From positions 1 through 49,022 of the forward strand of contig CATLDI010000005.1 of the NCBI GenBank assembly GCA_949902805.1: DNA of 49,022 bases, given 5' to 3'. Below the pieces are notes generated by a model, which did not search any database, had not been told where the DNA came from, and saw nothing but the letters and a program-made list of their open reading frames with translations. The DNA is from an uncultured Clostridiaceae bacterium. GTDB taxonomy: Bacteria > Bacillota > Clostridia > TANB77 > CAG-508. Below are positions 1-49,022 of the stretch, piece by piece. A program made the translations under genes and the position numbers. Position 1 is the stretch's first letter; the number at the start of each line of letters is the position of its first letter.

Positions 1-2
1 TA

Positions 3-338
3 AAATATGAGGATATTTATAACGAAGGGATAAATTCTATTGGATATAATAAAATTAGGCTAAGAATGTATATTGATAACAAGTATTGGATTACACAAAA
101 AGGAAATACTATAACCATAAAAGATGACTTGAATAGAAAAATTGCTACATTAAAATTTGAAGAAAATGATATAGAAATAATAAATAAAAGTAAAATAAGC
201 ATTATTACATGGACAATTTGCTTAATTATTCTTTTTATATATCTATCTACTATAATTACTGCATTTTATATAAATAATGAAGAAGCAAGAATGATTAGGG
301 ATATGAACAAGCTTCGTTCAGATAATTATACACAATAA
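3..338 (+). CDS. Membrane-anchored hypothetical protein, 5' end outside window
   Basis: The frame is open from the first base of the window, so this is the C-terminal part of a longer protein; the first internal ATG is at 66. About 110 residues are visible. A hydrophilic, lysine-rich region is followed by one clear membrane segment (roughly the last third, rich in Ile/Leu/Thr around IITWTICLIILFIYL) and a short charged tail. No family was recognised. It is followed at once by a terminator shared with asnS, which comes from the opposite strand. Confidence 0.5.
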   Translation, partial: KYEDIYNEGINSIGYNKIRLRMYIDNKYWITQKGNTITIKDDLNRKIATLKFEENDIEIINKSKISIITWTICLIILFIYLSTIITAFYINNEEARMIRDMNKLRSDNYTQ

Positions 339-386
339 AATAAATAAAATGGAAAGATTAAAATAAATCTCTCCATTTTTATTTAT
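339..386. terminator. Bidirectional terminator
   Basis: An AT-rich hairpin: the arm at about 340-359 pairs with 365-385, with A-rich and T-rich flanks on both sides. It lies between two convergent genes and can serve both. Confidence 0.7.
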
Positions 387-387
387 T

Positions 388-1779
388 TTAAAATTCACAA
401 TTCTTAGGTGTTCTAGGGAATGGTATAACATCACGGATATTTTGCATTCCAGTTAAATACATCATCATTCTTTCAAAACCTAAACCAAAACCTGCATGTT
501 CTGCGCTTCCAAATCTACGCAAATCTAAATACCACCAGTAATCTTCTTCATTTAATCCAAGTTCTTTTATTCTTGTTTTTAATTTTTCTATATCATCTTC
601 TCTTTGGCTACCACCAATTAATTCACCAATGCCAGGAACTAAAAGGTCTGTTGCAGCAACTGTTTTACCATCTGGGTTTTGCTTCATATAAAAAGCTTTT
701 ATTTCTTTTGGGTAATCTGTAACAAATACAGGTTTTCCAAATACTACTTCACTTAAATATCTTTCATGCTCTGTTTGAATATCTGTACCCCAAGTAACTT
801 TGTATTCAAAGTTATCATTATTTTTCTCAAGCTCTTTAATAGCATCTGTATAGCTTATCCTTCCAAATTCAGACTTAATAACATTATTAAGTCTTTCTAA
901 TAAACCAGGTGCTACGAACTTATCGAAAAATTCCATTTCTTCAGGAGCATTTTCTAAAACATATGAAATTATATATTTAATCATATCTTCAGCTAAGTCC
1001 ATGTCATCTTCTAAGTTAGCAAAACATATTTCAGGTTCAATCATCCAAAATTCAGCAGCATGTTTTACAGTATTTGAGTTTTCAGCTCTAAATGTTGGAC
1101 CAAAAGTATATACATTTCTAAAAGCGAAAGCATAGTTTTCAACATCTAATTGCCCACTTACTGTAAGGTGAGAATTTTTACCAAAGAAATCTTTAGAATA
1201 ATCAACACTTCCATCTTCATTTTTAGGAACATTTTCTAAATCTAAAGTTGAAACTGTAAACATTTCCCCAGCACCTTCGCAGTCACTAGAAGTGATAAGA
1301 GGTGTATGAACATATACAAAGCCTCTTTCTTGGAAGAACTTGTGTATAGCATAAGAAAGTACACTACGAACTCTAAATACTGCATTAAAAGTATTTGTTC
1401 TAGGGCGTAAGTATGAAATAGTTCTTAAATATTCAAAAGTATGTCTTTTCTTTTGAAGTGGATAATCACTATCTGCCACATCAAAAACTTCAACATTACT
1501 TGCTTTTATTTCAAAAGGTTGTTTAGCATTTTCAGTAACTACAAGTGTACCTGTAACAATAATTGAAGAGCTAATACTTAATTTACAAATATCATCAAAA
1601 TTACTTAAGTTATTATCAAAAACAATTTGCACATTCTTAAAAAATGACCCATCATTTAATTCAATAAAACCAAAAGTTTTAGAATCCCTAACAGTTCTAA
1701 CCCAACCAGAAACTGTAACTTCTTTGCCAGAATACTTTTCAGTATTCCTATATAAATCTTTTACTAAAATATTTTCCAT
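388..1779 (-). CDS. asnS: Asparaginyl-tRNA synthetase
   Basis: Charges tRNA(Asn) with asparagine in the cytoplasm. The 463 residues are normal for the family. An N-terminal OB-fold anticodon-binding domain (about residues 1-110) precedes the class II catalytic domain. Motif 2 is seen as FRAENSNT (about 230) with the following AEFWMIEPE, and motif 3 as [15 protein letters not shown] near the C-terminus, ending in the typical IPFPRTP. The start has a GAGAAAGG-like ribosome binding site on the minus strand. No in-frame CGG codon is present. It is monocistronic here and faces the upstream membrane gene across a shared terminator. Confidence 0.97.
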
Positions 1780-2087
1780 AATAAATTACTTTCCTTTCTC
1801 CTATATAAGTATTTTACAATTTAAAAGAATTATACAACAATAAACATGAGAAAACAAGAGAAAAAAGCAAATCTTTTTGATACCATATTGACAAAGAAAA
1901 AAGTTATTAATAAAATACAAATAATAGCAACAATAAATAAACATAAATTATTAAACCCACAATACAAAAGAAATACAATTTATAACGTAAGGGTCGCAGC
2001 CATCGGCGACCCGACCTTTGAAGAAACTACCAGAAAAACAAAATAAGGCCAAAAAATGTAAAAAACAAAAGAAAGGAAAACAAAGAA
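1780..2087. other. Gene-poor stretch with a REP-like hairpin
   Basis: This is the divergent spacer between asnS and the first prepilin-like gene. It carries an open frame of 66 codons from 1846 with no ribosome binding site and low-complexity Lys/Asn content, which I do not regard as a gene. The G+C-rich sequence at 1991-2012 is foreign to the AT-rich surroundings and folds as GGGTCGC...GCGACCC, the style of a REP element. AGAAAGGAAAACAAAG just before 2088 may be the ribosome binding region of the next gene. Confidence 0.4.
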
Positions 2088-3263
2088 ATGAAAGAAACCA
2101 AAAATCAAAAACAAATTAACAAAACAACAATTAACTCAAAAAGTGTTGTAGGGACAGGCCTTGCGTCTGCCCAAGGAGTATCTACAAGAGGAATAACCCT
2201 AATAGCACTAGTAATAACAATAATAGTCCTATTAATCCTAGCTAGCGTAACAATAAATCTAACCTTAGGTGACAATGGAATATTCACAAAAGCAAATACG
2301 GCAAAAATAGAAACAAGAGGAGCAAGTGTAGAAGAAGCAAAAAAATTATGGGAAATGGATAAAAAAATAGATGAAAACTCTGAAACAAAAACTGCACGAA
2401 CATTAGAAGAATTAATAGATGACTTATTAAAACAAAATTTATTAACAGAAGATGAAAAGGACAAAATATTAGGAAATAAAGAAAAAAATATTGAAGCAGA
2501 ATATTACATAGAAATAGGAAGCCATAAAATAGACTTTTCAATAGATGAAACAGTACCAAACACTCCAGAAGCACCAATAATTGATAACTCTGTATTAGCA
2601 TTAAAAGCAGGAGACTATATAAAATATGATAGTGGAACAAATGGGGAAATTCTATGTAGAGTATTGTATCCTGCGGATTCAGAATATGGATTACAAATAA
2701 TATCAAATGGAAATGTAAAGAATGTGACAATAGGGAGTAACACTTATTCAGAAGCCGTAGAATCATACAATAACGCAATAGAAATGTTAAATAATGAAGC
2801 AGAAGCATATATAAACACAGAATATGCATATGATGCAAGATGTGTTGGAAGTGTTCCAACAGTAAATAAAGGAATGTTTACAAAGAAAGATGCAGGGGCA
2901 ACAACATATGAAACATACGCTGCAAATTCAAAGTATATAAATAGTTTAAGTGCAGATACAAATTATGAAACAGATATGACACAGATGAAATCAGTAGGTA
3001 TTAATATGGGAATCGGCAGCTACTTTCTAGCTTCTAGAAATGTGCTTTCTCCTGGAAGTTATTGCAGTTTTTATATCCGAATTTGTATGAATGGCAACTT
3101 AAATATGACTAGGATATGCCATTTGAATTCTAGTCCGCAAGAACCCGTCGGAAGCCTTATGGAATTTGGACTTCGCCCTTGCATATCTCTTAGGTCTAAT
3201 ATTATAAAAATAACAGGAGGAACAGGAAAGGATTCTGCTAATGCATATATAATAGGAAAATAG
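2088..3263 (+). CDS. Prepilin-like protein with variable C-terminal domain
   Basis: A 391-residue surface protein. Near residue 35 it has a type III-like prepilin signal: TRG followed by ITLIALVITIIVLLILASV, so cleavage would follow the glycine, although the usual Glu5 is replaced by Ala. A polar helix follows (about residues 60-130, KA..E.RGASVEEAKKLW). The C-terminus (about residues 300-375) carries FLASR...FYIR...GN...GLRPCISL, matching the C-type-lectin/FGE-like or DUF6273-like domains often diversified by retroelements. That region (about 3009-3206) is clearly richer in G+C than the rest. The segment coding residues 21-30 is a REP-like sequence. The reading as a surface adhesin or minor pilin is inference. 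Confidence 0.75.
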   Translation: MKETKNQKQINKTTINSKSVVGTGLASAQGVSTRGITLIALVITIIVLLILASVTINLTLGDNGIFTKANTAKIETRGASVEEAKKLWEMDKKIDENSETKTARTLEELIDDLLKQNLLTEDEKDKILGNKEKNIEAEYYIEIGSHKIDFSIDETVPNTPEAPIIDNSVLALKAGDYIKYDSGTNGEILCRVLYPADSEYGLQIISNGNVKNVTIGSNTYSEAVESYNNAIEMLNNEAEAYINTEYAYDARCVGSVPTVNKGMFTKKDAGATTYETYAANSKYINSLSADTNYETDMTQMKSVGINMGIGSYFLASRNVLSPGSYCSFYIRICMNGNLNMTRICHLNSSPQEPVGSLMEFGLRPCISLRSNIIKITGGTGKDSANAYIIGK

Positions 3264-3379
3264 CAAAATATGGAATTAGTAGTAAATAGGGTATTTAGAA
3301 TTTTATATACACTTTTAAAAAACATATGGAGCTAATTATCCAGAGTGAATCATGACTTATCAGTAGACTTTTTTGCTAG

Positions 3380-3622
3380 CTAACCATTAGTGAATTCCTA
3401 CACATAGTAGTAATGTTAATATTACTCAGCGTAGCAATAAATTTAAATCTAGACGACAACGGAATATCTACAAAAGCCAAAGAAGCAAGAGATAAAACAG
3501 AAAGAGCAACCTTAATAGAAAGAATACAAACAGAACTACTAGAAAGACAAACAGCAAACAAAGAAACAAATATAAACAAAGTGATAGTGTATCATATAGT
3601 GTGTAAATTTAAGAAATACTAA
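3380..3622 (+). pseudogene. Truncated prepilin-like gene relic
   Basis: Residues from VVMLILLSVAINLNLDDNG to NKETNIN closely match the N-terminal part of the gene at 3715 (MLILASVAINLTLSDNG...). Upstream, the cleavage motif is degraded (the frame opens only at 3380), and downstream the frame runs into a partial copy of the hairpin found at 4959 (GATAGTGTATCATATAGTGTG). The copy lacks both a start region and a C-terminal domain, so it is a relic or a silent recombination donor. The join of a gene fragment to a copy of a downstream terminator suggests duplication followed by deletion. Confidence 0.75.
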
Positions 3623-3714
3623 CAAAAAAAACTGTAGGGTCAAGCCTTGTATCTTACAGAAGAATATCTGCCCAAGGAATAACATTAATAGCTCTTGTAA
3701 TAATCATAATAGTA

Positions 3715-4917
3715 ATGCTAATATTAGCTAGCGTAGCAATAAACCTAACTCTAAGCGACAATGGAATATTCACGAAAGCAAAAGACGCAAGAGATAAAAT
3801 GGAAAGAGCGACACTAATAGAAAAAATACAAACAGAAATATTAGAAAAGCAATTAGCAAATATAGAAACAAACATAAATAAAGACGACCTAGAAACAATA
3901 CTATCAAAATATGGAGAACCACAAAAAGATGAAGAAGGAAATATAACAGGAGTAAAACCTGAAGGAAAAGAAATAATACCAATAGAAGAAATAATAGGAA
4001 AAAATAAAATAATAGAAGGAAATAAAGGCAATACAGAAGTAACTGTAGAAGATATATTTGATGAAACAGGAACAGAAGAAGGAAAGCTTCATATAGGAGA
4101 CTTCATAAATTATTCAGCAGGAACATGGGAAGATACTGATATGAAAGCAATAGCAGAAACAGGTATTGCACCAAATAATTCAACAGAGCTACCATCAAAA
4201 AATTATCAATTTGGAGGATTTGCAACAGGAGGAAGTAGAGATGGAAATGCAACTCCAGATGATACAAGTTATGCATATGTTCAAGATAAAGAAACAGGAA
4301 GTGCGGTAACAGGCTGGAGATTATTTGATGTAAGTGATGGAGTTATGACATTAATATCAGCTGGTTGTCCTGAAGATTTTTACCAACTACATGGAAAAAG
4401 TTATGCATATATAAGTGAATATATACTAACAGGAAATGTAAATAGTAATGCTAATGCAAGTGATTTAGGTTTAGGTACAACATATAAGGCAAGAAACTGG
4501 AATATGTATGTTAATCGTAACTATGGTGCAACAAGTGCAAGTTTGTTAACAAAAGCTAAATTAGACGCATGGTACACAAAATATACTAACAAAGCAAATG
4601 CTAATACTTATACTAGAGCAACCTTTGAGAAAATATATAAAACCAGTTCAGATTGTGTAAATAATGGAATGTATGAATCCTTAATAGATAACTACTCATT
4701 TTACTGGCTTTCGTCGGCTCGTAGCGACTACTACATGAATAGTGTGAACCCTAGCAGCAAGTGTGTGGGCGACAACAGCGACCATGCTCCTGGCGTTCGC
4801 GTCCTAGTTTCTCTATCATCTGAAGTCAAATTATCAGGAGAAGCGGTAGGAACAAAAAACGTAGAGAGTAGAAGTAATGAATATACGTATAATGTATGGA
4901 ATTTGGTAACAAAATAG
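3715..4917 (+). CDS. Prepilin-like protein with variable domain, start unclear
   Basis: A second full-length paralogue, 400 residues from the ATG at 3715. That ATG lies inside the hydrophobic helix. The frame is open back to 3613 and encodes ISAQGITLIALVIIIIVMLI, the expected cleavage motif and helix, but there is no ATG, GTG or TTG in that stretch. The true start is therefore lost or non-canonical, and the gene may be silent. The C-terminus (about residues 335-375) reads FYWLSSARSDYYMNSVNP...GVRVLVSL, again the lectin/FGE-like signature. Its codons (TCG, CGT, AGC, GAC, TAC at 4705-4815) are strikingly unlike the surrounding AT-rich codons, as expected for a region copied from a template repeat. 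Confidence 0.6.
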   Translation: MLILASVAINLTLSDNGIFTKAKDARDKMERATLIEKIQTEILEKQLANIETNINKDDLETILSKYGEPQKDEEGNITGVKPEGKEIIPIEEIIGKNKIIEGNKGNTEVTVEDIFDETGTEEGKLHIGDFINYSAGTWEDTDMKAIAETGIAPNNSTELPSKNYQFGGFATGGSRDGNATPDDTSYAYVQDKETGSAVTGWRLFDVSDGVMTLISAGCPEDFYQLHGKSYAYISEYILTGNVNSNANASDLGLGTTYKARNWNMYVNRNYGATSASLLTKAKLDAWYTKYTNKANANTYTRATFEKIYKTSSDCVNNGMYESLIDNYSFYWLSSARSDYYMNSVNPSSKCVGDNSDHAPGVRVLVSLSSEVKLSGEAVGTKNVESRSNEYTYNVWNLVTK

Positions 4918-4958
4918 AAAACGAGCTCACTTAAATTATGTGGGAAGAATTATGGGAA

Positions 4959-5026
4959 TGATAGTGCATTATATAGTGTGTAAATTTGAACAATATAACA
5001 CTATATAATACATTATCATTTTTATT
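4959..5026 (+). terminator. Terminator hairpin after prepilin array
   Basis: The arms TGATAGTGCATTATATAGTG and AACACTATATAATACATTATCA pair almost perfectly around a 16-nt loop and are followed by TTTTTATTA. The left arm is duplicated at 3581-3608 behind the truncated relic. Confidence 0.7.
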
Positions 5027-5124
5027 ATGCCAAAAATCATAATGAAAACATATGCATAAATAAAATCGAAAAGATTCAAAATGAATATGGGATTTAGAAA
5101 AATGTAAAACTTACAGACCTTTCA

Positions 5125-5153
5125 TTGACTTTTAAACTATAAGAATGTATAAT
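5125..5153 (+). promoter_or_regulatory. SigA-type promoter of aspS
   Basis: TTGACT (5125-5130) and TATAAT (5148-5153) are separated by 17 bases, about 35 bases upstream of aspS. Confidence 0.8.
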
Positions 5154-5193
5154 TTAATAAGATTTTAAGAGAAGCAGTAGGAGGAAAATGTAT

Positions 5194-6954
5194 ATGGAAA
5201 ATAAATACAGAAACCACACATGTGGAGAGTTAAACATTAAAAACGTAGGAGAAGAAGTAAAACTAGCAGGATGGGTTCAAAGAATAAGAAACCTAGGAGC
5301 TATGAAATTTATAGATTTAAGAGATGAATTTGGGATAACTCAAATAGTAGTAAACGAAGAAACAAATGTAAATTCTGAAGAATTAGTAACAGAATGTGTA
5401 ATATCTGTGGAAGGAAAAGTTTTAGAACGTTCAAACAAGAATTTAAAAATTCCAACAGGAGAAATAGAAATAAAAGCAAACAAAATAGAAATGCTTGGAA
5501 AATGTAAAAATGTACTTCCATTTGAAGTAAACTCAGAAAAAGCAGATATTTCACAAGTAAAAGAAGACTTAAGGTTACAATACAGATTTTTAGACTTAAG
5601 AAATGATAAAATACACAAAAATATTTTACTTCGTTCAAAAGTTCTAAAATTTTTAAGAGATAAAATGGATGAAATGGGATTCCCAGAAATTCAAACACCA
5701 ATACTAGCAAACTCATCACCAGAAGGAGCAAGAGATTTCCTAGTACCAAGTAGGCTACACGCAGGAGAATTCTATGCACTCCCACAAGCACCACAACAAT
5801 TCAAACAATTACTAATGGTATCAGGTTTTAATAAATATTTCCAATTAGCACCATGCTTCAGAGATGAAGACCCACGTGCAGATAGAGCACCAGGAGAATT
5901 CTATCAATTAGATTTCGAAATAAGCTTTGCTACTCAAGAAGAAGTTCTATCAGTATTAGAAGAAATATTTACATCAGCATTCAAGCATTTTACAACATGG
6001 AAAGTAGATGAAGCACCATTTTTAAGAATTCCATATAAAAAAGCAATGGAAAAATACGGAATAGATAAACCAGACCTAAGAAATCCACTTATAATACAAG
6101 ACGCAACAAGTATATTCGAAGGTACAGAATTTAACGCATTTAAAGACAAAACAATAAAAGCAATAGTAGTTCCAAATGGAACTGAGCAAGGAAGAAAATT
6201 CTTTGATAGCATGACAGAATTTGCAGTAGAAGAAGCTGGAGCGAAAGGCTTAGCATGGGTAAAACTAACAGAAGAAGGACCAGTAGGCGGAATCGCTAAA
6301 TTTGTAACAGAAGAAGTTAAAAATGCACTAGAAGAAAAACTAGGAGCAAAAACAGGAGATAGCGTATTCTTCATAGCAGACGAATTTAAAACAGCACAAA
6401 AAATAGCAGGTTTAGTACGTATAGAACTAGGGAAACGTTTAGACTTAATAGAAAAAGACGCATATCGTTTCTGCTTTATAGTAGACTTCCCAATGTACGA
6501 ATATAACGAAGAAGAGGACAAAATAGACTTTAACCACAACCCATTCTCAATGCCACAAGGTGGAATGGAAGCACTAAACGAAAAAGATCCACTAGAAATA
6601 CTAGCATACCAATATGACGTAGTATGTAACGGCTACGAAATGGCATCAGGAGCAGTAAGAAACCACAACCCAGAACTAATGGTAAAAGCATTCGAAATAG
6701 CAGGATACAGCGAAAAAGAAGTAGAAACAAGGTTTGGAGCTCTATACAACGCATTCCAATATGGAACACCACCACACGCAGGAGCAGCACCAGGTGTAGA
6801 TAGAATGATAATGCTAATGACAAACGAAGACAACCTAAGAGAAATAATAGCATTCCCAAAAAATAAAAAAGCAAGAGACGTACTTATGGGAGCACCAAGC
6901 AGGGTAACTAAAGAACAATTAAAAGATGTTCATATTAAACTAATAGAAGAATAG
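5194..6954 (+). CDS. aspS: Aspartyl-tRNA synthetase, bacterial type
   Basis: Charges tRNA(Asp), or tRNA(Asp) and tRNA(Asn) if non-discriminating; asnS is also present here, so a discriminating enzyme is likely. It has an N-terminal OB fold (GWVQRIRNLG), class II motif 2 FRDEDPRADR (about residue 222), the large bacterial GAD insertion (about 300-420) and motif 3 APGVDRMIMLM (about 533). Length is typical at about 586. Two in-phase ATGs lie at 5188 and 5194. AGGAGG at 5179-5184 is only 3 bases from the first but 9 from the second, so 5194 is chosen. No in-frame CGG. Confidence 0.97.
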   Translation: MENKYRNHTCGELNIKNVGEEVKLAGWVQRIRNLGAMKFIDLRDEFGITQIVVNEETNVNSEELVTECVISVEGKVLERSNKNLKIPTGEIEIKANKIEMLGKCKNVLPFEVNSEKADISQVKEDLRLQYRFLDLRNDKIHKNILLRSKVLKFLRDKMDEMGFPEIQTPILANSSPEGARDFLVPSRLHAGEFYALPQAPQQFKQLLMVSGFNKYFQLAPCFRDEDPRADRAPGEFYQLDFEISFATQEEVLSVLEEIFTSAFKHFTTWKVDEAPFLRIPYKKAMEKYGIDKPDLRNPLIIQDATSIFEGTEFNAFKDKTIKAIVVPNGTEQGRKFFDSMTEFAVEEAGAKGLAWVKLTEEGPVGGIAKFVTEEVKNALEEKLGAKTGDSVFFIADEFKTAQKIAGLVRIELGKRLDLIEKDAYRFCFIVDFPMYEYNEEEDKIDFNHNPFSMPQGGMEALNEKDPLEILAYQYDVVCNGYEMASGAVRNHNPELMVKAFEIAGYSEKEVETRFGALYNAFQYGTPPHAGAAPGVDRMIMLMTNEDNLREIIAFPKNKKARDVLMGAPSRVTKEQLKDVHIKLIEE

Positions 6955-6959
6955 TAAAA

Positions 6960-7073
6960 ATAGTGAATAGTTAATAGTGAAGAATTAATAATGAATGTTG
7001 AAATATAGCAGTCACATACTTAACAAGAAAAAATTATTCATCATTCATCATTCATTATTCACTATTCATTATT
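6960..7073. repeat. AT-rich imperfect inverted repeat
   Basis: GTGAATAGTTAATAGTGAAG at the left and ATTATTCACTATTCATT at the right (7033-7073) are rough reverse complements built from degenerate ATTCATTATTC units. There is no coding potential. It is typical of dispersed intergenic repeats in AT-rich Clostridia. Confidence 0.5.
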
Positions 7074-7083
7074 AAAATAATGT

Positions 7084-7137
7084 AGGGGGCTTAATCGGTA
7101 AGGAATACTTAAGATAATTTACCGAATTACGCCCTTT
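7084..7137. repeat. Inverted-repeat element, copy 1
   Basis: GGGCTTAATCGGT at the left and ACCGAATTACGCCC at the right form an imperfect hairpin. A second copy in opposite orientation lies before miaA (48003-48038), so this is a dispersed palindromic family different from the REPs around the transposase gene. Confidence 0.6.
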
Positions 7138-7156
7138 CTTATGAAAGGAAAAAGTA

Positions 7157-8281
7157 ATGTCAATAAACGAATTAGAAAATGTAAAAACAGAAGGAAAAAT
7201 TGAAAGTAATAAAGGAAAAGTACTAATAGGAATGAGTGGAGGAGTAGATAGTTCAGTAGCAGCAATACTATTAAAAGAAGCAGGATATGATGTAATTGGA
7301 GCCACTATGAAGCTATGGGAGGATAAACAAAACCCAGAAGTCGAAGGAGGGTGCTGTAGTTTTAGCGCAACTTATGATGCAAAAAGAGTTTGTGATAAAC
7401 TAAATATTCCACATTATACACTAAACTGTGAAGAAGATTTCCAAAAATATGTTATAGATGACTTTATAAATTGCTATAAAAACTGTAAAACTCCAAACCC
7501 ATGTATTGAATGTAATCGTAAACTAAAATTTGGAACATTTTATAAAAAAGCAATAGAATTAGGTTGCAATTATATTTCAACAGGTCATTATGCAAAAATA
7601 GAATTTTCAGAAAAATATAATCAATATGTAATGAAAAAGTCAGAAGCAACAAAAAAGGACCAAACATATTTCTTATACAGTATAAAAAAAGAAGTATTAC
7701 CCCAAATGGTATTCCCATTAGAAAACTTTACCGATAAAAATGATGTAAGGAAAATTGCAGAAAAATATGGATTAAATGTAGCACATAAAAAAGATAGTCA
7801 AGAAGTATGTTTTATACCAGATGATGATTACGGTAATTTTTTAGAAAAAAATTTAGAAAAACTACCTTCAAAAGGAAATATAATTCTAAAAGACGGTACT
7901 TTATTAGGAAATCATAAGGGACTAATTTACTATACAATAGGGCAAAGAAAAGGACTAGGAGTATCGTACAAAACACCATTATATGTTATAAAACTAGACA
8001 AAGAGAAAAATGAGGTAATTGTAGGACCAGAAAAAGAACTATACTCAAATGAATTAATAGCAAATGATTTAAACTTTTTATTAGATATAGATTTATCAAA
8101 ACCAATTGAAGTTAAAGCAAAAGTACGCTATAGAGCAAAAGAAACAAAAGCAACTTTAATTATGCAAGAAAATGGAGAAGCAAAGCTAATATTTGAAGAA
8201 GCGCAAAGAGCAATTACCCCAGGGCAGTCAGTAGTATTCTATATAGAAGACATTGTACTAGGAGGGGGAAAAATAAAATAG
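7157..8281 (+). CDS. mnmA: tRNA-specific 2-thiouridylase
   Basis: Thiolates C2 of the wobble uridine in tRNA(Lys, Glu, Gln) using ATP and a sulfur relay. The ATP-pyrophosphatase P-loop GMSGGVDSS is at residues 25-33. The two catalytic cysteines are in NPCIEC (about 116) and SQEVCF (about 218), and the central GHYAK motif is present. The 374 residues include a slightly long N-terminal extension of about 20 Lys/Glu-rich residues before the fold. No cysteine desulfurase gene is adjacent, unlike in many Firmicutes. Confidence 0.96.
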   Translation: MSINELENVKTEGKIESNKGKVLIGMSGGVDSSVAAILLKEAGYDVIGATMKLWEDKQNPEVEGGCCSFSATYDAKRVCDKLNIPHYTLNCEEDFQKYVIDDFINCYKNCKTPNPCIECNRKLKFGTFYKKAIELGCNYISTGHYAKIEFSEKYNQYVMKKSEATKKDQTYFLYSIKKEVLPQMVFPLENFTDKNDVRKIAEKYGLNVAHKKDSQEVCFIPDDDYGNFLEKNLEKLPSKGNIILKDGTLLGNHKGLIYYTIGQRKGLGVSYKTPLYVIKLDKEKNEVIVGPEKELYSNELIANDLNFLLDIDLSKPIEVKAKVRYRAKETKATLIMQENGEAKLIFEEAQRAITPGQSVVFYIEDIVLGGGKIK

Positions 8282-8305
8282 CAAAACAAAAATTCGTAAT
8301 TTTGC

Positions 8306-8334
8306 TTGACTTGTCCAAAATACAATGATAAAAT
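8306..8334 (+). promoter_or_regulatory. Promoter of coiled-coil gene
   Basis: TTGACT (8306-8311), a 17-base spacer and TAAAAT (8329-8334). The ATG at 8325 lies inside this promoter, so translation must begin downstream at 8367. Confidence 0.7.
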
Positions 8335-8366
8335 ACAACCATATTATTCAAAGAAGAGGTGATTGT

Positions 8367-8606
8367 ATGGAAGAAAAGAAACCATTGACAAATAACCGAA
8401 TCGAAGAAATAGAAGAACTTTTAAATGAAATAAAAAATGAACAAACTAATTTGTCAGAAAACTTACAAAAGAATTTTTCCGTTATTATGAGTAAACTAAT
8501 GAAATTACAAGAGTATAATAAAATAGAGGACATGACAAATCAAGTTTTTGAAATTAGAATGTCAAATATTGAAGACTTACTATTTAAAATAAGTTCAAAA
8601 ATATAA
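8367..8606 (+). CDS. Small coiled-coil hypothetical protein
   Basis: A 79-residue soluble, charged protein that is helical throughout. It begins MEEKKPLTNNRIEEIEELLN and continues with repeated Ile/Leu/Asn heptads, suggesting a coiled coil. The start at 8367 has GAGGTG at 8356-8361 and lies downstream of the promoter at 8306; an earlier in-frame ATG at 8325 overlaps the -10 box and is rejected. No family is recognised. A strong terminator follows immediately. Confidence 0.6.
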   Translation: MEEKKPLTNNRIEEIEELLNEIKNEQTNLSENLQKNFSVIMSKLMKLQEYNKIEDMTNQVFEIRMSNIEDLLFKISSKI

Positions 8607-8648
8607 CAAAAAGCGTAATTGCTTAAAATAGCAATTACGCTTTTTGTT
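8605..8648. terminator. Bidirectional terminator
   Basis: A perfect 19-bp stem (AACAAAAAGCGTAATTGCT with its complement) around a 6-nt loop, A-rich on one side and T-rich on the other, between convergent genes. Confidence 0.9.
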
Positions 8649-8666
8649 ATATAATAAGAAAGTATT

Positions 8667-9302
8667 CTACTTTTTAGACTTATAATATCTACAAAAATTC
8701 TTAATAGAGCAAACATCACATCTAGGATTCCTAGCAACACAAGTATTTCTACCATGCCATATAAAAATATGATTAACATCTTTATAATATTTTTCTGGAA
8801 TAACTTTTAATAAATCTTGCTCTATTTTTTCAGGTTCACTTTTGTCAGAAAAGCCAATATTATTAGAAATTCGCCTGCAATGTGTATCAACAGCAATACC
8901 TTGAGGTTTATTAAAAGCTTCTAACATAACAACATTAGCAGTTTTTCTTCCAACACCAGGCAAAGCCATTAATTCTTCCATAGTTTCAGGAACCTTACCA
9001 TTATATTTTTCTACAATTATTTTAGCAGTATTTTTTATATTTTTTGCTTTATTTTTATAAAATCCACAAGGATGTATTAAACTTTCCAATTCTTCAATAT
9101 CCACACTTGCAAAATCTTCAGGAGTAGAATACTTCGCAAAAATAGCAGGAGTAGTTTTATTTACTCTTTCATCTGTACACTGAGCAGATAAAATTACAGC
9201 AACCAACATCTCAAAAGGTGTTGTGAAATCTAAACTACACTTGGCATCAGGGTAAGTTTCTTTCAATATTTCAATAATTTTAATACAATCATTTTCATTC
9301 AT
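8667..9302 (-). CDS. nth: Endonuclease III, base-excision repair glycosylase
   Basis: Removes oxidised pyrimidines from DNA and cleaves the abasic site. At 211 residues it has the usual length. The helix-hairpin-helix LPGVGRKTANV contains the catalytic Lys, and the catalytic Asp is in AVDTHCRR. A C-terminal 4Fe-4S cluster is formed by Cys spaced C-x6-C-x2-C-x5-C (CVARNPRCDVCSIKNFC). It stands alone on the minus strand and converges on the small coiled-coil gene. Confidence 0.96.
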   Translation of the reverse strand: MNENDCIKIIEILKETYPDAKCSLDFTTPFEMLVAVILSAQCTDERVNKTTPAIFAKYSTPEDFASVDIEELESLIHPCGFYKNKAKNIKNTAKIIVEKYNGKVPETMEELMALPGVGRKTANVVMLEAFNKPQGIAVDTHCRRISNNIGFSDKSEPEKIEQDLLKVIPEKYYKDVNHIFIWHGRNTCVARNPRCDVCSIKNFCRYYKSKK

Positions 9303-9480
9303 AATATAATTCCTTCTTTCAAAAATATTAAAACATAAAATGTTTATAAATTCAAGTAATAAACATTTATAACATATCTATAATAAATATTTATAACATA
9401 TATAGAAATACTTACAAATCAAATAAACTGTAACAAAAAGCCAAACTAAAAATATAATATAATAAAGGAGGTAATATATT

Positions 9481-9630
9481 ATGTTTAAGTTATTAAAAAG
9501 AACAATAGGGGTATGTCTAATAGGGCTTGGTCTAGGTGTTCTACTAGTATTATTGCTTCCAATAACAGGATGGTTGTTTTTGATAGGAATAGCAATACTT
9601 GCCATAGGACTAATGTGGCTATTTTGCTAA
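9481..9630 (+). CDS. Small two-helix membrane protein
   Basis: 49 residues, beginning MFKLLKRTIGVCLIGLGLGV and ending IGLMWLFC, with two hydrophobic helices separated by Pro-Ile-Thr-Gly. AAAGGAGGT stands 8 bases before the ATG, an unusually strong ribosome binding site. It lies 24 bases upstream of spoVM and is probably co-transcribed. No function is known to me; a role in sporulation is suggested only by the neighbour. Confidence 0.7.
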   Translation: MFKLLKRTIGVCLIGLGLGVLLVLLLPITGWLFLIGIAILAIGLMWLFC

Positions 9631-9654
9631 ATACATAAAAAAGGAGTGGTAAAA

Positions 9655-9735
9655 ATGACAATAGTAGTAAAAAAAGTACCCAAATTTTTAAGAGGCTTTG
9701 TAAAATTAATATTCGGAATTAAAGAGGAACGCTAG
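9655..9735 (+). CDS. spoVM: Stage V sporulation protein M
   Basis: 26 residues: MTIVVKKVPKFLRGFVKLIF, then GIKEER. SpoVM is an amphipathic peptide of 26 residues that recognises the curved forespore membrane and recruits SpoIVA to start coat assembly. The K-x-PKFL-x-G pattern, exact length and central helix match. Synteny supports the call: in Bacillus subtilis spoVM lies next to rpmB, which is also the next gene here. AAGGAG precedes the ATG. The last Arg codon and TAG stop fall inside a REP element, so the element may have replaced the original 3' end. Confidence 0.85.
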   Translation: MTIVVKKVPKFLRGFVKLIFGIKEER

Positions 9736-9779
9736 GGACGGTCTTTTTCGTTCCGAAATCGGAACGGTAGGGACGGACC
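9729..9779 (+). repeat. REP element copy A
   Basis: One of five copies of a 53-bp imperfect palindrome. The core GTTCCGAAATCGGAAC is flanked by CGCTAGGGACGGTC on the left and a GGTAGGGACGGACC arm on the right. This copy supplies the TAG stop (9733-9735) of spoVM. Its right arm differs from the others. Confidence 0.85.
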
Positions 9780-9827
9780 TTTAAGCTTCTAAGTTCAAAA
9801 TATATAAAATAGCTTTAATTAATTGAG

Positions 9828-9888
9828 AAAATAAAATAGGTCAAATCAAATGGATACAATATCCATCTCATTTGACCTATTTTATTTT
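9828..9888. terminator. Bidirectional terminator between spoVM and rpmB
   Basis: A perfect 19-bp outer stem (9828-9846 with 9870-9888) contains a second small hairpin ATGGAT/ATCCAT. A-rich and T-rich ends serve both convergent genes. Confidence 0.85.
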
Positions 9889-9950
9889 ACTATTTCTTAA
9901 GAAATCTAATATAAAAAGTAGTATGCATCCTACCTTATATAATTTACTAA

Positions 9951-10148
9951 TTAAGCTCTTTTAACTTTACCAGAACGTAAGCATTTTGCACATACAGAAA
10001 TTCTTTTTTGTTGTCCGTTTACAATAGCTTTTACAGTTCTTAAATTTGGTTTAAAAGTTCTAGTTGCTCTTCTACTAACGTGTGAACGAGCAATACTAAT
10101 TTGATTTCCATGAGATAGTGTCTTTTCACAAATTTCACATTTAGCCAT
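9951..10148 (-). CDS. rpmB: Large-subunit ribosomal protein L28
   Basis: A 65-residue ribosomal protein of the 50S subunit. It starts MAKCEICEKTLSHGN and ends CAKCLRSGKVKRA. The two CxxC pairs (residues 4/7 and the C-terminal CAKC) indicate the zinc-binding form of L28. AGGAGGTG precedes the start on the minus strand. Its position opposite spoVM is conserved in Firmicutes. Confidence 0.97.
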   Translation of the reverse strand: MAKCEICEKTLSHGNQISIARSHVSRRATRTFKPNLRTVKAIVNGQQKRISVCAKCLRSGKVKRA

Positions 10149-10289
10149 TTATAACACCTCCTATAAGTTTTGTAAAATCAGCTATTAAATATAATATCAC
10201 ACAATAATAGAAAATTCAAGTACATTTAGTGAAAAAAATTAAATTTCGGCAAAAAAATTAACGTAAATAAAACTTTTAAAAATTTACTA

Positions 10290-10318
10290 TTGCAAACAAA
10301 AATGTAATATAGTATAAT
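10290..10318 (+). promoter_or_regulatory. Promoter of the tyrS leader
   Basis: TTGCAA (10290-10295), a 17-base spacer and TATAAT (10313-10318), about 70 bases before the T-box leader body. Confidence 0.8.
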
Positions 10319-10386
10319 ATTTATAGTTAAATTTAATTATGTTTTAAAAAGAAACCAAGTAATAATTTTATAATTACAACAATAAA

Positions 10387-10565
10387 AGAGAGGTAGTGGT
10401 TGGCTGAAAACTATCAGTATATAAAATTATGAAATACAATTCTTATAGTAATTACGTACAAGCTACGAACAGCTTACAATAAGGTATAAACAAAATTTAT
10501 ACGAATAAAGGTGGTACCACGAGTCAAATCGTCCTTTAAAAGAAGGAGATTTGGCTTTTTTGATT
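10387..10565 (+). promoter_or_regulatory. T-box riboswitch of tyrS
   Basis: Leader RNA that senses uncharged tRNA(Tyr). The conserved T-box sequence AAAGGTGGTACCACGAG is at 10507-10523, followed by a terminator hairpin whose arms GTCAAATC and GATTTGGC end in a T-run (10522-10561). GAGAGGTAG near 10389 marks the base of stem I. A TAC triplet at 10435-10437, within GAAATACAAT, is the best specifier candidate for tyrosine, but I could not fold stem I with certainty. Confidence 0.9.
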
Positions 10566-10613
10566 TTTTAAAATGAAAAAATATGAATTTAAACATATGA
10601 AAGGAGAAAAATA

Positions 10614-11837
10614 ATGACATTAGTAGAAGATTTAAAATGGAGAGGATTAATTAAGGATATTTCTAATCCAGAATTAGAAGAAAAATTAAATAAAGGGGGA
10701 TTAACATTCTACATAGGAACAGACCCAACTGCAGATAGTTTACATGTAGGGCATTTATCTAGCTTTCTAATTTCAAAAAGATTAAAAGAAGCAGGGCATA
10801 CACCAATACTATTAGTAGGTGGAGGAACAGGAATGATAGGAGACCCAAGACCTACAACAGAAAGAGCAATGGCTTCAAAAGAAGAAGTAAACAAAAACTT
10901 TGAAAGCCTAAAAGCACAAGTAGAAAGAATATTTGGTTTTGAGGTAGTAAATAACAATGACTGGTATAAAGATATAAATGTAATAGACTTTTTAAGAGAT
11001 TACGGAAAATACTTCAACGTAAATTATATGTTAGATAAAGATATAATAAGAAGGAGACTAGATTCAGGAATAACATACACAGAATTTTCATACATGATAT
11101 TACAAGCTCTAGACTTTAAATATTTACACGAACATAAAAATGTAGATTTACAATGTGCAGGCTCAGACCAATGGGGAAACATAACAGCAGGGATAGATTT
11201 AATAAGAAAATCTACAGGAGATGAAGTATATGGTTTCACAATGCCACTAGTAACAGACTCGCAAGGAAAGAAATTCGGAAAAAGTGAAGGAAACGCATTA
11301 TGGTTAGATAAAGAAAAAACATCAAGCTACAAATTATACCAATTCTTCACAAATGTAGAAGACAGCATGGTAATAGACTACCTAAAAATATACACATTCT
11401 TATCAAAAGAAGAGATAGAAGAATATGAAAGAAAAAATAATGATCATCCAGAATACAGAGAAGCTCACAAAGCACTAGCAAGAGAAATAATAACTTTCTT
11501 ACATGGAAAAGAAGAATATGAAAGAGCAGTAAATTTAGCAGACCACCTATTTAATAACAAATTCAACGACCTAACGAAAAAAGACATAGAAGACTTATTT
11601 GGAAGCGAGCAAATAAAAGAAGTAGAAGCAGGTCAAACAATAGCTGATTTAGCCTTAAATATAGGAGCCGCATCAAGTAAAAGAGAAGCAAGAGAATTCA
11701 TAAATAATGGAGCAATATCAGTAAATGGAGAAAAAATAACAGATGCAAATACAATAGTAGGGAACGATATGTTTATAGAAGACACCTACATAGTAGTAAA
11801 AAGAGGAAAGAAAAATTCATATATTGGTAAAAAATAG
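10614..11837 (+). CDS. tyrS: Tyrosyl-tRNA synthetase
   Basis: A class I synthetase charging tRNA(Tyr). It has 407 residues, normal for the bacterial form. The nucleotide-binding HIGH motif appears as HVGH (44-47), the tyrosine pocket follows in YTEFSYM and QCAGSDQWGN, and the KMSKS-type loop is KFGKSEG (about 220). The C-terminal S4 RNA-binding domain covers about residues 340-400 (SSKREAREFINNGAISVNG). It has an AAAGGAG site and is controlled by the T-box upstream and a terminator downstream. Confidence 0.97.
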   Translation: MTLVEDLKWRGLIKDISNPELEEKLNKGGLTFYIGTDPTADSLHVGHLSSFLISKRLKEAGHTPILLVGGGTGMIGDPRPTTERAMASKEEVNKNFESLKAQVERIFGFEVVNNNDWYKDINVIDFLRDYGKYFNVNYMLDKDIIRRRLDSGITYTEFSYMILQALDFKYLHEHKNVDLQCAGSDQWGNITAGIDLIRKSTGDEVYGFTMPLVTDSQGKKFGKSEGNALWLDKEKTSSYKLYQFFTNVEDSMVIDYLKIYTFLSKEEIEEYERKNNDHPEYREAHKALAREIITFLHGKEEYERAVNLADHLFNNKFNDLTKKDIEDLFGSEQIKEVEAGQTIADLALNIGAASSKREAREFINNGAISVNGEKITDANTIVGNDMFIEDTYIVVKRGKKNSYIGKK

Positions 11838-11860
11838 GAATAATTATAATAAAAACAAAG

Positions 11861-11902
11861 AACTCTAACAATTGACTTTTAAATCAATTGTTAGAGTTTT
11901 TT
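11861..11902 (+). terminator. Terminator of tyrS
   Basis: The arms AACTCTAACAATTGA and TCAATTGTTAGAGTT (15 bp, perfect) with a short loop are followed by a run of T. Confidence 0.9.
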
Positions 11903-12065
11903 TTGATTTATAAAGAAGCTTACATTAAATAGCAAAGAGGATTTCACAATTATTATAATGAATACTACAATATGAAATTATGCAAAGTGAAATGATAATA
12001 TTTAAATTCTATAGAAGAAATAAAAAAAATTTACACTCATATATTATACTAGGAGGTTTTAGGCT

Positions 12066-12719
12066 ATGAATCAAATAGAAAAGAAAATAATAAAAGGAGA
12101 GTTGAAGTACAAAAATACAGTTATACTTACATACAAAATAGAATATCCACAAATGATTTTTTCAAAATATACAAGAGGAAAAGAAATATTTAATAACTAT
12201 AATAAAAAGAAAGCGTTTGAATTAGAACAATATGTAAAAACAGACTTATATGAAAATGCCAAAGAAGTATATGAATACAACAAGGCAAATGGCTACCCTG
12301 TTATGGTATATGAAGTAATATCAGAATATCATATAACTTACAATGAAGGATTCATTGTAAGTTTATATCAAGATGAATACCAATTTACAGGAGGAGCACA
12401 TGGAAATACAATTAGAACTTCACAAAACTGGAACTTAAAAGAAGCAAGTATAATGCCACTATCATACTTTTTCCCTAATAATCCATATTATATAATTGAC
12501 ATATTAAAAGAAATAAATAATCAAATAAAAACACAAATAGAAGAAGGAACAAATCAATATTTCGAAAACTACTGTGAACTAGTATTAGAAACATTTAATT
12601 TAAATAGTTACTATATAACACAAAAAGCAATAATAGCAATATATTTCCAGCAATACGACATAGCACCATATTCAAGTGGAATACCCGTGTTTCTAATTAA
12701 TATACCTAGTGCACGCTAG
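12066..12719 (+). CDS. DUF3298/DUF4163 (RsiV-like) domain protein
   Basis: 217 residues resembling the extracellular lysozyme-sensing domain of anti-sigma factor RsiV and the N-terminal domain of PdaC. Typical features are Y.TGGAHGN (about 107) and FQQYDIAPYSSGIPVF near the end. Unlike those proteins it has no signal peptide or membrane segment, so location and role are uncertain. AGGAGG lies 9 bases before the start. The last two sense codons and the TAG stop (GCACGCTAG) belong to a REP element, so the native end may have been replaced. Confidence 0.75.
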   Translation: MNQIEKKIIKGELKYKNTVILTYKIEYPQMIFSKYTRGKEIFNNYNKKKAFELEQYVKTDLYENAKEVYEYNKANGYPVMVYEVISEYHITYNEGFIVSLYQDEYQFTGGAHGNTIRTSQNWNLKEASIMPLSYFFPNNPYYIIDILKEINNQIKTQIEEGTNQYFENYCELVLETFNLNSYYITQKAIIAIYFQQYDIAPYSSGIPVFLINIPSAR

Positions 12720-12763
12720 GGACGGTCCTTTTCGTTCCGAAATCGGAACGCTTGGGACACTCC
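12711..12763 (+). repeat. REP element copy B
   Basis: A full-length copy reading GCACGCTAGGGACGGTCC, then TTTTCGTTCCGAAATCGGAA and CGCTTGGGACACTCC. It supplies the stop codon of the preceding gene (TAG at 12717-12719). Confidence 0.9.
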
Positions 12764-12789
12764 TTAAGTAAAAAAATAAAAAGATATCA

Positions 12790-12818
12790 TTGTAAACTGC
12801 TAAGTATTATGATAAAAT
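12790..12818 (+). promoter_or_regulatory. Promoter of Nudix gene
   Basis: TTGTAA (12790-12795), a 17-base spacer and TAAAAT (12813-12818), lying just after the REP element. Confidence 0.6.
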
Positions 12819-12872
12819 CAAAAATATCATATTTAAAATGAAAAAATAGAGAAAAGAAGGAAAGTACTATAA

Positions 12873-13295
12873 ATGAAAAAACTAAATATTATAATAGTAT
12901 ATAATAAAGAAGAAAGCAAAATTTTAATGTGTAAAAGGGAAAAAAATCCATACAAAGGCAAATATAACCTAGTTGGAGGTAAAGTAGAACAAGGAGAAAA
13001 CGAGATGCATGCTGCTTACAGAGAATTACAAGAAGAAACAGGAATTACGAAAGAAAATATACAACTAGCTCATTTGATGAATTTACAATATAAGATGTCA
13101 GATATAGAACTAGAAGTTTATGTAGGAAAATTAAATAAAGAAGTAGAACTACAAGAAGAGGTTAATGAATTGCTATGGATAAGCAAAAAAGAAGATTTTT
13201 TTAACATGGAGAAATATGCAGGAGAGGGAAACATTGGGCATATGATACAACAAGTGGAATTGTATAAAGAAAGATTACTTAATAAGCATGATTAA
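12873..13295 (+). CDS. Nudix hydrolase, MutT-like
   Basis: 140 residues. The Nudix box is complete: GKVEQGENEMHAAYRELQEE followed by TGI (about residues 35-57), giving the Gx5Ex7REUxEExGU pattern that binds magnesium and cleaves a nucleoside diphosphate linked to another moiety. The pattern LMCKREKNPYKGKYNLVGGK is close to the MutT/YjhB type acting on 8-oxo-dGTP or related NTPs; the exact substrate cannot be read from the sequence. The next gene is also a DNA damage-repair gene, 67 bases downstream, so the two may share an operon. Confidence 0.85.
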   Translation: MKKLNIIIVYNKEESKILMCKREKNPYKGKYNLVGGKVEQGENEMHAAYRELQEETGITKENIQLAHLMNLQYKMSDIELEVYVGKLNKEVELQEEVNELLWISKKEDFFNMEKYAGEGNIGHMIQQVELYKERLLNKHD

Positions 13296-13362
13296 GACCT
13301 ATTTATATGCTAATTAAAAACATTTTAATAAAATGCCATATAAAAAATAATTAGGAGTAAAA

Positions 13363-13830
13363 ATGGAATATTGGAATACATATGAAACAAAAATAGGAAC
13401 ACTTAGAATAGTGGAAAAAGAAAATAGAATTTCAAGAATAGAAACAGTAAAAACAAATATAGAATATCCTAAAGGAAAAAAAGTAGAAACAAAGTTAATA
13501 AAAAAAGCTTATGAGCAAATATTAGAATATTTAGAAGGAAAAAGAAAAGAATTTACTCTACCACTATTAATAAAAGGAACTACATTTCAAGAAAAAGTAT
13601 GGAATGAACTATTAAAAATACCGTATGGAGAAACAAGAACTTATGGCGAAATAGCAAAACAAATAGGAAATGAAAAAGCTTCAAGAGCAGTAGGAGGAGC
13701 AAATCATAACAATCCAATTATGATAGTAGTACCATGCCATAGAGTAATAGGGAGTAATAAAAAAATAGTAGGGTATGCAGGAGGATTAGAAGTAAAAGAA
13801 ATATTACTGAAACTGGAACAACATTATTAA
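13363..13830 (+). CDS. ogt: Methylated-DNA--protein-cysteine methyltransferase
   Basis: A suicide repair enzyme that transfers alkyl groups from O6-alkylguanine to its own cysteine. 155 residues. The active-site PCHRV (Cys about residue 125) is preceded by SRAVGGANHNNP and the helix-turn-helix region GETRTYGEIAKQIG. The start has only a weak ribosome binding site (TTAGGAG). It probably works alongside the upstream Nudix enzyme in removing damaged bases and nucleotides. Confidence 0.94.
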   Translation: MEYWNTYETKIGTLRIVEKENRISRIETVKTNIEYPKGKKVETKLIKKAYEQILEYLEGKRKEFTLPLLIKGTTFQEKVWNELLKIPYGETRTYGEIAKQIGNEKASRAVGGANHNNPIMIVVPCHRVIGSNKKIVGYAGGLEVKEILLKLEQHY

Positions 13831-13938
13831 GATAAGGGAAAAGATAACAAAAGTTATATTGTAAAAATTACTGATAGTTTAATGAATATGCTCATTGGAT
13901 AGAACATATTCTTAATTAAAAAATATATTGTTAAAAAA

Positions 13939-14000
13939 GTAAAAAAGGATGGGGTAAATAGACGAATATAATAGTGTCAATTTATTCTGTCCTTTTTTAC
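13939..14000 (+). terminator. Possible terminator
   Basis: GTAAAAAAGGA and TCCTTTTTTAC form an 11-bp stem with a long loop of about 40 nt. The T-run lies inside the stem, so the call is weak. The rest of the 293-base gap 13831-14123 holds no gene that I can see. Confidence 0.4.
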
Positions 14001-14123
14001 ATACCAAAAATTAGAATGGGAGATAATAAAGTAAATTTAGTATGTGAAAACTCTGTGAATTCTATAGAAAATAAAGCATAAATATGATAATATAAAAAAT
14101 AGTTATAAGAGAGGAAAAGATAA

Positions 14124-14825
14124 ATGTCATATATAGAATTTAAAAATGTAAATAAAGAATATAAAATGGGAGAAGTAACAATAAAAGCTTTAGACAATAC
14201 AAACTTTAACATAGAAAAAGGAGAACTAGTAGTTATAGTAGGTCCAAGTGGAGCAGGAAAAACTACAACACTAAATATACTAGGAGGAATGGACAATGTA
14301 ACATCAGGCGAAGTAATAGTAGATGGAAAACAAGTAAATAAATTAAATAACAAAGAACTAATAAAATACAGAAGAGAAGACATAGGCTTTATATTCCAAT
14401 TCTATAATTTGGTACAAAACCTAACAGCAGTAGAAAATGTAGAACTAGCAACACAAATATGCAAAGACTCACTAGACCCAGAAACAATAATAGAAAAAGT
14501 AGGATTAAAAGAAAGAAAAAAGAACTTCCCATCACAATTATCAGGAGGAGAGCAACAAAGGGTAGCAATAGCAAGAGCAATAGCAAAAAATCCAAAACTA
14601 CTATTATGTGATGAGCCAACAGGAGCACTAGACTACAAAACAGGAAAACAAATACTAAAACTTTTGCAAGACACATCAAGAAAAGAAAACATGACAGTAA
14701 TAATAATAACCCACAACACAGCACTAGCACCAATGGCCGACAAAGTAATACACTTTAAAAACGGAAGAGCAGAAAAAATAGAGACAAATGAAAATCCAAC
14801 ATCAATAGAAGAAATAGAATGGTAG
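14124..14825 (+). CDS. ABC transporter ATP-binding protein (MacB/LolD type)
   Basis: A 233-residue ATPase. Walker [10 protein letters not shown] (about 41-49), signature [14 protein letters not shown] (about 138), Walker [13 protein letters not shown] and the H-loop ITHN are intact. This type powers mechanotransmission transporters with FtsX-like permeases. The partner permease lies at 15860, but a transposase gene flanked by REP elements intervenes. The TAG stop (14823-14825) shares its last base with REP copy C. Likely exports peptides, lipids or antimicrobials, by family inference only. Confidence 0.93.
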
Positions 14826-14877
14826 CACGGTAGGGACGTTCCTTTCCGTTCCGAAATCGGAACGCTGGGGATACTCC
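14825..14877 (+). repeat. REP element copy C, left of RAYT
   Basis: GCACGGTAGGGACGTTCC, then the core GTTCCGAAATCGGAAC and CGCTGGGGATACTCC. It is more diverged than copies B, D and E, abuts the stop codon of the ABC ATPase, and is inverted relative to copy D on the other side of the transposase gene. Confidence 0.85.
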
Positions 14878-15005
14878 TTAGACTAAATAATGGAGACAAA
14901 TAGTTTATTAAAAGTGAACTATAATAGAGGAAATTATATTTTTAAACTAAAAATATAAATTAATAAAATAGGGGCAAAAAATAATAAAAGAAAGAAGGTA
15001 ATATT

Positions 15006-15782
15006 ATGCCCCGAATGGCAAGAGAAAATTTAGAAAATGGATTTTTCCATATAATGGTTCAAGGAATAAAAAAAGAAAAAATATTCTACAAAGGTGAATA
15101 CAAAGAAAAATATATTAGGTTAATGAAATTCTTTAAAGAAAAGCAAAAAATAGAGCTTATTAATTATTGTGTAATGAATAATCATGTTCATATTATTATA
15201 TATACTGAAGATATAAATGAATTAACAATATTTATGAGAAAATTAAATACAACATATGCTCTACATTATAATAAAGAAGAAAATAGAGTAGGATATGTAT
15301 TTAGAAATCGATTTGAAAGTAAAGAAATATATAATCAAGATTATTTAACAAAATGTATTAAATATGTACATATGAACCCAGTAAAAGCTGGTATTACAAA
15401 AACAGAAGGAGAATATAAATATTCAAGTTATAATGATTATATAAACAAAAAAGGAATTGTAACAGATGAATTATTGCAAAAAATATTTAGCTCAAAATAT
15501 AATTATCTACAGGAATTTTTTAAAATAGAATATGATGAAGAGTTATTTGAAGAATTAGAAAAAGAAGAACTTACAGATGAGAAACTAAAAGAACAAATAA
15601 ATCAATTTATAAAAAAAGAAGAAATAACATTAGAAGAATTGAAAACAGATAAAAGATTAATAAAAAAACTATATAATACTATGAAACTAAAACCAACAAA
15701 AGCAAAATTAGGAGAATGTATAGGGCTAAGCAGAACAAAAATAAGTAAGATATTAAATGATTATAAAGAAAATAGAAAATAA
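15006..15782 (+). CDS. REP-associated tyrosine transposase (RAYT, Y1 family)
   Basis: 258 residues. An IS200-like HUH endonuclease fold: the metal-binding motif is NNHVHII (about 58-64), preceded by YCVM, and the candidate catalytic tyrosine is in KYVHMNPVKAG (about 120). The start PRMARENLENGFFHIMVQG is typical of the family. The C-terminus adds a helix-turn-helix (LGECIGLSRTKISKIL), seen in clostridial RAYTs. RAYTs are thought to mobilise REP palindromes. This gene is bracketed by inverted REP copies C and D, with three more copies elsewhere in the window, so it is the probable source of the family. Confidence 0.92.
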   Translation: MPRMARENLENGFFHIMVQGIKKEKIFYKGEYKEKYIRLMKFFKEKQKIELINYCVMNNHVHIIIYTEDINELTIFMRKLNTTYALHYNKEENRVGYVFRNRFESKEIYNQDYLTKCIKYVHMNPVKAGITKTEGEYKYSSYNDYINKKGIVTDELLQKIFSSKYNYLQEFFKIEYDEELFEELEKEELTDEKLKEQINQFIKKEEITLEELKTDKRLIKKLYNTMKLKPTKAKLGECIGLSRTKISKILNDYKENRK

Positions 15783-15799
15783 AATAAGGAGTAAGCGAA

Positions 15800-15852
15800 G
15801 GAGTGTCCCAAGCGTTCCGAATTCGGAACGAAAAGGACCGTCCCTAGCGTGC
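15800..15852 (-). repeat. REP element copy D, right of RAYT
   Basis: In reverse orientation it reads GCACGCTAGGGACGGTCC, then the core GTTCCGAATTCGGAAC and CGCTTGGGACACTCC. It ends only 7 bases before the start codon of the permease, so the permease ribosome binding site is GGGGA straddling the element edge. Confidence 0.9.
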
Positions 15853-15859
15853 GGGGAAG

Positions 15860-18800
15860 ATGAAAAAGGCTTTATTAAAAGATAGTTTGAAAGAAATTAG
15901 AAATACATATAAAAGGTTTATTTCCATTTTATTAATGGCTTTTTTAGGTGTGGGCTTTTTTGCGGGTATGAGAGCTGCAAGCCCTGATATGATATCTACT
16001 ATTGATAATTATTTTGATAAGCAAAATGTGTATGATATACAAGTTCTTTCTACTTTGGGGTTAACTAATGATGATATAGAAGCTATTAAACAAGTAGAAG
16101 GTGTACAAAAAGCTTATGGAGAATATAGTGAAGATGTTTTAATTAATTATGAGGATACTGAAATTGTAACTAAAGTATTAACAATAGATGATATAAATAA
16201 ACCCATATTAATAGAAGGAAGAATGCCTGAAAACAAAAGTGAATGCTTAGTGGAAAAAGCATTTTGTAGTAGAACAGGAAAGAAAATTGGCGATAACCTT
16301 ATTATTGAAGAAGCAAATGGTAGTATAATAAAGGAAAAAGAAGTTAACATTGTAGGAACAATGAATAGTCCACTATATGTTTCAAGGCAAAGAGATACTT
16401 CAAAATTAGGTTCTGGAATGGTAAGTTACAATATGTATTTACCAAAGGAAAGTTTTGATTCAGAAGTATATACAGTAATATATATTGAACTTGCAAATTC
16501 TAAGCAAATGGTAACAGACTCACAAGAATATAACGATTATGTGCAAGAAGTGACTACAAAAATAGAAGAAATAAAAGCACAAAGAGAAACTGCAAGATAT
16601 GATGAAGTAAAAGCCTTAGCACAGAAGGAGCTAGAAGAAGGAGAAGCAAAATTAGAAGAAGAAAAGGTTACAGCTGATAATAAACTAAAAGAAGCAGAAA
16701 ACGAAATTATAGAAGGAGAAAGAAAATTAAATAGTGCTGAAATTACTTTAAATAATAAAAGTAAAGAAGCGGAGCAAAAATTTAAGTTAGCAGAAGAAAA
16801 TATAAAAACAGCTAAGGCTAAAATTGAAGAAGAAGAGGAAAACTTTAAAACTCAGGAACAAAATGCTAATGCACAAATAGAAATTTTAAACAAACAAAAA
16901 CAAGGTTTGCAAATTAACTTACAAAGTATAAATACCAATATAGAAGAACTACAAACAAAGTTAGACAAAATAAATGAAAGCCTTAACAATAACAATTTAA
17001 CACAAGAAGAAATAGCGAACCTTCAAGCTCAAAAAGAAAATATAGAAAACACATTAATAAATATAAAAGCGCAAAAATCTGGGGTAGAGGCTGGTATATT
17101 AAATATAAATAACGGATTAGAGCAAATACAAAATGGAATAAAAGAAGGAAAAGAAAAATTAAACAATGCTAAAACTACACTAGAAAATAATGAAGAAGAA
17201 TTAAATAGAACAAAAGAATTAACAAATAAACAATTAGAAAGTGCAAAACAAGAAATAGATACCTCAAAAAAACAATTACAAGAAGGAAGAAAAACTTTTG
17301 AAATAAATAAGGCAGAATATGAAGAAAAAATAAAAGATGCAGAAAAAGAGTTGGCAGACGCAAAGCGAAAAATACAAGAAATAGAACATCCAACTTGGTA
17401 TATATTAGATAGAAATTCAAATTCAGGTTATAGTGGCTTTATGCAAGATACAAAAAGTATAGAAAATTTAGGAAGAGTATTTCCAATAGTATTTTTTGTT
17501 ATAGCAACACTTATTTCACTAACATCTATGACTAGAATGGTAGAAGAACAAAGGGTGCAAATAGGAACAATGAAAGCACTAGGATATAACAAAGCACAAA
17601 TTGCAAGCAAATATTTAGTATACTCTGGCTTAGCATGTTTAATAGGTGGAAGTATAGGAATGATAATAGGCTTTGAAACACTTCCAAGAATTATATGGAT
17701 GATGTACAGCATGATGTATGTAATACCAAACTTTATAGCAAGCTTTAATGTATATTTTGCTATACTAGGTTTAGGCTTAGCAAGTGTATGTATAATAGGA
17801 GCAAGCATATATACAGTTTTAAAAATAGTAGGAGACACACCAGCCCAGCTGATGAGACCAAAAGCTCCAAAGGCAGGAAAGCGAATATTATTAGAAAGAA
17901 TTCCTTTTATATGGAAACATTTAAGTTTTAGCAGAAAAGTAACAGTTCGTAATATATTTAGGTATAAAAAAAGAGTATTTATGACAATAGTAGGAATTGC
18001 AGGAAGTACAGCACTTATACTAACAGGCTTTGGAATAAAAGATGCAATTTCAGATATTCTAATAAAGCAATATGAAAATGTGTACAACTATGATATGCAA
18101 ATTAGTTTAAAAAGTGATTTGGAAGAAACAGATGTAGAGAATTTTATTAAAACTTTAGAAGAAAAAGAAGAAATTAATAAAATAGCAGAGGCTAATATGA
18201 CATCTGGAACATTAGTAAATGGCGAAAATGAAGAAGCGGTACAAATTATTATAGCAAAAGATGAAAAGATAAATGAATTAATACATTTGTCAGATAGGAA
18301 AACAAAAGAAGAGGTTCAGCTAGAAGAAGGAAAAATAGCTATAACAGATAAAGTGGCAGAATTGTTAGAAGTAAAAAAGGGAGATACTATAGTATTAAAA
18401 GATGCAGATGGCAAAGAAAATAGTGTAATAATTTCAGATATTGTAGAAAATTATATTTATCACTATGTATATATGCCTAAAAGCTTATATGAACAGCTAT
18501 ATGGAGAATATGATACAAATGTGTTATTTACACAAAATAATGTAGAAAATGAACAAGAAGAACTTGCAAGTAAGCTTCTAAAAGAATCAAATGTAAATAC
18601 AGTATCATTAAGTTCTAACATAGAAAATGTAATGGACGATATGATGAGAAACTTAAACTATGTTGTAGTTATACTAATAGTATCAGCAGGAATGCTAACA
18701 TTTGTAGTATTATACAACTTATCGAATATAAATATAAGTGAAAGAATAAGAGAACTTGCTAGCTTAAAAGTACTAGGTTTTTACGATAAAGAAGTATATG

Positions 18801-19054
18801 ACTATGTAACAAGAGAAACAGCAATATTAACTGCAATAGGAATAATATTTGGACTAATAGGAGGATATTTTTTAAGCATATTTATAGTAAAAACTTGTGA
18901 AATAAATGTTTTAAGGTTCGGACAAGAAATATCAGTACTAAGTTATATATATTCAGTAGCGATAACAGTAATATTTACAGTAATAGTAAATATAGTAACA
19001 TATTTTGCTTTGAAGAAGATTGATATGATAGAGAGTTTAAAAAGTATAGAGTAG
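15860..19054 (+). CDS. ABC transporter permease, FtsX family, with long coiled coil
   Basis: 1064 residues. One membrane helix lies near residues 20-38, then an extracellular domain containing a very long Glu/Lys/Asn-rich coiled coil (about 235-515), a first FtsX core (about 540-660, opening with FVIATLISLTSMTRMVEEQR), a helix near 710 and a second FtsX core at the C-terminus (LASLKVLGFYDKEVYDYV). This matches large DUF3533/FtsX-type permeases paired with MacB-like ATPases. Its ATPase is at 14124; the RAYT cassette sits between them. Only a GGGGA sequence at the REP edge can act as ribosome binding site. Confidence 0.9.
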   Translation: MKKALLKDSLKEIRNTYKRFISILLMAFLGVGFFAGMRAASPDMISTIDNYFDKQNVYDIQVLSTLGLTNDDIEAIKQVEGVQKAYGEYSEDVLINYEDTEIVTKVLTIDDINKPILIEGRMPENKSECLVEKAFCSRTGKKIGDNLIIEEANGSIIKEKEVNIVGTMNSPLYVSRQRDTSKLGSGMVSYNMYLPKESFDSEVYTVIYIELANSKQMVTDSQEYNDYVQEVTTKIEEIKAQRETARYDEVKALAQKELEEGEAKLEEEKVTADNKLKEAENEIIEGERKLNSAEITLNNKSKEAEQKFKLAEENIKTAKAKIEEEEENFKTQEQNANAQIEILNKQKQGLQINLQSINTNIEELQTKLDKINESLNNNNLTQEEIANLQAQKENIENTLINIKAQKSGVEAGILNINNGLEQIQNGIKEGKEKLNNAKTTLENNEEELNRTKELTNKQLESAKQEIDTSKKQLQEGRKTFEINKAEYEEKIKDAEKELADAKRKIQEIEHPTWYILDRNSNSGYSGFMQDTKSIENLGRVFPIVFFVIATLISLTSMTRMVEEQRVQIGTMKALGYNKAQIASKYLVYSGLACLIGGSIGMIIGFETLPRIIWMMYSMMYVIPNFIASFNVYFAILGLGLASVCIIGASIYTVLKIVGDTPAQLMRPKAPKAGKRILLERIPFIWKHLSFSRKVTVRNIFRYKKRVFMTIVGIAGSTALILTGFGIKDAISDILIKQYENVYNYDMQISLKSDLEETDVENFIKTLEEKEEINKIAEANMTSGTLVNGENEEAVQIIIAKDEKINELIHLSDRKTKEEVQLEEGKIAITDKVAELLEVKKGDTIVLKDADGKENSVIISDIVENYIYHYVYMPKSLYEQLYGEYDTNVLFTQNNVENEQEELASKLLKESNVNTVSLSSNIENVMDDMMRNLNYVVVILIVSAGMLTFVVLYNLSNINISERIRELASLKVLGFYDKEVYDYVTRETAILTAIGIIFGLIGGYFLSIFIVKTCEINVLRFGQEISVLSYIYSVAITVIFTVIVNIVTYFALKKIDMIESLKSIE

Positions 19055-19060
19055 AAATGT

Positions 19061-19102
19061 AAAAAGCAAGCAAAGATAATTGTAATATCTTCGCTTGCTT
19101 TT
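19061..19102 (+). terminator. Terminator of ABC permease
   Basis: AAAAGCAAGCAAAGAT and ATATCTTCGCTTGCTTTT pair around a short loop. The following gap up to 19305 holds a GTAGGGGCGATTAGCAATTG stretch reminiscent of a decayed REP, and no gene. Confidence 0.8.
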
Positions 19103-19305
19103 AGTTGAATAGGAAAAATTAGTTTGTAAAAGCACCATTTGCGGGAATACCTATACCACTGTGCCCTTTTATTATTATTTTAGAATGTAGGGGCGATTAG
19201 CAATTGCCTGCTCTTCGAAGAAATTTCTTAAAAAATATATTATTCGAATACTGGACATCCAAAGATTAATAAACTTTAATAAGAAAATTTAATTAGGAGG
19301 AAAGT

Positions 19306-20067
19306 ATGAAAGTAATAAAAATAAAAAAATCAAGCATAATAAAGTTCATTACATTAATATTATTCTTAGTTATAGTATCAACACTAACAACATCCTTTGG
19401 AATGCAACATTACTATAATTTAGATTTTACAACAGGGCTAGTGACTGCGTCTACTTTAAATGTAAGAAGTGGTCCAGGAACAAAATATCCAGTAATTGCG
19501 CAAGTAAAGAAAAATGAATATATACGTGTATTTGCTGGAGTAGGAAATTGGTATGTGGTGCAAGTAGAAGGAGATTATATAGGAGCAGTTAGTAAAGAAT
19601 ATGTAAAACCAATATATCCAAATTCAGGAGGTGGTTCATCATCTGGAAACACGGGTAGTTCTAACAATGGGTTAACTACAAATTTAATAGCAGATGAACA
19701 AGAAGTATTTAATTTAATAAATAAGCAAAGAACAAATAATGGTTTATTACCATTAAAAATAGATGCAGAAGCACAAAATGTAGCAAGAATAAAAGCGCAA
19801 GATATGGTAAACAATAACTATTTTTCACACAACTCGCCAACTTATGGTTCGCCTTTTGATATGTTAAAAAGTTTCAAAGTATCATATAAAACAGCTGGTG
19901 AAAATATAGCAGGAAACTCAAGCAACACCGCAGCCGTAAATGCTTGGATGAACTCATCAGGGCACAAAGCCAACATATTAAACAGCAGTTTTAACTACAC
20001 AGGAATAGGCGTAGTAAATGGCTCAAAATATGGGAAAATATATGTTCAAATATTTATAGGAAAATAA
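19306..20067 (+). CDS. Secreted SH3b-CAP domain protein (YkwD-like)
   Basis: 253 residues. An N-terminal hydrophobic signal/anchor (about 12-33, FITLILFLVIVSTLTTSFGM) is followed by a bacterial SH3 domain (about 43-100, LNVRSGPGTKYPVIAQVKKN), a Gly/Ser/Asn linker and a C-terminal CAP/SCP domain (about 130-252). CAP hallmarks are INKQR, NYFSHNSP, AGENIAG and NSSGHKANILN, with both conserved histidines and the Glu. Expected outside the cell, bound to peptidoglycan through SH3b. CAP proteins of this type are common in spore formers; the precise role is unknown. AGGAGG precedes the start. Confidence 0.92.
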   Translation: MKVIKIKKSSIIKFITLILFLVIVSTLTTSFGMQHYYNLDFTTGLVTASTLNVRSGPGTKYPVIAQVKKNEYIRVFAGVGNWYVVQVEGDYIGAVSKEYVKPIYPNSGGGSSSGNTGSSNNGLTTNLIADEQEVFNLINKQRTNNGLLPLKIDAEAQNVARIKAQDMVNNNYFSHNSPTYGSPFDMLKSFKVSYKTAGENIAGNSSNTAAVNAWMNSSGHKANILNSSFNYTGIGVVNGSKYGKIYVQIFIGK

Positions 20068-20162
20068 ATCAAACACCCCTCGTGCTACTCTATATTTTAT
20101 AGATACTACTATTCTAACATAAGGCTTCTATTTGAATAATAAAACAAGATTGCATAAAATTA

Positions 20163-20191
20163 TTGTTATTTCTTTAAAAATATGATACAAT
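20163..20191 (+). promoter_or_regulatory. Promoter of gene at 20298
   Basis: TTGTTA (20163-20168), 17 bases, TACAAT (20186-20191). A leader of about 100 bases follows, with a weak hairpin CTCCTATT...AGGAG. Confidence 0.6.
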
Positions 20192-20297
20192 ACTAACATA
20201 ATTGAATATTGAAAACTCCTATTTTAGCATAATGAGGAGCTACGAAAGTAACTAAAAACAGCAATGAAAATTAATATTTAAAGGAGGAACTTACAGT

Positions 20298-20951
20298 ATG
20301 GATGGAATTATTGTAGGAATAGCGATTGTTTTAAGTATAGTACAGTTCTTTGTATGCATATTTGTAGAACCCAAAATACCCATAAAATTAAAAGAAACTG
20401 ATACATTACAACGGATAAGAAAGAGAAAGAACGATTATTTGATATCAATACTTGTTATAGGTATATTTACAATGCTTCTCGCCTATTATGGAGTGAAAAA
20501 TCAAATTCCTATTTTGGGTATGATATTTGGGATTTTTCTTATATTTTTGCTTACTGGGGCACGTACAATATTTGACAGACTTGAAAAGAAAGAAAAGCTA
20601 CTTTTGGCAGATAATACTATACCTACCATAAGAGATGCATCAGTGAAAAATATTATTTTGAAAGATGAACAAATACGAAAAAGCATTATAATAGATAGTA
20701 TTGAAAAGATAAATCTTACGATTTACTTCAAGACAGGAGAAGAATACTTAGCTAAAATAAGAGAAGAGAGATTGATGCCTTTTATAGGAAATACATTTCA
20801 AAAAGAGATTTTGCAAAAAAATATTGAAAGTATAGAAGTAGAAGAGACAGAGAAAGATAAAGTAAAATTGAAGGTCAAAACAAAAACAGGAAACACTTTT
20901 CAAAAAGATATTGAAAAATGGGAATTACCGCAACACATTGAAATCGAATAG
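20298..20951 (+). CDS. Hypothetical membrane protein
   Basis: 217 residues. Three hydrophobic helices: residues 4-22, then 48-64 and 70-88. The C-terminal half is soluble and contains two related strands, TFQKEILQKN and TFQKDIEKWE, suggesting a small internal repeat. No family is recognised. AAGGAGGAAC precedes the start. One of the few in-frame CGG codons of the window is here (20412-20414, CAA CGG ATA) and is read through in the zero frame, since the protein continues normally on both sides. Confidence 0.7.
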   Translation: MDGIIVGIAIVLSIVQFFVCIFVEPKIPIKLKETDTLQRIRKRKNDYLISILVIGIFTMLLAYYGVKNQIPILGMIFGIFLIFLLTGARTIFDRLEKKEKLLLADNTIPTIRDASVKNIILKDEQIRKSIIIDSIEKINLTIYFKTGEEYLAKIREERLMPFIGNTFQKEILQKNIESIEVEETEKDKVKLKVKTKTGNTFQKDIEKWELPQHIEIE

Positions 20952-20953
20952 TC

Positions 20954-20995
20954 AAATAGGAACCTTACTTAAAAATTTAAGTAAGGTTCCTATTT
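20954..20995. terminator. Terminator
   Basis: A perfect 19-bp stem (AAATAGGAACCTTACTTAA with its complement), followed by TTTCTTTATT. Confidence 0.9.
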
Positions 20996-21093
20996 CTTTA
21001 TTCAAATATTTATGATATAATTCTAAAAAATAAGAGAAAACTATACTAGATATAATTACTTTGAATTTTTATAAAAATACTAGGAGGGAAAAT

Positions 21094-21768
21094 ATGCAAG
21101 AATTTGATTGGAAAAATAATGTGGATAATAGAGAGCAAAAGCAAAAATTAGCTAAAAGGATAGCAAAAAGAGTAAAAGATGGAGATATAATAGGTTTTGG
21201 CTCAGGAAGCACTTCATACTTAGCAGTAGAAGAAATTGCAAAAAGGGTACATGAAGAAAACTTAAAAATAAAAGCAATTCCAACATCAACTATAATAGAA
21301 GAAATATGTAAAAAACTAAAAATAGAAACAGTAAGCTTAAATGAAGCAAAGCCAGACTGGTGCTTTGATGGAGCAGATGAAGTAGACCCACATAACTGGC
21401 TAATTAAAGGGATGGGAGCTGCTCTATATAGAGAAAAAATGAATATAAAAGCATCAAAAGAAAACTATATATTAGTAGATAGTTCAAAATTTGTAGAAAA
21501 ACTAGGTCAAAATCATCCAGTGCCAGTGGAATGCAAAATAGATAAAATAGATGAAGTAAAAGAAGCCTTAGAAAATTTAGGGGCAAATAATGTAATAGTA
21601 AAAGAATCTAATGTAGGAAAAGGTATATTAATAACTGATAACGGAAATGCCTTATTATTTGCACAGTTTTCAAAAATAGAGGCAGATTTCGAAGAAAAAA
21701 TAAATGAAATAAGTGGAGTAGTAGAAAACGGACTTTTCATAGGATATGACTTAATTGTTATTAAATAA
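21094..21768 (+). CDS. rpiA: Ribose-5-phosphate isomerase A
   Basis: Interconverts ribose 5-phosphate and ribulose 5-phosphate in the pentose phosphate pathway. It is 224 residues from the ATG at 21094, which has AGGAGG at 21082-21087; the frame also opens at a TTG at 21061 but without a ribosome binding site. Motifs: GFGSGSTS (phosphate binding, about 36), DGADEVD (about 93, with catalytic Asp) and KGMGAALYREK, a slight variant of the usual KGGGGAL. An extended -10 (TGATATAAT, 21013-21021) may be its promoter. Confidence 0.95.
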   Translation: MQEFDWKNNVDNREQKQKLAKRIAKRVKDGDIIGFGSGSTSYLAVEEIAKRVHEENLKIKAIPTSTIIEEICKKLKIETVSLNEAKPDWCFDGADEVDPHNWLIKGMGAALYREKMNIKASKENYILVDSSKFVEKLGQNHPVPVECKIDKIDEVKEALENLGANNVIVKESNVGKGILITDNGNALLFAQFSKIEADFEEKINEISGVVENGLFIGYDLIVIK

Positions 21769-21842
21769 AATTATGAATTTAAATGCATAAAATATATTAA
21801 TAATATAAAAATATGAATTTGGGTGCACAAAATTCAAAGAAT

Positions 21843-21896
21843 AAACCTAATAATTTAAGCATAAAATAAATTAGCTTATATTATTAGTTTTTTTTT
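21843..21896 (+). terminator. Terminator of rpiA
   Basis: AAACCTAATAATTTAAGC pairs with GCTTATATTATTAGTTT and is followed by a run of nine T. Confidence 0.75.
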
Positions 21897-21951
21897 ATAT
21901 TCTTAGGAAAGTCATCCATGAAATGGTGAGTTTCTTTAGAAGATAATTATG

Positions 21952-22009
21952 CGGAGTTTAGAGTTTCTTAGTGACGTAAGGAACTTAGAAACTGTTAATT
22001 CCGTTTTTT
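21952..22009 (+). terminator. Long hairpin with T-tract upstream of deacetylase (attenuator?)
   Basis: CGGAGTTTAGAGTTTCTTAG pairs with AACTTAGAAACT...AATTCCG and ends in GTTTTTTATT. It comes after the rpiA terminator and only about 40 bases before the deacetylase start, so it could control entry into that gene. No known riboswitch consensus was recognised in the 50 bases upstream. Confidence 0.5.
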
Positions 22010-22049
22010 ATTGATAAAAAAGTTATGCATATCTAAGAGGAGGATTTTT

Positions 22050-22827
22050 ATGTTTATAGTTTTTAATAAAGAAAAAATAAACTCATACATAATTTTATTA
22101 AGTACAGTAGTCATACTATTTGGAATAGCATTTAGCGTAACTACAAAAGATGCAGTAGAAACAGCGGCAGCCACAAAAGAACTACCAATTTATAATGTAG
22201 CAACAGAGGAAAAGAAGGTTGCTTTTACTATGAACTGTGCATGGGAAGCAGATGATATTGATAGTATATTAGAAACACTTTCTAAACACAATGCAAAAAT
22301 TACATTTTTCATGGTAGGAGATTTCGTAAAAAAATACCCAGATGCTGTAAAGAAAGTGAATGAAGCTGGACATGAAATACGGAAATCATTCAGATGCACA
22401 TCCACATGTAAATAATTTGAGCCTAGAAAAGAATAGAGAACAAATATTAAATTGTAGTGAAAAAATAGAGAACATAACTGGAAAAAAAACAACCCTTTAT
22501 AGAGGTCCATATGGAGAATATAATGATACTGTTATAAATGCAGCGAAATCTCAAAACCATAATACTATACAGTGGAATTTGGATACATTAGACTATTCTG
22601 GTTTAACAGGAGAAGAAATGTGGAAAAGACTAGAAAGTAAATTGGTACCTGGAAGTATTATATTAAGTCATAATGGAACTAAACATACAGCTGATAGCCT
22701 AGATATGTTATTAACTAATATAGAAAATAAAGGTTTCAAAGTAGTAACAGTTTCAGAATTAATTTATAAAGAAAATTATTATATAGATGTGAATGGGACT
22801 CAGAGATTACAAACGGAAAGTAATTGA
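22050..22827 (+). CDS. Polysaccharide deacetylase (PdaB-like), frame broken at CGG
   Basis: Membrane-anchored NodB-family deacetylase. Start ATG at 22050 with AGGAGG; a signal anchor is at residues 12-30. Motifs are AWEADD (first Asp pair), GNHSDAHPH (metal His), RGPYGEY, NLDTLDY and ILSHNG. The zero frame runs into ATA CGG AAA at 22377-22385 and stops at 22413-22415; the conserved GHEI-GNHS continues only if the C at 22380 is skipped, giving GGA AAT CAT. With that +1 step the product is about 258 residues, full length, with no other defect. Either a +1 recoded gene or a recent pseudogene. Confidence 0.8.
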
Positions 22828-22835
22828 TAGAACAA

Positions 22836-23056
22836 GAAAGATTCGTTAGGAAAGATTTGGTGGTTGGGAAAGATTTGGTGGTTGGGAAAGATTTGGGACG
22901 AGGGAAAGATTTGGGACGCGTCTAAAAGTTTCCAAACATAGATAACTAGAAAATATTAAAAGTTATTTAATGTTTGGAAACTTTTAGACGCGTCCCAAAT
23001 CTTTCCCTCGTCCCAAATCTTTCCCAACCACCAAATCTCTCCTAACGAATCTTTCC
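22836..23056. repeat. Giant inverted repeat with internal tandem units
   Basis: The left arm (22836-22939) and right arm (22970-23056) pair almost perfectly. The only differences are one mismatch and one extra 18-bp unit (GGGAAAGATTTGGTGGTT) in the left arm. The arms contain repeated GGGAAAGATTTGG units, and the apical part is CGCGTCTAAAAGTTTCCAAA. The 30-base loop can itself form a small stem. There is no gene inside. RNA from either strand would form a rod of nearly 90 bp. Confidence 0.9.
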
Positions 23057-23126
23057 TTTTATCTTGAATAATGAATAATTAAAATGGCAATAATAACAAT
23101 ATATGTAAAAAAAGGGGAATGAAGTT

Positions 23127-23606
23127 ATGCCATTTATTGGGGTTATTGCGGATGAAAAAAGCGAGAATTTTATTAGAAGGCAAATAGTAGAAAAGCTAAA
23201 ATTAAGAGAAAGCTCTGTTCTATTTATAAAAGAGAAAAGCATTGAAAACATTAAAAATATAAAATTTGAAACTATAGTGATCGCTCGAAAATTTAAAAAT
23301 ATGGAAATGCTAAAGAAGATGCTAGTTAATACTAATTATTTAGTTGTAAATACGGATAGAATAAAGAGTATTGAAATGTTTAAGGAATATAATTTGAAAA
23401 TATATACTTTTGGTTTTAATTCTAAGGCAGTTGTTACAGCTTCTTCTGTTAGTGAGGATGGAGTTTTAATTTGTGTAGGGAAAGAGATTGAGAAAATTGG
23501 TGGAGGAATTGTTGAGCCACAAGAAATAAAGGTTAATACAGATGAAGAAGCGGAAAGTGTTATGGCAATGGCTTGCATTTTATTAATATATGGAGTTGGA
23601 ATTTGA
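23127..23606 (+). CDS. Conserved hypothetical protein, Mur ligase-like segment
   Basis: 159 residues with no signal or membrane helix. An N-terminal MPFIGVIADEKSENFIRRQI is followed by a central TNYLVVNTDR and then YTFGFNSKAVVTASSVSEDG, which resembles the central-domain segment of Mur ligases, but no ATP-binding P-loop is present. I recall similar short proteins only as uncharacterised. The gene ends in TGA, showing that TGA is a normal stop in this genome. A weak GGGGAATG-type site precedes the start. Confidence 0.6.
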   Translation: MPFIGVIADEKSENFIRRQIVEKLKLRESSVLFIKEKSIENIKNIKFETIVIARKFKNMEMLKKMLVNTNYLVVNTDRIKSIEMFKEYNLKIYTFGFNSKAVVTASSVSEDGVLICVGKEIEKIGGGIVEPQEIKVNTDEEAESVMAMACILLIYGVGI

Positions 23607-23731
23607 TTTTTATATATCAACTTACAAAGCTTACTCTATAATAGGTAGTAACTACTATACTTTTTAATATTTTAAAATCAAAATGAAAATGACATTTGAA
23701 ATAAAAAAATAAATAAATTTAACCTTTTATG

Positions 23732-23760
23732 TAGACAAACTCAAAAAAACGTAGTATAAT
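23732..23760 (+). promoter_or_regulatory. Promoter of SSB gene
   Basis: TAGACA (23732-23737), a 17-base spacer and TATAAT (23755-23760). Confidence 0.75.
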
Positions 23761-23847
23761 AGAATTTGTAAAGGAAAAATATTCTAAAAGAGGAACAATA
23801 TGAATAAAATACCAAGAGAGAAACAAAAGTAAGAGGAGGAAAATAAG

Positions 23848-24546
23848 TTGGATACAAATTATTCAGAGAATAATCAACTAGTATTAGTTGGAAAAGTAAC
23901 AAGCGAAAAAAGATTTAGTCATGAAATTTATGGAGAGAAGTTTTACATATTTGATTTAAGCGTACCACGTTTAAGTGGAAATGCAGATATTATACCAATA
24001 ACAATATCTGAAAGACTATTAATAGAAGAAAGTTTAGATGTAGGAAAAAACGTAATAATAGAAGGACAATTCAGATCATACAATAGTTATGAAAATGAAA
24101 GAAATAAATTAGTTCTTACAGTTTTTGCAAAAGAAATAAAATTTGCAAACGAAGAAGACGAAGAATTCAAACCAAGCAAAGAAAACGTATCAAATGAAGT
24201 AACATTAACAGGTTATATTTGCAAAAAACCAATATATAGGAAAACACCATTTGGTAGAGAAATAGCAGATTTATTACTAGCAGTAAACAGAGCATATAAT
24301 AAATCAGACTATATTCCATGTATAGCATGGGGAAGAAATGCAAGATTCTGTGAAAACGTACCAGTAGGAACAGAAGTAAGAATAGTAGGAAGAGTTCAAT
24401 CAAGACAATATGAGAAAAAATATGAAGATGGAACATCAGAAATAAAAGTAGCCTACGAAGTCTCAATAGCAAGCCTAGAAGTAATAGACGAAGCCGGAAA
24501 TACAGAAGAAGCAGAAGAACTACAAGAAAACAAAGAAGCTATATAA
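23848..24546 (+). CDS. Single-stranded DNA-binding protein with two OB folds
   Basis: 232 residues. Two successive OB-type domains: residues 8-95 (LVLVGKVTSEKRF...FDLSVPRLSG) and 112-215 (VTLTGYICKKPIYRKTPFGR...VGTEVRIVGRVQSR), then an acidic Glu-rich tail as in SSB proteins. The second domain looks like classical SSB; duplication is known in clostridial homologues. The start is TTG at 23848 behind a strong GAGGAGGA site. A stretch of the first domain (NERNKLVLTVFAKEIKFANE) recurs in the next gene. Confidence 0.85.
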   Translation: MDTNYSENNQLVLVGKVTSEKRFSHEIYGEKFYIFDLSVPRLSGNADIIPITISERLLIEESLDVGKNVIIEGQFRSYNSYENERNKLVLTVFAKEIKFANEEDEEFKPSKENVSNEVTLTGYICKKPIYRKTPFGREIADLLLAVNRAYNKSDYIPCIAWGRNARFCENVPVGTEVRIVGRVQSRQYEKKYEDGTSEIKVAYEVSIASLEVIDEAGNTEEAEELQENKEAI

Positions 24547-24560
24547 TTAGACTACAAATA

Positions 24561-24603
24561 AAAAGGTCCATGTGCTAACACTAGGTTGGTATGTGGGCTT
24601 TTA
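24561..24603 (+). terminator. Terminator after SSB gene
   Basis: AAGGTCCATGTGCTAAC and GTTGGTATGTGGGCTTTT pair with several G-T wobbles around ACTAG. Confidence 0.55.
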
Positions 24604-24620
24604 AACTAGCAAGGAAACTA

Positions 24621-24714
24621 GATTGGGGACGGTTCGTAATCGGAAACAAGATAGAATAGTTAAATAAGTGAAAAAACAAAAATAATCTGGATAGATTAGG
24701 AACTGTCCCCAATC
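24621..24714. repeat. Inverted repeat of GGGGACGGTTC type
   Basis: GATTGGGGACGGTTCGTAAT (24621-24640) and GATTAGGAACTGTCCCCAAT (24694-24713) are reverse complements with two mismatches over 21 bases. A third copy of the right arm follows the next gene (26170-26197), so the unknown gene at 24750 lies between direct copies. Confidence 0.75.
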
Positions 24715-24749
24715 GGAAGCCAAAAAAGAAAGTAATAAGAGGAGAAACA

Positions 24750-26159
24750 ATGAAACTACCAAATAATGGAACAATAGCAGACTGCTGGTTGCCAACATTC
24801 GAAAATGTAACAAGAGAATTTATAATAGATAATTTAGAAAATCTACTATCTAGTGACGAACTGCCAAATTTCAAGTTCGACTTTAGAGAAGAAGAAGCAA
24901 TAGAATTTATAGAAGATATAATAAAAAGATATATAGATAGTTTTAAAGACTATGATTTTAAAGAAGAAATACAAACAAGATATGAAAAATTGCTACAAAA
25001 GATAAAACAAAAGACTAATGAAAATGAAAAAAATAAATTAGTTATTACACTTTTTTCAAAAGAAATAAAATTAAAAAACGAGCAAGATGAGGAACTTAGT
25101 GAAACACCAGTAATGGTAGTAAATGATTATAAAAAGTTTTTTGAATATCTAAGGCAAGCATATGAAAGACATATAGAATTATATTTTCAAAGAAGGAAAG
25201 ATTCTACAGGCTTTAATAGATGGGAAAAAAATAATTTCTTTGAACAGATTTGGCTGCGAGCAACACCACAAGATTTCAATAACCCTGAAGAATTCCTAAA
25301 AAAACAAGCAGAAATGATAAAAGATACAACATTTGAAAAATATGATGAAGAAACATATTTAGGAAAACTAGAATGTTTAAACAATCATGTAGTTTGTATA
25401 AAAAACGGAATAGCTAGAACATGGGATGAAAACTTTAGGCAAATGGAAATAACAATTTATGATAAAGAACATTACAATAATAAAGAACTTTGTAATAGAC
25501 CACATTATACACTTCCAGTAATACGATATGGAATATATGAAAAAGAAGGTAAAAAAATATGTAGTATAGGTTCAATCCAACACAAGAAAGATAGTTCAGA
25601 TGAAGAAAATTTAGAGAAGAAAGTCGATAGACAAAAGTATAGAATAAATAAGGATATACCAGAAGAAGACAAGGAAAAAGTAGAACCCAAAAATATAATA
25701 GCACTAAGTATTTTTATAAACCTTCTACATAAAGAAGGAATAACTAATATAGAAGTGCCAAGTATGTATGTACTAGACCATGAATATCATAGAAAAAGAA
25801 ATAAATATTTATTAAAAGAATTTAAAGAAGAATGGACAAAAGTAGATTATTGGGATAGAGAAGGAAGGCCAAAAAAAGAAAAGCACCCAGAAGATTATCA
25901 AAAGGCATATAAAAATTTCATGAAAATGTTTAGAAAAGAAGACTTAATTAGCGAAATAAAAACAGAAAGACAACTACTAACAGCAAGAAGACTACTTAAA
26001 CACTATCCAAAAGCAAATATAACAGCTTACCCAGAAGAAATAGATAACTACATGCATATACAAATACCAGTTGTAAAAGATGCAAGTCAAATAAATGGAG
26101 ACATATTAAAAGAATTCTATAATTTAGTACAAGCATTAGACTTAGAAAATGAAAGATAG
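24750..26159 (+). CDS. Unknown protein sharing a segment with the upstream SSB
   Basis: 469 residues, soluble, very rich in Glu, Lys and Asn; no domain recognised. Residues about 91-115 (NENEKNKLVITLFSKEIKLK) match the end of the first OB fold of the upstream SSB (NERNKLVLTVFAKEIKFANE), and the DNA is also similar (25018-25095 against 24091-24168), so a piece of the SSB gene was apparently copied in. The rest has conserved-looking Trp/His/Cys patches (ECLNNHVVCIKNG, YVLDHEYHRKRNKY). The gene is flanked by the GGAACTGTCCCC repeats and could be a mobile passenger. AAGAGGAG precedes the start. Confidence 0.65.
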   Translation: MKLPNNGTIADCWLPTFENVTREFIIDNLENLLSSDELPNFKFDFREEEAIEFIEDIIKRYIDSFKDYDFKEEIQTRYEKLLQKIKQKTNENEKNKLVITLFSKEIKLKNEQDEELSETPVMVVNDYKKFFEYLRQAYERHIELYFQRRKDSTGFNRWEKNNFFEQIWLRATPQDFNNPEEFLKKQAEMIKDTTFEKYDEETYLGKLECLNNHVVCIKNGIARTWDENFRQMEITIYDKEHYNNKELCNRPHYTLPVIRYGIYEKEGKKICSIGSIQHKKDSSDEENLEKKVDRQKYRINKDIPEEDKEKVEPKNIIALSIFINLLHKEGITNIEVPSMYVLDHEYHRKRNKYLLKEFKEEWTKVDYWDREGRPKKEKHPEDYQKAYKNFMKMFRKEDLISEIKTERQLLTARRLLKHYPKANITAYPEEIDNYMHIQIPVVKDASQINGDILKEFYNLVQALDLENER

Positions 26160-26169
26160 TAGATTGGTA

Positions 26170-26197
26170 GATTAGGAACTGTCCCCAATCGGAAACC
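26170..26197. repeat. Third copy of GGAACTGTCCCC repeat
   Basis: GATTAGGAACTGTCCCCAAT, then CGGAAACC. It is in the same orientation as 24694-24721 and begins 11 bases after the stop of the intervening gene. Confidence 0.75.
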
Positions 26198-26338
26198 AAC
26201 AGAGTTTAATATAAAACTAAAAACAGTTGAAAAATAAAAATAAATATAGTAAAATAAACAATAAATTAAAAAGAAGATAAAGTTTCAAGTTAAAGTATCC
26301 AACTTCAAACTTCCATTTAAAGAAAGCGAGAAATAAAA

Positions 26339-27211
26339 ATGTTAGAAATAATACAAGATACCCTAATAGATGGTTTGCGTTTACTTCCATTTCTATTTAT
26401 TACATACCTAATAATGGAATATTTAGAACACAAAACAGGGGAAAAAACAAAAAATATAATACAGAAATCAGGAAAATTAGGTCCTTTATGGGGAGCTATT
26501 TTAGGAATATTCCCCCAATGTGGTTTTTCAGCAGCTGCAAGTAATTTATATGCAGGAAGAGTAATTACACTAGGAACATTAATAGCAATATTTCTATCAA
26601 CCTCAGACGAAATGCTTCCAGTATTAATTTCTGAAAATGTGAGCATAGGAATAATACTAAAAATACTTGCAATAAAACTAATTATAGGAATTATATCAGG
26701 TTTTGTAATAGATTTCATAGGACAAGCTATAAATAAAAAGAAAAAGCAACTAGAAAATAAGAAAGAAGAAATTGAAGAAGAAATAGGTCATATATGTGAG
26801 CACGAACATTGCCACTGTGAAGAAGGAGGAATAATAAAATCTTCAATAACGCATACACTAAATATATTCTTATTTATTATAATAATAACTTTCATACTAA
26901 ATATAATAATACATTTCTTTGGAGAAGAAAACCTATCAAACTTAATATTAAATATGCCTATAATAGGGCCAATAATAGCAGGAATAGTAGGGCTAATTCC
27001 AAACTGCGCAGGTTCTGTAATACTAACACAGCTATACCTAGAAAATGTAATAAGCATAGGCTCAATGATAGGAGGTTTACTAGTAGGTTCAGGAATTGGA
27101 ATTTTGATATTATTTAGAGTAAATAAAAATGTAAAAGAAAATTTGAAAATATTAGGGTTGTTATATGGAATAGGAGTAATTTGTGGAATAGTAATAGATT
27201 TAATTTTATAA
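26339..27211 (+). CDS. Putative heavy-metal exporter (ArsP_2 / 10TM family)
   Basis: A 290-residue multipass membrane protein. Two homologous halves each hold a conserved turn: FPQCGFSAAASNLYAGR (about 59-75) and IPNCAGSVILTQLYLEN (about 220-236). These are marks of the putative manganese or arsenic efflux family (PF11449). A cytosolic linker between the halves is rich in metal ligands (HICEHEHCHCEE, about 156-167), suggesting metal binding. The substrate is not defined. The ribosome binding site is weak. Confidence 0.8.
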   Translation: MLEIIQDTLIDGLRLLPFLFITYLIMEYLEHKTGEKTKNIIQKSGKLGPLWGAILGIFPQCGFSAAASNLYAGRVITLGTLIAIFLSTSDEMLPVLISENVSIGIILKILAIKLIIGIISGFVIDFIGQAINKKKKQLENKKEEIEEEIGHICEHEHCHCEEGGIIKSSITHTLNIFLFIIIITFILNIIIHFFGEENLSNLILNMPIIGPIIAGIVGLIPNCAGSVILTQLYLENVISIGSMIGGLLVGSGIGILILFRVNKNVKENLKILGLLYGIGVICGIVIDLIL

Positions 27212-27225
27212 TAAAGAAAAAGAAT

Positions 27226-27250
27226 AACTGGTTGTAATTTGCAACCAGTT
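27226..27250 (+). terminator. Hairpin after exporter gene
   Basis: AACTGGTTG and CAACCAGTT form a perfect 9-bp stem; only a short T-run follows. Confidence 0.6.
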
Positions 27251-27328
27251 TAAATGTTTGAGGTGAAATTTTAACCTTAAACATTAGATACAAAATGCAG
27301 ATACTTGAATGAAAAAGCTAATTTTTGC

Positions 27329-27357
27329 TTGAAAATATAGGAAGATTATGATAAAAT
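27329..27357 (+). promoter_or_regulatory. Promoter of gene at 27424
   Basis: TTGAAA (27329-27334), 17 bases, TAAAAT (27352-27357). Confidence 0.6.
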
Positions 27358-27423
27358 TCATTAAAATTTATTATAGTAAATATTAATAACTCAAACTTAG
27401 TCAATTGACAAGGAGGAAATATT

Positions 27424-28173
27424 ATGATGAATGAGAGAATATCAGAAAGTATGCTTAAAAGAATTCAAATTGAATATGAAAGAAAAATGAAACGGATATG
27501 TGAAAGCAAGTCAAGTAAGTTCGATTCAGGTTTTAAATTAATTGGGGTACTAAATATGCTTGAAATAATACCAAACTTTGTAATTCCAATATTTATAAAT
27601 ATGCGAGAAGAATTAGTAGAGCCAAACATAATGAATAAACCATTCTATTTTCAAGTAGGAAGTGATGAAGAGGATACAATGGAATATTTTGCAAAACTTG
27701 ATGAGTATGAACAAGTGCCAAAACAAATAGTTTCTATACTTGAAGAGAAGAACAGTTATGCTAGGGAAACATTTGATATAAAATCTAGCCCATTATATGC
27801 CTTTCAATATACAAATACAGATGTAATGTTGGGTAACTATTTAGAAATGAAGGAATTTTTTAAAAGTTATAAAACAGAGGATGAAAATCTACAAGAACAG
27901 ATACAAGATTTCTTGAATTTAGAAAGTGAACATATATGGAAAAGAATTAAAAGAGAACTAAAAATAAACTTCCCAAAGGATTCAGAAAGTGAAATTGATA
28001 TGAAAATAGAGAAATTAAAGAACAATGATTTTATAGGTAAAGAATTAGAACTATATATTCCAAAATTTCATGATATTGTTTTAAGAGTTGGAGTTCGTGT
28101 TAAAGGCGAAAGTAAAAAGGATTATTTTGATACAAAAGAAGGAGAGCAACTAGAAGAAGTACTTGAAGACTAA
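27424..28173 (+). CDS. Hypothetical soluble protein
   Basis: 249 residues, acidic, with no signal or membrane helix and no recognised family. An AAGGAGG site stands before two adjacent ATG codons (27424 and 27427). A CGG codon at 27493-27495 (AAA CGG ATA) lies in the zero frame and does not break it; skipping a base there would lead to an early stop. The next, smaller gene may have been its partner, as both are unknown and adjacent. Confidence 0.65.
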   Translation: MMNERISESMLKRIQIEYERKMKRICESKSSKFDSGFKLIGVLNMLEIIPNFVIPIFINMREELVEPNIMNKPFYFQVGSDEEDTMEYFAKLDEYEQVPKQIVSILEEKNSYARETFDIKSSPLYAFQYTNTDVMLGNYLEMKEFFKSYKTEDENLQEQIQDFLNLESEHIWKRIKRELKINFPKDSESEIDMKIEKLKNNDFIGKELELYIPKFHDIVLRVGVRVKGESKKDYFDTKEGEQLEEVLED

Positions 28174-28289
28174 AACAGTATAAAATATACATATAAAATT
28201 TAATAAATTCCCATAAACGACGAATAGAATATTCGATAAAAATTACTAACAATAAGAATAAGATAAGCAAATTGCTAGGAGGTAAAAAA

Positions 28290-28613
28290 ATGGGTGATAG
28301 ATGGTGACGGTTTTATATTGAAAATTATTTTCCATATATGTATGGATTACTTACACTTGAAATCATAGCAAAAAGAGAAAACAAAAATGATATGCTACAA
28401 ATATGGAAAAAAGAATTTATGCAAGAAATACAAAAATACTTAGAGAAAAATGAGATTTTCTATTTTGAAAGTGAATTATTAGAAATTTTAAAACTTAACA
28501 TGAAAGAAGAATTCTTTAATGTACTAACAAATGAATACGACTATTGGTCAAGAGACGTAATGAAAGATATATCTGAAATTGTAAATAGTATAATTACTAA
28601 AACCAGCACATAA
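28290..28613 (+). pseudogene. Small hypothetical gene with early in-frame TGA
   Basis: AGGAGG (28277-28282) is well placed for the ATG at 28290, giving MGDRW, then TGA at 28305-28307, then an uninterrupted RFYIENYFPYMYGLLTLE... to 28613 in the same frame. The next ATG at 28338 has no ribosome binding site. A TGG-to-TGA change would explain this (MGDRWWRF). Since other genes here end in TGA, wholesale reassignment is unlikely. Function unknown; about 107 residues if read through. Confidence 0.55.
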
Positions 28614-28617
28614 AAAT

Positions 28618-28654
28618 AAAAAGTAAAGGCTCCAATTTGGAACCTTTACTTTTA
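28618..28654. terminator. Bidirectional terminator before pflA
   Basis: AAAGTAAAGG.TCC and GGA.CCTTTACTTT form the stem, between convergent genes. Confidence 0.8.
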
Positions 28655-29359
28655 TATTCCAAATATATTCTTAGCTTTTTTTACATCTTCACTACTTGCA
28701 GTTCTACATCCCTCTAAAGGATATATACATCCAAGCTTTTCCCACTTAAATTTACCTAAATCATGATAAGGAAGAATTTCTACATTTTCTACTGTTTTTA
28801 AGCTAGAAATAAACTTTTTAAGCTTACGTAAATCTTGCTTATCATCAGTAATTCCAGGTACTAAAACCTGCCTAATCCATAAAGGTTTATTGTTATCACT
28901 TAAATATTTTGCAAAGTTAAGTTCTTTTATATTTGAAACTCCAGTTAACTCTATACATTTTTCGTCATTTATACATTTAATATCTAATAAAAATAAATCT
29001 GTTAAATTTATCAATTTCTTAATATCAAAAGTCAAATCGAAAGAGCCAGAAGTATCAATACAAGTGTGTATATTGTGTTCTTTTAATTTAGTAAATAACT
29101 CTATTAAAAATTTAGCCTGAAGTAAAGGTTCACCGCCACTAATAGTAACACCGCCATTAGGCATAATATAATTTTTATATCGTAAAATTTTTTCTAATAT
29201 TTCATTTACTGAATATTCCTCGCCACCATGAATATCCCAAGTATCCCTATTTTGACAATATTTACACTTTAAAGAGCAACCTTGCATAAAAATAACAAAG
29301 CGAACTCCAGGACCATCAACTGCTCCTAAACTCTCAAATGAATGAATACGCGCCTTCAT
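28652..29359 (-). CDS. pflA: Pyruvate formate-lyase activating enzyme
   Basis: A radical SAM enzyme that installs the glycyl radical on pyruvate formate-lyase. 235 residues. The cluster-binding CSLKCKYC (Cys 28, 32, 35) is preceded by DGPGVRFVIFMQG, with the SAM-binding GGVTISGGEPLLQ downstream. Its substrate enzyme is at 30761 on the same strand, but an ORF6N gene and a small gene on the plus strand separate them, so the two are probably transcribed independently. AGGAGG precedes the start. Confidence 0.96.
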   Translation of the reverse strand: MKARIHSFESLGAVDGPGVRFVIFMQGCSLKCKYCQNRDTWDIHGGEEYSVNEILEKILRYKNYIMPNGGVTISGGEPLLQAKFLIELFTKLKEHNIHTCIDTSGSFDLTFDIKKLINLTDLFLLDIKCINDEKCIELTGVSNIKELNFAKYLSDNNKPLWIRQVLVPGITDDKQDLRKLKKFISSLKTVENVEILPYHDLGKFKWEKLGCIYPLEGCRTASSEDVKKAKNIFGI

Positions 29360-29434
29360 AACATCCTCCTAATAAATTATGACTTAATTGTACTATAAAA
29401 AAATACAAAATTCAACAAAAATAAGAATAAAATA

Positions 29435-29463
29435 TTGACAAACAAAAACAAACGTTCTATAAT
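29435..29463 (+). promoter_or_regulatory. Perfect SigA consensus promoter of ORF6N gene
   Basis: TTGACA (29435-29440), exactly 17 bases, TATAAT (29458-29463). This is the only fully consensus promoter I found in the window, which is notable for a gene of the ORF6N type. Confidence 0.9.
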
Positions 29464-29494
29464 AAGTGAAACTTTGAAATAGGATGTAATAATT

Positions 29495-30412
29495 ATGAAT
29501 GAAGAAAATAATATTGCACCAGTAAACGAAGAATTAAATGTAGTAAAATATGGAACAGAAAATATTAGAAATTTAATTTATACAATTAGAGGAAAGCAAG
29601 TAATGTTAGATAGTGATGTAGCAAGGTTATTTGAATATGAAACTAAGGATATTAATAGAAATGTCAAAAACAATATAGATAGATTTCCAGAGTATTATTG
29701 CTTTCAATTAACAGAAGATGAATATGAAGCTTTAAGGTGCAAATTTTTCACCTTAAAAGGTAGAGGTCAACATCGTAAATATTTGCCATATGTTTTTACA
29801 GAGCATGGAATAACAATGCTTGCAGGAATATTAAAAAGCAGAGTTGCTATTAATGTTAGTATAAAAATTATTGATACATTCGTAGAAATGCGAAAGTTTA
29901 TACTAAATAATGCACAATTATTTAAAAGACTAACAACAATGGAATACAAAATGTTAGAACACGACAAAAAATTTGGTGAAGTATTTGACGAACTGCAAAG
30001 AAATAAGAATGAAGAATTTAAACAACAAATTTTCTTTAACGGACAAATATACGATAGCTATAGTCTAATAATAGACATCATAAAAACAGCTCAAAATAAA
30101 ATATTAATTATAGATAATTACATAGATGACACAATATTAAAAATGCTTACAAAGAAAAACAAAAACGTAGAAGTAGTAATACTAACATCAGAAAACAGCA
30201 ATATAACAAAACTAGATATACAAAAATTCAATAAAGAATATCCTACTTTAAAAGTAGCCAAAACAGATAAATTCCACGATAGATTTATAGTCATCGATAA
30301 CAAAGAATTATACCATATAGGTGCCTCACTAAAAGACTTAGGCAAGAAATGTTTCGCAATATCTAAAATAAAAGATATGGAATATTTAGAGAAAATAAGC
30401 AAAATGTCTTGA
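29495..30412 (+). CDS. ORF6N domain protein with PLD-like C-terminal domain
   Basis: 305 residues. The N-terminal ORF6N domain (about 22-125) shows RGKQVMLDSDVARLFEYETK, NIDRFPEYYCFQL and PYVFTEHGITMLAGIL, a phage-type DNA-binding fold. A helical stretch follows. The C-terminal part (about 180-300) reads KILIIDNYIDD ... FHDRFIVIDNKELYHIGASL, like the single HKD-type half found in phospholipase D-like proteins, with Arg in place of the usual Lys. The gene is inserted between pflA and pflB in opposite orientation. Possibly a regulator or defence-linked protein of phage origin; function unproven. Confidence 0.8.
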   Translation: MNEENNIAPVNEELNVVKYGTENIRNLIYTIRGKQVMLDSDVARLFEYETKDINRNVKNNIDRFPEYYCFQLTEDEYEALRCKFFTLKGRGQHRKYLPYVFTEHGITMLAGILKSRVAINVSIKIIDTFVEMRKFILNNAQLFKRLTTMEYKMLEHDKKFGEVFDELQRNKNEEFKQQIFFNGQIYDSYSLIIDIIKTAQNKILIIDNYIDDTILKMLTKKNKNVEVVILTSENSNITKLDIQKFNKEYPTLKVAKTDKFHDRFIVIDNKELYHIGASLKDLGKKCFAISKIKDMEYLEKISKMS

Positions 30413-30494
30413 AATTCTAATAAAATTATGTTGATATAAATAATATTTATATAGAGTAACCTAAAAACAATAATTTGTTATAAGGAGGTTAAAT

Positions 30495-30643
30495 ATGCGT
30501 TTAAAACAAAGAAAAGGGATAAGAAAGAAGATGGCCATAGTGGATTTCACAGAAGCGATATGCGACCAAGTAGAAATTGTTGCAATAGCGATTCATATGG
30601 CTGTGTATGTGTAAGATGTGGAAGATGCGGAAGAAAGTTCTAA
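30495..30643 (+). pseudogene. Tiny Cys-rich gene with apparent -1 frame change
   Basis: AAGGAGG precedes the ATG at 30495. The zero frame gives only 39 unremarkable residues (stop at 30612-30614). In the -1 frame the sequence from about 30530 reads DGHSGFHRSDMRPSRNCCNS and ends CVCVRCGRCGRKF at 30643, directly before a terminator, which looks far more protein-like. Joining the two at the AAG AAG codons gives about 49 residues. It may be a frameshifted gene or two overlapping small frames. Confidence 0.4.
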
Positions 30644-30684
30644 AAAAATTTAAAGGTGACAAATTGTCACCTTTAAATTTTTTT
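30644..30684 (+). terminator. Terminator
   Basis: A-run, AATTTAAAGGTGACA and TGTCACCTTTAAATT, then seven T: a near-perfect stem that can also serve the minus strand. Confidence 0.85.
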
Positions 30685-30760
30685 ATATTATAAATTGTAT
30701 TAATTTCTTCAAAGAAGTTACCAAGATTTAACTTCCAATTTCCAATCTCCAACTTCTAAT

Positions 30761-32995
30761 TTAAAATTTCTCATGTATAGTCCTATTAATAACATCCAAT
30801 TGTTGTTCCCTAGTTAATTTAATAAAGTTAACTGCATAACCTGAAACACGAATTGTTAGTTGTGGATATTTTTCTGGGTGTTCCATTGCGTCCTCTAGTA
30901 AGGCTCTATCAAATACGTTAACATTTATGTGGTGTCCAGTTTGTTTAAAGTATCCATCTAATAAACTTACTAAGTTATCTACTTGAGTATCTAATTCTTT
31001 TCCAAGTGTTCCTGGTGTAATTGAGAATGTGTATGAAATTCCATCTTCAGAATATTCATATGGTAATTTTGCAATTGTGTTCATTACTGCAACTGCTCCA
31101 TTTGTATCTCTACCATGTAATGGGTTTGCACCTGGTCCAAATGGAACTCCAGCTCTTCTTCCATCTGGTGTGTTTCCTGTTGCTTTTCCATAAACTACGT
31201 TTGATGTAATAGTAAGTACTGATAATGTGTGTTTTGAATTTCTGTAAGTAACATGTTTTTGTAACTTACGTAAGAATGTTTTTACAACATCTACAGCAAT
31301 TTCATCTACACGGTCATCATCATTTCCGTATTTTGGAAAATCTCCTTCTATTTCATAGTCTACTGCTAAACCAGTTTCATCACGAATAACTTTTACTTTT
31401 GCATATTTTATTGCAGAAAGTGAATCAGCTACTACTGAAAGTCCAGCAATTCCACATGCCATTGTTCTTAATATTTCTTTATCATGTAGAGCCATCTCTA
31501 ATGCTTCATATGAATATTTGTCATGCATATAGTGAATAGCATTTAATGCTTTAATATAAATTTTTGCTACATAATCCATCATATTATCAAATTTTTCAGT
31601 AACTTCTTCATAATTTAAGTATTCAGAAGTTATAGGTTCAAACTTAGGTGTAATTTGTTTTCCACTATTTTCATCTCTACCACCATTAATAGCATAAAGT
31701 AAAGCTTTTGCTAAGTTAGCTCTTGCACCGAAAAATTGCATTTGTTTACCAATTTTCATTGCAGATACACAACAAGCAATTCCATAGTCATCTCCAACAG
31801 TAGTTCTCATTAAGTCATCATTTTCATATTGAATAGAAGATGTTTGAATTGATATTTTTGATGTGTATTTTTTGAAGTTTTCTGGTAAATCTTTTGACCA
31901 TAAAACTGTTAAGTTTGGTTCTGGAGCAGGTCCTAAGTTAACTAATGTATGAAGCATTCTGTAAGAGTTTTTAGTAACTAAAGTTCTTCCATCAACTCCC
32001 ATACCACCAATGCTTTCTGTTACCCAAACTGGGTCTCCACTAAATAATTCATTATATTCTGGAGCACGTAAGAAACGAATCATACGTAATTTCATAACAA
32101 AGTGATCCATTAATTCTTGTGCTTCTTCCTCAGTTAAACTTCCGTTTTTTAAATCTCTTTCAATATAAATATCTAAGAAAGTAGAAGTTCTACCTAAACT
32201 CATAGCAGCACCATTTTGGTCTTTTGTTGCAGCAAGGTAACCAAAGTATAACCATTGAACAGCTTCTTTGGCATTTGCAGCTGGAACAGATATATCAAAA
32301 CCATATTTTGCAGCCATTTTCTTTAAGTCTTCTAAAGCTACTATTTGGTCATGAATTTCTTCACGTTCACGAATAACACTTTCAGTAAATTCATCTACAT
32401 TTAAAACATCTAATTCTTGTTTCTTCTCAGCTATAAGAGCATCAACACCATATAAGCAGGTACGTCTATAATCACCTATAATTCTTCCACGACCATATCC
32501 ATCTGGAAGACCTGTTATTAAGTGTGAGCTTCTAGCAGCTCTAATATCTGGTGTGTATACACTAAATACACCATCATTATGAGTTCTTCTTAAATTATTA
32601 TAAATATAGTCAGTTTCTTCATCTACTTTGTAACCATAAGATTCACAAGATTTTTCAACTATTTTAATACCACCATTTGGCATAATAGCTCTTTTTAAAG
32701 GTGCGTCTGTTTGAAGACCTACAATTTGTTCTAATTCTCTATTAATGTAACCTGCATCATATGCATTTACAGCTGATGGAGTTTTAGTATCAACATCTAA
32801 TACACCATTTTCTCTTTCTTTTTTATAAAGTTCTAAAACTTCATTCCATAATTTAGTAGTTCTTTGGGTAGCATTTGCTAAAAAAGAATCATCACCTTCA
32901 TATGGAGTGTAGTTTGCCTGAATGAACCCTCTAACATCAATTTCTTTAGTCCATTCACCAATTTTGTTAAAATTTTCCCACTGTTTAAATTCCAT
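30761..32995 (-). CDS. pflB: Formate C-acetyltransferase (pyruvate formate-lyase)
   Basis: Converts pyruvate and CoA to acetyl-CoA and formate under anaerobic conditions. 744 residues, a typical length. The active-site Cys pair is in GIACCVSAM (about 407-408) and the radical glycine in RVSGYAVNF (Gly about 719). It has AGGAGG before the start. No in-frame CGG in over 740 codons. Activated by PflA, encoded about 1.4 kb downstream on the same strand. Points to a fermentative anaerobe. Confidence 0.98.
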
Positions 32996-33103
32996 ATATA
33001 AAACCTCCTTTACTAGTACAAACTTATATTAACATATAGAATAAATTTTTTCAATGGAATTTTTAGCAAAAATATTAATATTACAGAAATGTTAGATAGC
33101 AGG

Positions 33104-33132
33104 TTTACAATTATGTTAATCCATGTTATAAT
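33104..33132 (+). promoter_or_regulatory. Promoter of PIN-domain gene
   Basis: TTTACA (33104-33109), 17 bases, TATAAT (33127-33132). Confidence 0.7.
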
Positions 33133-33239
33133 AGTATTATTGATAGTATATTAATGATATCAAAATTGATAAAAAAAGGAGGGTAGAGGTTGTTTGAAAT
33201 TATACTATTTAGTCAATAATCAAAAGGAGGATTAACAAT

Positions 33240-34526
33240 ATGAAGTTTTTAAAAAGAATACGAGAAGTACTAAATAGCAAAGAAGTAAAAATTAAGGAAC
33301 GGACTTACATTTTAGATACTTGTGCTTTACATTCAAGTGAGGCTATGCAAATTATAGAAGAAGCTTCCAAAGTAATACTTCTAACTGGAACTATAAAAGA
33401 GTTAGATGCTCATAAAAATGACGGGGGAAGTTTTGGAGAGAACATAAAAAAAGTTTGCAGAGAGAGTAGAATGGATGAAAATAGCGAAAAGTATGAATGT
33501 ATAGCAGGTTATGAAAAACAGGAAAACAGATACAAAGAAAGTGGAAAATATGAATGTATAAATGGCTATGTAAAATACAAATATCAAGACGATAATATTA
33601 TTGATTACTGCAAGAGTCATAGAAACGTTATAATTCTTACTTGTGATAATAACCTGTGCAATACAGCAAAGGCATATAATATTCCATATGTTTTTCCAAA
33701 GAGAGATGAAGAAGAAAAGGCGGTAGCAGTAAATAATACCAACATTGTAAAGAAAAAGGTAGCGACAGATAACGCTAACGTTGAAAAAGAAAAATTAAAA
33801 GAAAAAAGAAAATTCCAAAGAGTAAATATAAAAGGGGTCGAAATAGAAGACGATAACTTATATATTACTAATGGAAATCTAAACAAATTCAATTTGGTAA
33901 TCAGGAATGGAATATCTATAAATGCTAATTCTGCAAAAAAAATAAAGCTTGAAGTAGGAGATCACATTTTCAGAATGAAAAAGAAAAATGAAAATGTGAT
34001 AATAGTAGAATATAAAATAGTTGAAGTTACTCCTTCTATGTATGCTATAGAAATAAGAAGCGCAAAAGAAGAACTAAAAACAATAGAAAGTTTGACAACA
34101 AACAAGTTTCCTAAAGAAGTAAAGAAAAAGGCAGAAAGCTTATTAAGAGGTGAAAAAGAAGAAAAGAAGGACAAAACAAAAACAGTAGAAAAAAGTGGTG
34201 AACAAGAAATTATCCTTGAAAAGAGGTGGATAAGAGTTCAAAACAGCAATAACTACGCTAACTACATAAATGTAGAAAGAAATGGAAAGCTAATAAAAAC
34301 ACAGGACTATGCAGCAGGCGATTTACTGTATTTATCTAAGTATAACAAAAAGAAAAACAACTTAGAAATAAATGTGTATAGAATTGTAAATAAAAACAAT
34401 CGATATGTTGCAGAAAAATCAGATGAATACAAATTATGGTTGGTAAATGAAATTTACAGTATTAAGCTTTCCGAAGAGCTACAAGATGAAATACGTTCGT
34501 TCTTTGTAAGATATGCAAGGTATTAA
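33240..34526 (+). CDS. PIN-domain protein with two C-terminal beta-rich units
   Basis: 428 residues. The N-terminal PIN-type nuclease fold (about 20-165) shows TYILDTCAL (first Asp), GTIKELDAHK (Glu and Asp), DDNIIDYC and ILTCDNNLCNTAKAYNIPY, as in the PhoH/YacL family of PIN domains. An insertion (about 75-120) carries two related ECI.GY units. After a basic linker, two similar beta-rich segments follow (about 200-280 and 330-410), each with a GD.. or AGDLLY turn, possibly RNA-binding. An in-frame CGG (33300-33302) is read as sense. Probably a ribonuclease; substrate unknown. Confidence 0.7.
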   Translation: MKFLKRIREVLNSKEVKIKERTYILDTCALHSSEAMQIIEEASKVILLTGTIKELDAHKNDGGSFGENIKKVCRESRMDENSEKYECIAGYEKQENRYKESGKYECINGYVKYKYQDDNIIDYCKSHRNVIILTCDNNLCNTAKAYNIPYVFPKRDEEEKAVAVNNTNIVKKKVATDNANVEKEKLKEKRKFQRVNIKGVEIEDDNLYITNGNLNKFNLVIRNGISINANSAKKIKLEVGDHIFRMKKKNENVIIVEYKIVEVTPSMYAIEIRSAKEELKTIESLTTNKFPKEVKKKAESLLRGEKEEKKDKTKTVEKSGEQEIILEKRWIRVQNSNNYANYINVERNGKLIKTQDYAAGDLLYLSKYNKKKNNLEINVYRIVNKNNRYVAEKSDEYKLWLVNEIYSIKLSEELQDEIRSFFVRYARY

Positions 34527-34546
34527 TTTTAAACAAAATCTATTAA

Positions 34547-34576
34547 TGCACAGGAATTACTATTCCTGTGCATACT
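34547..34576 (+). terminator. Terminator of PIN gene
   Basis: TGCACAGGAAT and ATTCCTGTGCA form an 11-bp perfect stem with a 4-nt loop, followed by ACTTTTATTT. Confidence 0.85.
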
Positions 34577-34704
34577 TTTATTTATGACTAATTTATTAAT
34601 ATCAAATATAAATAGAAAAAACTTTTAATAATTTATAGAATTGCATACATAAGTAATTTCGATAAGTGCTGAAAAGTTTATTTGTTAATTAATATAAAAT
34701 AAAG

Positions 34705-35479
34705 TTATATATTAATTGTTACTTTAAGTTCAACTAAATCCTCCCAATATTTTTTAGGCATATACTGCATTTGAAGTCTTGAATTAGTTCTTTCTTTAAT
34801 AGCAATTGTTTTAAAAAATGCTGTCCATAATTCTTGGTATTTTTTTTCTTCTTCTGAAATATCAGGAACGTTAAGTGAAGTGCTATCAATAATTTGGTAT
34901 TCCTTAGTATTATATAAAAATGCAATATTTCTATTTTTATCATGTATAACAAAATTTTGAGAAGGAAGCCTTCGAATAAAATGTTGACCTAAATTTTCTA
35001 TTATATTATTATCTGGGTGAATAGATGCATAAAATAAGTTGTTGTCAATTTCAGAAAAACGGAGTAAACCGTTTAAAACGGTGAGATTCTCCTAACAATC
35101 TTTTACGCATAGAACATACTGCAAAAACAAAATCAATAGAAAGCATAGTATTTATTTTAGGGCCAATTACAAAACCATTTAAAATATATTTTAAAATATT
35201 TAGTTCTTTTTCATTTCCATCTGAAAGAAATGCATAATAACTATTATATAAGGTATCATAAGAAATGTTTTTTGCTATTCCATCAAAAATTCTTTTAGCT
35301 TTTATATTATCTGTTTTTATTTCTTCTATAGTATCTAAAAAATTAATTTCTAATTCGTTTTTAGAAACAATCCTTAAAGGAATTACTTTTTTAATATAAC
35401 AATCAAAAACCATACTAAGAAGGCCTTCAAAAGTGCCATCATATACATATGTTTTATTTATAACATTCCCGTTAAACAT
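34705..35479 (-). CDS. DUF4130 DNA-metabolism protein, frame broken at CGG
   Basis: The usual partner of the radical SAM protein next door (TIGR03915 type, putative DNA repair). From 35479 the frame reads YVYDGTFEGLLSMVFDCY and on to LGESHRFK, then CGG at 35071-35069 (minus strand) and an early stop at 35051. If the C of that codon is skipped, the protein continues GLLRFSEIDNNLFYASIHPD, then QHFIRRLPSQNF and YMPKKYWEDLVEL, to a TAA at 34705, about 257 residues, the family length. Nothing else is damaged. Its start overlaps the end of the radical SAM gene by about 20 bases, so they form one operon. Confidence 0.8.
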
Positions 35480-36824
35480 TTTTGTTTATCCTCCTTTGTA
35501 GGTAAAAGTTTATCGAAATTATAAGAAAGTTCTTGTGCTTTAGGTAAGGTATCAAATAAAGAAGTTTGCACATAACTTGATTGATGTGTGGATAATCTTT
35601 CTAAAAAAAGTAAATTTTCAGAAATGAAGTTATGATTAAAACTTTTAATAGGATCAAAATATTTTCCATTACATGTAATAAAATAGCGAGCACGTTTAAG
35701 CACAATTCCAAGCTTTTTTAAGTTTTCAAAGTTTAAATTAAATTCTCTTCTAGCAGTAATAATACGTTTGGCTGAAATAACACCAATACCAGGAACTTTT
35801 AGAAGTGTATTATAGTCTGCCTTATTTATTTCAACAGGGAAGTTTTCTAAATGGCGAAGTGCCCAGTCACACTTAGGGTCTAGTAAAGTATGAAAATTAG
35901 GGTGACTCTCATCTAATAAATCATCAATTTTAAAACCATAAAAACGTAAAAGCCAATCTGCCTGGTATAACCTATTTTCACGAAGAAGTGGTGGAGCTTC
36001 CAAAGCAGGCAAGTTTTCATCATTATTAACTGATACATAAGCAGAATAATATACACGTTTTAAATCTAGGCTATTATATAGACTTTCAGATAACTTCATA
36101 ATTTTTAAGTCTGTTTCAGGTGTTGCACCTACAATTAATTGAGTTGTTTGCCCAGCAGGTACAAATTTTTCTTTATATATTGACTTTTCTTGTTTAGAAA
36201 TTGCAATATTTTGAGAAATGTATTTCATTGGGGTAACAATGCCAGCCTTTTCTTTTTGAGGGGCTAGTAATTTTAAACTATCATTAGAAGGTAGCTCAAT
36301 ATTAATACTAGTTCTATCAACTAAAACACCTAATTTATCAATCAGTTCTTTACTTGAACCGTGGAATAGTTTTTACATGAATGTAACCGATTGAATTTGT
36401 ATTCTTTTCTTAGAATAAGTACAGTTTGATATAATCTTTCCATAGTAAAGTCAGGATTTTTTATAACAGCAGAGCTTAAGAATAGACCCTCTATATAATT
36501 ACGTTTATAAAACTGGATTGTTAAATCAGCAATTTCTCTTGGAGTGAAAGTAGCTCTTTTTACATTATTACTACATCTATTAATACAATACTTACAATCA
36601 TAAATACATGCGTTACTCATCAAAATTTTAAGAAGAGAAATACACCTGCCATCAGCACCCCAACTATGGCAAATGCCAGAAACATCTCCATTTCCAATTC
36701 CTCCTTTTGTATTCGTACGCCTGCTTCCTGAAGAACTACAAGAAGCATCATATTTTGCTGAGTCAGCAAGTATTGTTAGTTTTTCTAATATATCCATAAA
36801 ATTAGCCCTCTTTCCTACACTCAA
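35458..36824 (-). CDS. Radical SAM DNA modification/repair protein, two CGG frame breaks
   Basis: Resembles the radical SAM protein linked with uracil-DNA-glycosylase-like enzymes (TIGR03916 type). The N-terminal part holds the cluster motif CIYDCKYCINRC. The zero frame meets CGG at 36389-36387 (after KFN) and stops at 36342. Skipping the C gives GYIHVKTIP, then a second CGG at 36361-36359; skipping that C gives GSSKELIDKLGVLVDRTSIN and the rest, including helix-hairpin-helix VPGIGVISAKRI, to 35458. The family sequence at this point is the well conserved NGYIH.K.IPG.S.ELI. Total about 454 residues. Two +1 steps 28 bases apart, with intact coding between them. Confidence 0.82.
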
Positions 36825-36887
36825 ATGTTTGCATTAATAATATAACATGATAAATCAAAAATGTCAAACAAAAATTCGTAAAAAATA

Positions 36888-36916
36888 TTGACTTTTTTAT
36901 TTTTATAGAATATAAT
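36888..36916 (+). promoter_or_regulatory. Promoter of MazG-like gene
   Basis: TTGACT (36888-36893), 17 bases, TATAAT (36911-36916). The ATG at 36915 overlaps the -10 box, so the coding start is 36939. Confidence 0.8.
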
Positions 36917-36938
36917 GCAAGTCATGGAGGGAAAAGAG

Positions 36939-37631
36939 ATGATTTATAAATATAATAAATTAGTAAGAGATAAAATACCACAAGAGATAGAATTATTAGG
37001 AAAAAGATGCGATTATCATGTATTAAATGAAGAAGAATATAAAAAAGAGTTAGATAAGAAATTATTAGAAGAAGCAAACGAATTTATAGTAGACCATAGC
37101 ACAGAAGAAATGGCGGACTTAATAGAAGTAGTAGAGGCAATTAAGAAAAGTTATAACTTAAAAAATGAAGAAATAGAAAAAGTACGTTTAGAGAAGAAAG
37201 CAAAAAAAGGTGGATTTGAAGAAAAATTATATTTAGTAGAAGTTGAGGAAGAAGTAGGTAATGAAGTAGAAGATAAAAATAAAGAAAACAAACAACAAGT
37301 ACTATGGGAAAATCTACAAGAAACAGATAGCTTAAGAGAAGTACAACAATATATAAAAGCAGTAAACACAGTAAGAGGATTTGAAGGTCAACCTATTGAA
37401 GAAAGGATGTTATTACTAACAGAAGAAATAGGAGAACTTGCAAAATCAATTAGAAAAAATGCAACAAAAATGAGTACAGATGTAAATAAACAATATAGCT
37501 ATGACTCAATAGAAAGTGAAGTATCAGACTGTTTATATGTGTTAGCATCTGTATGTAATAGACTACACATAGATATGTTTAAATGCCTAAAAGAAAAGGA
37601 AAAAGAAAACATACATAGGGTTTGGAAGTAG
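36939..37631 (+). CDS. Tandem MazG-like nucleotide pyrophosphohydrolase
   Basis: 230 residues from the ATG at 36939, which has GGAGG 8 bases upstream. Two related all-alpha NTP-pyrophosphatase modules are fused. The first (about 1-85) starts YNKLVRDKIPQEIE and has the EEANEF and EEMADLIEV metal-ligand helices. The second (about 120-228) has LTEEIGELAKSIRKN and ESEVSDCLYVLASVCNRLH. A charged linker (about 85-115) joins them. Such enzymes clear non-canonical NTPs; the first type is often annotated as phosphoribosyl-ATP pyrophosphohydrolase-like. The fusion is unusual but the EExx and ExxD motifs look intact in both halves. Confidence 0.8.
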   Translation: MIYKYNKLVRDKIPQEIELLGKRCDYHVLNEEEYKKELDKKLLEEANEFIVDHSTEEMADLIEVVEAIKKSYNLKNEEIEKVRLEKKAKKGGFEEKLYLVEVEEEVGNEVEDKNKENKQQVLWENLQETDSLREVQQYIKAVNTVRGFEGQPIEERMLLLTEEIGELAKSIRKNATKMSTDVNKQYSYDSIESEVSDCLYVLASVCNRLHIDMFKCLKEKEKENIHRVWK

Positions 37632-37750
37632 GGGCACTGTTTAAGGTAATACATCGTAGAACATAGCAACACTATGCCAAAAATATAGTTAATAGTGAAA
37701 AATAAAGAGTGCATATCTAATAATAAAAATAAATAGAGAGGGTAAGAAAA

Positions 37751-38248
37751 ATGAAAATAAACATAGTTATGGTAGAACCAGAAATACCACAAAATACAGG
37801 AAATATAGCAAGAACATGTGCAGCAACAGGAGCAAAATTACATTTAGTAGAACCGCTAGGTTTTGAAATAACAGACAAAACCTTAAAAAGAGCAGGTTTG
37901 GATTATTGGGATAAGTTAGAAATAGAAAATCATAAGTCATTTGAAGCATTCTTAGAAAAATACAAACCAAAAGAAAATAATATGTTTTTTGTAACAACAA
38001 AAGGGCAAAACTGTTATTCAGATGAGAATTATTCAAATTTAGATGAAGTATTTTTACTATTTGGAAAAGAAACAAAAGGACTTCCAGAAGATATCCTGCA
38101 AAAATATATAGAAAAAACAATAAGAATACCAATGCTTCCAACATTACGAAGCCTAAATTTATCAAATTCTGTGGCAATTGTAGTATATGAAGTTTTAAGG
38201 CAGAAGGAATTTGAAAAATTGGAGGGAACAAGTAGGTATTTTAGATAG
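37751..38248 (+). CDS. trmL: tRNA (cytidine/uridine-34-2'-O)-methyltransferase
   Basis: A SpoU/TrmD-fold (SPOUT) enzyme that methylates the wobble base of certain leucine tRNAs using SAM. 165 residues, the minimal single-domain form. Motifs are PEIPQNTGNIARTCAATGA (motif 1), LLFGKETKGLP (motif 2) and IPMLPTLRSLNLSNSVAIVVYE (motif 3, knot and dimer interface). A terminator follows at 38332. Confidence 0.95.
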   Translation: MKINIVMVEPEIPQNTGNIARTCAATGAKLHLVEPLGFEITDKTLKRAGLDYWDKLEIENHKSFEAFLEKYKPKENNMFFVTTKGQNCYSDENYSNLDEVFLLFGKETKGLPEDILQKYIEKTIRIPMLPTLRSLNLSNSVAIVVYEVLRQKEFEKLEGTSRYFR

Positions 38249-38331
38249 AAGTTAGAGGTTGAAAGTTAGAAATTGAATTTAGGGAGTTATTACATAGAAT
38301 ATATTTAATTTTTAAACTCAGATATAAAAAC

Positions 38332-38367
38332 AGAGCCAATGTAAATTAACATTTGGCTCTATTTTTG
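38332..38367. terminator. Bidirectional terminator
   Basis: AGAGCCAATGT and ACATTTGGCTCT pair, then TATTTTTGTG; located between convergent genes. Confidence 0.75.
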
Positions 38368-38375
38368 TGAACAAA

Positions 38376-38720
38376 TTATTCTTCCATTGTAAGGAAATAA
38401 TCGACAGTTCGATCATCCCACTGACGACGGAAACAGATATCATCAGCATGGATGTAAATAGCTCGGTATTGTGTAACATGCGGAATATCTGATGGTTCAC
38501 TTACAACGATAATAGTAGTTTGAGGAAATTCATCGGTAGCATTCCACGAAAGAAGATATGCTGTAGAATCTAATTCCTCATACCGATTTGCTGTTTTCAT
38601 TAACTTATTTAATGCCATAACACTAAAGAGTATTCCAACTCCATAAGTTTTTTCTCCCATTTCTGCAAGAACATACAATGGGCATTTGTCTTTTGGTACA
38701 ATAATTACTTCTGTTTTCAT
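38376..38720 (-). CDS. Hypothetical protein with foreign codon usage
   Basis: 114 residues from the ATG at 38720 (AAGGAGG precedes it). No recognised family; it starts MKTEVIIVPKDKCPLYVLAE and ends DDRTVDYFLTMEE, and is probably soluble. Codon use differs from all neighbours: CGT, CGA, CGG, TCG-type triplets and GC-rich runs are frequent (38395-38470, 38505-38590), suggesting recent acquisition from a higher-GC donor. It contains a sense CGG (38585-38583). Confidence 0.65.
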   Translation of the reverse strand: MKTEVIIVPKDKCPLYVLAEMGEKTYGVGILFSVMALNKLMKTANRYEELDSTAYLLSWNATDEFPQTTIIVVSEPSDIPHVTQYRAIYIHADDICFRRQWDDRTVDYFLTMEE

Positions 38721-38973
38721 ATAAAAGTCCTCCTTAAAATTGTTTATAGTAAAAGTACCTACAACTACATATATAACGATATTATACAATAATAAACATA
38801 AAAAGTCAAAAATAAGGTAGCAATTCAATTAAAAATATAAAGTAAGGAGGAATAGAATAATTGTAAAATAAAGCACTAATTAAACTATATAGAAAATATT
38901 TATAAGAAAGGTATATCAAATACTCGTATATAAAAATAGGAATTGATATAATAAAGATATTATATAGAACAAA

Positions 38974-39190
38974 CACAAAAAAGCGAGAAGCGAAATGACA
39001 TATTTAACAGGGGACGAAGAAATAAAAAGAATGCAATGACTAGAAGGAAAATGGATAGAGCAAGTGAAGTAGGATATGCAAAAAAGAAAAACAATTAGAA
39101 ATAGCTAAAAATATGAAAGATAAAAATATGGATATAAATACAATAATAGAAATAACTGAATTAAGAAAAGAAGAAATTAAAAATTTATAA
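38974..39190 (+). pseudogene. Relic of Rpn/PDDEXK-family transposase-like nuclease
   Basis: MTYLTGDEEIKRMQ (from 38995) followed by LEGKW, then in other frames MDRASEVGYAKKK and KQLEIAKNMKDKNMDINTII, matches the C-terminal region of Rpn-type recombination-promoting nucleases. It contains an in-frame TGA and at least two frame changes, and lacks the catalytic domain. This relic and noncoding AT-rich DNA fill the gap 38721-39256. Confidence 0.65.
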
Positions 39191-39256
39191 AATAGTTGCG
39201 TATTTTTAGTATCTTTGATATTATATAATTAACTAAACACGAAAGGAAGAGATAAT

Positions 39257-40531
39257 ATGGGATTAATAAAAGCAGGTAGTGAAGCTATAAAAACAACTCT
39301 AGCAGACCAATGGAAAGAGTATTTTTATTGTGATAGCTTAGAGGCAAATGTATTGGTAGTAAAGGGAAAGAAAAGAGTAACAGAAGGAAGCTCAAATACA
39401 AAGGGCACAGATAATATAATTTCAAATGGTTCAGTCATAGCAGTAAATGAAGGGCAATGTATGATAATTGTAGAACAAGGAAAAGTAGTTGACATTTGTG
39501 CGGAAGCAGGAGAATTCATATATAATAATGATACAGAACCTAGTATTTTTGTAGGGGGATTAGGAAAAGGAATAATAAACACATTTAAAACAATAGGAAA
39601 ACGTTTTCCAACAGGTGGAGGAGTAGCAAATGACCAAAGAGTATACTATTTTAATACAAAAGAAATAGTTGGAAACAAATATGGAACACCAAGCCCAGTA
39701 CCTTTTAGAGTAGTAGACAAAAATATAGGGCTAGATGTAGATATAGCTATTCGTTGTAATGGAGAATATTCATACAAAATAGTAGACCCAATGTTATTCT
39801 ACACAAATGTATGTGGAAATGTACAAGATAAATACATAAAAGAAACAATAGAAAGTCAATTAAAAACAGAACTTTTAACAGCACTTCAACCAGCATTTGC
39901 AAAAGTTTCAGAAATGGGAGTAAGGTATAGTAGTCTTCCAGGACATACAATGGAATTTGCAGAAGCATTAAATGAAATTTTATCAAAAAAATGGAAAGAA
40001 ACAAGAGGAGTTGAAATTGTTTCAATAGGAGTAAACTCAGTAAATGCATCTGAAGAAGATGAAAACATGATAAAAGAACTTCAAAGAAGAGCAGTTATTG
40101 GAAATCCAAAAATGGCAGCAGCAACAATAGTAGAAGCACAAGCAGAAGCAATGAAAAGTGCAGCTTCAAACACAGCCACAGGTCCAATGTTTGCATTTGC
40201 AGGAATGAATATGGCAAGTAAAGCAGGAGGAATAGATGCAAACACTTTATTTTCAATGGATGCAGAAGAAAACAAAAATGGCGTTGCACAAGCCGAAAAT
40301 ACTAGTGAAGAAGAAAAAGAAACTAAATCAGAAAATAAAGAACAAACTTCAAAGGAATGGACATGTAAATGTGGAGCAAAAAATACAGGAAAATTCTGTA
40401 CAGAATGTGGAAGCAAGAAACCAGCAACATATAAATGCAATAAATGTGGTTGGGAACCAGAAGATAAAACGCAGCCACCTAAATTCTGTGCAAACTGTGG
40501 AGATGTATTTGACGAAAATGATGAAGAATAA
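39257..40531 (+). CDS. SPFH-domain protein with C-terminal zinc ribbons (YdjI-like)
   Basis: 424 residues. An SPFH/band-7-like domain (about 20-290; VLVVKGKKRVTEGS near the start and IVSIGVNSVNASEEDENMIK before the helical part) is followed by an acidic linker and Cys4 zinc ribbons (CKCGAKNTGKFCTECGSKKP and YKCNKCGWEPEDK...FCANCGD, from about residue 371). Related proteins such as Bacillus YdjI associate with the membrane, possibly in envelope stress response with PspA-like partners. No partner gene is next to it here. Confidence 0.85.
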   Translation: MGLIKAGSEAIKTTLADQWKEYFYCDSLEANVLVVKGKKRVTEGSSNTKGTDNIISNGSVIAVNEGQCMIIVEQGKVVDICAEAGEFIYNNDTEPSIFVGGLGKGIINTFKTIGKRFPTGGGVANDQRVYYFNTKEIVGNKYGTPSPVPFRVVDKNIGLDVDIAIRCNGEYSYKIVDPMLFYTNVCGNVQDKYIKETIESQLKTELLTALQPAFAKVSEMGVRYSSLPGHTMEFAEALNEILSKKWKETRGVEIVSIGVNSVNASEEDENMIKELQRRAVIGNPKMAAATIVEAQAEAMKSAASNTATGPMFAFAGMNMASKAGGIDANTLFSMDAEENKNGVAQAENTSEEEKETKSENKEQTSKEWTCKCGAKNTGKFCTECGSKKPATYKCNKCGWEPEDKTQPPKFCANCGDVFDENDEE

Positions 40532-40576
40532 TATATAACTTGAAAACGTTTCAAAAACAGTATATAAAAAAATATA

Positions 40577-40617
40577 AAAATAAAATGGATGCAAGAGTAC
40601 ATCCATTTTATTTCTTT
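40577..40617. terminator. Bidirectional terminator
   Basis: AAATAAAATGGATG and CATCCATTTTATTT form a 14-bp perfect stem. The hairpin overlaps the stop codon of the small minus-strand gene. Confidence 0.85.
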
Positions 40618-40757
40618 TTTTCTTGAGGAATAACAATATTTTTCTTTTCCTTTTTCTCTTTAGGTTTTTCAATATCAATATGGTCATAAACAGGAGAAAT
40701 ATTTAAATCATTACCACCAGAAACTATCTCTATTTTTTTATTCTTTTTCTCTTCCAT
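40608..40757 (-). CDS. Small charged conserved protein
   Basis: 49 residues: it starts MEEKKKNKKIEIVSGGNDLN, has a central ISPVYDHIDIEKPKEKK and ends IPQEKKK. Highly charged and soluble. GAGGTG lies before the ATG on the minus strand. The central NISPVYDHI looks like a conserved core, but the function is unknown to me. Confidence 0.65.
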   Translation of the reverse strand: MEEKKNKKIEIVSGGNDLNISPVYDHIDIEKPKEKKEKKNIVIPQEKKK

Positions 40758-40869
40758 AATACACCTCACAAAATTATATTCTAATTTTCTATAATCATAG
40801 TCTACTATATAAATTTACAAAAAACAAGCAAAATTTAATAAAAAAATTCAATAATGATTATAAAATGTT

Positions 40870-41046
40870 ACGATTCATAGTACTGCTATTAAAATCCGCT
40901 CCCAGTAAGTAATATATTTTATTTTTCCATTTCGCCCTCCAAGACAAGGGGTACTCAACTGCCGTAGGTGGGCTGTCAGGACTTAATTACAAAATAAAAT
41001 ATATTACTTACTTCACGCTGCTAAATAAACAAAGGCTATGAATAGT
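40870..41046. ncRNA. Candidate structured RNA with GC-rich core (strand unresolved)
   Basis: A 21-bp perfect stem (40905-40925 with 40991-41011) encloses a GC-rich core of 65 bases containing CGCCCTCCAAGACAAGG, GGTACTCAACTGCCG and GGTGGGCTG, and an outer stem is possible (ATTCATAG near 40873, CTATGAAT near 41037). The core composition contrasts sharply with its AT-rich surroundings, as in conserved RNAs. The long rod with internal loops resembles 6S RNA in outline, but I could not match a specific family. No ORF is present; together with flanks it explains the gap 40758-41146. Confidence 0.45.
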
Positions 41047-41081
41047 AAATATAAAATAGTAAAAACCGTCATTCTTTTATA

Positions 41082-41110
41082 TTGAAAATGTTATGATGTA
41101 GTGCTATAAT
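41082..41110 (+). promoter_or_regulatory. Promoter of methionine gamma-lyase family gene
   Basis: TTGAAA (41082-41087), 17 bases, TATAAT (41105-41110). Confidence 0.75.
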
Positions 41111-41146
41111 ATTAATAGTTTAATTCAAGAAAAGAGGAATAAAAAA

Positions 41147-42391
41147 ATGTACGAACAATTTGGAATAAGTGAAAAAATAGAAAATTTATGCACAAAATCA
41201 GAACAAGATGTGGAAAATGTATTTAAACAAATAGATAATGTTTGCGAATATAATTCCCTAAAAGTATTAAAAGCATTTCAAAATAATAATATATCAGATA
41301 TTCATTTTAATAGTACAACAGGTTATGGATATTCAGATGTAGGAAGAGAAGCAATAGAAAAAGTATATAGCGAAATTTTTAAAGCAGAAGATAGCTTAGT
41401 AAGAAGCCAATTCATTTCAGGGACACATGCACTAACAGTAGCACTATTTGCATTTTTAAGGCCAGGAGATACACTTCTTAGTATTACAGGTACTCCATAC
41501 GATACACTTCACGAAGTAATAGGAATAAAAGAAAACCCAAGTTCACTAAAATCTTATAATGTAAATTATGACCAAATAGATTTAGTAAATAACGATTTTG
41601 ATTACGAAGAAATACAAAAAAGATTACAAGAAGGCAAAGTAAAACTAATAGAAATACAACGTTCAAAAGGATATAGCACAAGAAAAAGTATAACCATAGA
41701 ACAATTAGAAAAAGTAATAAAGGCAATAAGAGAAGTTGACAAAGAAGTAATAATAATGGTAGATAACTGCTACTGTGAATTTGTAGGAAAAGTAGAGCCA
41801 ATAGAAATAGGAGCCGATATAGCAGTAGGCTCACTAATTAAAAACTTAGGTGGAGGAATAGCACCAAATGGGGCATACATAGTAGGAAGAAAAGATCTAA
41901 TAGAACTTGCAGGGGAAAGACTAACAGCACCAGGAGAAGGAAAAGAAGTAGGACCAACACTAGGAATAAACAAATCAATTCTGCAAGGCTTATTCTTCGC
42001 ACCAAGTGTAGTAGCATCAAGCTTAAAAACGGCAGTACTTGTAAGTAAAATGTTAGACACATTAGGTTATAAAACAGAGCCAAAATATGATGAAAAAAGA
42101 GCCGACATAGTACAAACAATAGAATTTGGAGCACCAGAAAAACTAATAAAATACTGTCAAGGAATACAAATGGGCTCACCAATAGAATCAAGTTCAGTAC
42201 CAGAACCATGGGACATGCCAGGCTATACCGACAAAGTAATAATGGCAGCAGGAGCCTTCACCCAAGGCTCATCAATAGAACTTTCATGCGACGGCCCAAT
42301 CCGCCCACCATATGTAGCATTTATGCAAGGAGGACTTACATATGAGTATGGAAAGATAGGAGTATTAAAGGCTATACAGATGCTAGAATAG
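41147..42391 (+). CDS. ynbB: Methionine gamma-lyase family / aluminium resistance protein (YnbB)
   Basis: 414 residues, a PLP-dependent enzyme of fold type I. FNSTTGYGYSDVGREAIEKVYSEIF, the SGTHALTVALFAFLRPGDT pocket, MVDNCYCEFVG (Asp pairing with PLP) and GSLIKNLGGG with the Schiff-base Lys (about 231) are all present. In Firmicutes ynbB sits in the mutS-mutL-miaA-hfq neighbourhood; here mutL and miaA follow within 6 kb, so the neighbourhood is partly kept. Its TAG stop abuts a palindromic element. Confidence 0.9.
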   Translation: MYEQFGISEKIENLCTKSEQDVENVFKQIDNVCEYNSLKVLKAFQNNNISDIHFNSTTGYGYSDVGREAIEKVYSEIFKAEDSLVRSQFISGTHALTVALFAFLRPGDTLLSITGTPYDTLHEVIGIKENPSSLKSYNVNYDQIDLVNNDFDYEEIQKRLQEGKVKLIEIQRSKGYSTRKSITIEQLEKVIKAIREVDKEVIIMVDNCYCEFVGKVEPIEIGADIAVGSLIKNLGGGIAPNGAYIVGRKDLIELAGERLTAPGEGKEVGPTLGINKSILQGLFFAPSVVASSLKTAVLVSKMLDTLGYKTEPKYDEKRADIVQTIEFGAPEKLIKYCQGIQMGSPIESSSVPEPWDMPGYTDKVIMAAGAFTQGSSIELSCDGPIRPPYVAFMQGGLTYEYGKIGVLKAIQMLE

Positions 42392-42440
42392 TGTCAATAG
42401 GGACGGAGCTTTTTGACAATAAAATTGTCATTAGGGACAT
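42392..42440 (+). repeat. REP-like palindrome with different core
   Basis: GTGTCAATAGGGACGGAGC, then the core TGACAATAAAATTGTCA and TTAGGGACATA. It has the AGGGAC arms and the same placement, directly after a stop codon, as the 53-bp REPs, but another core sequence. Confidence 0.6.
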
Positions 42441-42982
42441 ACATCTTTAATTCATTATCAAACAAGTCTGTTCCTTTAACATATATTTTAGATATAGTAC
42501 TAATAATCATATTTGCAATAGGTCAATTAATAATTGTAGATTTTAGGCTATCTAGCATAATGATATTCTTATCATTCTTTATTATAATTAGTTCAATAAT
42601 ATATTGCAAAAAGTCAAAAGCTGTAATAAAAAAAGAAATAGAAATGCAAAGAAAATTGTATTCTGAAATGAATGACAATTTTAATAATGCCAAATTTATA
42701 AAATTAAATAATTTGCAAGAAAAAGAAGAAAAAGAATTTGCAAAAGTATTAGCTAAAAGCAATGAATTTCATAAAGAAAAAGTAAGAATGGATACAAATT
42801 ACAATATAGGAGTAGAAAATATAGTAAAACTTGGACCTCATTGTATATTCATATTAAGTGCATACTTATATATGTTAGGAAGTATATCAATTGGTTCAAT
42901 ATATGTAACACTGGATGAATTGATAGAGAGAAAAGGAAAGTATTATCAGTTGTATAGTAGAAAGGAAGAAATAACAAATTAG
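42413..42982 (+). pseudogene. Relic of ABC exporter: membrane domain joined to C-terminal tail
   Basis: The frame opens at a TTG inside the palindrome above. Residues about 25-165 are a typical ABC exporter transmembrane part (two helices near 27-64, then KKEIEMQRKLYSEMNDNFNN, the intracellular loop). After LYMLGSISIGSIYV it passes directly into TLDELIERKGKYYQLYSRKE, the sequence normally found at the very C-terminus after the ATPase domain. The ATPase domain and the N-terminus are missing, so this is best read as a gene with an internal deletion of about 300 codons. Confidence 0.65.
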
Positions 42983-43082
42983 ATGTAATGACACTACTTG
43001 AGGAAATACTACATAGAAACTGACACTACTGTGCTCACTTTTTAAATTTAATAAATAATGAAGAATGAATAACTGAAATGAA

Positions 43083-43135
43083 GGAGTGTCCCTAGCGTTC
43101 CGAAATCGGAACGAAAAGGACCGTCCCTAGCGTGC
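43083..43135 (-). repeat. REP element copy E
   Basis: In reverse orientation: GCACGCTAGGGACGGTCC, core GTTCCGATTTCGGAAC, CGCTAGGGACACTCC. Very close to copies B and D although 27 kb away. It ends 13 bases before the start of the flavoprotein gene. Confidence 0.9.
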
Positions 43136-43148
43136 GGAAAGGAGAAAT

Positions 43149-44448
43149 ATGAAAGTAGTAGTAATAGGTCGGAGGGCCTGCTGGGATGATAGCAGCAATA
43201 AAAGCTGCAAAAGAAAATAATGAAGTTACATTAGTAGAAAAAAATAATATGTTAGGGAAAAAATTATTAATAACAGGAAAAGGAAGATGTAATATAACGA
43301 GTTCCTTAGATATGGAGGAGTTTATTAAAAATACTCCTGGAAATGGTAGATTTTTATACAGTAGTTTTGAAAACTTTACTAATAAAGATATAATTCAAAT
43401 GTTAAAAGAAAATGGAGTAAAGGTAAAGGAAGAAAGAGGAAATAGAATATTTCCAGCAAGTGATAAAGCTATTGATGTAAGAGATGCATTAGAGCAAGAA
43501 CTTAGAAAAAACAAAGTAAAAATAAAGTTAAATGTAAAAGTAAATAGAGTAATTGTAGAGGATTTAAAGGTAGTAGGAGTAGAATTAGAAAATAAAGAAA
43601 AAATAAAAGCACAAAAAGTTATACTAGCAACAGGAGGAAAAAGCTACCCAGGGACAGGTTCAACAGGAGATGGTTATAAAATAGCAAAAGAATTAGGACA
43701 TACAATTACTAAAATAAAACCTTCCTTAGTTCCAATTACAGTATCAAATAATAATAGAATAGAAAAAGAAAGTATTAATAAATCTGAATATGGAACATCA
43801 TTGAATTTATGTAAAAGTATGCAAGGCTTAAGTTTAAGGAATGTCGCAATAGAGATAATAGACGATAGCAAAAATAAAAAGATATATGAAGATTTTGGAG
43901 AAATGCTATTTACACATTTTGGAATATCAGGTCCAACAATATTGAGTGCAAGTAGTCATTTATTACGCTATAAAAATATAGAAGAGCTATTAAAAGATGG
44001 TAGAATAATATTAAAAATTGATTTAAAACCTGCACTTTCAGAAGAAAAACTAAAGGCTAGATTTTTAAGAGAATTTGAAGCAAATAAAAATAAAGAAATA
44101 AAAAATAGTTTAAATGAATTACTACCACAAAAGCTAATTATGCCAGTAATAAAATTACTTAGAATAGATGAAAATAAAAAAGTAAATTCTATTACAAAAG
44201 AAGAAAGAATAGAATTAGTAAAATTATTAAAGAATTTTAAAATAACACTATCAGGATTTAGAGGGATAGAAGAAGCAATAATAACAGCAGGAGGAATAGC
44301 AACGAAAGAAATAAATCCTAAAACAATGGAATCTAAACTAATAGAAGGGCTATATTTTGCGGGAGAAGTAATAGATGTAGATGCATACACAGGAGGTTTT
44401 AACCTTCAAATAGCGTATTCTACGGGATATACAGCAGGTATAAATTAA
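43149..44448 (+). CDS. HI0933-type flavoprotein (YhiN), frame broken at CGG
   Basis: An NAD(P)/FAD-dependent oxidoreductase of unknown substrate. The ATG at 43149 has AAAGGAG. The frame reads MKVVVIG, then CGG at 43170-43172; if the C is skipped it continues as GGPAGMIAAIKAAKE, completing the FAD-binding GxGxxG loop, and goes on uninterrupted to 44448. Further marks are LGKKLLITGKGRCNIT, ATGGKSYPGTGSTGDGY, FTHFGISGP and the C-terminal GEVIDVDAYTGGFNLQIAYSTG. Without the +1 step only a protein starting at the ATG 43186 could be made, lacking the dinucleotide-binding loop. About 432 residues in total. Confidence 0.85.
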
Positions 44449-44452
44449 AAAC

Positions 44453-44483
44453 GTCGCAATTAGGGACAGTCCCTAATTGCGAC
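44453..44483. repeat. Perfect palindrome after flavoprotein gene
   Basis: GTCGCAATTAGGGAC, one A, GTCCCTAATTGCGAC: a perfect 15-bp stem with a 1-base loop as written, starting 5 bases after the stop codon and followed by ATTTTATG. It carries the AGGGAC arm of the REP-like family and may act as a terminator. Confidence 0.8.
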
Positions 44484-44506
44484 ATTTTATGTGTATGTTT
44501 TAAAAA

Positions 44507-44629
44507 TTAGCAACATCCACATCCGCCATTGTTGTTTCCACAACAACAGAATATTAATATTAATATAACTATAATCCAGATGCAATCACATCCACCGAAT
44601 CCGCATCCGCAACCTCTATTTTCTGGCAT
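44507..44629 (-). CDS. Tiny Cys-rich membrane protein 1
   Basis: 40 residues: MPENRGCGCGFGGCDC, a hydrophobic core IWIIVILILIF, then CCCGNNNGGCGCC. AAAGGAGG precedes the ATG on the minus strand. The Gly/Cys clusters flanking one membrane helix resemble small proteins of the YjcZ/sporulation type, but the Cys content is much higher. A paralogue lies just upstream on the same strand. Confidence 0.7.
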   Translation of the reverse strand: MPENRGCGCGFGGCDCIWIIVILILIFCCCGNNNGGCGCC

Positions 44630-44706
44630 AACTTTTCCCTCCTTTCAAAGTACTTTTTAAAACTTAAATTATGTTTTAAGAAGTATAAAACTTCATTTAA
44701 GGAAAA

Positions 44707-44823
44707 CTAGCAACCACAGTTGTTACATCCGCATCCGCAGTTATTGCCGCAACCACAGAAAAGTAGTAAGAATAGGATAATAAACCAAAGAATTTCACTA
44801 TTACCTAAGCAACAATTTCCCAT
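44707..44823 (-). CDS. Tiny Cys-rich membrane protein 2
   Basis: 38 residues: MGNCCLGNSEILWFIILFLL, then LFCGCGNNCGCGCNNCGC. AGGAGGT precedes the ATG. Same architecture as the neighbour at 44507 (one helix, Cys/Gly/Asn-rich end), so the two form a tandem pair, probably co-transcribed on the minus strand, divergent from mutL. Possible roles in metal binding or spore envelope are inference only. Confidence 0.7.
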   Translation of the reverse strand: MGNCCLGNSEILWFIILFLLLFCGCGNNCGCGCNNCGC

Positions 44824-44937
44824 TTTTAAGTACCTCCTATATTGATTTTGTATTGTTCTTTCGTATGGTATATACTATTCGAAATTAAAAAAAGTGTTAC
44901 AAAATTAAAAAAAGGCTATGCAAAATAAATATTTTAG

Positions 44938-44946
44938 TGATATAAT
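44938..44946 (+). promoter_or_regulatory. Extended -10 promoter of mutL
   Basis: TGATATAAT at 44938-44946, a TGn-extended -10 without a good -35 box, about 40 bases before mutL. Confidence 0.55.
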
Positions 44947-44987
44947 TTGTTCACAAGGTTAAAAGTAATAAAACGGAGGAATAAAAC

Positions 44988-47270
44988 GTGGGAAATATTG
45001 TATTATTAGATGACTTAACAATAAATAAAATAGCAGCAGGAGAAGTTATAGAAAGACCAGCATCAGTAGTAAAAGAATTAGTAGAAAATTCAATAGATGC
45101 AGGGGCAACAAGTATAAATGTAGAAATAAAAAATGGAGGAATATCATATATCCGTATAACAGATAACGGAAAAGGAATAATGCCAGATGATATGGAAATG
45201 GCATTTGAACGTCACGCAACAAGTAAAATAAGGTCAGCAGATGACTTAGAAATAGTTAAATCTATGGGGTTCAGAGGTGAGGCACTGGCAAGTATTGCAG
45301 CAATTGCAAAAGTAGAAATGAAGTCTAAAACTGAAGAAAATGAAACAGGTTATGAAGTTGTAGTAGAAGGAGGAAATGTTGTTTCTAAACAAGAAATAGG
45401 ATGCCCAAAAGGAACTACAATAACAGTTGAAAACTTATTTTATAATACACCTGTTAGATACAAATTCTTAAAAAAAGATTTTACAGAAGGTGGCTATATA
45501 GAAGACGTTATGACTAGAATAGCATTAGTAAACCCACATATAGCAATAAAATTAATAAGCTCAGGAAAAACAATTATACAAACTTCTGGAAATGGAGAAT
45601 TAAAAGCAGTTGTATATAGCATATATGGAAAAGAAATAGCAGAAAATGTATTAGATGTAAACTATGAATATGAAGGAATTAAAGTAAGTGGTGTAATAGG
45701 TAAACCATCTATTTCACGTTCAAATAGGTCAAACCAATTATTTTTTGTAAATAAAAGATATATAAAAGATAAAGTACTAACAAGTAGTGCAGAGCAAGCA
45801 TTTAAAGGAATGATAACAATAGGAAAATTTGGATTTTTAATTCTAAACTTAGAAATGAATCCACAAAAGGTTGATGTTAACGTACACCCAGCAAAATTAG
45901 AAGTAAGGTTTGAAGAAGAAAGCAAGGTGTTTAAAGCAGTATACCATGCAATAAAAGATAGCCTATTAAAAGGAGATTTGGTATCAAACCCAGAAAGGGA
46001 ATACAACAACGAAGAAACAAAAGTAATAGAAAAAGAAGATAATAATGGTGGACTATTTAAAAGAAGACAAGAAACAATACTAGAAACCATAGATAATAAT
46101 GTAATAGCAGAACTATATGAAAAAAGACAAAATAATACTAATATTGGTGCTAAATCAAATACAACTACTGGATATGAAAGTATAATGAGCAAAATGGCAG
46201 AAATGAAAAAAGCTGTAGAAACATATAAAAATGGTGGAAGAATAGAAGAAGAACAAACAGAATATGATAAAGATTTAAAAGAAGAACAAAAAGATAGCCA
46301 GTTAACAGTGAATAAGGAAGAATATAAAACTCTAGAAACAGATGTAGATCCTAAATCGGTAAGGAATACCACAGAGCAAGACAAAATTTTGCATGACTCA
46401 CAAACAGAAGAAACTCAAACAGTAAAAACAGTTTCAAAAGTGCCTTCTAATTTAGAAGACATAGAAAAAACACAAGTAATAAATATGCAAGAAGTAATAG
46501 AAAAAGCAAAACAATTAGAAAATATAAAAATGAGACCAAGCAATAACTTTGATGAAATGTATACATCTGTATTTGGTTCAATGCCAGTAAAAGAAGAAAT
46601 GCCAAAAGAAGAAATTGATACATTTGAAGATGCAAAAGTTACAACAGGAGAAGCAATATCAATATTTGAAGATAAGGAAAATGAAAAATATACTCCAAAA
46701 TATAAATTTATAGGAATTGCTTTTTCAACATATATAATAGTAGAGTTAGACAAAGAAATGTATATAATAGACCAACATGCTGCACATGAAAGAATAATGT
46801 ATGAAAGAATAAAAGAAAATTATTATAATGAAGACCAAAAAGATTCACAACTAATGCTACTTCCAGACATAATAACATTAACACATAAAGAAATGGATAT
46901 CGCAAACGAAAATATGGACATGTTTAGAAAAGCAGGATTCACATTAGAAGAATTTGGTGAAAATACAATAAAATTAACAGGTGTGCCAAATGTATGTATA
47001 GACTTAGATACAAAAGAACTATTCTTAGAAACATTAGATGAAATAAACACAGTAGCAAGAACAGCAAAACAAGAAATAGAAGAAAAATTTATAGCAACAG
47101 TAGCGTGCAAAGCAGCAGTAAAAGCAAATATGGCCTTAACAAAAGAGGAAGTAGACAGTTTAATGGAAAAACTACTAAAACTTCCAAACCCATTCACATG
47201 TCCACACGGAAGACCAACAGCAATAAGAATGAGCAAAACAGACATAGAAAAGAAATTTTCAAGAAGATAA
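44988..47270 (+). CDS. mutL: DNA mismatch repair protein MutL
   Basis: 760 residues from a GTG start with CGGAGGA upstream. The N-terminal GHKL ATPase (1-330) has VVKELVENSIDAGATS, DNGKGI, RHATSKI and FRGEALASI. A long acidic, low-complexity linker (about 335-570) follows. The C-terminal endonuclease domain carries DQHAAHERIMYE (about 594), ACKAAVKANMAL and CPHGRPT (about 737), the metal-binding endonuclease motifs found in Gram-positive MutL that nick without MutH. mutS is not in the window. No in-frame CGG. Confidence 0.97.
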   Translation: MGNIVLLDDLTINKIAAGEVIERPASVVKELVENSIDAGATSINVEIKNGGISYIRITDNGKGIMPDDMEMAFERHATSKIRSADDLEIVKSMGFRGEALASIAAIAKVEMKSKTEENETGYEVVVEGGNVVSKQEIGCPKGTTITVENLFYNTPVRYKFLKKDFTEGGYIEDVMTRIALVNPHIAIKLISSGKTIIQTSGNGELKAVVYSIYGKEIAENVLDVNYEYEGIKVSGVIGKPSISRSNRSNQLFFVNKRYIKDKVLTSSAEQAFKGMITIGKFGFLILNLEMNPQKVDVNVHPAKLEVRFEEESKVFKAVYHAIKDSLLKGDLVSNPEREYNNEETKVIEKEDNNGGLFKRRQETILETIDNNVIAELYEKRQNNTNIGAKSNTTTGYESIMSKMAEMKKAVETYKNGGRIEEEQTEYDKDLKEEQKDSQLTVNKEEYKTLETDVDPKSVRNTTEQDKILHDSQTEETQTVKTVSKVPSNLEDIEKTQVINMQEVIEKAKQLENIKMRPSNNFDEMYTSVFGSMPVKEEMPKEEIDTFEDAKVTTGEAISIFEDKENEKYTPKYKFIGIAFSTYIIVELDKEMYIIDQHAAHERIMYERIKENYYNEDQKDSQLMLLPDIITLTHKEMDIANENMDMFRKAGFTLEEFGENTIKLTGVPNVCIDLDTKELFLETLDEINTVARTAKQEIEEKFIATVACKAAVKANMALTKEEVDSLMEKLLKLPNPFTCPHGRPTAIRMSKTDIEKKFSRR

Positions 47271-47340
47271 GAAGCTGGAAGTTAGAAATGGGGTAAAGCC
47301 TTCGGAGAGTTTACCTAGGAATCCAACCTCCAACTTCCAA
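47271..47340. repeat. Degenerate inverted repeat GGAAGTTAG / CTCCAACTTCC
   Basis: GCTGGAAGTTAGAAATGG at the left and CCAACCTCCAACTTCC at the right. Similar short runs built from AACTTCCAATTTCC occur at 30727-30755, 26290-26315 and 38247-38270, suggesting a dispersed degenerate family. Confidence 0.45.
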
Positions 47341-47355
47341 GAGAAGGAGAAAAAG

Positions 47356-47973
47356 ATGAATATATTTATTATGCTAGCGATAGTATTAGCTAATGTAATA
47401 GCAATTACATTAGTTTACCAATTTATAAAAAAATTATTAAATAAAGATAAAATTATATTTATAGTTGCAAGTGTTGCTATTATTTATATAGTAGTTTCAA
47501 TTGCATATTGGATTAGTGGCATTGGAATAGATAACAAAATAAATGATACAGCCAAAGACTTTATAACATATGTATTTGTTCCTGTAAATGTAATAATATT
47601 AGTACCATTTGTAGCAGTTAAATACAACAAATGGAAATTAGAAGAAATCGAAAAAGGAGAATTCCTAAAAAGATTAGTTATAGTAAGTATTATAGGAGTG
47701 ATTATTTTAGTAGGAGAATGTTTCTATTTTAAAAATATGAAAAATAATATAAATTCAATAATAGAGGAAAACTTACAACAAAAAAACAATTTGAATGGAA
47801 CAACAAACACAATAAATGAAATAACTACAAATGTAACAAACGAAACTAATACGAACACAACAAATGAAGAAATACAAAAAAGAGAAGAATATAATAATAC
47901 TTTAAGAACAATTACCAATACAATAAGTGAAACAATAGAAAATAACATAGCAATAAATGAGCAACAATATTAA
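47356..47973 (+). CDS. Hypothetical membrane protein with Asn/Thr-rich tail
   Basis: 205 residues. Four hydrophobic helices (about 3-22, 35-54, 72-90 and 112-130) are followed by a tail of about 70 residues dominated by Asn, Thr and Glu (NGTTNTINEITTNVTNETNT). No family is recognised. AGAAGGAG precedes the start. It lies between mutL and miaA, in a place not usually occupied in this conserved neighbourhood. Confidence 0.7.
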   Translation: MNIFIMLAIVLANVIAITLVYQFIKKLLNKDKIIFIVASVAIIYIVVSIAYWISGIGIDNKINDTAKDFITYVFVPVNVIILVPFVAVKYNKWKLEEIEKGEFLKRLVIVSIIGVIILVGECFYFKNMKNNINSIIEENLQQKNNLNGTTNTINEITTNVTNETNTNTTNEEIQKREEYNNTLRTITNTISETIENNIAINEQQY

Positions 47974-48002
47974 TGCAGGACTGAAATATTAAAATTTATC
48001 TA

Positions 48003-48038
48003 AGGGCGTAATTCGGTATTTCAAACCGATTAAGCCCT
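48003..48038. repeat. Inverted-repeat element, copy 2
   Basis: AGGGCGTAATTCGGT and ACCGATTAAGCCCT flank a 7-base loop; it is the reverse complement of the element at 7084-7137 without that copy's longer spacer. Confidence 0.65.
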
Positions 48039-48091
48039 AATAGTAAATTAACTATAAGTATATAATTAAAATGAAAAAAATGGAGAAAAAC

Positions 48092-49012
48092 ATGCAAAAA
48101 GAAAAAGTAATTGTAATAGGAGGACCAACAGCTTCTGGAAAAACAGCACTTTCAATAGAACTTGCAAAAAAAATAAATGGTGAAATTATATCAGCAGATT
48201 CTATGCAAATATATAAAGAAATGAACATAGGAACGGCAAAGCCAGAGAAAGAAGAAATGCAAGGAGTTAAGCATTATATGCTAGACATTATAACACCAGA
48301 AGAAAGGTTTAGTGTTGCAGATTATAAAATAAAAGCAAAAAAAGCTATAAAAGAAATAATAGAAAAAGGGAAAATTCCAATTATAGTAGGTGGAACAGGT
48401 CTTTATATTGAAGCTTTAATTTATGAAATAGAATTTTTGCAAATAGAAACAGACTTAAATTATAGAAGAGAATTAGAACAAATAGCACAAGAAAAAGGAT
48501 TAAATAACTTATATGAAAAGGCCGTAAAAATAGACCCTAAAGCAATGGAAAAGATAAGTGCAAACGACCAAAAAAGAATTTTAAGAGTATTAGAATTATA
48601 TCATCAAACAGGAAAAACAAAAACACAGCTAGACAGTGAATCTCGAAAAGAACCAGAATATGACTATAAACTTTTTGCAATAAATATGGATAGGGAAATT
48701 CTTTATAATAGAATAAACAAAAGAGTAGATATAATGCTACAAAATGGACTTGTAAATGAAGTAAAAAATATATATGAAAAATATAAAGAATTTCCAACTG
48801 CGATGCAAGGTTTAGGATACAAAGAAGTAGTAGAATACTTAGAAGGAAAAGTATCATATAAACAAATGGTAGAAAAAATAAAAATGGAATCTAGAAGATA
48901 TGCTAAAAGGCAACTTACTTGGTTTAGAAAATATGAAAATATTATATGGATAGATGGAACAGACGAAGTACAAAAAAATATAGAAAAAATTATAAAAGAA
49001 AGTAAATTATAG
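48092..49012 (+). CDS. miaA: tRNA dimethylallyltransferase
   Basis: Transfers a dimethylallyl group to A37 of tRNAs that read codons starting with U. About 306 residues from the ATG at 48092, chosen because GGAG lies 8 bases upstream and TATAAT at 48061-48066 would place the transcript start after the earlier in-frame ATG at 48071. Motifs: P-loop GGPTASGKT, then ISADSMQIYKEMNIGTAKP, HYMLDIITPEERFSVADY and GGTGLYIEAL, with QLTWFRKYENIIWID at the C-terminus. Normal length; neighbourhood mutL-miaA as usual in Firmicutes. Confidence 0.96.
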   Translation: MQKEKVIVIGGPTASGKTALSIELAKKINGEIISADSMQIYKEMNIGTAKPEKEEMQGVKHYMLDIITPEERFSVADYKIKAKKAIKEIIEKGKIPIIVGGTGLYIEALIYEIEFLQIETDLNYRRELEQIAQEKGLNNLYEKAVKIDPKAMEKISANDQKRILRVLELYHQTGKTKTQLDSESRKEPEYDYKLFAINMDREILYNRINKRVDIMLQNGLVNEVKNIYEKYKEFPTAMQGLGYKEVVEYLEGKVSYKQMVEKIKMESRRYAKRQLTWFRKYENIIWIDGTDEVQKNIEKIIKESKL

Positions 49013-49022
49013 ATTTGATATA

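Follow-up and report, generated by a model that had tools for sequence, protein, structure and literature searches.

A giant hairpin identified as a REPIN of the RAYT/TIRYT type in an uncultured genus of gut Clostridia, with arms and spacer probably reworked by template switching

The giant hairpin at positions 22836-23056 of the window (the whole stretch of 49,022 nucleotides analysed here, contig C5 of G000, a MAG of 1.48 Mb in 85 contigs) is a REPIN belonging to a RAYT/TIRYT system, new as a family and in its lineage, though of an already known kind. This identification follows from its core, which consists of two inverted 31-bp REPs, and from the ends of a RAYT gene in a related genome (G013), which form the same palindrome. 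We consider it probable that this REPIN was spread via ssDNA by a RAYT-type transposase, and that its arms were then homogenised and its spacer flipped by template switching.

Realignment confirmed the near-perfect giant hairpin described in the earlier note as real. The left arm, 104 nt at 22836-22939, forms a stem with the 86 nt at 22970-23055, and against the reverse complement of 22970-23056 it shows one mismatch (GGAA versus GGAG) and one 18-nt gap, caused by an extra 18-nt unit present in the left arm only. An inverted-repeat search recovered 77-nt arms of 97% identity around a 30-nt loop. No other palindrome in the window comes near it in length: its outward-extension score is 69, against 23 for the runner-up and 10-15 in ten dinucleotide-model shuffles, and it folds as ssDNA at -103.8 kcal/mol (shuffles -23.4 +/- 3.6). 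An Rfam search of the entire window matched no family. The unstranded 104-bp REPIN core (22903-23006), a member of a dispersed family, is made up of REP 1 (22903-22933, plus strand; GGAAAGATTTGGGACGCGTCTAAAAGTTTCC), REP 2 (22976-23006, minus strand), which is an inverted copy of the same 31-mer, and a 30-nt spacer, the loop, at 22940-22969. The 31-nt REP that opens each core arm reads GGAAAGATTTGGGACGYGTC then NAAANNTTTCC, and forms an imperfect hairpin by itself. The left outer arm (22836-22902) comprises a GAAAGATTCGTTA tag followed by the tandem units GGAAAGATTTGGTGGTT (22849-22865), GGGAAAGATTTGGTGGTT (22866-22883) and GGGAAAGATTTGGGACGA (22884-22901), while the right outer arm (23007-23056) carries the mirrored units, one 18-nt unit fewer, and a mirrored TAACGAATCTTTC tag. 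The GGGAAAGATTTGG motif occurs on the plus strand at 22866, 22884 and 22902 and on the minus strand at 22995 and 23013; the tandem GGGAAAGATTTGG units of this copy sit outside the REPIN core.

G000 holds at least 21 paired copies of this core, the one in the window among them. The search of the genome for further GGGAAAGATTTGG arrays called for in the earlier note returned 21 occurrences (reversed control 0), and a BLAST-type search with the hairpin recovered dozens of copies of about 104 bp in G000, G010, G013, G016 and G017. The exact 20-mer GGAAAGATTTGGGACRYGTC is present in 10 of the 27 genomes of the genus (67 occurrences in G013, 58 in G010, 40 in G000, 23 in G017 and 19 in G016; control 0); it is absent from all 270 further genomes sampled from the order outside the genus. 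In the aligned family the outer 19 nt of each arm are almost invariant, the inner arm differs among copies yet stays paired, and the spacer is AT-rich. In paired copies the two REPs face each other, and doublets in this configuration are strongly over-represented: neighbouring REPs are oriented '+-' in 56 cases, '-+' in none, and '++' and '--' in one each. The bias persists (34 '+-' versus 0 '-+') when only G010, G013, G016 and G017 are counted, genomes whose sequence was for the most part retrieved by other means than a query shaped like a pair. G010 and G013 also have many single REPs. The copies are dispersed and extragenic: none of the 21 pairs in G000 lies in a gene, and for G000 and G016 together, with singles counted as well as pairs, only 2 of 53 are genic, against a genic background of 79%. 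Across 31 copies, 97.8% of the arm cells are paired with almost no G-U cells, and arm covariation is 0.232 versus 0.068, a level reached in 0 of 500 shuffles, these figures being inflated in that they partly count inherited subfamilies. The scarcity of G-U intermediates, together with two-sided changes far above the shuffles, favours copying at the DNA level over slow RNA-level compensation.

A PF01797 search revealed Y1 transposases in 20 of the 27 genomes of the genus; the exact REP occurs in 10 of these 20 and in none of the 7 without Y1_Tnp (one-sided Fisher p about 0.02, hand-computed). In G013, the relative with the most REP copies, a RAYT locus (L188) has GGAAAGATTTGGGACGCATCCAAATCTTTCC at its upstream end and GGAAAGATTTGGGACACGTCCATTTCTTTCC at its downstream end; read outside-in, these are both the REP palindrome of the hairpin. 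The encoded protein of 253 aa matches Y1_Tnp (PF01797) above its cut-off and the REP-associated tyrosine transposase model NF047646 at 70 bits, below the equivalog cut-off of 80, and possesses NHSH and YIHMNP motifs and a C-terminal HTH (HTH_3, 24.1 bits against a cut-off of 23). A PDB search with the single sequence gave no match; the family profile, which was needed to find one, had the E. coli TnpA_REP structure 4ER8 as its sole match among solved structures, and 4ER8 was also the top fold match of a structure model. Profile, fold and motifs all point to a Y1/HUH fold akin to that of TnpA_REP. At most of the other RAYT loci looked at in the genus, the ends are inverted and self-complementary with a shared GGGACG core but differing stems, and sister RAYTs have ends in common, as expected under enzyme-repeat co-evolution.

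Among the RAYT loci fetched, ends with the exact REP were found in G013 only and in none from G000, whose closest RAYT is 54% identical to that of G013 and has other ends. This gene (contig C42, L179:1513-2262) still has an open reading frame and undamaged terminal repeats, but NQSH in place of the HUH motif and YIHMNS in place of YIHMNP; its product is possibly catalytically dead, to judge from these residues. Given that the cognate RAYT occurs only in G013 and the nearest one in G000 has NQSH, the REPIN copies in G000 may be relics, or may depend on an enzyme that the bin lacks; incompleteness of the G000 MAG (91%) could hide a cognate RAYT. The RAYT (Y1_Tnp/HUH) gene of the window itself (15006-15782, plus strand) belongs to a different RAYT lineage with other terminal repeats, and was rejected as the cognate mobiliser of the hairpin on account of these ends, which are long and composite with repeats near 14825-14879 and 15798-15852. 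Two widely spaced REP pairs were likewise discarded as parental elements: an inverted pair 1.5 kb apart (L102) is bounded by independent REPs, and the ORF inside it is unrelated and has a pilin-like N-terminus, and a pair 555 bp apart (L092) has no transposase inside.

Judged by anatomy, distribution and RAYT association at the sequence level, the hairpin belongs among the REPINs, and the closest parallel is with those of P. fluorescens (Bertels and Rainey 2011, PMC3116915). Both have two inverted conserved REPs spanning about 100 bp end to end, with a variable pairing spacer showing compensatory changes, and both are extragenic, dispersed and tied to a RAYT, with singlets occurring too. However, the REP sequence differs and has no GTAG tetranucleotide, the host belongs to AT-rich Clostridia, the hairpin arms are lengthened by tandem units, and the P. 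fluorescens elements come with excision reads whereas the present one is known from assembled sequence. The repeats do not belong to the GTAG REPs, which have GTAG or GTGG 5' to the hairpin, in that no conserved GTAG was found in the flanks of the aligned copies; nor do they belong to the CGTC REPs, defined by a stem of 8-9 bp with CGTC as an unpaired tag at one of its ends (PMC3733652), as CGTC here lies in the loop of the 31-mer instead of at an end. With TIRtrons/TIRYTs (Di Nocera et al. 2013, PMC3733652; TnpAY1 subclass 2.1, PMC6006769) the system shares a RAYT with an extra C-terminal HTH, flanking inverted repeats with a G-rich GGGAC-type motif, repeat families occurring as dimers, and REP dimers nested in larger palindromes; in contrast to them, its ends are hairpins by self-complementarity and multiply to form a population of REPINs. 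Having a C-terminal HTH, and terminal inverted repeats in place of GTAG REPs, this RAYT is likely to be a member of TnpAY1 subclass 2.1, whose genes had no REP-like sequences nearby in one survey (PMC6006769).

The gene pair surrounding the hairpin is collinear across the genus, and the orthologous site is without the REPIN in five related species (G006, G132, G293, G017 and G013), of which G013 has one degenerate REP-like stretch. In the sister species G016 the same REPIN is present with fewer tandem units: there are two REP-type units on each side, against four on the left and three on the right in G000. Its spacer is, relative to the flanks, the reverse complement of the G000 spacer with 1 substitution. 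Further, the left-flank tag GATTCGTTA is in both arms in G000 and in one arm in G016, the mirrored TAACGAATCTTTC tag being absent from the right arm of the latter. The earlier note had proposed that the palindrome is either young or kept up by homogenisation, and that units are gained or lost through hairpin-linked replication errors. The comparison with G016 displays the arm-to-arm copying called for by homogenisation, and the differing unit numbers and loop orientation support replication errors of this kind well; what that reading missed is the origin of the hairpin in a genus-wide, RAYT-tied REPIN family. We infer RAYT catalysis of the spread, an ssDNA intermediate and template switching as the enzymatic route. 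A non-autonomous inverted REP pair would have spread, probably as ssDNA, by means of a RAYT-type transposase (HUH/Y1) encoded by a gene with the REP palindrome at both ends, as in G013. An ancestor shared by G000 and G016 would have received the pair in the interval that separates the deacetylase from the gene downstream. Later, switching of template from arm to arm during replication would have homogenised and lengthened the arms (the GGGAAAGATTTGG tandem units and mirrored GATTCGTTA tag) and turned the spacer round. Template switching is reported to homogenise the arms of inverted repeats and to invert their spacers (PMC8604942), and it is this described signature, seen in G000 and G016, that points to switching between the arms. 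The published quasipalindromes share arm-to-arm copying and complete spacer inversion between close relatives, but they concern yeast genes with short arms and 2-5-bp spacer changes, whereas the present case is a mobile repeat of a bacterium, with arms some 90-100 nt long and a loop of 30 nt.

For this last step alone, with the REPIN itself unchanged, recombination is a possible if less likely substitute: arms with 70 or more identical bases can recombine, and a reciprocal crossover between them inverts the loop, but a simple crossover neither copies the GATTCGTTA tag between arms nor alters unit number, although gene conversion could. A MITE moved by a conventional double-strand (DDE) transposase, a cut-and-paste element that has terminal inverted repeats and duplicates its target, would also account for short, dispersed copies with inverted-repeat ends and a variable interior. 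We regard this as quite unlikely, because the matching ends surround a Y1/HUH RAYT gene, a search that was not exhaustive of the genome found no DDE elements with REP ends, and no consistent target duplication is apparent in the copy flanks or at the best near-empty site. At that site (L115 versus L020) there is a pre-existing stem-loop and a rearranged junction, and no clean target-site duplication was seen; no clean target-site rule emerged among the copies examined.

The hairpin folds strongly, and the copies are rarely genic, almost never lie between divergent genes, and are in excess between convergent genes (10/26 versus 14% of the intergenic background, p 0.0016), which might suggest a selected RNA or DNA hairpin, a bidirectional terminator or mRNA 3'-end protector, amplified for its usefulness. 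Yet the same intergenic position bias is reported for REPs elsewhere (PMC3733652), a consensus scan gave no terminator-like site, the copies are near-identical in sequence as well as structure and limited to one genus, the orthologous site in other species is without the hairpin, and the near-lack of G-U intermediates indicates DNA-level copying. Selection as the cause of amplification is accordingly very improbable; the hairpin most likely has no dedicated cellular function, with an incidental 3'-end role possible, and nothing seen here speaks for the small-RNA or dsRNA role raised in the earlier note. An assembly artefact of the metagenome bin, which several copies at contig ends in a MAG of 85 contigs might bring to mind, has a negligible chance and is excluded for practical purposes by the independent MAG G016, which carries the same hairpin at the orthologous locus with both flanks collinear; moreover, many copies are fully spanned. 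The earlier note had also hinted at a tie to the upstream NodB-type deacetylase gene (22011-22827). The +1 frameshift of this gene near 22380, due to one extra base (ATA CGG A), is kept in G000, G016, G017, G013, G006, G132, G293 and G295, including species without the hairpin at this site, and absent from G014, G296 and G015; a link to the hairpin, and the hairpin as cause of the shift, were therefore rejected. Substitutions in the aligned part fall mostly at third codon positions in both frames (e.g. 7/5/35 downstream and 4/3/16 upstream) and CGG is the rarest Arg codon (4/416 in window ORFs), a pattern that suggests a conserved, perhaps programmed, frameshift at CGG.

These observations widen the known range of REPINs and RAYTs to an uncultured genus of gut Clostridia and to RAYTs that bear an HTH. 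The record of palindrome dynamics at the G000/G016 locus is unusually clear: the two genomes show, as a natural before and after, how a bacterial palindrome of about 100 nt has its arms homogenised and its loop inverted. The observations also indicate that hairpins of this sort, when met in MAGs, are genuine mobile repeats instead of artefacts, and can cause contig breaks.

In about half of the copies the pairing is carried on into locus-specific flanks (55% score at least 8, versus 8% of mismatched flank pairs), partly through tandem REP units and partly through a dispersed outer palindrome, GGGGCTGTAAAAAAA...TTTTTTTACAGCCCC. In G016 this outer palindrome (L219:480-609, L225:18020-18148, L254:18405-18534, L199:7240-7334, L200:2552-2660 and L231:8813-8902) holds the REPIN of the hairpin, single REPs, and REPIN-like inserts apparently of other RAYT families. 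Such nesting is not unprecedented, as Di Nocera et al. noted REP dimers within larger palindromes (PMC3733652). The mirrored flanks and the one outer palindrome with REPs of several RAYT families prompt the speculation, to which we give rather little credence, that HTH-RAYTs of this genus insert REPs at the centres of existing palindromes, that the nested hairpins extend by template switching, and that repeated loop flips at gene 3' ends might slowly switch the neighbouring transcripts by way of loop orientation. Further GGGGAC/GTCCC inverted repeats, resembling the ends of other RAYT families, lie in the window at 24621-24714 and 44448-44488.
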